From NCBI GenBank assembly GCA_000961845.1, contig LADZ01000007.1, positions 1 through 37,606 of the forward strand: a DNA stretch of 37,606 nt, written 5' to 3'. Of this stretch, positions 1 to 37,606 are shown piece by piece. The stretch comes from Flavobacteriales bacterium BRH_c54. Its GTDB lineage: Bacteria > Bacteroidota > Bacteroidia > Flavobacteriales_E > Vicingaceae. The notes below the pieces were generated by a model, which was not told the DNA's origin, did no database searches, and saw nothing but the letters and a program-made list of their open reading frames with translations. Position numbers and translations under genes: made by a program. Numbering within the stretch: position 1 is the stretch's first letter; every line of letters begins with the position of its first letter.

Positions 1-311
1 GCTCCAATACCAATAGCAGAAAGTCCGTTGTTGTAAAAACCAAAAGCCGCAATACTGCCAATGAATAGCGTACCGACTATGGAAATGGTTAAAAATATAT
101 TTTTTCTAGAATATTTGTCAATTAGTGTACCTACATATAAGCCCCAAAAGAGAGAAAGGATGGTAGCAGTTCCATACATAATACCAAAATTGGAGCTCTG
201 TTTAAGTACATCGGCAAAATACCAAGGAATAGCCAACATACTAATGCCTTGAGCCATGCCCGAAACGGCATTGGCACTAAGTAATAAATAAAGTGCTTTT
301 TTGTTTTTCAT
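1..311 (-). CDS. MFS transporter, N-terminal part (cut by window edge)
   Basis: The reverse strand is open from an ATG at 311 to the window edge, giving 103 codons of a protein that continues outside. It starts MKNKKALYLLLSANAVSGMA and shows hydrophobic segments at about residues 6-30, 40-62 and 73-95. Between the second and third lies GTLIDKYSRKN, which fits the loop 2-3 signature of the major facilitator superfamily (G-x-x-x-D-R/K-x-x-R/K-K). The substrate cannot be judged from the first quarter of the protein. It is divergent from recX, with only 33 bp between the two start codons. The family call rests on the loop motif and membrane pattern; another 12-helix permease is possible but less likely. 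Confidence 0.75.
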   Translation of the reverse strand, partial: MKNKKALYLLLSANAVSGMAQGISMLAIPWYFADVLKQSSNFGIMYGTATILSLFWGLYVGTLIDKYSRKNIFLTISIVGTLFIGSIAAFGFYNNGLSAIGIG

Positions 312-315
312 TCCT

Positions 316-323
316 TATTTTTG
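316..323 (+). promoter_or_regulatory. Bacteroidota -7 box of recX
   Basis: TATTTTTG matches TAnnTTTG, the -7 element of the Bacteroidota housekeeping sigma factor. It ends 21 bp before the ATG at 345. No TTTG -33 element is seen at the usual 19-21 bp spacing. The box supports the ATG at 345 over an upstream TTG at 321, which would overlap the promoter. Confidence 0.4.
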
Positions 324-344
324 AAGCGTAAAAATACCTCTTTT

Positions 345-809
345 ATGGCTCAATTTTTTAAAAATATGCAACCCGAAAAAGCCTTAGAAAAAGCTAAATG
401 GTATTGTTCTTTTCAGGAAAGATGTAAACAGCATGTGTTGAATAGGTTAATAGCATGGAAAGTAGAAAAACAATATATGGATAACATTATTGAAAAGTTG
501 GAAGATGATGATTTTTTGAATGAAACTCGTTTTGCAGAAGCATTTGTTAGAGGAAAGTTTACCATTAAAAATTGGGGAAGAATAAAAATTACCGCACAAT
601 TATATCAACTTCATATCAATAAAAAAGATATAGATGTAGCCTTGGCAACTATTGATGAAGAGGAATATTTTAAAACCTTAAGCCATTTGGCTGAAAAGAA
701 AAAAGAGCAATTGAATGAAGAGCAAGATGCAAATGAACGAAAAGCAAAACTTTTTCGTTATTTGTCTTCAAAGGGGTATGAATCAGATTTAATTTATAAG
801 GTGTTATAA
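345..809 (+). CDS. recX: RecX family regulatory protein
   Basis: A protein of about 154 residues with the all-helical RecX pattern. Three-helix repeats contain LEKAKWYCSFQERC near the start, then ERCKQHVLNRL, then KLEDDDFLNETRFAEAFVRG, which corresponds to the family's L-x-D/E-x-x-Y/F-L-x-D/E-x-R-F-A-x-x-F-V motif, followed by NWGRIKITAQL. RecX binds RecA and modulates its filaments during recombination and the SOS response; it acts in the cytoplasm. The length is normal for Bacteroidota RecX. I chose the ATG at 345 because a TAnnTTTG box lies 21 bp upstream; the in-frame TTG at 321 adds only eight unconserved residues. recA is not next to it here. A second start at 366 (MQPEKA) cannot be excluded. 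Confidence 0.85.
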   Translation: MAQFFKNMQPEKALEKAKWYCSFQERCKQHVLNRLIAWKVEKQYMDNIIEKLEDDDFLNETRFAEAFVRGKFTIKNWGRIKITAQLYQLHINKKDIDVALATIDEEEYFKTLSHLAEKKKEQLNEEQDANERKAKLFRYLSSKGYESDLIYKVL

Positions 810-838
810 TAAGAAGATAAAAATTACTATTGATTTTG

Positions 839-846
839 TATTTTTG
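839..846 (+). promoter_or_regulatory. Bacteroidota -7 box of the DUF7935 gene
   Basis: TATTTTTG fits TAnnTTTG and ends 22 bp before the ATG at 869, the same geometry as for recX. No convincing -33 element is seen, so this is a weak call based on position and the match. Confidence 0.35.
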
Positions 847-868
847 TTTCATTAAATTAAAATAGTTT

Positions 869-1390
869 ATGGAAGAAATTTTAGACATATTAAAGTACAT
901 ATTGCCTTCGTTGGTAGTACTTGCAGCTACCTTATTGGTAATTAAAAAATTTATGGATGCTGAGCAACGTAAACATATGTATGAAATAAGAAAAGAAAAT
1001 CAAAAAGTGGTTACTCCTTTGCGTTTACAAGCATACGAAAGAATTGTATTGCTTATGGAAAGGATTTCTCCTGAAAATTTAGTACTGAGAGTTCATAAGC
1101 CGGGAATGAGTGCTAAACTATTGCAAGATAATTTAATTGTAACAGTTAAAACAGAGTTTGAGCACAATTTAGCACAGCAAATTTATATCTCATCATCAAC
1201 ATGGGATGTAGTAAAAAAAGTGAAAGAAGATATTATCAGAGCTATTAATATTGCAGGTTCTCAACTGCCAAGTGATGCAACAGGTGTAGAATTTGGACAA
1301 AAACTTTTTGAAGTGATGTCGAAATTAGAGAAATCACCAACTCATGTAGCAATAAGTATTGTGAAAAATGAAATCAGACAGTTGTTTTAA
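869..1390 (+). CDS. DUF7935-type membrane-anchored protein
   Basis: A 173-residue protein of unknown function. One membrane segment (about residues 8-26, LKYILPSLVVLAATLLVIK) is followed by a cytoplasmic-looking domain. The order of motifs, KENQKVVTPLRLQAYER, LMERISPENLVLRV, EFEHNLAQQIYIS and a terminal IVKNEIRQLF, is what I remember of the conserved Flavobacteria family called DUF7935. No catalytic motif is visible. It is a single gene with its own -7 box, converging with the PorP/SprF gene, whose stop codon is only 2 bp away. The family name comes from memory of the motif order and was not checked by a search. Confidence 0.7.
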   Translation: MEEILDILKYILPSLVVLAATLLVIKKFMDAEQRKHMYEIRKENQKVVTPLRLQAYERIVLLMERISPENLVLRVHKPGMSAKLLQDNLIVTVKTEFEHNLAQQIYISSSTWDVVKKVKEDIIRAINIAGSQLPSDATGVEFGQKLFEVMSKLEKSPTHVAISIVKNEIRQLF

Positions 1391-1392
1391 AA

Positions 1393-2451
1393 CTATTTAA
1401 AACGTACACTGTGACCTCTAGAAGGAGTTGAATTGAAGTTTCCATAATATCCCAAGCTTAACTCAAAACCTCCGTTTCCGCTTGTAGCAGCGGTTAATTC
1501 AGACATGTTGATATCATAACTAACCCCCATAGAAAAGCCTAGCCAATTAAATCTTACTACAGCATAGAGTGCATCTCCAACACGTAAATAAGGACCAATA
1601 GACATAGACATTTCGTTTTGATGATTGGTAAATTTAGAAGCACTTTGTAATCTCATTTTTGCTTCAGCACCTAAATTAAAATATCTGTTTGGCCCTTGTT
1701 GAGTAAAAATAAAATTAGGAAGAACAGAAAATCCATTAGTAGTAACAGCAGCATTTCCCCCACCTCTTCCTATTTCAGCACCACCATGTATGGTAAATTT
1801 TCTTAATAATGGATCTTCATCACTATTAAAAGATACATTTGGGGCATTCAAGTGAAATAAAGAAACTCCTGCAAAATATCTTGTAAAATCGGTAGGAGAG
1901 TAGAACCAATGAATTCCTGTTGCCATATCAAAGGCATTTACAGAATTTCCACCAAACTGATCAATTGTAGGAACTTCAGAATCAAAAGCAACACCATTCC
2001 ATTGGTCGTGAAAAGTTAAGTTATTATAGTTTAAAGAGCGCTGTATGGCACCAGCTTGGAAACCAACAGAAAGAAAATGATTTTTGTTTCCACCACCAAT
2101 ATCTAAGTGATAAGCTAATGCTAAACTATATTTAACATTAGAGAATTTTGATACTCCGGCATCATCTTTATAAAAGTTTAAGCCTAAACCAAACATTCCT
2201 CCTTTCATTCTTTTTAAAACGGGAGCATCAAAAGAAGCTGCAATGGTGGTATAAGGTTCACTAACAGACGCCCACTGGTTTCTGTAATTTAATAATCCTC
2301 TTAAATCTCCATTGAATGCACCTGCACTAGCAGGGTTAACCGTCATAGGAGAAGCAAAAAATTGAGAGAAATGCACATCTTGCTGTCCGAATAAAGGAAC
2401 ACTAATTAATAAAGATAAAATGATAGTTATATATAAATTTTTCATAATCAT
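1393..2451 (-). CDS. PorP/SprF family type IX secretion membrane protein
   Basis: A 352-residue outer-membrane protein with a signal peptide (residues 1-22, ending LFGQ). Directly after it comes QDVHFSQFFASPMTVNPASA, the hallmark N-terminus of the PorP/SprF family (H-F-S-Q-F-x-x-x-P-x-x-x-N-P-A-x-x-G), followed by alternating beta-strand segments typical of a 14-stranded barrel. SprF of Flavobacterium is needed for secretion and attachment of the adhesin SprB. Proteins of this family are commonly encoded right after large type B cargo proteins. That is the arrangement here: the PKD-repeat cargo gene is 21 bp upstream on the same strand, so this is probably its dedicated outer-membrane partner. 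A second ATG at 2445 (MKNLYIT) may be the true start. Confidence 0.9.
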   Translation of the reverse strand: MIMKNLYITIILSLLISVPLFGQQDVHFSQFFASPMTVNPASAGAFNGDLRGLLNYRNQWASVSEPYTTIAASFDAPVLKRMKGGMFGLGLNFYKDDAGVSKFSNVKYSLALAYHLDIGGGNKNHFLSVGFQAGAIQRSLNYNNLTFHDQWNGVAFDSEVPTIDQFGGNSVNAFDMATGIHWFYSPTDFTRYFAGVSLFHLNAPNVSFNSDEDPLLRKFTIHGGAEIGRGGGNAAVTTNGFSVLPNFIFTQQGPNRYFNLGAEAKMRLQSASKFTNHQNEMSMSIGPYLRVGDALYAVVRFNWLGFSMGVSYDINMSELTAATSGNGGFELSLGYYGNFNSTPSRGHSVRFK

Positions 2452-2472
2452 AAAATTAAATGTAAAATGAGT

Positions 2473-5223
2473 TTACCTTATTAAAGTAACATTACCCTTT
2501 AGTTCTCGAATAGTCCCATCTAACATAGTCGCTTTTACGTAATAAACAAAAACTCCGGGGTTTAAGGGGTTGCCATTATGTGTTCCATCCCAACCTTCAG
2601 TTTTTTCGCTTGTAAAAAATACTTCTTGTCCATATCGGTTATAAATAGAGAAAGTTAATGATTCAATTCCAATTAAACCTCTAACCAGTAGCAGATCATT
2701 ATTACCATCTCCATTTGGCGTAAATGCACTTGGTACACCAATATTAAATTGCATATCAACACTAACCGTTACTGTATCATAAACTATACAACCATTTTCC
2801 GCTTCGTAAGCAACAATATAAGTGCCTGTATCAGTAGGTTGAATTACGGTAGTGGTTTGACAAAGCACACAAGTTAAATTGTTTATTGGACTCCAAGTGT
2901 AAGTCCCTCCGCTTATAATATTTCCAGATGTATCTGTAGCTTGAGCTGTAAGGGTAACATTTGTTCCAAAAGTTATGGTGGTGTCTGAATAAGCTGTAAT
3001 AATAGCAGGGTCGCTAACAGTTATGGTGTCTATTACAGAGCTTGTACCGTAAGCATTTGTAACCTCTAGGGTAACTACAAATTTTCCAATAGTATCAGGC
3101 CAACAAACTACCCCTGGGTTTTCTGAAATAGAAGAATCAGGAACTGCACCTTCGAACGTCCAAACCCATGATGTTGGTATTCCGCCAGAACCATTATAAG
3201 AAAATTCTACACAACCATTTTTACAAATTTTTCCGTTACTAGGGTTCATTCCAATAGCTGCGATTGGTGGATTACAAGAATCTACAACTATAGTGATAGT
3301 TGTATCACTACTTCCACCAGGATAATTTATTTGAAGAGTTATATTAAAACTTCCGGCATTATTAAAAGTGACTGTATGTGGTCCAGGAGTATTGGCAATA
3401 AGCGGATTTCCTCCATTAAAAGTCCAGTTCCACGTGTTTATTCCAGAACCTGTACTATTGTCTGTGAAAGTAATGGAGTTACCTATACATATCGTATCGG
3501 CTGAAGCTATAAATGAAGCTTGAGGTTGAGCACAATTATTAACAACTATAGCAATAGTTGTATCGTGTGTACCATTAGCATCAGTAATTTGCAGGTTAAT
3601 GTTATGCGTACCGGCAGTATTGAAAACTACTGTATGAGGACCTTGAGTATTAGCAGTTGCAGGAGTACCTGTTGGGAAAGTCCAGCTCCATGAAGTAATA
3701 CCAGAACCAGTACTAGCATCTGTAAAAGTAATAGAATCTCCGGTACAAATGGTATCAGTTGACATAGTGAAAGAAGCGGTAGGTTGAGTACAGTTGTTAA
3801 CGGTAATAGCTATTGTGGTATCATGTGTACCATTAGCATCAGTAACTTGTAAATTAATATTATGCGTGCCGGCAGTATTGAAAACTACGTTGTGAGGACC
3901 TTGAGTATTAGCAGTTCCTGGAATACCTGTTGGGAAAGTCCAGCTCCAAGTAGTAATACCAGAACCAGTACTAGCATCTGTAAAAGTAATAGAACCTCCT
4001 ACACAAATGGTATTAGCAGAAGTGGTAAAAGAAGCAGTAGGTTGTGAGCAATTATTTACAGTAACAGTAACCTGAGCGGTATTACTACAATTGTTACCAT
4101 CTGTTCCTGTAACTGTATAAGTTGTTGTAGTTGTTGGATTAAAGGCCACACCATCAGTTACCCCATTGTCCCAAGTATAAGAAGTTGCTCCACCGCCAGT
4201 TAAAGTTACGGGATCACCAGAGCAAATTGAAGTTGCAGTAGCATTTGCGGTTACTGTTGGTAGAGGGTTAACGGTAATGGGTAACGTTATGTTATCCGTT
4301 CCATTGACATCAGTAACCGTTAAACTAATGTTATGGGTACCAGCTGTGTTAAAAACTACAGTGTGAGGTCCAGCTGTGTTGGCAGTACCAGGAGTTCCTG
4401 TTGTAAAAGTCCAGCTATAAGTTGTAGCTCCGGAAGTAGTACTAGCATCTGTAAAAGTAATAGAATCGCCTACGCAAATTGTGGAACTAGAAGTAGTAAA
4501 GTTGGCATTTGGTCCAGCTGTGGCAGGAATAGTTAAGGTAATATCGTCCACGGCAAAAGACGGATCATTTCCAACACCATCATCATTATTAACCCATCTA
4601 AAACCAATTTTAACATTGGCATTGTTGTTTGCAGAAGCAGGCAAAGGAATAGAAAAAGCAGTCCATAAACCTTGTGGAGTACAAGCACCTAAAGGCGGTT
4701 TGGCTAATGGGTCTAATAATGTCCATGTAGCTCCATCAAAATACCAAAGCGAAGCATCATCTAAAGCTCCATCTCCATTTTCTATATAATTAAAGTTCAA
4801 CGTAATATTTGTTTGACCTGTTAAATTTATGGTTGGAGATTCAGCTCTTTTATCAGTTAGAACACAAAAGAAAGAGCCACATAATCCACCTGCATTATAT
4901 GCAGCACCATTGTCAGCAGGAAGACCTAGCACAGCGACAGCAACATTTCCAACATGTAGTGAAGGGTCTGTACTAGCACAGGCAGAACCACAAGCTCCAG
5001 CTGCATTTCCACATTCTGCTCCACTAACAAACCATTCATTTGCTTCAGGGTCATTAGCTCCTACATTTGTAATGGTCCAAGCTCCATTAGTTCCTGCATA
5101 ACCACTTGCCAAACAAGCAGAAGCACAGTTGTTTTGAAAATCTTCTGTCCAAATTACGGTTTGGCTTTTAACACCAATCATTAAAATTAGACACGAAAAA
5201 AGAATAAGTATTTTATTTGCCAT
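2473..5223 (-). CDS. Large PKD-repeat surface protein with T9SS type B C-terminal signal
   Basis: A 916-residue secreted protein. After a signal peptide (1-20) comes a Cys-rich domain at about 22-235, with a lectin/jelly-roll look (FNYIENGDGALDDASLWYFD). PKD domain 1 is at 239-318 and an Ig-like module at 320-392. PKD domains 2, 3 and 4 follow at 395-480, 481-566 and 567-651, then a fifth, divergent PKD at 652-738, an Ig-like module at 740-825 and a C-terminal domain at 827-916. The last starts VPSAFTPNGDGNNDL and contains FSIYNRYGQEVF and GWDGTHNG, the gliding-motility-associated type B sorting domain. Type B cargo is exported by the type IX system and displayed on or released from the cell surface; PKD arrays usually act as spacers in adhesins. 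The PorP/SprF gene follows 21 bp downstream. The ligand is unknown. Confidence 0.9.
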   Translation of the reverse strand: MANKILILFSCLILMIGVKSQTVIWTEDFQNNCASACLASGYAGTNGAWTITNVGANDPEANEWFVSGAECGNAAGACGSACASTDPSLHVGNVAVAVLGLPADNGAAYNAGGLCGSFFCVLTDKRAESPTINLTGQTNITLNFNYIENGDGALDDASLWYFDGATWTLLDPLAKPPLGACTPQGLWTAFSIPLPASANNNANVKIGFRWVNNDDGVGNDPSFAVDDITLTIPATAGPNANFTTSSSTICVGDSITFTDASTTSGATTYSWTFTTGTPGTANTAGPHTVVFNTAGTHNISLTVTDVNGTDNITLPITVNPLPTVTANATATSICSGDPVTLTGGGATSYTWDNGVTDGVAFNPTTTTTYTVTGTDGNNCSNTAQVTVTVNNCSQPTASFTTSANTICVGGSITFTDASTGSGITTWSWTFPTGIPGTANTQGPHNVVFNTAGTHNINLQVTDANGTHDTTIAITVNNCTQPTASFTMSTDTICTGDSITFTDASTGSGITSWSWTFPTGTPATANTQGPHTVVFNTAGTHNINLQITDANGTHDTTIAIVVNNCAQPQASFIASADTICIGNSITFTDNSTGSGINTWNWTFNGGNPLIANTPGPHTVTFNNAGSFNITLQINYPGGSSDTTITIVVDSCNPPIAAIGMNPSNGKICKNGCVEFSYNGSGGIPTSWVWTFEGAVPDSSISENPGVVCWPDTIGKFVVTLEVTNAYGTSSVIDTITVSDPAIITAYSDTTITFGTNVTLTAQATDTSGNIISGGTYTWSPINNLTCVLCQTTTVIQPTDTGTYIVAYEAENGCIVYDTVTVSVDMQFNIGVPSAFTPNGDGNNDLLLVRGLIGIESLTFSIYNRYGQEVFFTSEKTEGWDGTHNGNPLNPGVFVYYVKATMLDGTIRELKGNVTLIR
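3268..4041 (-). repeat. Three tandem 258-bp PKD-coding repeats
   Basis: Codons 395-651 of the cargo gene consist of three units of 86 residues (258 bp), each beginning (Q)P-x-A-S-F and containing ICxGxSITFTD and GPHxVxFNxAG. The first two units are close at DNA level: the segments near 3730 and 3988, 258 bp apart, differ at few bases. The third has diverged more. This points to recent internal duplication. Confidence 0.85.
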
Positions 5224-5581
5224 AGTTGCAGAGTTTTTTTGTAAATGTATAATTTAATCAGCTATTTACGCTACAATTATAGTCTTAATTTTTTTAAAAT
5301 AGGTTGTCTCAGTGGACAAAAAAATGTTTTTTTTTTCAGTTCAATGGTACGAATAAAGTGATTTTTTGTTTAAGAATATATAGATTTTATCTAGATTGTA
5401 TTTATAAGAAATTTATCAATTCGAAGTAATTGTCATTGAAATTAATATAATAGAGGGTATAAAATTCTTATATTTAGGAAATTAGATAGATATTATTTTA
5501 TTGCAAAAATTGGTTTTAAAATTGCCAAGAATTAGGTGTTGTGTTTATAACTAATAGGGTATTCCCAGTCTTTATTAATGA
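5224..5581. other. AT-rich intergenic region, nothing recognised
   Basis: These 358 bp separate the start of the PKD-repeat gene from the stop of the upstream OmpA/PD40 gene. The region is extremely AT-rich with several T or A runs. I see no ORF, RNA gene or strong hairpin. It presumably holds the promoter of the cargo operon. A TACATTTA (one mismatch to TAnnTTTG) lies on the reverse strand about 25 bp before the start codon at 5223, too weak to call. Confidence 0.4.
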
Positions 5582-7660
5582 TTATAATACTTTAAATTCA
5601 ACACGTCTGTTATAAGCTCTGTTTTCATCACTATCATTAGCTACGACCGGAGAAGATTTTCCATAACCAACAGCAGTTAATCGGTTTTTGTTTATCCCTT
5701 TTTCAATTAAATAGTTTAATACAGATTTGGCTCTGTTTTCAGAAAGGTTGTTATTGTATTGTTCACTACCTTGGTCATCTGTATGTCCACCAATTTCAAT
5801 ATTCAATTTTGGGTTTTCATTTAAGATATCAAATAATCTGTCAATTTCATTAAAAGATTCAGGCATTAAATCTGCGCTATTAAATTCAAAGAAAATGTTG
5901 TTTAATCTAATTGCCTCTCCTTTTTCAATAGGCAATAAATATAAGTTTTTTGCAAACTCGTTATAAGCAGAAACAGCTTTTAAATCAATATTTTCACTAA
6001 TAGGATAAAATTCTTTTTGTTGAGCTATAAAACTGTATTTTTTTCCGGGAGGAAGAACTATTTTGTAAGCACCTGTAATTGGGTCGGAAGTAGCTACTCC
6101 AAGTTCAACATTAGTTTCAATATCATAATATTTTATATTAGCTTGCATTGGTTGGTTGGTTTTTTTATTATAAACTATTCCTGAAACGAAAGTAATAGGT
6201 TCCGGTTTTTCGGCATTTTCTATTTTATAAATATCTCCACGAGAAGATAGGTAGGCAGTTTCTCCTTTTGCATCTAAAAAATAACCAACATCAAATCCGG
6301 GAGAATTTACTTTTGTTCCCATATTTTTTGGTGTACTCCAATTGGTCCAACTATCATCTAACCTTTTAGATGTAAAAATATCTACATCTCCAAAACCTTT
6401 ATGTCCGTCAGTAGAAAAATATAAGGTTTTATTATCAGCAGCAATAAATGGTTTCGTTTCATCACCAAAAGTGTTGATTACATTACCCATGTGTTTGGGT
6501 TTAGACCAAGTATTTTTTTTAGTTAAGAAACTAACATACAAATCTTTTTCACCCAAACTTTCTTTTCTTTCTAGTGCCATAATTAATGTTTTATTGTCGT
6601 TGCACAAAAAGTAAGAAACATATTTATTGTCATTATAATAATCTTCTATTATAAAAGGTTTAGGAACTTCCCATCCATCAGAAGTTTTATAAGTAATAGA
6701 AAGCCCTTGTCCATCAGGAGAACCATCAGATTTGTAAGTATTAGCAACAACTAATGAGTTGTTATCGGGAGAAACAGAAACCATAAAGTTTTTACCCGTA
6801 TTGTTTAGGGGTTTTCCAAAGTTTTTCATCAATGTCCACTCGCCATTTTCATCTAATGTAGAATACCAAATATCTTGATCATCATCAGCAGGGCCAGTAT
6901 TTTCAGGTGAGTCAGATCGGTTAATATAAAGTGTTTTACCATCAGGAGAAATTATGGGAGAAAGCTCATCATATTTAGTGTTAACATTGTCGCTAAGCTT
7001 TACTTTATCTGCAATTTTATCTGCATTTTCAATTAAATGAATATCTCTAGGAGATTTAGTTACTTTTAATTCGTCAACTTCTATGGTTATGTTTCCTCCG
7101 GTAAAATAAGCCAATCTGTTGCCGTAATAACTGTGATTTCCAGATTTGTAAACTTCTTCGTTATTAATGTAATAAGTGACAATATTAGCTGTTTTTACCA
7201 CTTTAAGTGTGTTGTAACTTTTTAATCCGGTATTAATGGCTTTGTGTTCTTTATAGTTAACTTTTATATGGTCTTTTTTACTGTAATAATGGTTGATTTT
7301 ATATTGTCCATTAGCTGTAATAAAAAATTGATGATAGGCTTCGCTGTTCGAGTAAAGCGAAAATAAAATTCCTTGAGCCAAATCCTTATCTCCCTTAGTT
7401 TGTTTTAGCTTTATTTCAATAGTAAAATCTTCTTCATCAGCAGAGAGGTTATTTATAGTAGTAAAGATCCATCTTGAAGAAGTTGTTTTATTCTCAAATT
7501 GGTAATGACCTTTGGTGACGTCTGTTTTTAAGTTTTCATCATCGGCAATATACCAATTGTTTGTGTTATCATTAAATTCTTCATTTATTAATATGGTTTC
7601 TTGAGCTAAAATGGTTAAGGAAGAAATTACAGTAAAGTATAAAAGGATAATTTTTTTCAT
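5582..7660 (-). CDS. OmpA family protein with PD40 beta-propeller repeats
   Basis: A 692-residue envelope protein. A signal peptide (1-19) is followed by a LamG/DUF1080-like domain at about 20-205 (EDFTIEIKLKQTKGD, GNITIEVDELKV). A PD40 propeller at about 230-460 has repeated blades such as LSPIISPDGKTLYINR, MVSVSPDNNSLVVA and KPFIAADNKTLYFSTDGHKG. A carboxypeptidase-regulatory-like beta-sandwich follows at about 475-570, then a C-terminal OmpA domain at about 585-692. The OmpA domain has IFFEFNSADL, IGGHTDDQGS and NLSENRAKSVLNYLIEKGI, and binds peptidoglycan in known members. Proteins with this architecture often sit beside PorP/SprF genes in Bacteroidota; here the PorP/SprF-cargo pair lies immediately downstream across a 358-bp gap. 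It probably links outer membrane and cell wall. The exact partner is inferred. Confidence 0.88.
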   Translation of the reverse strand: MKKIILLYFTVISSLTILAQETILINEEFNDNTNNWYIADDENLKTDVTKGHYQFENKTTSSRWIFTTINNLSADEEDFTIEIKLKQTKGDKDLAQGILFSLYSNSEAYHQFFITANGQYKINHYYSKKDHIKVNYKEHKAINTGLKSYNTLKVVKTANIVTYYINNEEVYKSGNHSYYGNRLAYFTGGNITIEVDELKVTKSPRDIHLIENADKIADKVKLSDNVNTKYDELSPIISPDGKTLYINRSDSPENTGPADDDQDIWYSTLDENGEWTLMKNFGKPLNNTGKNFMVSVSPDNNSLVVANTYKSDGSPDGQGLSITYKTSDGWEVPKPFIIEDYYNDNKYVSYFLCNDNKTLIMALERKESLGEKDLYVSFLTKKNTWSKPKHMGNVINTFGDETKPFIAADNKTLYFSTDGHKGFGDVDIFTSKRLDDSWTNWSTPKNMGTKVNSPGFDVGYFLDAKGETAYLSSRGDIYKIENAEKPEPITFVSGIVYNKKTNQPMQANIKYYDIETNVELGVATSDPITGAYKIVLPPGKKYSFIAQQKEFYPISENIDLKAVSAYNEFAKNLYLLPIEKGEAIRLNNIFFEFNSADLMPESFNEIDRLFDILNENPKLNIEIGGHTDDQGSEQYNNNLSENRAKSVLNYLIEKGINKNRLTAVGYGKSSPVVANDSDENRAYNRRVEFKVL

Positions 7661-7772
7661 AAAATATTTTTTTAATAATGAGCTTCAAAACTAGTGAAGG
7701 GGGAATATTAAAAAAATAAGTCATTTGACGTATCTTGCTTTTGAGAATAGAAAAAAGAGATTTGCTAACTTT

Positions 7773-9053
7773 TTACGTTGAAGCAATTATGTTTTTTACC
7801 AATTTTTTCAAAATGGAATCTAACGCTATATAGCATATCGAAAGGCAAATAGCAGAGATTAAAAGCGTATATTCAAAACTAAAATATAAACTGCCTATAT
7901 AAAAGGTTACTGCTCTAACAATGGTTGTTGTTATATTGAAATACAGTAAAATATCTAATCGGTCTATAATATTAGAAATGGAGCCTACCGGAGAAATTAA
8001 ATTGTTGAATAATACCAAAATAGCAAAGTACTTAATCATTTCTCCTGCTTGTCTCCAATCATTACCAAACCATTCAAAAATAGATGGAGCGGCTAATGAA
8101 AGTAAAAGTAAAAGAGGAACTAACACCCAAAACATTTTTTTTTGAATACGATAAATGAGTGCTAGAAAGCCTTTTTTGTCATTTTGAAATAGTTCGCTGG
8201 CACGTTGATAAAAGACCCTAGAAATAGCGGCTACCAATAATCCTATGGGAATGCTTACCACTTTTTCTGCCATAAAATAATATCCGGCAGTTTTTTCAGT
8301 AAAAAAGAAAATGATAAAAATAGGTGTTCCGTTGGAAACAATAGCACTTAATATCCCTGACAATGTATAGAAGGTAAGGTAATCTTTGTATTTTTTTCCT
8401 ATAGTTTTTAAATCGAGGACAGTGGTTGTTTTTACCATTTGCCAAAAAGAAGTAGGGAGTTTTACTGCTAACATAATAAAAGCAATAATATTGGAAAGTA
8501 CATTTGCAATTATTAATCCTCCTGAGAGGTATCCTAACCATCCAAAAGTTACACCACCTGTAGAGTTTGTGCCTGATTTTAGTATATCAGACATGGAAAT
8601 GGTTTTGTATCCCTTATGTTTGTTAAAGTAGTACTGAGTGCTTCGTATTAAAGCACCAAAGAAAATAGCTAAAGGAAGTAATAAAATATAAACTCCCATA
8701 CTCGATTTATTGAGCCACACTAAGGTATTTTCATGGAAAAAATAGATAAAGATAAAAAGTATTATATTAAACCAAAAGCTAATAAAAGTAGCTAATGTCC
8801 ATAGTGCTATAGCCGATTTTTCTTTTTTTTCTATAACAATAGCTGCATCAAACCTACCAGTGCTCAGCATAGAAAGCACCATAAAAAGAGCCATAAAAAG
8901 TGAATAAGCTCCAATTTGTTCTGCTGAATATAGTCGAGTAATAATTGGAAGTGCCAAGAAAGCTATGGCATGTACTATTATCTGTCCAACAATAAGTGTA
9001 GTAACATGTTTACTAAATTCTGAACGGGCTATAAATGTTGGAAATTTAATCAA
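7773..9053 (-). CDS. Polysaccharide flippase (Wzx-like, MOP superfamily)
   Basis: A 426-residue protein made almost entirely of membrane helices (about 12-14). It opens with VGQIIVHAIAFLALPIITRLYSAEQIGAYSLF, recognisable despite its length limits by the LPIITRLYSAEQIGAYSLF motif of Wzx/RfbX-type flippases. These move undecaprenyl-linked sugar units across the inner membrane for O-antigen or capsule assembly. No glycosyltransferase, polymerase or sugar-nucleotide gene is nearby, so it is an orphan flippase. The frame has no ATG near its beginning: a stop lies at 9072-9074 and the first plausible start is TTG at 9053, giving the expected short cytoplasmic N-terminus before helix 1. The family call is firm; the substrate is unknown. 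Confidence 0.85.
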   Translation of the reverse strand: MIKFPTFIARSEFSKHVTTLIVGQIIVHAIAFLALPIITRLYSAEQIGAYSLFMALFMVLSMLSTGRFDAAIVIEKKEKSAIALWTLATFISFWFNIILFIFIYFFHENTLVWLNKSSMGVYILLLPLAIFFGALIRSTQYYFNKHKGYKTISMSDILKSGTNSTGGVTFGWLGYLSGGLIIANVLSNIIAFIMLAVKLPTSFWQMVKTTTVLDLKTIGKKYKDYLTFYTLSGILSAIVSNGTPIFIIFFFTEKTAGYYFMAEKVVSIPIGLLVAAISRVFYQRASELFQNDKKGFLALIYRIQKKMFWVLVPLLLLLSLAAPSIFEWFGNDWRQAGEMIKYFAILVLFNNLISPVGSISNIIDRLDILLYFNITTTIVRAVTFYIGSLYFSFEYTLLISAICLSICYIALDSILKKLVKNIIAST

Positions 9054-9092
9054 AGAAAATCTGTTTTTGCCTTATTAACGTTCAACAATTCA

Positions 9093-9914
9093 TTACATAT
9101 CAGGTGTAATCCCCATAGGGTTGTATACCGGAGGGCAGGATTTAGAACCTTTCTTCAATATCATAAACCTAACTTTTATAATAAATGGTCGGGAGCGGGT
9201 ATTAAAATAATTATGCGTTGATTTTATATGGTTAAATTCATAAATGGCAAAAATAGGCGTTTCAATCATGGGCATAATTATTAATCTTTTACCTGTTTTA
9301 AAACCCATTCCGAAAAAATAATGTAACTCGCCAACAAAGTCGGAAACAAACTCGTGCGGCTGGCCTAAAATTACACCTCCATTACTTCTACTTTTAATGA
9401 AAAAATAATCGGCATCTAGTCCAATTCCGTTTACTAAAAATGTTTTTTCAGACATGTCATACCTGTTGCCAATATTAAAGTTTAATGATGCTGTATGACT
9501 ACTGTAAGAAGCTTCGGTTTGCTGTGTGGCAATTAAACTATTGTTTAAAAATGTGGCAGACTCAAAATCTTCGCCACCTCTAAACCATTTGTAAGAAAGG
9601 CCATAATCTATATAATTAATTACTTTTTTGTCGTTCATTCTAAACATGCCTATTTCGGCAAATAAACCGAATTTTCCTGTTGGTTTAGCTGTATAGTCTT
9701 GAGTAAATGTTTGGTTTAATGAATCGGTATAATCAATACTTTCTTCCTCGCTAAGGTAAGGAAACATGTAAGTTGCTCCTAAACCAAAATACCAACCTTT
9801 ATCAATGTTTTCAGCACCAGTGCCATAAAGTCCACTACCTTTACCTGGTTTGTAAGCTTGACCAAAAACGAACATTGGTATACAGCAAACAATTAATAAG
9901 ATCAGTTTATACAT
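9093..9914 (-). CDS. Putative outer-membrane beta-barrel protein
   Basis: A 273-residue protein not matching a family I can name. It starts with a clear signal peptide (MYKLILLIVCCIPMFVFGQ, cut before Q or A). Repeated amphipathic strands ending in aromatic residues follow, for example GWYFGLGATYMFPY, YIDYGLSYKWFRG, HTASLNFNIGNRY and LHYFFGMGFKTG, and the last strand reads FIIKVRFMILKKG. This pattern suggests a barrel in the outer membrane. The ATG at 9914 is chosen because it puts the signal peptide at the N-terminus; an in-frame start at 9944 would add ten polar residues before it. It follows NhaA by about 100 bp on the same strand. Function unknown. Confidence 0.6.
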   Translation of the reverse strand: MYKLILLIVCCIPMFVFGQAYKPGKGSGLYGTGAENIDKGWYFGLGATYMFPYLSEEESIDYTDSLNQTFTQDYTAKPTGKFGLFAEIGMFRMNDKKVINYIDYGLSYKWFRGGEDFESATFLNNSLIATQQTEASYSSHTASLNFNIGNRYDMSEKTFLVNGIGLDADYFFIKSRSNGGVILGQPHEFVSDFVGELHYFFGMGFKTGKRLIIMPMIETPIFAIYEFNHIKSTHNYFNTRSRPFIIKVRFMILKKGSKSCPPVYNPMGITPDM

Positions 9915-10011
9915 TATTTTTAATTTAGAAGTTGATAAAGACAAAACTACATAATTTTTTAAGTAGAAAAAGTTCCTTCAGTATGAAGAAAGAAAAACGA
10001 ATAAGAGGCTA

Positions 10012-11334
10012 TTAAATTGTCTTGATTTTATTAGCGTATTTAATGATAAAAAAACCGGCAAAACTGGCAAAAACAGATGCGAATAGTACCCCCATTTTAG
10101 CTTCTTCAATATGAACTTTATCAATAAAAGCCAATCCACCAATAAATAATGACATGGTAAATCCAATTGCTGCTAAGAATCCTACACCTAATAAATGAAC
10201 TTTATTCATACCGCGAGGAAGTGTTACCCATTTAAACTTTAATAAAATAGAAACGATTCCATAAACACCTAATACCTTCCCTACTAATAAACCTACAAAA
10301 ACGCCAAAAAATACCGGACTTATTATTTGATTAAGTGAATCACTAGATAAGACTATACCGGCATTACTTAATGCAAATATGGGCATAATGATAAAAGCAA
10401 CAAGTGGGTACATTCTGAGTTCTAATCGTTGAAGTGGGGTAAGGGCACTTTTAGAGTAATCTCTAATATCTTGTATGATGTGGAGTTGATTTGGCGTAAC
10501 AGCAGGATTGTTATTGGGTTCTTCCTCTTCAAATTTAAAGATTAAATTTTTTATGCGTTTAATGTATTCTTTTTCAGAAATTTTTACATTAACAGGAATG
10601 GTCATTGCAGCTAGAACAGCAGCAATGGTTGCATGTACGCCCGACATTAAGAATGCTAACCATAAACCACCGATACCAATTATTGCATAGTATATAGTAT
10701 TTCTAATACCAATAAGATTAGAAATAATTAATATCAACATAAAAACACCGCCTGTTGCCAAACTTACAAAATTAATATCTGATGTGTAAAAAAAAGCAAT
10801 TACCAATACAGCTCCAATATCATCAACAATAGCAAGTACGGTAAGGAAAATTTTTAATGATAGCGGCACTTTGTCTCCTAATAAGTAAAGTACTCCTAAA
10901 GCAAAAGCTATATCTGTTGCCATAGGTATTCCCCAACCATCAGCTGTAGACCCGGAAGGATTAAAAATTAGATAAATGGTAGCTGGCAATAACATTCCTC
11001 CAATAGCTGCAGCAATTGGCAAAATAGCACTTTTTGGGTTTCTAAGTTCTCCGGCAACAATTTCTCTTTTTAATTCTAAACCGACTACAAAAAAGAAAAC
11101 AGCCATTAAACCATCATTAATCCAATGGTGAAGATTTTTATTGATAAAATGTCCATTAAAACCAATAGAAAATTTCAATTCCCAAAGTTCATGAAATTCA
11201 TGTGACCATGGTGAGTTTGAAAGTATTATAGCTAAAAAAGCTGATGAAAATAATACAATTCCACTGGTAGTACTGTTATTTATGAAGCGTTGAATGGGAT
11301 TAATTATCCATTTGTCAACCGGAGTAACTTTCAT
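10012..11334 (-). CDS. nhaA: Na+/H+ antiporter NhaA
   Basis: A protein of about 440 residues with 11-12 membrane helices and the conserved NhaA blocks: FFFVVGLELKREIVAGEL in helix 2, PMATDIAFALGVL in helix 4 and FLTVLAIVDDIGAVLVIAFF in helix 5. The paired aspartates of VDDIGA are the ion-binding residues of the family. NhaA exchanges two H+ for one Na+ across the inner membrane and supports pH and sodium homeostasis, consistent with a marine or saline habitat. There is a hydrophilic insertion (KFEEEEPNNNPAV) in the central loop between helices 8 and 9, common in Bacteroidota versions. I chose the ATG at 11334 (MKVTPVDKW); the upstream in-frame start at 11361 adds nine residues without conservation. 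Confidence 0.95.
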   Translation of the reverse strand: MKVTPVDKWIINPIQRFINNSTTSGIVLFSSAFLAIILSNSPWSHEFHELWELKFSIGFNGHFINKNLHHWINDGLMAVFFFVVGLELKREIVAGELRNPKSAILPIAAAIGGMLLPATIYLIFNPSGSTADGWGIPMATDIAFALGVLYLLGDKVPLSLKIFLTVLAIVDDIGAVLVIAFFYTSDINFVSLATGGVFMLILIISNLIGIRNTIYYAIIGIGGLWLAFLMSGVHATIAAVLAAMTIPVNVKISEKEYIKRIKNLIFKFEEEEPNNNPAVTPNQLHIIQDIRDYSKSALTPLQRLELRMYPLVAFIIMPIFALSNAGIVLSSDSLNQIISPVFFGVFVGLLVGKVLGVYGIVSILLKFKWVTLPRGMNKVHLLGVGFLAAIGFTMSLFIGGLAFIDKVHIEEAKMGVLFASVFASFAGFFIIKYANKIKTI

Positions 11335-11435
11335 AGGTGTTTTTTTGATGTTAATACACAAATTTAAGATAATGAGCTTCGTCAGCCTAATTTTTAAAAT
11401 CTCAAAACTTAAAAAAACTAAAAATAGAAAGAAAG

Positions 11436-12437
11436 TTAATGTAGAATCTTAAAAACAAGTTCTTTAGTCAGCTCTCCGCTTGATGAAGAAACATTGTTTA
11501 CTCCTTTAGATTTTAGGTCGTATTCTCTAATATATTCAATTATTTTTACCGCTTTTCTGATATTGTAATTTTGGGCGGCTAGTTGATATTCTTTTACAAA
11601 AAAAGGACTTACTTTTAGTGCAGCAGCAATGTTTCTAGGATTTTTATCTTTAGTGTAATGATATTTAAGTATGGCAGTAAAAAACATATATAAAACCGCA
11701 ATAGTAGCTTGTATAGGATGTTCTTTTTCGTTCTTGGCAAAATGGTTAATAATTTTATTCGCTTTAAGAATATCTTTAGAACCAATGGCTTTGTTCAACT
11801 CAAACATGTTAAAGTCTTTGCTGATACCAATGTTTTTTTCTACCATTTCAGCATTTATTTCAGTGCCTTCAGGAATATTAATGGTTAATTTTTCAAGTTC
11901 ATTGGCAATTTTACTTAAATCTGTTCCTAAAAATTCAGCAATCAAAAAAGAAGCTTTTGGATTGATGGTGTAGTTTTTTTCTTTGAGATAACTGTTAATC
12001 CAATCGGGAACTTGGTTCTCATAAATGGGTTTTGACTCAAAGAAAACACTTTTTTTACTCAATTTTTTAGTGATGCCTTTTCTGCCATCTAAGGTTTTGT
12101 ATTTATAGCAAAAAACTAAAATGGTGCTTTTGGTGGGGTTATCCAAATAACTATCAAGTTGGTCTATTTGCTTCACCAAATGTTGAGCTTCTTTAACAAT
12201 TACCACATTGTGATTAGCCATCATAGGGTAGCGTTTGGCAGCACCTATAACGGTAGAAATATCAGTATCTTTACCATAAATAATTTGCTGATTAAATTCT
12301 TTTTCAGCTTCATCCAACACATTTTTTTCAATAAAATTACTTATCAAATCTATATAAAAAGGTTCTTCTCCACTTAAAAAATAAATGGGATGATATACCT
12401 TATTTTTTAAATCTTTAAGTATGTCGTTATGCTTCAT
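11436..12437 (-). CDS. holA: DNA polymerase III subunit delta
   Basis: A 333-residue protein that begins with a typical HolA N-terminus: YFLSGEEPFYIDLI, then VVIVKEAQHL, and the TILVFCYKYKTLDGRK strand. It has the helical C-terminal domain (AIGSKDILKANKIINHFAKN, LKVSPFFVKEYQLAAQNY) that binds the clamp-loader ring. Delta opens the sliding clamp during DNA replication. Length is normal for Bacteroidota. The stop codon of the upstream AMP nucleosidase gene and this ATG share one base (TGATG at 12439-12435), so the two genes are translationally coupled. An in-frame TTG at 12440 would add one residue only. Confidence 0.93.
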   Translation of the reverse strand: MKHNDILKDLKNKVYHPIYFLSGEEPFYIDLISNFIEKNVLDEAEKEFNQQIIYGKDTDISTVIGAAKRYPMMANHNVVIVKEAQHLVKQIDQLDSYLDNPTKSTILVFCYKYKTLDGRKGITKKLSKKSVFFESKPIYENQVPDWINSYLKEKNYTINPKASFLIAEFLGTDLSKIANELEKLTINIPEGTEINAEMVEKNIGISKDFNMFELNKAIGSKDILKANKIINHFAKNEKEHPIQATIAVLYMFFTAILKYHYTKDKNPRNIAAALKVSPFFVKEYQLAAQNYNIRKAVKIIEYIREYDLKSKGVNNVSSSSGELTKELVFKILH

Positions 12438-13222
12438 CAATCTTCTGAATAAGAGAATTTAAGATGCTTAACACTCATTCCGTGGTTTTTAATTTCTTCT
12501 AACGATTGAATTCCAATTTTAATGTGTTCTTCAACAAAATTATGTGTAACTACTTGGTCGCTTTTGTCGGTTTTAACGCCTTCAGGAATCATAGGTTGAT
12601 CCGAAACCAATAACAATGCTCCGGTAGAGATTTTGTTATAAAAGCCTGTAATAAACAAGGTAGCAGTTTCCATATCTATAGCCATTGCTCTAATTTTTCT
12701 TAAATAGCTTTTAAACTCTTCATCATGCTCCCAAACCCTTCTGTTGGTGGTATAAACTGTTCCCGTCCAGTAATCTTTTTTAAACTCTCTTATAGTAGTA
12801 GAAACAGCTCTTTGTAAGGTAAAGGCAGGTAGGGCAGGGACTTCTGTAGGAAAATAATCGTTAGATGTTCCTTCGCCTCTTATGGCTGCAATAGGTAAAA
12901 TGTAATCTCCAATATTATTTTTCTTTTTCAATCCGCCACATTTACCTAAAAAAAGACATGCTTTGGGGTTGATAGCACTCAATAAATCCATAATGGTTGC
13001 AGCATTGGCACTTCCCATACTAAAATTGATGATGGTTATTCCATCTGCTGTAGCATTGGGCATAGCTTTGTCTTTACCTTCAACCGAAACGTTTTTTATT
13101 TTAGCAAAATATTCTACATAATTATTAAAATTAGTTAATAGTATATACTGACCAAAGTCTTCTAAAGCCTTTCCTGTATAGCGCGTAAGCCAATTTTTAA
13201 CAATGCTTTCTTTTGTAACCAT
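12437..13222 (-). CDS. amn: AMP nucleosidase (short Bacteroidota form)
   Basis: A 261-residue protein of the purine nucleoside phosphorylase fold. Visible blocks are INFSMGSANAATIMDLL (phosphate/ribose loop), ACLFLGKCGGLKK, IRGEGTSNDYFP, and RAMAIDMETATLFITGF with the Met-Glu pair that holds the ribose. AMP nucleosidase cleaves AMP to adenine and ribose 5-phosphate in the cytoplasm. Proteobacterial Amn is much longer, with an N-terminal regulatory domain; this is the short form usual in Bacteroidota. It overlaps holA by one base and is upstream of it, which looks like conserved gene packing rather than shared function. A related nucleosidase or phosphorylase specificity cannot be excluded from sequence alone. 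Confidence 0.87.
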   Translation of the reverse strand: MVTKESIVKNWLTRYTGKALEDFGQYILLTNFNNYVEYFAKIKNVSVEGKDKAMPNATADGITIINFSMGSANAATIMDLLSAINPKACLFLGKCGGLKKKNNIGDYILPIAAIRGEGTSNDYFPTEVPALPAFTLQRAVSTTIREFKKDYWTGTVYTTNRRVWEHDEEFKSYLRKIRAMAIDMETATLFITGFYNKISTGALLLVSDQPMIPEGVKTDKSDQVVTHNFVEEHIKIGIQSLEEIKNHGMSVKHLKFSYSED

Positions 13223-13312
13223 AATCTCTTTTTTTGAAAAACGAAATTAAGCAATATAATTTTTCACTATTCATTATATCAAATTAAATCTATATTATTC
13301 TTTCGATTAACC

Positions 13313-13320
13313 TAACTTTG
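13313..13320 (+). promoter_or_regulatory. Bacteroidota -7 box of the first RluA gene
   Basis: TAACTTTG is an exact TAnnTTTG match ending 19 bp before the ATG at 13340. A good -33 TTTG at 19-21 bp upstream is not seen. Confidence 0.4.
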
Positions 13321-13339
13321 CTGCTTTATTTAAAATAAC

Positions 13340-14257
13340 ATGCAAAAAAAATCGTCTAATAAAAATTTAAACAGAGTAAGCCGACTAAAAGTGGAGGAAG
13401 CTGATGAATTGCTTAATTTTCTTTTAAAGAACATTAAGGATAAAACCCGTAATAAAGTAAAGGGGATGTTGGCAAGAAAGCAATTTATGGTTAATGATAA
13501 GATTATTAGGCAGTTTGACCATGCTTTGAAAGTAGGTGATACGGTTAAGGTAAGCTGGGACAAACCTTTTAGAGAACTTTCTTACCAAGGAGTAAAGGTA
13601 GTTTTTGAAGATGATGATATTATTGTGGTGGACAAAAAGAGTGGGTTATTGTCTATATCTTCAGGAAATACTAAAATGCAAACGGTTTATAAAACTATCT
13701 CACATCATGTTCAGCTTGATGATCCTACGGCAAAACTATTTGTTGTTCATCGGTTGGATAAAGATGCTTCCGGACTAATGGTTTTTGCTAAAAATAAAAA
13801 CAGTCAGGTATCACTTCAAAAAGATTGGGATAGAACCATTGCTAATAGAAAGTATTTGGCAGTTACACAAGGAACTATGGAGAATGATGAAGGTAAAATT
13901 GTGAATTACTTAAAAGAAAACAAAGCATTAATGATGTATGTGGTGGCGAGTAAAAGTGATGAAGCTAAATTGGCCGTTACCCATTATCAGGTAATTAAGA
14001 AAAATGAATTTTATACTTTGTTAGAAGCTCACCAAGAAACAGAAAGAAAAAACCAATTGCGTGTGCACATGAAAAGCCTTGGACACCCTATTATTGGGGA
14101 CAAAAAATATGAAGCTACAGAAAATCCCATAGGTAGATTAGCACTTCATCTAAAGCAGTTGGCTTTTATCCATCCAACGACTAAAAAAGAAGTTATTTTT
14201 GAAACCAAAGTACCGGATGATTATCTGAAAATATTTAGAAGCAGATTTTATCAGTAG
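13340..14257 (+). CDS. RluA family pseudouridine synthase with S4 domain
   Basis: A 305-residue RNA-modifying enzyme. Residues about 15-75 form an S4 RNA-binding domain (LLNFLLKNIKDKTRNKVKGML ... VNDKIIRQFDHALKVGDTV). The catalytic domain follows with FEDDDIIVVDKKSGLLSI, then VVHRLDKDASGLMVFAKN around the catalytic Asp140 of the H-R-L-D-x-x-x-S-G motif, and RNQLRVHMKSLGHPIIGDKKY in the substrate-binding strand. It converts uridine to pseudouridine in rRNA or tRNA; the exact site cannot be told. It is a single gene divergent from the amn-holA pair, with its own -7 box. A second, shorter RluA enzyme is at 30673-31371. Confidence 0.9.
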   Translation: MQKKSSNKNLNRVSRLKVEEADELLNFLLKNIKDKTRNKVKGMLARKQFMVNDKIIRQFDHALKVGDTVKVSWDKPFRELSYQGVKVVFEDDDIIVVDKKSGLLSISSGNTKMQTVYKTISHHVQLDDPTAKLFVVHRLDKDASGLMVFAKNKNSQVSLQKDWDRTIANRKYLAVTQGTMENDEGKIVNYLKENKALMMYVVASKSDEAKLAVTHYQVIKKNEFYTLLEAHQETERKNQLRVHMKSLGHPIIGDKKYEATENPIGRLALHLKQLAFIHPTTKKEVIFETKVPDDYLKIFRSRFYQ

Positions 14258-14288
14258 TTTTTACCAAAAGGTAGGACACTATGTTTAA

Positions 14289-15173
14289 TTATTTATTTTT
14301 TTGTTGCTCAACATTCAGCTTTAAATTTCCATAAGGTTCATAGTTTTTCAACTCAACAATTGATGCGGGCAAACTAAAACCATTTGCTACTAATGCTTCA
14401 ATTACATTATTCATTACTTGAGAACGAATACTGTTGTGAACAGATCGCTTTTTAGACTTAAAGGTATCTATCCAAAATTTCACATTAATATTAATAGTAT
14501 TAGTAGCCAGTTCTTCAATTGCAATTATAGGTTTTTTGTCATCTTTTAAAACGCCTTCAACATTATTTATCGTTTCAATTATCAGCTTTATTGCTTCTGT
14601 AGGGTTGTTTTCATAGGCAATACCCACTGTAAATTCGTATCGTAAAAAACCATCAATGGTGTAATTATATAATGGATTTTTAAGAATGATAGCATTTGGT
14701 AAAAAAACATCCTTTCCATCTGGAGTTTTTATAAGTGTTTCTCGTATGCTAATGTCTTTTACATGTCCTGTAATATTATTTACTTCTATTAAATCATCCA
14801 GCCTAAAAGGACTTTTAAATGCCAGAATAATTCCTGCCAAAAAGTTTTCGCCAATATCTTTTAATGCAAAACCGATTACAAAAGTTAATAATCCGGCACC
14901 GGCAAGTAACTTATTGGTAAAAGAACTCAGTCCAAGTAAATATAGAGTAGTAAAAACAATAATTGATTTAAGAATAAATCCGACTATTTGTGAAGTAAAA
15001 TTAGCCGTAATATGATTGGGTGATTTTTTTATCAATCGCAATTTTACTCTACTTTGTATGAAATTAGATAATATAAACCCTATTATTACAAACAACAGGA
15101 TGAAAGCAAGATTGATGTAATTTGTTTGGAAGTAGTGAATTATATCGTTATAGAATTGAATTGTTTTTTCCAT
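14289..15173 (-). CDS. MscS-type mechanosensitive ion channel
   Basis: A 294-residue small-conductance mechanosensitive channel. Three membrane segments lie at about 17-36, 61-82 and 86-108. The third contains the Gly/Ala-rich pore helix (LLAGAGLLTFVIGFALKDIG) that ends in FLAGIILAFKSPF. It is followed by the beta domain DDLIEVNNITGHVKDISIRE and the signature LIKTPDGKDVFLPNAIIL. Such channels release solutes during hypo-osmotic shock. The length equals the classical MscS core without extra domains. It converges with the upstream RluA gene and is probably monocistronic. Confidence 0.92.
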   Translation of the reverse strand: MEKTIQFYNDIIHYFQTNYINLAFILLFVIIGFILSNFIQSRVKLRLIKKSPNHITANFTSQIVGFILKSIIVFTTLYLLGLSSFTNKLLAGAGLLTFVIGFALKDIGENFLAGIILAFKSPFRLDDLIEVNNITGHVKDISIRETLIKTPDGKDVFLPNAIILKNPLYNYTIDGFLRYEFTVGIAYENNPTEAIKLIIETINNVEGVLKDDKKPIIAIEELATNTININVKFWIDTFKSKKRSVHNSIRSQVMNNVIEALVANGFSLPASIVELKNYEPYGNLKLNVEQQKNK

Positions 15174-15251
15174 ATAGAGGAGGTGTTGTATAGTTGTAAT
15201 TTATAATTCTTGTTAAGATAAATATTTTTTTACAAATCACCTAAAGTTTTT

Positions 15252-15827
15252 TTACAACCCTATAGCAATACCAAACCTATAAACAGGGTTTTGCTGAATG
15301 TAAAATGATTCTTGGGTTTCGTTTAAGTTCCAAAGTACCATTAAGAAAAGGTAGGAATTACCTCCTAAATTTTGTCTTAATCCACCACCAACATAAAAAT
15401 TATAGATATTAAACCTTTGGCGATTAAATTTTTCTACATTTATTATTTCTGCTTCTACATGAGCTACTAATGGAGCAAAATCTACTAAGTATTGTCCAAA
15501 AACTCTACCACCATAAATACTGGTGCTAAAGTTGATAAACTTATCGTTGTAATAAATGTAGTTGGCACCAACACCACCAATAATGTTGGGAGTAAAATAA
15601 TAGCCTGCAACAGGAGCAATTTCAAAATAAGTAATATCACCAAAAGTAGCCCCAATGTTTCCACCAAGAACTACCTTGTCCCAGCTAAAGCCTCTATTTT
15701 GGTTGTTTTGGTTATTGGTTGGCGTATCGCCATAAACATAGGTATCTTCATCCTGAGCAACAGCAAAGGAAAAAGAAAACAATAAAACAATAAAGAATAA
15801 GGTCTTTAATTTGGGGAAAATGTTCAT
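15252..15827 (-). CDS. Small outer-membrane beta-barrel protein
   Basis: A 191-residue protein with a signal peptide of about 25 residues (MNIFPKLKTLFFIVLLFSFS, cut near AVAQ). A short Asn/Gln-rich linker (TPTNNQNNQNRG) leads to about eight beta-strands: VVLGGNIGATFGDI, YFEIAPVAGYYF, NIIGGVGANYIYY and, at the end, YRFGIAIGL with a hydrophobic terminus. This size and strand pattern suits an OmpX/OmpW-like small barrel. The ATG at 15827 fits the signal peptide; a longer in-frame start at 15854 would bury it. Function unknown. Confidence 0.65.
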   Translation of the reverse strand: MNIFPKLKTLFFIVLLFSFSFAVAQDEDTYVYGDTPTNNQNNQNRGFSWDKVVLGGNIGATFGDITYFEIAPVAGYYFTPNIIGGVGANYIYYNDKFINFSTSIYGGRVFGQYLVDFAPLVAHVEAEIINVEKFNRQRFNIYNFYVGGGLRQNLGGNSYLFLMVLWNLNETQESFYIQQNPVYRFGIAIGL

Positions 15828-15883
15828 AATACAGAGTTTAATTTCTGAATTCAAAAATAATAAACATTTTATGAATTAGTAAT

Positions 15884-17269
15884 TTAAAGCAGTTTGCTTT
15901 TCAAAACCATTAGTTTTTCTCTAGTCATTTCATGTATAGAATAAGGAATTCCACCCATGCCAATTCCGGAAGCATCTCTACCACCAAAAGGCATCCAATC
16001 TACTCTAAATGCAGTATGATCATTTACCATTACAGCTGTAGCATTTAATTTCTTAACTGTATCTAAAGCTACATCTATATTTTTGGTAAATACTGCAGCC
16101 TGAAAATGAACATCTAAACTGTTGGCAATTTTTATAGCTTCTAATCTGTTGGTATAACTGTAAACACATACTACAGGACCAAAAATTTCATCGGTAGAAA
16201 CTTTTGCATCAGCTGGAGGATTTAACAATACGGTAGGTTCAAAACAAGTTTCAGAAATCTTTTTACCACCATAAAGTACTTTAGCTCCTTTTTCAATAGC
16301 TTCGTTTACCCAAGCTTCCACTCTGTCGTTTTCTTGTGGGGTAATTAATGGACCAACCTCTGTTTTTTCATCTAAAGGATCTCCAACGATTAGTTTTTTA
16401 GCTTCAGTTGCTAATAATTGAGCAACATTTTCATAAATAGATTCGTGTACAAATACTTTTTGAACAGAAACACACACTTGTCCAGCATGATAAAAGCCAC
16501 CTTTTGCCAAAGCAGGGATTAATTCTGTTAAATCAGCATCAGGTTCGACAATAACCGGAGCAACACCGCCATGTTCTAACGCACATCTTGTTCCTGGAGC
16601 TAGCTTAGATTTTAAACTCCAACCTACACTTGCCGAACCTATAAAAGAAAAATAATTTATTCTTTTATCAGTAACTAAATAAGTTGCAGCTTCTCTATCG
16701 CAAACTGCAGCTTGACACCAACCTTCTGGCATTCCTGCTTCTTTTAAAATTTCAATAAAATTTAAGCAAGAAAGTGGAGTAGTAGAAGCAGGTTTAATAA
16801 TTACCGGGCAACCTGCTGCAAAAGCTGTTACCGTTTGGTGAATGGTTAAATTTAAAGGGTGATTAAAAGCACTAACAGAAGCAACAACACCAATCGGTTC
16901 TTTGCTTACAAAAGCCATTCTGTTTACTGATGCCTGGGTTAATCCCATAGGAATTTCTTCACCTTTTATCTGAGCAATATGCTCTGCAGCTAATTTTACT
17001 CCGTTAATAGCTCTAAGTACTTCAACTTTAGAATCTATATAAGGTTTTCCGCCTTCTTGCGCTGCAATTTTGGTCAATTCTTCCACACGACCTTTCATTA
17101 TTTCTGCAGTCTTTTCTAAAATAGCAATTCGTTGATGTGCCGGTAACCAATTAGACTGATCTTCAAATAAAGCATAAGCGGTTTGAAGTTGCTTCTCTAC
17201 TTCATTTTTTCCTATTACAGGAATTTCTTTTATTAATTCTAAATTATAAGGAGATACTACTTGTAACAT
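15884..17269 (-). CDS. Aldehyde dehydrogenase (NAD(P)-dependent)
   Basis: A 461-residue ALDH-superfamily enzyme with all catalytic elements: Asn136 in SAFNHPLN, Lys159 in VIIKPAST for cofactor binding, FIGSASVG, the general base Glu232 in ALEHGG, and the nucleophile Cys266 in HAGQVCVSVQKVFVHE. It oxidises an aldehyde to the acid in the cytoplasm. The closest feel is to the succinate-semialdehyde/lactaldehyde group, but the substrate cannot be read from sequence. It starts 40 bp downstream of the acetolactate-synthase-like gene on the same strand and is most likely co-transcribed. The pair may process the aldehyde or keto product of the ThDP enzyme (inference). Confidence 0.92.
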   Translation of the reverse strand: MLQVVSPYNLELIKEIPVIGKNEVEKQLQTAYALFEDQSNWLPAHQRIAILEKTAEIMKGRVEELTKIAAQEGGKPYIDSKVEVLRAINGVKLAAEHIAQIKGEEIPMGLTQASVNRMAFVSKEPIGVVASVSAFNHPLNLTIHQTVTAFAAGCPVIIKPASTTPLSCLNFIEILKEAGMPEGWCQAAVCDREAATYLVTDKRINYFSFIGSASVGWSLKSKLAPGTRCALEHGGVAPVIVEPDADLTELIPALAKGGFYHAGQVCVSVQKVFVHESIYENVAQLLATEAKKLIVGDPLDEKTEVGPLITPQENDRVEAWVNEAIEKGAKVLYGGKKISETCFEPTVLLNPPADAKVSTDEIFGPVVCVYSYTNRLEAIKIANSLDVHFQAAVFTKNIDVALDTVKKLNATAVMVNDHTAFRVDWMPFGGRDASGIGMGGIPYSIHEMTREKLMVLKSKLL

Positions 17270-17309
17270 TTTCTGTTATTTGTTAATTGTTTAATTTCTA
17301 ATTGTGTAT

Positions 17310-18950
17310 TTACAAAATACACGTTTTTTCTTTTAAGATTACATTTAATATATAGTGATTTAAGGAATAATCTACTGCTAAATCAATAAGGTGTACACCA
17401 TCGCTATTTAAGCATTTTTCAATGGTTACTACTAACTCATCATCGTTGGTAGGTCTGTGTCCTATTGCTCCGTAGCTTTCTGCGTACTTAACAAAATCCG
17501 GGTTGGCATAATCAAGTCCGTAACTTTCAAAGCCCATTCCTTCTTGTTTCCATTTAATCATTCCATAAGCATTATCATTTAAAATGATAACTACCAAGTT
17601 TAATTTTAAACGAACTGCCGTTTCCATTTCTTGAGAGTTCATCATAAAACCACCATCACCACAAACAGCTACCACTTTTCTTTCGGGATAAATTATTTTT
17701 GCCATCATAGCTGCAGGCAACCCTGCCCCCATTGTAGCTAAGGCATTATCTAATAAAAGTGTATTTCTTTGGTAACATTTATAGTTTCTAGCAAACCAAA
17801 TTTTATAAATTCCATTATCAAGCGATACAATTCCATCATCAGGAATAAGTTTTCTCATTACATTTACCAATCGTTGAGGTAAAGTAGGAAAACGTTTATC
17901 CTGAGCATATTTGGATAAATGCATTTCCACTTCGTTGGTAATTCTTTCATAATACGAAAAATCCCAATTGGGCGAGTTAGTAATGGTTTTAGTTATTTGT
18001 TCAATGGAATCGTCAATATCTCCAACTACATTTAATTGAGGAAAGTAAACAGCATCTACTTGAGCAGGAAAGTAATTGATATGAATGACTTTTGTACCGC
18101 CATGTTCCATAAAAAATGGTGGTTTTTCAATTACATCATGACCAACATTAATGATTAAATCGGCTCTGTTGATGGCACAATGCAAGAAATCACTATCAGA
18201 AAGAGCTGCTGTACCTAAATATAGTTTATGTCTTTCGTCAACTACACCTTTTCCCATTTGAGTATTAAAAAAAGGCATACCTGTTTTTTCAACGAAATCG
18301 GTAAGGGCTTTACTTGTATTTTTTCTGTTAGCTCCTGCACCAATTAATAATAATGGCATTTTAGCTTTTTCTATCATTTCTACGGCTTGTTGAATCACTT
18401 TTTCATCAGCAGTAGGAATGCTACAATCAGATACTTCAAAAACCTGATTGGCAACATCTTCAATAGCAATATCTTCAGGTAATTCTAAATGAACTGCTCC
18501 CGGACGTTCTTCTGTAGCTAAACGAAAACACTCTCTTACTAAAGGAGCAATATTATTGGCATTCACAATTTGTTTAGTAAATTTGGTAATAGGTCTCATT
18601 AAATCAACAATATCAACAATTTGAAATCTACCTTGTTTACTTTTTTTAATAGGTTTCTGACCTGTAATCATAAACATGGGCATTCCACCTAGTTGAGCAT
18701 AAGCTGCCGGGGTAACAAAATTAGTAGCTCCGGGACCTAACGTAGCAATACAAACACCGGGTTTTCCTGTTAGTCTGCCATAAGTTGCTGCCATAAAACC
18801 CGCCCCTTGTTCGTGTCGGGTAATGATAAGTTGAATATTTGAATTTTTTAAGGAGTTAAGAAAATCTAAGTTTTCTTCACCCGGAACACCAAAAATGTAT
18901 TTTACACCTTCGTTTTCGAGTGCTTTAATGAATAAATCAGATGCTTTCAT
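17310..18950 (-). CDS. ThDP-dependent enzyme, acetolactate synthase large-subunit type
   Basis: A 546-residue enzyme with three domains. The N-terminal PYR domain carries the catalytic Glu47 (RHEQGAGFMA) and GVCIATLGPGATN. A central Rossmann-like domain follows (MPLLLIGAGANRKN). The C-terminal PP domain has the ThDP/Mg motif starting at GDGGFMMNS (about residue 431) and ending NDNAYG (about 460). This fits the AHAS family (2-acetolactate from two pyruvates). No ilvN regulatory subunit and no ilvC/ilvD are adjacent, and an aldehyde dehydrogenase follows 40 bp downstream, so a catabolic or different 2-oxoacid carboligase/decarboxylase role is possible. AHAS, glyoxylate carboligase and 2-oxoacid decarboxylases share this fold, so I leave the symbol empty. 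Confidence 0.88.
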   Translation of the reverse strand: MKASDLFIKALENEGVKYIFGVPGEENLDFLNSLKNSNIQLIITRHEQGAGFMAATYGRLTGKPGVCIATLGPGATNFVTPAAYAQLGGMPMFMITGQKPIKKSKQGRFQIVDIVDLMRPITKFTKQIVNANNIAPLVRECFRLATEERPGAVHLELPEDIAIEDVANQVFEVSDCSIPTADEKVIQQAVEMIEKAKMPLLLIGAGANRKNTSKALTDFVEKTGMPFFNTQMGKGVVDERHKLYLGTAALSDSDFLHCAINRADLIINVGHDVIEKPPFFMEHGGTKVIHINYFPAQVDAVYFPQLNVVGDIDDSIEQITKTITNSPNWDFSYYERITNEVEMHLSKYAQDKRFPTLPQRLVNVMRKLIPDDGIVSLDNGIYKIWFARNYKCYQRNTLLLDNALATMGAGLPAAMMAKIIYPERKVVAVCGDGGFMMNSQEMETAVRLKLNLVVIILNDNAYGMIKWKQEGMGFESYGLDYANPDFVKYAESYGAIGHRPTNDDELVVTIEKCLNSDGVHLIDLAVDYSLNHYILNVILKEKTCIL

Positions 18951-19184
18951 GTGATTATAATTATTGTTTTTTATCGGTCACATGTAACTCTTAAAATAAT
19001 CATTTTCCTGTGTGAAAAAATTTTACTCATAGTCGTTTCATGTAAGCTTTTTAGTTTGTAGTTAGATAAAAACAAAAGTCAACAATCTTTTTTTGTTAAG
19101 AATTTTTTAATCGTCTAATTTATACACAATCTAATAGCTTTTAATAACAATTTGATTTTTAGCTTTAAAAATATGAATTTAAAT

Positions 19185-19226
19185 AAAAACGCTTGGATGG
19201 CAATTACAATCCATCCAAGCGTTTTT
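19185..19226 (-). terminator. Rho-independent terminator after the metalloprotease gene
   Basis: A perfect 16-bp inverted repeat (19185-19200 and 19211-19226) with a 10-nt loop, followed on the reverse strand by a T-rich run. It starts 2 bp past the stop codon of the gene at 19229 and ends the 21146-19229 operon. The A/T ends of the arms make it potentially bidirectional. Confidence 0.85.
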
Positions 19227-19228
19227 CT

Positions 19229-19969
19229 CTACTTGCCGCCATTATTTTTTAAATCAGTAATACAATTTTGGTCTAATCCAGGAATGTTTCCACCAACTAA
19301 GTTGCCAACAATATCAGTAGTCTCCATAGCGTAATACATCAAACATTCATCATTGTCACAATGGTGTCCGTGATCGTTATCCTGATGATTGGTTTGCATA
19401 GAGGTGCCATTATTTACCAATCCCAACACATGTCCAAATTCGTGATTAACGATTGTAGTTTCTAATACTTCGTTAGTTGGCTGTGTAATTCCACCGGAAT
19501 AATCACTTACTGTTTTTTGAAATATGGCTATAGATGTTGTTCCATAAGCTATTCCTAAATATTTTGTATTGTCAGTATCTTGAATATATCCGGCATCTAA
19601 GAACAAAATGTGAGCAGTTAAAATATCTCCTAAAGGAAAATGTTTTCTGTGCATTTTTTCCAAATAAACTACATCACTATAAGAGAAGGATGATTTTCTT
19701 GGAGAAGGAATGCTTTTCATAGTCACTTTTATACCTTTAGGTTTGTTTAATCTTGTTGAAAGAAAGTTAACGATGTTATCTACTGTTTCCTTAGTTGGCA
19801 TATAACCTTGAACATAGTTAATTTCTACAATCAACATCTTATATTTCTTGTCTGACAAGAAATCAACTGGTTCTATATAACCCGAACTAGGCTTAAATGA
19901 ATCGTCTTTTTTACATCCAAAAGCAAAACTAAAAATAGTTAAGAGAATGGTAATTCTTAAGTAATTCAT
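19229..19969 (-). CDS. Zinc metalloprotease lipoprotein
   Basis: A 246-residue lipoprotein: signal peptide with lipobox F-A-F-G-C (Cys19). The zinc site is HEFGHVLG (His176, Glu177, His180), an H-E-x-x-H-x-x-G metzincin-type motif. It is followed after an insertion by TNHQDNDHGHHCDNDECLMY. There, a C-x4-C-L-M element resembles the Met-turn region of archaemetzincins, and one of His195, His200, His202 or His203 may be the third ligand. I recall Flavobacteria proteins with this layout annotated as membrane metalloprotease. It likely acts on the outer surface or in the periplasm; the target is unknown. It is the third gene of an operon with a DUF4382 lipoprotein and a barrel-like protein, and is followed at once by a terminator. 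Confidence 0.82.
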   Translation of the reverse strand: MNYLRITILLTIFSFAFGCKKDDSFKPSSGYIEPVDFLSDKKYKMLIVEINYVQGYMPTKETVDNIVNFLSTRLNKPKGIKVTMKSIPSPRKSSFSYSDVVYLEKMHRKHFPLGDILTAHILFLDAGYIQDTDNTKYLGIAYGTTSIAIFQKTVSDYSGGITQPTNEVLETTIVNHEFGHVLGLVNNGTSMQTNHQDNDHGHHCDNDECLMYYAMETTDIVGNLVGGNIPGLDQNCITDLKNNGGK

Positions 19970-20029
19970 AACAGTTAAGTTTTAAGGTTAATAAGTTATA
20001 TTAGTTTTTAGTTTTTAGTTTTTTGCAAC

Positions 20030-20578
20030 TTAGTAATATTCAACACTTTTTATCTTAATAACCGGTTTTAATCTAAATGATCCATCACCTTCAACTACAA
20101 CAGATTGTTCGGCATCAAAATCTACCAAAATACTTATGGTTTTATTAGCTACTATATTAAATGGAGTAACAATTTTTAACCCTGTTTCATCTTGACTAGC
20201 TAATTTTAACGGATAGATGGAGTCTGTTGTGGCAACCGTATTTTGTTGTCCTAAAATTAATCTCATTTGGGTAATTTTTCCTATAGACAAATTTTGAGGA
20301 TCGACAATTACTACTGAAACATCATTTTGCAAATCAAGTAAGTTATAAATTCCGGCATTGGTATTTAAAGTTACCCAACCATTAGTGTTGTTATTGTTGG
20401 CATAATGCACCTGAATTTCTTGTACTTCAACATTTACTTCTGTAAAATTTGCAGGGGCATCTGTCATTTTTATCATCATTTTACCTGTGTTCATTTCATC
20501 TTTTGTACATCCAACAATAAATAGTCCTATTGTTAGTGCAGTTAGAATGAACATTCTTATCATTGTTTTCATGGCCAT
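20030..20578 (-). CDS. DUF4382 domain lipoprotein
   Basis: A 182-residue lipoprotein. The signal sequence ends in the lipobox F-I-V-G-C (Cys24). The mature part opens GKMMIKMTDAPANFTEVNVEVQEIQVHY, most of which is the DUF4382 signature (M-x-D-A-P-x-x-x-x-x-V-x-V-x-I-x-x-I/V-x-V-H). It continues with LLDLQNDVSVVI, GKITQMRLILG and VDFDAEQSVV, and ends with LKPVIKI as usual for this family. The domain is a beta-sandwich of unknown function found in cell-envelope proteins. It lies 31 bp downstream of the barrel-like gene and 60 bp upstream of the metalloprotease gene, which fits one operon. The start could also be the ATG at 20572. Confidence 0.87.
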   Translation of the reverse strand: MAMKTMIRMFILTALTIGLFIVGCTKDEMNTGKMMIKMTDAPANFTEVNVEVQEIQVHYANNNNTNGWVTLNTNAGIYNLLDLQNDVSVVIVDPQNLSIGKITQMRLILGQQNTVATTDSIYPLKLASQDETGLKIVTPFNIVANKTISILVDFDAEQSVVVEGDGSFRLKPVIKIKSVEYY

Positions 20579-20609
20579 AATTTTTTAAGATTTATAATTT
20601 TATTATTTA

Positions 20610-21146
20610 TTAAAAGGTCACTTTAATTCCTAATCCGGGATCTAAAGAGGTCCAAACTCTTCCGTTAGTAATTACTTCAACATAAGGTTTTACATCTAAA
20701 CTAAGTGCAAATGGAATAGAAGGGATTTTGTATTCCATACCTATAATACCATCAATTCCTAAACCGACATTGCCTTCATTGTATCGGTAATATCTGTCAT
20801 TTCTGTAATAAACTAACCTTCTACCGGCTTCAAAAGCTACGTGACCACCAGCACCATAGTACCAATTTAGTCCGTCTACATCAAAAGCAGGCACATGTTT
20901 TTCGTACAATAAGGTAGCACTAATACCATGACTCCAAACTCCTATAATTCCTTCTAAAGCTGTACTGCTACCAACAAATTGTTTTATGGTTAATCCGGAA
21001 GTTTCACCGGCTCTTAACCCAATAGCGGTTTTGTAACTGGTTGAATTAATTGCTAAATCGGGCATTTTATCACCGTCCTGAGCGTTTACATTAGCAGTTA
21101 CAAAAACTGCCATTAATACTGCTGATAAAATTTTTGTTGTTTTCAT
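20610..21146 (-). CDS. Secreted barrel-like protein, first gene of the predicted regulon operon
   Basis: A 178-residue protein with a signal peptide (1-22, cut after NVNA). Mature strands alternate polar and hydrophobic residues: TAIGLRAGETSGLTIKQF, ALEGIIGVWSHGISATLLYE and GLNWYYGAGGHVAFEAG, and it ends LDPGLGIKVTF with a terminal Phe as in outer-membrane barrels. I do not recognise a named family. It leads the operon with the DUF4382 lipoprotein and metalloprotease. Upstream lie a sigma-54-like element (21180-21196) and a tandem palindrome pair (21261-21295), so it is the best candidate for control by the NtrC-type regulator at 24112-25467. Confidence 0.65.
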   Translation of the reverse strand: MKTTKILSAVLMAVFVTANVNAQDGDKMPDLAINSTSYKTAIGLRAGETSGLTIKQFVGSSTALEGIIGVWSHGISATLLYEKHVPAFDVDGLNWYYGAGGHVAFEAGRRLVYYRNDRYYRYNEGNVGLGIDGIIGMEYKIPSIPFALSLDVKPYVEVITNGRVWTSLDPGLGIKVTF

Positions 21147-21179
21147 GATTTTTAGTTTTTATGGTTTGATTAACCTTAA

Positions 21180-21196
21180 AACTAACTACATACCAA
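21180..21196 (-). promoter_or_regulatory. Sigma-54-like -24/-12 element before the 21146 operon
   Basis: On the reverse strand TTGGTATGTAGTTAGTT aligns to YTGGCACGrNNNTTGCW. The -24 T-G-G and the A are kept, and the -12 T and G are kept, but the -12 C is T. The GG is 47.5 bp from the ATG at 21146 and 94.5 bp from the centre of the distal palindrome at 21288, exactly the distance seen at 23546-23562. The position argument is stronger than the match itself. Confidence 0.45.
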
Positions 21197-21260
21197 ATTG
21201 ATTAATGCTTTTTAAATAATTGAAATACAGTTTGTTGAAGTTTTTTATGATTGTACTACT

Positions 21261-21295
21261 TTTTCAATAATGAAAAATCATTTTCAAAATGAAAA
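21261..21295. promoter_or_regulatory. Tandem palindrome pair (proposed enhancer) upstream of the 21146 operon
   Basis: TTTTCA-N4-TGAAAA at 21261-21276 and a perfect TTTTCA-N3-TGAAAA at 21281-21295, with centres about 20 bp (two helical turns) apart. They lie 122-142 bp upstream of the start codon at 21146, the usual distance for NtrC-type activator sites. The rest of the 325-bp gap 21147-21471 holds the sigma-54-like element; I see nothing else in it. Confidence 0.6.
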
Positions 21296-21471
21296 AGATA
21301 CTTATTGCTTTTTAGTGGTATTGTTATTTCGAAAGAAATTTAGTAAGATGAAACCAGAGAAATCTTCTTAGTTAAGAGCTGAAAATATTATTGTTTAAAA
21401 ACTACCAATTAAGACTTGATGCTTTTATTAATTGTTCTTTCTTTTTTTCTGCTGTGTTATTAAGACTTTAT

Positions 21472-21891
21472 CTATTTATATTGAGATGGTTCAAAAATTA
21501 ATTTAAATAAATGATTACCATTACTGTCTTTATAGTTGTAAACCATAATTACATTATTGTCTCTAAAAACTTTTAGATCGGGATTTGTTTTTATACTATT
21601 TAATATGTTTGGTTGCAAGAAGTCTTCAGCTTCGGAAACATTCATATTTTCTTTGTTCATATTTACTAAAGTATAGTTATACTGAAATGTATTTTCAGGA
21701 AGTGCTATAGCATTATCAAGTCTTGTTTCACTGTCAACCATAATGGGGCAAGATTTATTTAGTTCGCTGGCGGTTTGCATCATTTGCTTATCAAATGATG
21801 GAGATTTAAATACTATTTGTTGAATACTAACATAAACCAGTATAAAGGTTATTGACCCAACTACTATTCCAATTATTTTTTTCTTATCCAT
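21472..21891 (-). CDS. Conserved-looking single-pass membrane protein
   Basis: A 139-residue protein: N-terminal membrane anchor at about 5-25 (KIIGIVVGSITFILVYVSI), then a domain outside the cytoplasm with LNKSCPIMVDSETRLDNAIA. The latter is a pattern I have seen in unnamed Bacteroidota proteins (L-N-K-x-C-P-x-x-x-D-x-x-T-R-L-D). No enzyme motif is visible. The ATG at 21891 is chosen because it directly precedes the anchor; the in-frame start at 21951 adds 20 polar residues. It lies downstream of the terminator at 22005-22038, so it likely has its own promoter. Confidence 0.65.
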   Translation of the reverse strand: MDKKKIIGIVVGSITFILVYVSIQQIVFKSPSFDKQMMQTASELNKSCPIMVDSETRLDNAIALPENTFQYNYTLVNMNKENMNVSEAEDFLQPNILNSIKTNPDLKVFRDNNVIMVYNYKDSNGNHLFKLIFEPSQYK

Positions 21892-22004
21892 ACTTAAACT
21901 TTGAATGTTATATTCGTAATACTTTATTTTATTAGACTTATAATTTTCCAAATATATAAATATTACTTTAAAAATATGTTTATTAGATGAGTATAATAAA
22001 ATAA

Positions 22005-22038
22005 AACATCCCGAAGCTTATTAAAGCTTCGGGATGTT
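22005..22038 (-). terminator. Terminator of the receiver/coiled-coil operon
   Basis: A perfect 15-bp inverted repeat with GC-rich core (22005-22019 and 22024-22038) and a 4-nt loop, followed on the reverse strand by TTTTATTTTATT. It lies 28 bp past the stop codon at 22067. Confidence 0.9.
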
Positions 22039-22066
22039 CTGTTGAGTGAAATTAAGGAGATTAGGA

Positions 22067-23005
22067 TTATTTGTTGGCTAAACTTACTTGACTACTTTCT
22101 TTAGTTTCAATTACTAAGAATTTACTTTTTTCCCAAAATAAATCGGGGTTAGTAATTTTAATGTAGTTTACTATACCATTTTCCTCTATTAACTCGTAAC
22201 TATCTGTTGAATGGTTAGTAATAATTTCAGCTTTTTTACTATAAACAGGAATGGTTTTTACATTTCGTTTATCTACTTGTATAAAATCGCCTTTCTCAAA
22301 ATCTTCTTGCAACGATTTAGTAGCTCCAATTCCTATAATTCCACCTTCTTTAGCAACAATTTTTGATTCTTTTAACTCATCAAAAGTACCGGTTACATAA
22401 AAAGCCATGTTAATGGTATCATCTTTTTGAGCAATTATTTTCTCGGTATCTTCCAACAAAAACTTTTGGTGTTCATTTTCTAAACTCAAGAAATTGTTTT
22501 CAACGGTTAATTCTTCTAAGCTTTTAGCAAGTAAATCATTAGCTTTTTTCAGCTCGGCAGTTTGTGCCTCATAATCTTTAATTTTTTTATTGAGTCCTGC
22601 TATTTTTTTACCAAAAGAAGCTAGTCTTTTGTTTTTATCTGTTACCTGATTGTTAAGGTCTTCAATAATTCTTTTGTTTTCTGCAATTAAGTGTTCTATA
22701 AAGTTAATTTCTTGCTGAATTCTTTCTTTCTGAGTTGTGCCAGTCTCAATATTGCCTTCGTCAAAGTTGAATTTCAGGTTGTTTTCTGTTGCTGTAATTT
22801 GAGCTAAATTGGCTTCAATTTGATCGAAAGATTGTTGAACATGTTCTTCCATAGCAAGTTTTTCGTGTTCAAAAAATTCCTGAAGCTGAACATTTTCATC
22901 GTATTGTTTATAGGCAAAAAATGTTGCTCCTAAGGCTGCTACGATAAAAAATGTTAGCAATACATTTTTAAGCATTTTGTTGTTACTTTTTTCTTTTGTT
23001 TTCAT
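22067..23005 (-). CDS. Membrane-anchored coiled-coil protein (possible Cbp1-type adhesin family)
   Basis: A 312-residue protein. Residues 1-11 are basic, a membrane helix spans about 12-32, and a long coiled coil covers about 35-200 (heptads such as NKKIKDYEAQTAELKKANDL). A small C-terminal beta domain at about 205-300 contains AFYVTGTFDELKESKIVAKE, GIIGIGATKSL and KITNPDLFWEKSKFLVIE. This layout resembles Bacteroidota proteins annotated as Cbp1-family collagen-binding adhesins; that name is from memory and the binding claim is not visible in sequence. It is 49 bp downstream of a stand-alone receiver gene and shares its predicted sigma-54-type promoter. The ATG at 23005 is preferred over 23029 because it puts the basic stretch just before the helix. 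Confidence 0.7.
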   Translation of the reverse strand: MKTKEKSNNKMLKNVLLTFFIVAALGATFFAYKQYDENVQLQEFFEHEKLAMEEHVQQSFDQIEANLAQITATENNLKFNFDEGNIETGTTQKERIQQEINFIEHLIAENKRIIEDLNNQVTDKNKRLASFGKKIAGLNKKIKDYEAQTAELKKANDLLAKSLEELTVENNFLSLENEHQKFLLEDTEKIIAQKDDTINMAFYVTGTFDELKESKIVAKEGGIIGIGATKSLQEDFEKGDFIQVDKRNVKTIPVYSKKAEIITNHSTDSYELIEENGIVNYIKITNPDLFWEKSKFLVIETKESSQVSLANK

Positions 23006-23054
23006 GATTTCTAATTTTTGGTTTAACATATTTATTAGTTGATTTTTATTGGAT

Positions 23055-23513
23055 TTATATTAATTCCTCTGGTTCTTCTTTAAATTCTTTGGTAAGCAAT
23101 TTTTGTACAACAGCACCTAATCTATCTTTAGAGTTTACTGTTTTATCTATATAATCATAAACACCTTGTCTCATTAATTCACTTGTGGTGTGTGCATTTT
23201 GCTGAGAACTCATCATTATGATTTCACAATTGTCGCAATGTTTTTTAGCTTCTTTAACAATGTCTGCTCCGGTTAGTATATCGTCTTCCTCCTTATTTTC
23301 TAAATAATAATCGAGTACCATGATGTTAGTGTCGTCTTCTAACTCTTCAATACAATCGTGCGCATTTAGGTAAGATTTGATTTCAAAATCAAATTCCGGA
23401 TAAACAGCTGAATTACACAATGTGTTTAAATAATGAGTAAGTGCTTTATTGTAATACAAGTTGTCTTCAACAATTACAATCTTCAGTTTTTTCTTTGTTC
23501 TCATTGTTTTCAT
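23055..23513 (-). CDS. Stand-alone response-regulator receiver
   Basis: A 152-residue protein consisting of one REC domain. The acidic pair is Glu16-Asp17 (IVIVEDN), the phospho-acceptor Asp68 (IMVLDYYL), the switch Ser102 (IMMSSQQ) and the conserved Lys124 (YDYIDKT). There is no output domain. It shares the Y-N-K stretch right after the acidic pair (EDNLYYNKAL) with the receiver at 28384 and the NtrC-type regulator at 24112, so these are related receivers. It heads an operon with the coiled-coil membrane protein. Upstream are a -24/-12-like element, a terminator of the preceding operon, and a palindrome pair. It may relay phosphate or act by protein contact. Confidence 0.88.
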   Translation of the reverse strand: MKTMRTKKKLKIVIVEDNLYYNKALTHYLNTLCNSAVYPEFDFEIKSYLNAHDCIEELEDDTNIMVLDYYLENKEEDDILTGADIVKEAKKHCDNCEIIMMSSQQNAHTTSELMRQGVYDYIDKTVNSKDRLGAVVQKLLTKEFKEEPEELI

Positions 23514-23545
23514 GGCTATTAGTTTTAATTGTTCGAATAGGGTTA

Positions 23546-23562
23546 TTCCATTCTTGTGCCAT
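23546..23562 (-). promoter_or_regulatory. Sigma-54-like -24/-12 element before the 23513 operon
   Basis: Reverse strand ATGGCACAAGAATGGAA contains a perfect -24 TGGCAC; the -12 part TGGAA has two mismatches to TTGCA, again lacking the C. The GG is 46.5 bp from the ATG at 23513 and 94.5 bp from the palindrome centre at 23654. Confidence 0.5.
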
Positions 23563-23575
23563 GGGTAGGGATAAA

Positions 23576-23606
23576 AAATAAACCACTGAATTTCAGTGGT
23601 TTATTT
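23576..23606 (-). terminator. Terminator of the kinase/NtrC operon
   Basis: Inverted repeat of 15 bp (23576-23590 and 23592-23606), effectively a 14-bp stem with a 3-nt loop, A/T-rich outer ends and a T-rich run on the reverse strand. It lies 58 bp past the stop codon at 23664, between the palindrome pair and the -24/-12 element of the next operon. Confidence 0.85.
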
Positions 23607-23626
23607 TGGTTGAGAAACTTAGATAG

Positions 23627-23661
23627 TTTCCATTATGGAGAAATGATTTTCAAAATGAAAA
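23627..23661. promoter_or_regulatory. Tandem palindrome pair (proposed enhancer) upstream of the 23513 operon
   Basis: A perfect TTTTCA-N3-TGAAAA at 23647-23661 and a degenerate copy (TTTCCA-N3-TGGAGA) at 23627-23641, centres exactly 20 bp apart. The perfect site starts 2 bp beyond the stop codon of the receiver gene at 23664. As at 21261-21295, the better site is the distal one. Confidence 0.55.
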
Positions 23662-23663
23662 TA

Positions 23664-24083
23664 CTAAACAGTTTGTGGTAAGTATTTTTGAACACAGTCT
23701 AATACCGAGTTGTAGATATCATCTACTTCTTTATGGATGACGCAACAAATGCCACTGGCTTTCATTTTTTCAATAATGTTATAATCATCAAGACCGGTAA
23801 GTAGTACCACAGGAATATCCGGATTAACTTTCATTACTTCATTAAAAATTTGTTCACCATTCATGGTGGTAGAGTTGTTATTAATTTTTCTCCCATTTTC
23901 ATAGAGGTAATAGTCTAAAAAAATCATATCGGGCATTTCATAATTAAGTTGATTAAGCATAGATTCTCCATTACAAAAATCTTTTGTTTTTGTATTAGGA
24001 ACGGAGCTTATAACTTTAGCAAGTATGTCGGCAATAATTTTACTGTCTTCAACAATGTAGATCAATTTTTCTTGTGTTTTCAT
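23664..24083 (-). CDS. Stand-alone response-regulator receiver
   Basis: A 139-residue single REC domain with acidic Glu12-Asp13 (YIVEDSK), phospho-acceptor Asp57 (MIFLDYYL), Thr96 (VVLLTGLDD) and Lys118 (CVIHKEV). A short insertion after the phosphorylation site (about 62-74, NGRKINNNSTTMN) is unusual. No output domain. Last gene of the operon that runs from 28803; it starts 28 bp after the stop of the NtrC-type gene. It may be a phosphate sink, a target of the HPt of the hybrid kinase, or a protein-contact output. Confidence 0.88.
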   Translation of the reverse strand: MKTQEKLIYIVEDSKIIADILAKVISSVPNTKTKDFCNGESMLNQLNYEMPDMIFLDYYLYENGRKINNNSTTMNGEQIFNEVMKVNPDIPVVLLTGLDDYNIIEKMKASGICCVIHKEVDDIYNSVLDCVQKYLPQTV

Positions 24084-24111
24084 GGCGTTAGGTTTTAGTT
24101 GGGTTATATAG

Positions 24112-25467
24112 TTATTTTGATTTTTTATCTTCTTTTAATAAACGGTAAACAGTAGTTTGTCCTATAGCAAGTTTGTCGGCAACTAATTTAGTGTTGTTGT
24201 TACATTTCTGCATATAATGATTTACTATTCTAATTTCATACTCTCTCATGGTCATTTCATCTGTAAGTACATTAGGTAAAGCATCGTTAGAACTTAGAGA
24301 AATATCATCGGCAGTAATTTCTTTTTCTGACGACATTACAACAGCTAGTTCAATAACAGATTTTAGTTCTCTGATATTTCCTGGCCAATTGTAGCTAAGC
24401 AATTTTTTTCTGGCATTTTCGCTAATAGATTTTGGTTCCATATTATTTTCTTTACAAAATGCATCAATAAAAAATTTGGCTAAAAGTAAGGTGTCGTTAT
24501 CTCTTTCTCTTAGTGGAGGAAGATGAATTGGCAAACCAAAAAGCCTGTAGTATAAATCTTCTCTGAACTTACCATTTTTTACTTCTTCTTGAAGATTTCT
24601 GTTGGTGGCAACAATAATTCTACAATTCACTTTTATTACTTCATTTCCACCAACTCTGGTTACTTCTTTTTCTTGCAAAACCCTTAAAAGTTTGGCTTGA
24701 AAATTCATGTCCATTTCACCAATTTCATCTAAAAATAAGGTTCCACCTCCGGCTTCTTCAAATTTTCCTTTTCTTCGAGTGTCGGCACCGGTAAAAGCAC
24801 CTCTTTCGTGTCCGAACAGTTCACTTTCTATAAGTTCTGCCGGTAAGGCAGCCATATTTACGGCAACAAAAGGTTTGTCTTTTCTTGGAGAATTATAATG
24901 TATAGCTTTTGAGACTACTTCTTTACCCGTGCCTGTTTCGCCAGTAATGGTTACACTTATATTGGTTTCGGTAGCTTTTGCAATAAGTTCAAATACTTTT
25001 TTTAATGCAGCACTAGTGCCAATGATAGATTTTTCAAAAGCATATTTGCCCTGAACTTCCTTTTGTAGTGTTACTAATTGGTTTTTTAGTTTTGCATTTT
25101 TCTTAATATGATTTACAGTGTTTATTAACCTGTCTTTAATGTCTTTTGATTTTACAATATAATCGTAAGCTCCTGCTTTTAATAAATCTACAGCTGTTTC
25201 AATTTCTTCTTGTTCGGAAATTATAATAACTTCAATGTTTGGATCATAATCTTTTATTTTCTTCAATAAACTTTCTCCATCAATATCCGGCAGACGATAA
25301 TCTAAGGTAACTACATCTGGTTTTTTGGTTAACGCAGCTACTAATTCTTTTCCGTTAAGAAAAGACTCTACCACAAAATCTGGGTTTAGAGATAAGTTAT
25401 GTACCAACAGTTTATTATACCATTCATTGTCTTCCACCACATATATTTTAAAAGGCTTATTTTCCAT
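24112..25467 (-). CDS. NtrC-type sigma-54-dependent response regulator
   Basis: A 451-residue transcription activator. The receiver (1-120) has acidic Glu12-Asp13, phospho-acceptor Asp56 (VVTLDYRL), Ser84 and Lys106. A helical linker (120-145) leads to the AAA+ domain (about 148-375) with Walker A GETGTGKE (176-183), the sigma-54 contact loop GAFTGA (223-228), Walker [10 protein letters not shown] and [10 protein letters not shown] Fis-type helix-turn-helix lies at about 423-446 ([20 protein letters not shown]). The intact GAFTGA loop means it should open sigma-54 promoters from upstream enhancers. It follows the hybrid kinase by 3 bp. The palindromes TTTTCA-N3-TGAAAA at three nearby intergenic places are its probable binding sites (inference). 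Confidence 0.95.
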
Positions 25468-25470
25468 AAA

Positions 25471-27921
25471 TTAGTTTTTTGTTAGTTCTTTATTTATTAA
25501 TTCGTTTATAGTTTTATATTCTGTCACCATTTTTTCTATTAAATCGCTTACATCATCTAAGTTAGTGTTGTTTCTGCAATTTTCTTCAATTTCTTTAAGA
25601 AGATTATAAAGTAAATCGGCACCTAAATGTTTGCAAGGAGCTGAGATTTTATGAGCATGTTCGGCAATAATTTCATAGTTTTTGTCTTTTAGTAGTTTTT
25701 CCATTTCACTAATACCGGTGGTGGTTGTTTGTAAAAAGGTTTGTAGCATATCGGTGTAAAATGCTTTGTCACCATTGCTAAGTTCTTTTAGAGCAGATAA
25801 GTCTAAACTGTTCGCTTCTTTTTCAGAATCAATTGGTGCTTCAGTTGTATCTGTATTGTTATTTAATTCAATTAAGTTATTAATTTCTTGTAACAATTCT
25901 TTTTCTTTAAAAGGTTTAGCTAAACAACCATTCATTCCCGCAAATTTGTATTCTTTTTTGTTTTCTTCTGTAACAGCGGCAGTTAATGCAATAATAGGAA
26001 TATTACTTTTTGCACTGCCGTTTAGTCTACGAATTCTTTTTGTAGCTTCAATACCATCCATTTTAGGCATTCTTGCATCCATCAAAATTAAATCATAGTT
26101 GTTTCTTTTGACTTCCATAATTGCTTCAACCCCATTTATAGCTTCAGTATAACTTACAGGATATTTTTTTAAAATAGTAGACAGTAATTTTCTGTTATAT
26201 TCTTCATCATCAACAATTAGTATTTTTAATCCTTCAGGAAGTGTTAAATTGCTATCACTTTCTTTTTCTACTTTTTCATATAATTCAATTTCTGCTTCGG
26301 TTCCTAAAGGATAAGAGATTTCTATAGATACTGTTGTTCCTTTATTTGGACTACTTATAATGTCAATTTTTCCTTCGTGTAATTTTACCAACATACTTAC
26401 AATAGAAAGCCCTAAACCTGTTCCTCCGTAGTTTCTAGAAGTACTTACTTCGGCTTGTTCAAACTCTCTAAAAACTTTTTTTAATTGCTCTTTTTTCATA
26501 CCAATTCCGCTATCGGTTATTTCTAATCGAATATTGGTAAAGTGGCTACTTTTCATTACTTGAGTGAGTTGAACAGATATAGAACCTTTTTCTGTAAATT
26601 TAATAGAATTGCTAATGAGGTTAAGTAAAATTTGTCGTAGTCGAAAAGGATCTCCTAATAAAATTAATCCATCATCAGTTTTTATATCACATTTAATTTC
26701 AATCTGTTTTTCTTTTGCTAATGGCTTAACAAAAGTGATAACGTCTCTTACAAATTCATTTGGTCTGAAACCAATAGATTCTAATTTTAACTTACCCGAT
26801 TGAAGTTTGGTAAAGTCTAACACATCATTAATTAAATAAAGTAAGTGATCAATAGACTTACGTACCATGGTTAATTGCTCTTTTTGTTCAGGGGTTAGCG
26901 GTCCTTTGTCTATTTGCTCTGTAAAACCAGCAATAGCATTCATAGGAGTTCTGATTTCATGACTCATATTAGCTAAAAATCTTTCTTTAGTAACGGCTAA
27001 GTCTTCTGCTTTTGCTTTAGCTTGTTTAAGAATTTTTCTATATCGGGCACTGTTCTGCACATAATTTATAATAATGTATGCCATAATTACTAACAACAAA
27101 GCGGTTAATACACAAAAAATAGCAATTTGTGTATTGGTTTCTTTCATGGCTTTTTCGGCCTCTTCGGTATGGATAGCTATAGAAAGTAATTCCTTAGCTT
27201 CAATTACATTTAACAGGTTTTTTATTCGTTTACTTATTTCTTTATCTTGTACTAATAAAGTTAACTCTTGATTTTTAAGAACAGTTTCAATGTTTTTTTC
27301 TTCTTTTTTAATGGAAGTAATTTCTTCATTAATTTCTTCAATGCTATATTGTTTTTCGCTTTTTTCAGTAGAATCAGGTTTGTTTTTTTTACCAAATATT
27401 CTCTGAATAATATTAGGTTTAAGTTCTGTTTTGGTAGTTTCTTCTATAAGTTTACCATTGTTAGCGGTATCTTTTTTTTCTATATTTATAATTACCTTAT
27501 CTAAAGCAGTTTGAACTCGGTACTTATCTTGAATTACTAAAAGTTCATTAAGAACATTAAATTTTTCTGCTATTAAAATTTCTAAGGTATCAATCTCGTG
27601 CGACAATATTTTTTTATCTGCACTATACTTATGAAGTCTCCTAAGTTTATCGTTAGATCTTTCTGCTGCTTTGTAAAATTTGTTTAAATATAAAGTGTCT
27701 CTAATAAGACTATAAGATTTAACGCTATTTTCAGCCTCAGCAACATCATTCATTAATGATTTTGCTGTGATTAATCTCATGTCAACACGAGCTTCTTTAC
27801 TAATACTCGTAACTATTTGTGAAAAACGTTTATAAGCATAAATCCCGGTAATACTCACTAACACCATAATTACCATCATTATGGCGAGAATTTTATATTG
27901 AAAAGCGGTTCTTTTATTCAT
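25471..27921 (-). CDS. Membrane hybrid histidine kinase with REC and HPt
   Basis: An 816-residue sensor kinase. Membrane helix 1 is at about 10-30 and helix 2 at about 264-287. The helical periplasmic sensor between them (31-263) carries a charged, coiled insertion at about 150-230. HisKA follows with the phospho-acceptor His321 in SHEIRTPMNA, then HATPase with LLNLISNSIKFTEKG (N box), DSGIGM (G1, 470-475) and GGTGLGLSI (G2, 499-507). The receiver (about 565-685) has Asp615 (ILMDARMP) and Lys669. The HPt domain (about 705-805) has His757 in AHKISAPCKHLGA. Phosphate can thus pass His-Asp-His and on to one of the separate receivers encoded beside it. It ends 3 bp before the NtrC-type gene, its most likely final target. 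The stimulus is unknown. Confidence 0.95.
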   Translation of the reverse strand: MNKRTAFQYKILAIMMVIMVLVSITGIYAYKRFSQIVTSISKEARVDMRLITAKSLMNDVAEAENSVKSYSLIRDTLYLNKFYKAAERSNDKLRRLHKYSADKKILSHEIDTLEILIAEKFNVLNELLVIQDKYRVQTALDKVIINIEKKDTANNGKLIEETTKTELKPNIIQRIFGKKNKPDSTEKSEKQYSIEEINEEITSIKKEEKNIETVLKNQELTLLVQDKEISKRIKNLLNVIEAKELLSIAIHTEEAEKAMKETNTQIAIFCVLTALLLVIMAYIIINYVQNSARYRKILKQAKAKAEDLAVTKERFLANMSHEIRTPMNAIAGFTEQIDKGPLTPEQKEQLTMVRKSIDHLLYLINDVLDFTKLQSGKLKLESIGFRPNEFVRDVITFVKPLAKEKQIEIKCDIKTDDGLILLGDPFRLRQILLNLISNSIKFTEKGSISVQLTQVMKSSHFTNIRLEITDSGIGMKKEQLKKVFREFEQAEVSTSRNYGGTGLGLSIVSMLVKLHEGKIDIISSPNKGTTVSIEISYPLGTEAEIELYEKVEKESDSNLTLPEGLKILIVDDEEYNRKLLSTILKKYPVSYTEAINGVEAIMEVKRNNYDLILMDARMPKMDGIEATKRIRRLNGSAKSNIPIIALTAAVTEENKKEYKFAGMNGCLAKPFKEKELLQEINNLIELNNNTDTTEAPIDSEKEANSLDLSALKELSNGDKAFYTDMLQTFLQTTTTGISEMEKLLKDKNYEIIAEHAHKISAPCKHLGADLLYNLLKEIEENCRNNTNLDDVSDLIEKMVTEYKTINELINKELTKN

Positions 27922-27938
27922 AGTTTATTTAGTTTTTC

Positions 27939-28367
27939 TTAATGATACACAATTCTATCAATATATCCTCTACAAAAGAAGCTTATTATTTCATCAGAGT
28001 AGTTATCTTTTAATAAATGTTCTCCAAAAAACAACTGGTTATACTTCTGAAATGTCTTAATTACTTTTGTAATATCAGTACTAATTCCGTCAGAAGTTAG
28101 CAAAACAATGATGCAATCGGGGCTGTTTTTAAATAAATTAGGCAGCAAAACTTCATCATTATTTATAAAAAAAGCAGCATCTAAAAATACCAAATCGAGC
28201 TTGTTTTTTACCTGTTCATTTGTTTTTTGAATATTGGTTTCTGTAAAAAGCTCAATGGTAGCATTTTCATAATCATCAACAACATTATTCAATATTCTTG
28301 ATAATTGACGCTGAAATTTTAAATCGCTATCAGCCACTAAAATACGATATTTTTTAGGTAAAGTCAT
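27939..28367 (-). CDS. Divergent, possibly degenerate receiver protein
   Basis: A 142-residue REC-like protein. The fold is recognisable: YRILVADSDLKFQRQLSRIL at the start, LDLVFLDAAFF with Asp63 at the phosphorylation position, and CIIVLLTSDG with Thr91. However, the conserved Lys of strand 5 is missing (the region reads NQLFFGEHLL), and the acidic pair is reduced to Asp13 and Asp15. It may be a pseudo-receiver that works by protein contact. The ATG at 28367 is used; the longer frame from 28400 would overlap the gene upstream by 17 bp. It lies between receiver 28384 and the hybrid kinase in the same operon. Confidence 0.75.
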   Translation of the reverse strand: MTLPKKYRILVADSDLKFQRQLSRILNNVVDDYENATIELFTETNIQKTNEQVKNKLDLVFLDAAFFINNDEVLLPNLFKNSPDCIIVLLTSDGISTDITKVIKTFQKYNQLFFGEHLLKDNYSDEIISFFCRGYIDRIVYH

Positions 28368-28383
28368 AATTTGTTTTGTAGGG

Positions 28384-28803
28384 TTAAGAAAAATTAACAT
28401 TGGTAAATTCTTCTACAAAATAGCACGACTTTTCTAGAGCGTCCTTATCTTTATAAATAAAAGCAGCAGCACCATTATTAATGGTTTTTTCTGCTGTAAA
28501 CGGATTACTCGATTGAGAAATGATTACTATTTTACAATCAGCACATTTTTTTTGAATTACATCCATTACATCAATAGCAGTAACACCCTCTCCTAAGTAG
28601 TAATCTAAAAATACAATGTTTGTATCTGCTTTTAGGTTTCTTAAGAAATCATCAAAATGAGCATAAGATTCAATTTCATATTTAAAACCTTTAGCATCGG
28701 CAAGCAATTTGGTGTAGTAATCCAGCTTTTTACAAATAATTTTATTGTAAAAAGAGCTATCTTCTAACACTGCTATTTTCAATTTTTTACCACTATTTTC
28801 CAT
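28384..28803 (-). CDS. Stand-alone response-regulator receiver, first gene of the signalling operon
   Basis: A 139-residue REC protein: acidic Glu14-Asp15 (AVLEDSSFYNK), Asp67 (NIVFLDYYL), Ser96 (IVIISQSS) and Lys118 (FIYKDKD). It resembles the receiver at 23055 along its length, including ADTNIVFLDYYL versus DDTNIMVLDYYL and the C-x-x-C before the Ser strand, so the two are paralogues. The ATG at 28803 is preferred; an in-frame start at 28845 would run through the -24/-12-like element. The genes at 28384, 27939, 25471, 24112 and 23664 follow at short spacing and form one operon ended by the terminator at 23576-23606. Confidence 0.87.
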   Translation of the reverse strand: MENSGKKLKIAVLEDSSFYNKIICKKLDYYTKLLADAKGFKYEIESYAHFDDFLRNLKADTNIVFLDYYLGEGVTAIDVMDVIQKKCADCKIVIISQSSNPFTAEKTINNGAAAFIYKDKDALEKSCYFVEEFTNVNFS

Positions 28804-28828
28804 ATAAAGTATATTTTGATTTATATCA

Positions 28829-28845
28829 GACAAACCAAATACCAT
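28829..28845 (-). promoter_or_regulatory. Sigma-54-like -24/-12 element before the signalling operon
   Basis: Reverse strand ATGGTATTTGGTTTGTC keeps the -24 TGG and A and a -12 TTG, but has T instead of the -12 C. The GG is 39.5 bp from the ATG at 28803 and 111.5 and 131.5 bp from the two palindrome centres. It shares the TGGTAT start with the element at 21180-21196. Confidence 0.42.
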
Positions 28846-28946
28846 TACTTAAATGGAATTTAACAAGATGCTTTAATTATTAATAAGGATAAGGGTTTTA
28901 ACTACTTTTATTTTGTATGGGTAGATGGGTTAAGACAACTTGTTTT

Positions 28947-28981
28947 TTTTCATTTTGAAAATAAAGTTTTCAGATTGAAAA
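28947..28981. promoter_or_regulatory. Tandem palindrome pair (proposed enhancer) between the signalling operon and the TPR/PD40 gene
   Basis: Two perfect TTTTCA-N3-TGAAAA sites at 28947-28961 and 28967-28981, centres exactly 20 bp apart. They lie 151-171 bp from the operon start at 28803 and 94-114 bp from the divergent start at 29068, so they could serve either gene. Only the 28803 side has a -24/-12-like element. Confidence 0.6.
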
Positions 28982-29067
28982 CGAAAGGAAATTCAAAAAA
29001 AAGAGGGAGGGTAAACTAAAATAAAAAATTATAACATTTTTTTAAATATTATTACTATTTTTCCACC

Positions 29068-30621
29068 ATGAAAATGAAACGTACAATTTTGCTATTAGTG
29101 GTGTTAATTTCTCAAACATTATTGGGGCAAAAATTACATTACGAATTACCTGATAATGCTAATAAAATGTATAGCAATGGTAATTTTATGAAAGCCAAAG
29201 AGCTTTATAGAGAATTGTATAAAAAGAATCAAAATAACACTGAATTTAAATTTAGATTTGGCGTGAGTTTGCTTAATTCTTACGAGTGGGAAGATGGAAT
29301 TAAAATGTTGGAACAAGTTTCTAAAAAGTCTGATGTTTCTAATGAGGTGTGGTACTATTTAGGGAAGGGCTATCATTTAACCAACAGGTATGATTTAGCC
29401 ATTAAAATGTTTGAGAAATACATAGAAAATGATGCTAATTCGGAAATGGCCGAAAAAAGTCGAAGAAGAATTAATATGTGTAACAATGCCAAGCAATTAG
29501 TGAAGTTCCCGGTGAGTACCCATTTTGAAAATTTAGGTAAATATATCAATTCAAAAGGAAAAGAATATTTTCCTATTATTACTCCAAACGAATACCAGCT
29601 AATGTTTACCACCAGAAGAGAAGGAACAACCGGTAGAATTTATGATTTAGAAGGGTATTACACAGCAGACATTTACGGATCAACTTTTAGAAGTGGAAAA
29701 TGGTCTAAAACACGTTCTATTAATTATCCTAATTCTTATGGTAATGAGCAAGTAGCGGGAATTTCTGAAAATGGTAATTATGTGTTTTATTATGTGGACA
29801 ATCCTAAAGAAAAAAATACTTTGTACATGGCAGAAATGGGAAAACGCTCTTATACCAAAGCCAAAAAAATTGATAACAAATTAATTAATGATAAAAGCTC
29901 CAAACAACTTAGTGCCACAATTTCCAACGATGGTCAATTGATGGTTTTTTCGAGCGAGAAAAAAGAGGGTTATGGAGCTTCAGATCTTTATTTTGTGAAA
30001 AAGTTACCTAATGGAAAGTGGGGAAATCCATCTAATATGGGAGAGCATATCAATACCAATTTAAATGAGATTAATCCTTATTTAATTGATGAAGGTAAAA
30101 CTTTATATTTTGCATCAGAAGGGCATAACAGTATTGGTGGTTATGATGTGTTTAAATCTACTTTTGATGAAGAAACACAAACTTGGTCGAAACCCATAAA
30201 CATTGGTTATCCGCTAAATACGCCAGACGATAATACAAGTATCTGTTTCTCAGAAAATAAACAATTTGTTTACTTATCAGCTTATAGAAGTGATTCGGAA
30301 GGAGATTTAGACATTTACAGGGTTGAATTAAAGGATGAAGCAACTCAACTAACTACTGTAAAAGGAATGGTTTATAATGGAGATTCTACTTTAGTAAATT
30401 ATTCTATGCAAATAGAAGCCTTTAAAGAAGAAGGTGGCGATTTACAAGGTATTTTTGAAGTGAATCATAATAAAGGAAGCTATATTATGATTTTGCCTCC
30501 TAATAAATATGTCTTAAAAATAGCTGATAATACAGGAAAAACCATAGAAAAGAAACTATGGATTAAAGACAGGAATTTATATAAAGAAGAGCTGGAGCAA
30601 AATATTATCCTTTCGGAATAA
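29068..30621 (+). CDS. TPR and PD40-repeat envelope protein
   Basis: A 517-residue exported protein. After a signal peptide (1-20, ending LLGQ) come two to three TPR units at about 28-138 (ANKMYSNGNFMKAKELYREL, VWYYLGKGYHLTNRYDLAIK). A PD40 beta-propeller at about 160-430 has blades such as ATISNDGQLMVFSSEKKEG, NPYLIDEGKTLYFASEGHN and ICFSENKQFVYLSAY. A short carboxypeptidase-regulatory-like beta domain closes the protein (GSYIMILPPNKYVLKI). It lacks the OmpA domain seen in the related protein at 5582-7660; that relative carries the same PD40 and beta-domain order. Such proteins accompany type IX secretion and cell-surface systems in Bacteroidota; a precise role is not known. It is divergent from the signalling operon and shares the intergenic region with the palindrome pair. 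Confidence 0.83.
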   Translation: MKMKRTILLLVVLISQTLLGQKLHYELPDNANKMYSNGNFMKAKELYRELYKKNQNNTEFKFRFGVSLLNSYEWEDGIKMLEQVSKKSDVSNEVWYYLGKGYHLTNRYDLAIKMFEKYIENDANSEMAEKSRRRINMCNNAKQLVKFPVSTHFENLGKYINSKGKEYFPIITPNEYQLMFTTRREGTTGRIYDLEGYYTADIYGSTFRSGKWSKTRSINYPNSYGNEQVAGISENGNYVFYYVDNPKEKNTLYMAEMGKRSYTKAKKIDNKLINDKSSKQLSATISNDGQLMVFSSEKKEGYGASDLYFVKKLPNGKWGNPSNMGEHINTNLNEINPYLIDEGKTLYFASEGHNSIGGYDVFKSTFDEETQTWSKPINIGYPLNTPDDNTSICFSENKQFVYLSAYRSDSEGDLDIYRVELKDEATQLTTVKGMVYNGDSTLVNYSMQIEAFKEEGGDLQGIFEVNHNKGSYIMILPPNKYVLKIADNTGKTIEKKLWIKDRNLYKEELEQNIILSE

Positions 30622-30640
30622 AGTTGTTTAAAATACTAAG

Positions 30641-30648
30641 TAGCTTTG
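30641..30648 (+). promoter_or_regulatory. Bacteroidota -7 box of the second RluA gene
   Basis: TAGCTTTG is an exact TAnnTTTG match that ends 24 bp before the ATG at 30673. It lies just after the stop codon of the TPR/PD40 gene, suggesting separate transcription. Confidence 0.38.
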
Positions 30649-30672
30649 CAGCTTTAATCATTACTTATTTTA

Positions 30673-31371
30673 ATGGAATCCAACGTAGATTTAGACATTC
30701 TTTTTGAAGACAATCACCTTATTATTGTAAACAAACGCTCGGGAGAAATTGTGCAAGGTGATAAAACAGGCGATGAGCCTATGAGTGAAAAGGTGAAACG
30801 CTACATTAAACAAAAATACAACAAACCGGGAGATGTTTTTATTGGTACTCCGCACCGAATTGATAGACCTACCAGCGGAATTGTAATTTTTGCGAAAACA
30901 AGCAAGGCTTTAATGAGGTTGAATAAGATGTTTCAAGATAAAGAAATTCAAAAGATCTATTGGGCAATAGTTAAAAATCCACCAAAAAATAAAGAAGGTA
31001 AGTTGATTCATTACTTAAAAAAGAATGAAGCTAAGAATAAATCTTTTGCTCAGGAAACCATGTTTCAAGGGGCTAAAATTGCCGAATTAACCTATAAAAT
31101 AATTTTCGATTTTGATAACTATTTTTTGTTGGAGATTTTACCGAAAACCGGTAGACACCATCAAATTAGAGTGCAGTTGTCGGAAATGGGCTGTCCGATT
31201 AAGGGAGATTTAAAATACGGGTTTAACCGTTCTAATAAGGATGCTTCAATTAGCTTGCACGCAAGAAAGATTAGTTTTTTACATCCTGTTCGCAAAGAAC
31301 AAATGGAAGTAGTTGCCCCGGTGCCATCAGATGATCCGTTGTGGTTGAAAGCCAATGAGATGTTTAAGTAG
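30673..31371 (+). CDS. RluA family pseudouridine synthase (no S4 domain)
   Basis: A 232-residue enzyme with only the catalytic domain: ILFEDNHLIIVNKRSGEIVQ, GTPHRIDRPTSGIVIFAKT with the catalytic Asp64, IYWAIVKNPP, and TGRHHQIRVQLSEMGCPIKG. It makes pseudouridine in rRNA or tRNA. The short length without an S4 domain resembles the RluA/TruC-like group. The H-R-I-D-R-P-x-S-G form differs from the H-R-L-D-K-D-A-S-G of the enzyme at 13340, so the two are not recent duplicates. It is a single gene converging with HMG-CoA lyase. Confidence 0.9.
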   Translation: MESNVDLDILFEDNHLIIVNKRSGEIVQGDKTGDEPMSEKVKRYIKQKYNKPGDVFIGTPHRIDRPTSGIVIFAKTSKALMRLNKMFQDKEIQKIYWAIVKNPPKNKEGKLIHYLKKNEAKNKSFAQETMFQGAKIAELTYKIIFDFDNYFLLEILPKTGRHHQIRVQLSEMGCPIKGDLKYGFNRSNKDASISLHARKISFLHPVRKEQMEVVAPVPSDDPLWLKANEMFK

Positions 31372-31415
31372 TTGAACGTTAGTGGTTATTTGTTAATCGG
31401 AGAATAATTAACTAA

Positions 31416-32264
31416 TTACAAAAATACGTTATTAGCAGCTAATAAGCTTTTCTCAAATTCAATTGTATCAATATTGGTATTTACATTAATTTCGTTAAAA
31501 TATTTTACCAAATTTTCGGTAGGCATGTTTCCGGTAAGTTTGTCGGTAGCCATAGGACAGCCGCCAAAACCTTTTATAGCTCCATCAAATCTTCGGCAAC
31601 CGTTTTCATAGGCAGCAACAATTTTTTCTTTCCATGTATCAGGAGTAGTATGGAGGTGAGCTCCAATTTCTACAGTAGCGAATTCAGGGATAATGTTGCT
31701 GAACAGATAACTGATGTTTTCTTTATTGGAAACGCCAATAGTATCGCTTAAAGCAATTATTTCGATGCCTAAATCAGCTAACTTTTTTGTCCAATTAATT
31801 ACAATATCGCTGTTCCATTCATCGCCATAAGGGTTTCCGAAAGCCATAGAAATATAAACCACTAATTTTTTGTTGTGTTTTACACAAAGCGACTGCACTT
31901 CTTCTACTGTTTTTAACGATTGTGAAATGCTTGAATTAGTATTCCGTTGTTGAAAGGTTTCTGATATAGAAAACGGGAAACCCAAGTAGTCAATTTCTTC
32001 AAATAAAACAGCATCATTTGCTCCGCGAGTATTGGCAATAATGGCTAATAATTTACTTTTTGTAGCCGATAAATCTAACTTAGAAAGTACTTCTGTAGTA
32101 TCTTTTAACTGAGGAATAGCTTTTGGAGAAACAAAACTGCCAAAATCAATGGTATCAAAACCTACTTTTAAAAGTTGATTGATGTAGGCTGCTTTTATAT
32201 CCGTAGGAATAAAATCATGCAAGCCTTGCATAGCATCTCTCGGACATTCAATTAGTTTAACCAT
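31416..32264 (-). CDS. Hydroxymethylglutaryl-CoA lyase
   Basis: A 282-residue TIM-barrel enzyme of the HMGL-like/DRE-TIM family. Catalytic Arg9-Asp10 lie in [17 protein letters not shown] follows at strand 2, the metal ligands His203 and His205 are in GAHLHTTPD, and the catalytic Cys236 is in GFGGCPMA. It cleaves 3-hydroxy-3-methylglutaryl-CoA to acetoacetate and acetyl-CoA, the last step of leucine degradation. No other leucine-pathway genes are next to it. It overlaps the upstream pyrD by 8 bp and is therefore co-transcribed with it, although the functions are unrelated. Confidence 0.92.
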
Positions 32265-33291
32265 GCTCTAATATCTTTTTATTTATTGCTTTAATTAACC
32301 CGGGACCTTCATAAATAAATCCGGTATAAATCTGAACTAAATCTGCTCCGGCTTCTATTTTTTCTATAGCATCAGCTGCAGAATGTATTCCTCCCACACC
32401 AATAATAGGAAACGCTTTGTTAGATTTTTCAGCTAAGTAGCGAATTACTTCTGTAGAGCGTTCTTTTAATGCTTTTCCGCTTAAACCACCATTGGCAATG
32501 GCTTCAATTTCTTTTGGAGAAGTTGTTAAGTTTTCTCTGGAAGTAGTAGTGTTGGTAGCTATAATACCATCAATTTTGGTTTGGGCTACTATCTCAATTA
32601 CTTCATCTAGTTGAGAGTTGTTTAAATCGGGAGCAATTTTTAATAAAATGGGTTTAGGTTTTGCTTTGGTCTGGTTGATTTTTTTAAGCTCGCCCAATAA
32701 GTTCAATAGGAAAGGGGTGTCTTGCAATTTGGTTAAATCTTTTACATTCGGACAGCTTACATTCACCACAAAATAATCTACGTAATCGTGTAAGGTGTTG
32801 AAATTAAATAAGTAATCATCCAACGCATCATCGTTGGATGTGGCTGTGTTTTTCCCGATGTTGCCACCAATAACGATGTCAGTTTTTCTGTTTTTTAATC
32901 GTTTAATAGCATCTTCTGCTCCTAGGTTGTTAAATCCCATTCGGTTGATTAGCCCTTCATCTTCCGTAATTCTAAATAAGCGAGGTTTGGGGTTACCAAT
33001 TTGACCTTTTGGGGTAAGTGTACCAATTTCTATAAAACCAAAGCCTAAATTAGCCAGTTCGTTAAACCAGCGAGCATCTTTATCGAATCCTGCGGCTAAG
33101 CCTACAGGGTTTTTAAATGTTAATCCGAATAAATGACGTTCTAGTTTTTTGTTTTTCACTTCAAAAAGTGCTCTTAATAGAGCTGCACCTCCGGGAATGT
33201 TGGAAAAAAAAGTTAAACAACCTGTAGCAAAATAATGTGCTTTTTCGGGCGACATTAAGAACAGTAGGGGTTTTATAAGGAAGTGATACAT
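32257..33291 (-). CDS. pyrD: Dihydroorotate dehydrogenase, quinone-dependent (class 2)
   Basis: A 344-residue FMN enzyme of de novo pyrimidine synthesis. The N-terminal helices ([18 protein letters not shown]) that dock to the membrane are typical of class 2. They are followed by [49 protein letters not shown], and [12 protein letters not shown] with the catalytic Ser of class 2 enzymes. The end has [29 protein letters not shown] and [11 protein letters not shown] for FMN phosphate binding. It oxidises dihydroorotate and passes electrons to quinone at the inner membrane. A TAnnTTTG box lies 15-22 bp upstream of the ATG. Confidence 0.96.
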
Positions 33292-33305
33292 GTAGTTGTT
33301 TTTTG

Positions 33306-33313
33306 CAAAGATA
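33306..33313 (-). promoter_or_regulatory. Bacteroidota -7 box of pyrD
   Basis: Reverse strand TATCTTTG is an exact TAnnTTTG match with 14 bp between it and the ATG at 33291. A TTTG lies 16 bp further upstream, shorter than the usual 19-21 bp spacing. Confidence 0.42.
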
Positions 33314-33413
33314 CGAAAGCATTTGTTTCCAAAATAATTTTATTGAGTACTACAATATTTAAAAAAATGTATCGTTAAGTGTGTAAATTAAAACCTAAAA
33401 CATTTTATTGCCT

Positions 33414-33614
33414 ATGAATCAAATTACTATTTTTAATTATTTAGCATTATCAAAAGAAGAAGAGCAACTAAAATCGCTTTTGTTTAACGATAAAAAAACA
33501 ACCAAAAGAAATACGCCCAAACAATCTACTATCAACAATATTTTGAATTATTCAAAAGCATTAAGCGTTAGAGATTCAGAGCATTTAGAAACCGTTTCTT
33601 TTGTGCTAAATTAA
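33414..33614 (+). CDS. Small conserved-looking protein of unknown function
   Basis: A 66-residue protein, largely charged and helical, ending NNILNYSKALSVRDSEHLE and TVSFVLN. I recall many unnamed small Bacteroidota proteins with a similar ending (I-L-N-Y-S-K-A-L-x-V ... L-N), but no function is known to me. The ATG at 33414 is preferred over a TTG two codons upstream. A strong terminator follows 22 bp past the stop codon, which supports the gene being real. Confidence 0.6.
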   Translation: MNQITIFNYLALSKEEEQLKSLLFNDKKTTKRNTPKQSTINNILNYSKALSVRDSEHLETVSFVLN

Positions 33615-33635
33615 TTAGCCGGAAAACATTATGAT

Positions 33636-33670
33636 AAGCGTGTTGAGATTTTCTTAACACGCTTTTTTTC
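33636..33670 (+). terminator. Terminator after the small protein gene
   Basis: A 9-bp GC-containing stem (33636-33644 and 33656-33664) extended by weaker pairs, then a run of seven T at 33663-33669. It sits between two convergent genes and may serve both. Confidence 0.88.
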
Positions 33671-33698
33671 TTTTAGAGTGCCTATCTTCTCACGGACT

Positions 33699-34853
33699 TT
33701 ATTCCGTTTTTAATAGTTTATAGGTTTTAACATTATTATCAATTTCAACTTTCATTAAAACTAATCCATTCGACAAAGAACTTATATCAATTTCTGTTTG
33801 GTTAATTGTACTTAATATTTCTTTTCCTTGTAGGTTGAAAAATGATACCTGAATGTTTTTCCAACCTTTATATGGTTGAATTTTGATTAGTTTATTTGAT
33901 GGATTTGGAAACACTTTTATTAAATCGTCTTCAACAACTTCATTTGAAATGGATAAAGGATTACAATCTAACGAGAATTGCTGAAAAAATGGCCACATAA
34001 GGTCAGTAGCATTAATATAATTAGAAACAGGATCTCCACCCGGTGATTGATTACCTCCCGGCCATGAATGACCACCATCTTGGGTTATATATTGTTGTAT
34101 TTCAGCATTACAGTTACAATTGTTCCAATTTATATGTGTGTATTGCGAATTGTCAATAATGGTATCGTTTAATATTAAACATCCGTTCATACTAGCCCAA
34201 GCATTTAGCACAGAGTCTTGTGGCGGACTATAATGATTTGAAAAACCACTACCAACCCCTCCGTTGTATGGAATATTGGTATCTAGGTAGGAATGAAAAC
34301 TAATAATGGGCATTGGTCTTTGTGGATTACAACTTGTCATAGTCATTGAAGCTGCTACGGGGGCAATAGCCGCTATTCTTTCCGATAATTCACAAGCAAG
34401 CCTATAAGACATAAAACCTCCGTTTGACATACCTGTAGCATATACCTTATTGGTGTCAATGGCATAGTTGTTCATTAATGTATCTAATAAAGCATTTATA
34501 AAACCTACATCATCTACATTTGAGTTACTAGCATAACCACAGCACCAACCTGCATTCCATGTACGGATGCCCAAAGGACTTTTTACACCTTCGGGATAAA
34601 CCACTATAAATCCTTCGTTGTCCGATTTAACACTCAGTTGAGATTGATTTTCCAATTGTGGTCCCGACCCAAATCCTCCGTGCATAGCAATAACTAACGG
34701 TAAATTTGTATTTCCCGTGTATCCTGTTGGTAAATGAACCAGAAAAGTTCTATCATTTCCACCATAAGGAATGCTATCGTATTGAGAATATGAGGATAAT
34801 GCTAAAAGTAGAAATGTACTTGTCAGAATTAATCTTAGCGTCTTTTTATGCAT
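33699..34853 (-). CDS. Secreted CE1/PHB-depolymerase-type esterase with T9SS type A signal
   Basis: A 384-residue secreted alpha/beta hydrolase. Signal peptide 1-23. The catalytic domain has the oxyanion region VIAMHGGFG (55-63), the nucleophile Ser143 in ATGMSNGGFMS, the acid Asp191 in FHSYLDTNIPY, and His262 in DGGHSWPGG. WNAGWCCGYA is a Cys-rich loop typical of the LpqC/feruloyl-esterase-like group. From about residue 312, KVFPNPSNKLIKI and LSNGLVLMKVEIDN followed by TYKLLKTE form the type A sorting domain recognised by type IX secretion. It should be released or anchored at the cell surface and hydrolyse an ester of a polymer (polyhydroxyalkanoate or feruloylated/acetylated polysaccharide). 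The substrate is not readable. Confidence 0.9.
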   Translation of the reverse strand: MHKKTLRLILTSTFLLLALSSYSQYDSIPYGGNDRTFLVHLPTGYTGNTNLPLVIAMHGGFGSGPQLENQSQLSVKSDNEGFIVVYPEGVKSPLGIRTWNAGWCCGYASNSNVDDVGFINALLDTLMNNYAIDTNKVYATGMSNGGFMSYRLACELSERIAAIAPVAASMTMTSCNPQRPMPIISFHSYLDTNIPYNGGVGSGFSNHYSPPQDSVLNAWASMNGCLILNDTIIDNSQYTHINWNNCNCNAEIQQYITQDGGHSWPGGNQSPGGDPVSNYINATDLMWPFFQQFSLDCNPLSISNEVVEDDLIKVFPNPSNKLIKIQPYKGWKNIQVSFFNLQGKEILSTINQTEIDISSLSNGLVLMKVEIDNNVKTYKLLKTE

Positions 34854-34992
34854 TGTACTACTATTTTTTTGTGTTCTTTATTAAGCTTGTTAGCAACTTA
34901 TTATTTCTTCAAATGTATTGTTTTTCAAAAGAATATCCAAAGGAGCTTCTGTTTTTGTTGATGAAAAATATTATCCATCTTTTAAATCTAGT

Positions 34993-35221
34993 TGTCATAT
35001 TGAGCAAAATTTTTCATCCGCCTGAAGCGGGTAGAAAAATGCTGTCGACCGCAAAGCCGCAACAATTCATTAATTTAAAATAAAAGAGTTATTGTTAAAT
35101 ATCTTCTTATTTATAGACTTCTATATTTCATTTTGATATGGAATTTCCTAATTAACAAGATCCTACACTTCATTTTACAGCGCTTCGTTCCTCAGCTGGT
35201 AAAATATTGTTCAGGATGACA
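34993..35221. repeat. MITE-like element with terminal inverted repeats
   Basis: The 408-bp gap 34854-35261 contains no gene. Within it, TGTCATATTGAGC at 34993-35005 and the reverse complement of 35209-35221 (TGTCATCCTGAAC) agree at 10 of 13 positions. Near the left end, a hairpin (about 35007-35040, ATCCGC/GCGGGT arms) lies inside. The right part carries the GAAGCG- and GGATC-type words often seen in dispersed intergenic repeats starting TGTCATCCTGA. It looks like an old non-autonomous repeat; copies elsewhere cannot be seen from this window. Confidence 0.5.
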
Positions 35222-35261
35222 TATGAGGTGGAAAGGTGTAGGGGAGTTAATCTAAAATAGT

Positions 35262-35723
35262 TTAGATTACAGCTAAAATAGTATATTCATTTCCATTTAA
35301 AGAAAAGCTTTCTTTTTCTTTTTTGGTGAGCAATAACTTACCGATAGGAGAGGCAGGAGAAATAGCAAAAAATACTTCGTTTGTTATGGCAACTTTTCCA
35401 ATGCTTGCGGCTATGTAAAAGTTGCCTTTGTTGGTATAAATCACACTTCCTAATACTACTGTGTTGTTGGTTATAGTGGGGTTGATTTGAGTTAAATTTT
35501 GTTTGATGTTGAGTGCTTCACTCAGTTGGGCAGTTAGTTTTTCCGTTTCTAATTGAGCCATGGCTCTACCGGTTTCATGTTTATCTCCCGCACTGCTTTT
35601 GGTTTCGTTATTCGCTGCTTGTTGGGCTTCTTTTAAAATGTGTTGTAAGGATACAATTCTATCTTCTGCAAGCGTTAAGCAGCGTTGGTGTAATGCTTTT
35701 TTTATGGAAGGTAGGTCTTGCAT
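35262..35723 (-). CDS. GreA/GreB-like protein
   Basis: A 153-residue protein. The N-terminal half is a helical hairpin (about 10-75: RCLTLAEDRIVSLQHILKE, NETKSSAGDKHETGRAMAQL). The C-terminal half (about 88-153) fits the Gre C-terminal FKBP-like domain: VVLGSVIYTNKGNFYI, FFAISPASPIGKLLLTKKEK and GNEYTILAVI, matching the family's S-P-x-G-x-x-L-x-x-K/R. Canonical GreA has acidic residues at the coiled-coil tip that rescue stalled RNA polymerase; here the hairpin tip reads AANNETKSSAGDKHE, so an equivalent acidic pair is not certain. I recall similar Flavobacteria proteins being mislabelled as 3-oxoacyl-ACP synthase, which this is not. It may bind RNA polymerase. Confidence 0.7.
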   Translation of the reverse strand: MQDLPSIKKALHQRCLTLAEDRIVSLQHILKEAQQAANNETKSSAGDKHETGRAMAQLETEKLTAQLSEALNIKQNLTQINPTITNNTVVLGSVIYTNKGNFYIAASIGKVAITNEVFFAISPASPIGKLLLTKKEKESFSLNGNEYTILAVI

Positions 35724-35794
35724 ATTTTTATTGGAATTTAGTTGCTATTGTTATGGCTTTGGAGAAATGATAGAGATTGACTTTGAATGTAAAG

Positions 35795-36292
35795 TTATTT
35801 TTTATTAAAAATAGGTAAAGTAACAATTAGTTTTATATTGCTTTCGTATTTATTCAGATTAATAATGTTTTTTTGACTAGTAGAATAAGGATTATCAAAA
35901 GCAGTTAAATCAATAGAGTAAGATATCCAAGCATATTTATAGCCAAGCCGAAACATTGGACCTAAATCTAGTCGATGAATTTTATTAAGAAACAAATGTC
36001 TTAGATTAATTCCGATATTGAAATATTTAGTGCCAAATAAAGCTGAACAGCCTAACACATTAATTTTTTCAATATCAGTATTATTAATAAATCTTTCAAA
36101 ATAAACAACTGATTTTATAAATGTGTCAGCTTTCTTTATTTTCCATGAATTTGGTTTATTTATAGAAACCCCAAGAGAAATTGATTTATAATTATAAAAC
36201 TGAAAAGCACCTTCTAAATTTATGGTATATTGAGTTTGTGAAAATCCAGTAAGTCCAAAAAATAATAATATTATTGTGAAGTACTTTTTCAT
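35795..36292 (-). CDS. Small exported barrel-like protein
   Basis: A 165-residue protein with a signal peptide (1-18, cut after TGFSQ or so). Alternating strands follow: YTINLEGAFQFYNY, SISLGVSINK, FNIGINLRHLFL and LDLGPMFRLGYKYAWISYSI, and it ends VTLPIFNKK. No known family is recognised. It lies 12 bp downstream of a lipoprotein gene and is probably co-transcribed with it. Its function is unknown. Confidence 0.6.
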   Translation of the reverse strand: MKKYFTIILLFFGLTGFSQTQYTINLEGAFQFYNYKSISLGVSINKPNSWKIKKADTFIKSVVYFERFINNTDIEKINVLGCSALFGTKYFNIGINLRHLFLNKIHRLDLGPMFRLGYKYAWISYSIDLTAFDNPYSTSQKNIINLNKYESNIKLIVTLPIFNKK

Positions 36293-36304
36293 TAGTGAGG
36301 GTAA

Positions 36305-36736
36305 CTACTTTTGTTTTTCAGTTTCAGTTGTTGGAAGAAGCTCAATTTCTTTATTATTTAATTGTTCTATCGGCATTACTACAAGACTTCCATCCGGTTC
36401 TTCCCAATAGACGTTTTTCTTTTTGATAATTTCAATCTCATTTGCTTTAAATATTTCTTGAAATTGAATTTTCCCTCTAAGGTTGCCGGAGCTTGTAGTT
36501 ACCGGTAAATAGTAAATTAAAGTGTCAGCATTAATTTTTGATTCGCACATCATGAAAAAAGCAAATGTATCATCCGGATAAACGAATCGTAAAAAATACC
36601 TGTCTTTATAAGAGACAATCTTGGGTGATTCTTTAAAGTACGTTTTATCATTATATGATGAAATACTTTTCGTTGATACACATCCCGTAACAGTTACCAG
36701 TACAATTATGAGGCAAAATATGTTTTTCAAAATCAT
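36305..36736 (-). CDS. Small lipoprotein
   Basis: A 143-residue protein with a lipoprotein signal (MILKNIFCLIIVLVTVTGCV, lipobox V-T-G-C, Cys19). The mature part (YFKESPKIVSYKDRYFLRFV, DTLIYYLPVTTSSGNLRGKI) shows no recognised domain. The frame stays open upstream to 36820, but that extension reads through a REP palindrome (36754-36781) and its residues do not look like protein, so I choose the ATG at 36736. It is followed 12 bp later by the barrel-like gene. Confidence 0.65.
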   Translation of the reverse strand: MILKNIFCLIIVLVTVTGCVSTKSISSYNDKTYFKESPKIVSYKDRYFLRFVYPDDTFAFFMMCESKINADTLIYYLPVTTSSGNLRGKIQFQEIFKANEIEIIKKKNVYWEEPDGSLVVMPIEQLNNKEIELLPTTETEKQK

Positions 36737-36753
36737 TGTAGTTATAAACCTCT

Positions 36754-36781
36754 CCGCTGCCGCAAGCGTCCACGCTTGTGG
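36754..36781 (-). repeat. REP palindrome, inverted copy 1
   Basis: This is the reverse complement of the 28-bp core found at 37398-37425 and 37574-37601. The core has the arms C-C-x-CAAGCGT and ACGCTTG-x-GG around a 2-nt loop, followed by a GCAGCGG tail. It lies in the 27 bp between the transposase stop codon and the lipoprotein leader, in opposite orientation to the other two copies. Confidence 0.85.
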
Positions 36782-36807
36782 TGTATTTGCCATGCCATTC
36801 ATTTTTC

Positions 36808-37353
36808 TTAAACCAAACATAAATTTACCAATCCTTTTTCATCACAAAAATCTTTTGCACTACTATATTTCCAATCTTGAGGTTTCTCAACAAAACCTGC
36901 TACTACAGGATTGTTATGTACGTAATCAATTTTTTGGTCAATTACAGCGTTACTCCATAATTCTATTGGTTTATTATGTTGTTGCCAAAACTGATTAATG
37001 GTGTTATTTGAGTTATTTAATGCTGCTTTTTTAAAAGCATTCAACATCCATTCTTTTTTGCTTTCTTGTGGATGATTGGTAATTAATGAAATTAATTCTT
37101 TTGAGGTATATGTTTTGAAATCTCGTATTAGTTCTTCTGGTTTTAATTGTAAAGACTTAAATATTAGATGAACATGGCTTGTCATTAAACACCAAGCATA
37201 AATTTCCATTCCTTTATTAGCTACGCAATAGTTTAAATTCTTTACAATGCTGTCTGAATATTCATCTCTTACAAATACATCTATCCAAAATACTGTTGCA
37301 AAGCTTACAAAGTAAAGTCCTTTTGGATTATGGAATTTGTAGTTCCTACTCAT
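36808..37353 (-). CDS. REP-associated tyrosine transposase (RAYT, Y1 family)
   Basis: A 181-residue HUH endonuclease of the IS200-like Y1 family. The metal-binding H-x-H is His60 and His62 in MTSHVHLIF, the nucleophile Tyr144 is in KIDYVHNNPV, and the typical W-K-Y-S-S follows (161-165). The start NPKGLYFVSFATVFWIDVF is also typical of chromosomal RAYTs. RAYTs cut and move REP palindromes and are usually single-copy domesticated genes. REP copies lie on both sides here: one inverted copy downstream and two direct copies upstream, one of them directly before the start codon. No IS ends are seen, which supports RAYT over a mobile IS200. The protein seems intact. Confidence 0.9.
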   Translation of the reverse strand: MSRNYKFHNPKGLYFVSFATVFWIDVFVRDEYSDSIVKNLNYCVANKGMEIYAWCLMTSHVHLIFKSLQLKPEELIRDFKTYTSKELISLITNHPQESKKEWMLNAFKKAALNNSNNTINQFWQQHNKPIELWSNAVIDQKIDYVHNNPVVAGFVEKPQDWKYSSAKDFCDEKGLVNLCLV

Positions 37354-37425
37354 AAAAACAAATGTAGTAATTTATTATTTATCACTTTACCATTTTACCA
37401 CAAGCGTGGACGCTTGCGGCAGCGG
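37354..37425 (+). repeat. REP unit, copy 2 with AT-rich leader
   Basis: The AT-rich leader (AAAAACAAATGTAGTAAT then TTATTTATCACTTTACCA) is followed by the 28-bp REP core at 37398-37425. Compared with copy 3 it has a small duplication (ATTTTACC) before the core and one extra T in the leader. It abuts the transposase start codon. Confidence 0.85.
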
Positions 37426-37539
37426 GGGATTTGTAATTCGTGTTCGCAATCCAGTACCCATTTAGTAGAACTTCATTCAATCGATTTGCGAGATATTTAT
37501 TTCTTTCCATTCTGGGTGCTTATATTTGGTATAATTTAC

Positions 37540-37601
37540 AAAAACAAATGTAGTAATATTATTTATCACTTTACCACAAGCGTGGACGCTTGCGGCAGCG
37601 G
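37540..37601 (+). repeat. REP unit, copy 3 at window end
   Basis: A direct copy of the unit at 37354-37425 (186 bp apart), with the core at 37574-37601, followed by more G to the last base. The 37426-37539 segment between the copies holds no gene and nothing else I recognise. Confidence 0.85.
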
Positions 37602-37606
37602 GGGGG

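Follow-up and report, generated by a model that had tools for sequence, protein, structure and literature searches.

The activators NtrC, ZraR, LuxO and AtoC combine a receiver, an AAA+ domain with GAFTGA and a C-terminal DNA-binding end, and use distant operators. The activator studied here has the same build, but differs from all four in its predicted operator (TTTTCA-N3-TGAAAA) and in its kinase, a hybrid with an Hpt domain that lies beside lone receivers. Control of the own operon, as given for ZraR in the available part of PMC12316311, would be common to ZraR and this activator. At the Vibrio qrr enhancers of LuxO, tandem activator sites likewise precede one sigma-54 promoter and loop lengths are clustered; according to the available sections of PMC4740811, these clusters run from about 80 to 120 bp and are displaced by about 11 bp. 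Unlike qrr as described there, the loops found here form two sharp clusters, at 63 bp and at 75 bp, and the longer ones are unphased. The predicted targets are outer-membrane and surface proteins, in line with the sigma-54 control of the bacterial exterior proposed in the accessible portion of PMC3162934, in the main text of which, to the same extent, Bacteroidetes, Flavobacter and Cytophaga are not mentioned. One target belongs by its NF052320 score to the family of Cbp1 of Bacteroides fragilis (PMC3949742, in part), known here from sequence; the available text of that paper contains no mention of 'operon' and one of 'regulat'. Among the open-licence literature matches listed, none describes the regulon in its title or the start of its abstract. 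The component parts are of known kinds, and the switch as a whole seems undescribed.

The window, a stretch of 37,606 nucleotides from Flavobacteriales bacterium BRH_c54, very probably contains the central part of a sigma-54 regulon that controls envelope genes and its own expression, with paired operators.

Operon of the probable activator and its predicted promoter

A first-pass annotation had proposed sigma-54 promoters that respond to an activator bound upstream, with a search for rpoN as a check. One rpoN was found in the genome (E 8.7e-55), and its product carries ARRTIAKYRE, which we take to resemble the RpoN box. The proposal is further supported by a GAFTGA activator encoded between the promoters and by the sigma-54-like boxes that come after operator pairs, mostly on one strand, in many Bacteroidota. 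The activator operon comprises the following features.

28967-28981, minus strand: candidate distal operator, TTTTCAATCTGAAAA on the minus strand
28947-28961, minus strand: candidate proximal operator, TTTTCAAAATGAAAA on the minus strand, 111.5 bp before the GG
28828-28844, minus strand: third sigma-54-like -24/-12 element, TGGTATTTGGTTTGTCT, GG-N10-GT, at the start assigned to ORF 28384-28845
28384-28803, minus strand: lone receiver protein, start corrected to 28803 (by eye, reading on from the upstream ATG meets a TGA in G004)
27939-28400, minus strand: small protein, no Pfam family
25471-27921, minus strand: hybrid sensor kinase, CHASE3-HisKA-HATPase-receiver-Hpt
24112-25467, minus strand: NtrC-type activator, receiver, sigma-54 AAA+ domain (GAFTGA) and helix-turn-helix-like C-terminal end with IGQTTVYR
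23664-24083, minus strand: lone receiver protein (Pfam), last gene of the operon

The receiver and the AAA+ sigma-54 domain with GAFTGA place the product of 24112-25467 in the NtrC family; the motif is exact in 67 of 81 aligned activators. No helix-turn-helix was reported at its C-terminus by Pfam at E 0.001, and a conserved stretch of 12 residues was taken, on visual inspection, for the recognition helix. None of the best 25 of 93 NCBIfam models reached its cut-off.

The third predicted promoter heads the operon of this putative activator. It had been overlooked because its -24 element is hidden under the start assigned to ORF 28384-28845, and an interim conclusion that the operon has no sigma-54 promoter was wrong for that reason. 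Perfect sites lie 111.5 and 131.5 bp upstream of its GG, a spacing 37 bp (about 3.5 turns) longer than at the other two promoters of the genome; the GG is 108.5 bp from the proximal site in the close genomes G002, G004 and G031. Service of these palindromes to the divergent gene 29068 was considered and dropped, as no consistent sigma-54 box was present on that strand.

Predicted target promoters and their geometry

Two further promoters, named after the start positions 23513 and 21146, precede the predicted target genes.

23647-23661, minus strand: TTTTCATTTTGAAAA, candidate distal operator for 23513, with 94.5 bp from its centre to the GG
23627-23641, minus strand: candidate proximal operator, degenerate, 74.5 bp before the GG and so 20 bp closer to it
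about 23573-23606, minus strand: terminator-like hairpin and T run at the end of the activator operon, by eye
23545-23561, minus strand: sigma-54-like -24/-12 element, TGGCACAAGAATGGAAT, GG-N10-GA
23055-23513, minus strand: lone receiver domain protein (PF00072), target
22067-23029, minus strand: Cbp1-family coiled-coil surface protein, target (NF052320, 168.9 bits, above the cut-off of 90)
21281-21295, minus strand: TTTTCATTTTGAAAA, candidate distal operator for 21146, a palindrome shared with G002, G004 and G031
21261-21276, minus strand: candidate proximal operator, perfect arms, 4-base spacer, 75.0 bp before the GG
21179-21195, minus strand: sigma-54-like -24/-12 element, TGGTATGTAGTTAGTTT, GG-N10-GT
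20610-21146, minus strand: small outer-membrane barrel, target (model, ten strands, mean pLDDT 80.5)
20030-20578, minus strand: DUF4382 protein (PF14321), probable second gene of the 21146 operon

The solved folds nearest to the barrel model were the OprF N-domain and the OmpA transmembrane domain (weak matches). The DUF4382 gene was assigned to the same operon because the gap is only 31 bases.

Recomputation gave the same distances as before: for 21146 the distal palindrome has its centre at -142.0 and the GG is at -47.5, against -141.0 and -46.5 for 23513, so that centre and GG are separated by 94.5 bp in both. The -24 parts also read as first given, TGGTAT (21146) and TGGCAC (23513). At both promoters a second, proximal site had escaped the first-pass annotation; its centre is 19.5 bp nearer the GG than the distal one at 21146. 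The -24/-12 element of 23513 is near-identical in G002 and G004 and reads TGGTATGACTTTAGGAT in G031.

Agreement of site pairs and spacing, together with a 35-bp pair block that aligns gap-free, could point to a duplicated regulatory cassette that later diverged. This origin is very unlikely, since the DNA between palindrome and promoter is unlike at the two promoters, as noted earlier against a simple duplication, since a terminator-like hairpin lies between enhancer and promoter in the 23513 spacer, and since the same geometry occurs at different genes in other species. The terminator itself, also part of the earlier description, was recognised as a hairpin by eye and is not listed in the output of the terminator scan.

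All three promoters have GG-N10-G; the final C of the -12 element is absent (GT, GA and GT, not GC). In the locus survey described below, a -12 GC was counted by hand in 16 of 36 boxes, with a scoring that favours it. The genome has one canonical TTGGCAY-N5-TTGCW at another place, and that one carries GC.

The palindrome TTTTCANNNTGAAAA is hardly enriched genome-wide, because it occurs six times in the 2.9 Mb assembly and its reversed control four times. Four of the six copies lie in the window, beside the genes of the activator; as a class, these palindromes are not chance. None of seven further loci that have exact palindromes in G000, G002, G004 and G031 (L146 and L162 being the same site, and the fourth pair of this genome, L163 and L148, included) showed a box at a score of at least 6.

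Candidate operator pairs and spacing in Bacteroidota

A set of 82 loci was assembled, 80 around relatives of the activator, one from G031 and the window; these loci are related by descent and the counts that follow are not independent. Operator pairs numbered 42. In the spectrum of pair spacings, 35 were found at 20 bp, 10 at 19 bp and five at 21 bp, with zero to three at each other spacing from 10 to 60 bp. Pairs were present in 31 of 53 loci sharing the activator-type neighbourhood and in none of the 27 others, a split by similarity rank and neighbourhood set after the pair table was seen. The remaining 22 of the 53 had no pair at the thresholds used, and some of them are short contigs. A pair profile gave best E values of 5e-7 to 3e-5 in four genomes with a close ortholog, the sites of which had been used to build it, and of at least 0.009 in six genomes without one. 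The first gene was akin to a protein of the activator neighbourhood at 28 of 31 promoters (hand count).

Of the 42 pairs, 32 had a sigma-54-like box after them on the strand of the activator and four had one on the other strand; 200 shuffles of the activator-strand segments gave a mean of 1.14 boxes (maximum 4). Counting GG without a promoter score, offset 75.5 was occupied in 11 of the 42 and offset 74.5 in seven, with a mean over offsets of 1.26.

A glutamine in the recognition helix goes with operator base T (12 of 14 loci, versus 1 of 17 without it), where the majority base was taken with ties broken by listing order (e.g. L104). The glutamine loci L080 and L092 have no T-majority operator, and L101 and L080, sisters that both carry Gln, differ in this base. 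On a 34-row tree built without the DNA-binding end, with a bootstrap that had not settled and just three of the 27 other loci taken in, operator T needs four changes versus 10.6 in shuffles, so the covariation is partly due to shared descent.

Binding of the palindromes by an unrelated regulator of ordinary sigma-A promoters, with the GG elements due to chance, would fit the weak -12 elements of this genome and its AT-rich DNA, in which promoter-like sites are abundant (40 sigma-70-like consensus sites, below chance as shuffles gave 45.7). It is extremely improbable given the enrichment of boxes on one strand, the GG peaks at fixed offsets, the restriction of pairs to the activator neighbourhood and the covariation of helix and operator.

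Selection on the equal spacing, as looping activation would impose, had also been proposed. Thirty-five distances from proximal centre to GG were brought together by hand: the survey, with 36 matches, supplied 30 of them, and five were additions. Two each of L062 and L063 (near-copies of the window promoters) and the opposite-strand matches of L063 and L077 were left out; the additions were the receiver and omp promoters, each from both the window and G031, and one restored L063 value. The distance was 62.5-63.5 or 73.5-76.5 bp at 24 of 35 promoters. Within these cluster windows, picked after the data were seen, 20 of 32 were observed, against an average of 0.07 (maximum 2) in shuffles. The 11 distances above 80 bp showed no phasing (R = 0.14 for a period of 11 bp, 0.11 for one of 10.5 bp), and the overall Rayleigh value rests on the two clusters below 80 bp. 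A helical ladder between 63 and 112 bp, with rungs about 11 bp apart, was suggested by the first distances and dropped because of these unphased long ones; despite the two clusters 12 bp apart, helical quantisation of the qrr kind was not found either.

For the same two promoters (21146 and 23513 types), the distal distances were 94.5/94.5 bp in G002, 94.5/96.5 in G004 and 95.5/93.5 in G031. Equality held in two of the four close genomes and was off by 2 bp in the other two; equality to the base is not conserved among close genomes. Selection of the proposed looping geometry is partly supported, by the clustering at two values about 12 bp apart; base-exact identity and general phasing are not supported. 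Real sites and promoters with an unselected spacing, equal by shared history or by luck within a loose range, would account for these 2-bp shifts, for the third promoter at 111.5 bp and for the lack of phasing above 80 bp. We consider this somewhat unlikely, as the 24 clustered promoters come from several families and different genes and the shuffles hardly reach the windows, post hoc as these are.

Proposed circuit and its significance

In the regulon that we favour, the hybrid kinase with its receiver and Hpt domains, probably together with the lone receivers, would feed a phosphorelay to the NtrC-type activator. Activator dimers are predicted, indirectly from co-occurrence and from the covariation of helix and operator, to bind two palindromes TTTTCA-N3-TGAAAA about 20 bp apart, on the same face of the DNA because this is about two turns. 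By analogy with the family, dimers at paired sites could start a hexamer, which would meet the sigma-54 polymerase at the -24/-12 element as the DNA between loops out. Such a loop, from proximal centre to -24 GG, would span about 75 bp at 21146 and 23513, and at the own operon about 110 bp. The targets would be the signalling operon itself, the lone receiver with the Cbp1-like surface protein, and the outer-membrane barrel with the DUF4382 protein. The equal 94.5 bp is proposed to arise because the same activator needs nearly the same reach, within about 1-2 bp.

Unlikely, in our estimate, is the wider idea of a molecular ruler throughout the Bacteroidota, by which operators paired at 20 bp must lie 63 or 75 bp away from the -24 element of a target promoter, a longer, unphased spacing is kept for the own operon and gives weaker or differently timed self-activation, and a single helix residue sets the third operator base (Gln reading T).

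Sigma-54 regulation in Bacteroidota is little explored in the literature found. The predicted switch is present in many Bacteroidota, where one activator probably binds paired sites at fixed upstream distances and switches on cell-surface genes. For many species a regulator, its operator and its targets are now predicted, and a single binding assay with a single transcript map would put the whole model to the test. The pairing of helix and operator suggests a testable specificity rule, and the varied loop lengths that occur naturally within a single activator family offer ready data on how much enhancer spacing matters.

Predicted promoters and activator operon in the window

The first-pass annotation had placed the centre of the distal palindrome 94.5 bp from the GG of the −24 element at two promoters, upstream of 21146 and 23513, and recomputation returned this value for both. 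These promoters lie on the minus strand, with the −24 element 47.5 bp (21146) and 46.5 bp (23513) before the start codon. Each has a partner palindrome nearer to the promoter, by 19.5 bp and with a spacer of 4 at 21146, by 20 bp and degenerate at 23513. The predicted operator, the 15-base palindrome TTTTCANNNTGAAAA, has six copies in the 2.9 Mb assembly, four of them in the window; its reversed control has four. The features concerned are:

20030–20578, DUF4382 protein
20610–21146, small barrel
22003–22040, strong terminator-like hairpin of 17 pairs, after the Cbp1-like gene
22067–23029, Cbp1-like protein
23055–23513, 23664–24083 and 28384–28803, lone receivers
24112–25467, NtrC-type activator
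28828–28844, putative third promoter, heading the activator operon
29068–30621, divergent gene adjoining the activator operon

Two perfect palindromes, 20 bp apart, precede the ORF whose start was called at 28845. The first ATG of this ORF (28384–28845) overlaps the promoter-like element TGGTATTTGGTTTGTCT and, by eye, the reading frame from the equivalent upstream ATG in relative G004 hits a TGA; the true start is therefore probably 28803. This would place the third element 39.5 bp before the start, resembling the other two, with its GG 111.5 and 131.5 bp from its two operators. The −12 parts of the three promoters end in GT, GA and GT. The operon opens with a lone-receiver gene, followed by genes for a small protein, for a hybrid kinase carrying receiver and Hpt domains, for the NtrC-type activator, in which GAFTGA is present, and for a further lone receiver. 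A lack of rpoN, on which the earlier reading could have foundered, is ruled out: one rpoN, with an RpoN-box-like stretch at its end, was found in the assembly (95 per cent complete).

The divergent gene shares with the activator operon the intergenic region that holds the operator pair. Its product, a TPR plus PD40 protein, resembles the CHU_0125 and PorE families and scores under their cut-offs.

Predicted operator pairs and promoter spacing across the phylum

The best 80 of 244 loci of activator relatives were searched. One-mismatch palindromes numbered 75 versus 10 for the reversed pattern, counts to be read knowing that motif and thresholds were chosen after viewing the window and its near relatives, and that the loci share descent. 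When the third base was left free and the window and relative G031 were added, 35 pairs had a spacing of 20, 10 of 19 and five of 21, with zero to three pairs at every other spacing between 10 and 60.

Slightly wider thresholds gave 42 pairs. A sigma-54-like box of the set score followed 32 of these on the activator's strand versus four on the opposite strand, a fair control because the operator pair is palindromic. Shuffled activator-strand segments (n = 200) held 1.14 boxes on average and four at most, versus the 32 observed; with both strands counted there were 36, versus a mean of 2.05 in 20 shuffles. Bare GG counts, made without a promoter score, peaked on the activator strand at 75.5 (11/42), 74.5 (seven) and 73.5 (five), nearer in at 62.5 (six) and 63.5 (five), and also at 85.5 (six) and 100.5 (four), the average being 1.26 per offset; the opposite strand reached up to five at single offsets (mean 1.37). 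The peak at 85.5 may be the GG at −12 of boxes starting at 74.5.

In 35 compiled promoters, from which most near-copies were excluded, the GG lay 62.5–63.5 or 73.5–76.5 bp from the proximal centre in 24. Two distances, roughly 12 bp from each other, are thus preferred; a general ladder is not claimed, because the 11 distances above 80 bp are scattered. Vibrio qrr enhancers show comparable clustering (PMC4740811). In other groups the usual enhancer distances are given as most often under 100 nt, measured from the nearest site (PMC4641369), or as 100–250 bp (PMC6615313). The shared 94.5 bp in the window is what the 75-bp class gives once the spacing of the pair is added. The first interpretation was correct in substance, but the base-exact match comes close to a coincidence within a narrow preferred range.

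Relatives and the probable binding protein

Activator orthologs were found in G002, G004 and G031 (96, 94 and 82 per cent identity); in the congeneric genomes G001, G003 and G005 the best matches were just 44–46 per cent identical. Counterparts of the 21146 (omp) and 23513 (receiver) promoters have equal distal distances in G002 (94.5/94.5) and unequal ones in G004 (94.5/96.5) and G031 (95.5/93.5). At the counterpart of the third promoter, the GG is 108.5 bp from the proximal operator in all three. This promoter in G031 precedes DUF4382-like and Cbp1-like genes ahead of the receiver, and would be tied to the activator genes through a predicted operon.

Table. Operator matches by presence of the activator ortholog
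Palindromes, four ortholog-bearing genomes: 6, 7, 9, 7 (reversed controls 4, 3, 4, 2)
Palindromes, G001, G003, G005: 4, 4, 5 (reversed controls 3, 2, 1)
Palindromes with spacer TTT or AAA: 3, 4, 4, 4 in ortholog-bearing genomes versus 0, 0, 1 in G001, G003, G005
Best pair-profile E (best 150 candidates per genome scored), four ortholog-bearing genomes: 2e-6, 7e-7, 5e-7, 3e-5
Best pair-profile E, six genomes without a close ortholog (G021 with a 60 per cent relative): 0.009 to 0.056

Operator pairs were present in 31 of 53 loci (L062–L113 and L135), the more similar ones and mostly with a shared neighbourhood, versus none of the remaining 27; this split is our own. A Gln follows IG (or IS, MG, VG) in the activator helix at 14 loci having pairs. 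The third operator base was mostly T in 12 of these 14 versus one of the 17 loci that carry a different residue (Fisher p 7.6e-6, uncorrected for descent), and the tree indicates that this covariation owes part to shared descent.

One contig labelled as a Rickettsiales MAG (L080) bears a Bacteroidota-type locus, which the tree places with Roseivirga; the label is probably wrong.

Probable targets and role

The pair profile returned a fourth pair in BRH_c54 (C43:13565–13599, L163:1966–2000; E 4e-5), absent from the training sites and preceding the gene for a 210-aa outer-membrane barrel. The G004 copy of this gene (L148) is preceded by a weaker pair, whose E of 0.0105 does not improve on the top value from the six genomes without a close ortholog; a match was also found on G002 contig C34 (E 0.003). 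After the fourth pair, no box reached a score of 6. By eye, BRH_c54 and G004 share a conserved GG at 64.5 bp from the proximal centre, where the −24 and −12 parts are poor.

Elsewhere in BRH_c54 (L192, C11:26829–26845), a canonical TTGGCACAGAGTTTGCT, identical in G002 and G004, lies between two genes with signal-like N-termini. Inspecting the preceding 130 bases by eye revealed no operator like those described here, and the element is probably the target of another activator.

Of the 31 promoters inspected, 28 by our own count have a first gene like one of the window's neighbourhood proteins (kinase, lone receivers, small protein, Cbp1-like, small barrel or DUF4382); the exceptions are L071, L106 and L108 upstream. 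The Cbp1-like protein of the window scores above the NCBIfam cut-off, and the small barrel was modelled with a mean pLDDT of 80.5, its nearest barrels being OprF (E 6e-4) and OmpA (E 1e-3).

Among the matches listed, no literature on this regulon was found; PMC12316311 treats sigma-54 across phyla, Flavobacteriia among them. The predicted sigma-54 regulon with paired operators is real and conserved and, judged from sequence, probably autoregulated. Its likely role is at the cell surface, which it would adjust once the kinase senses a signal.
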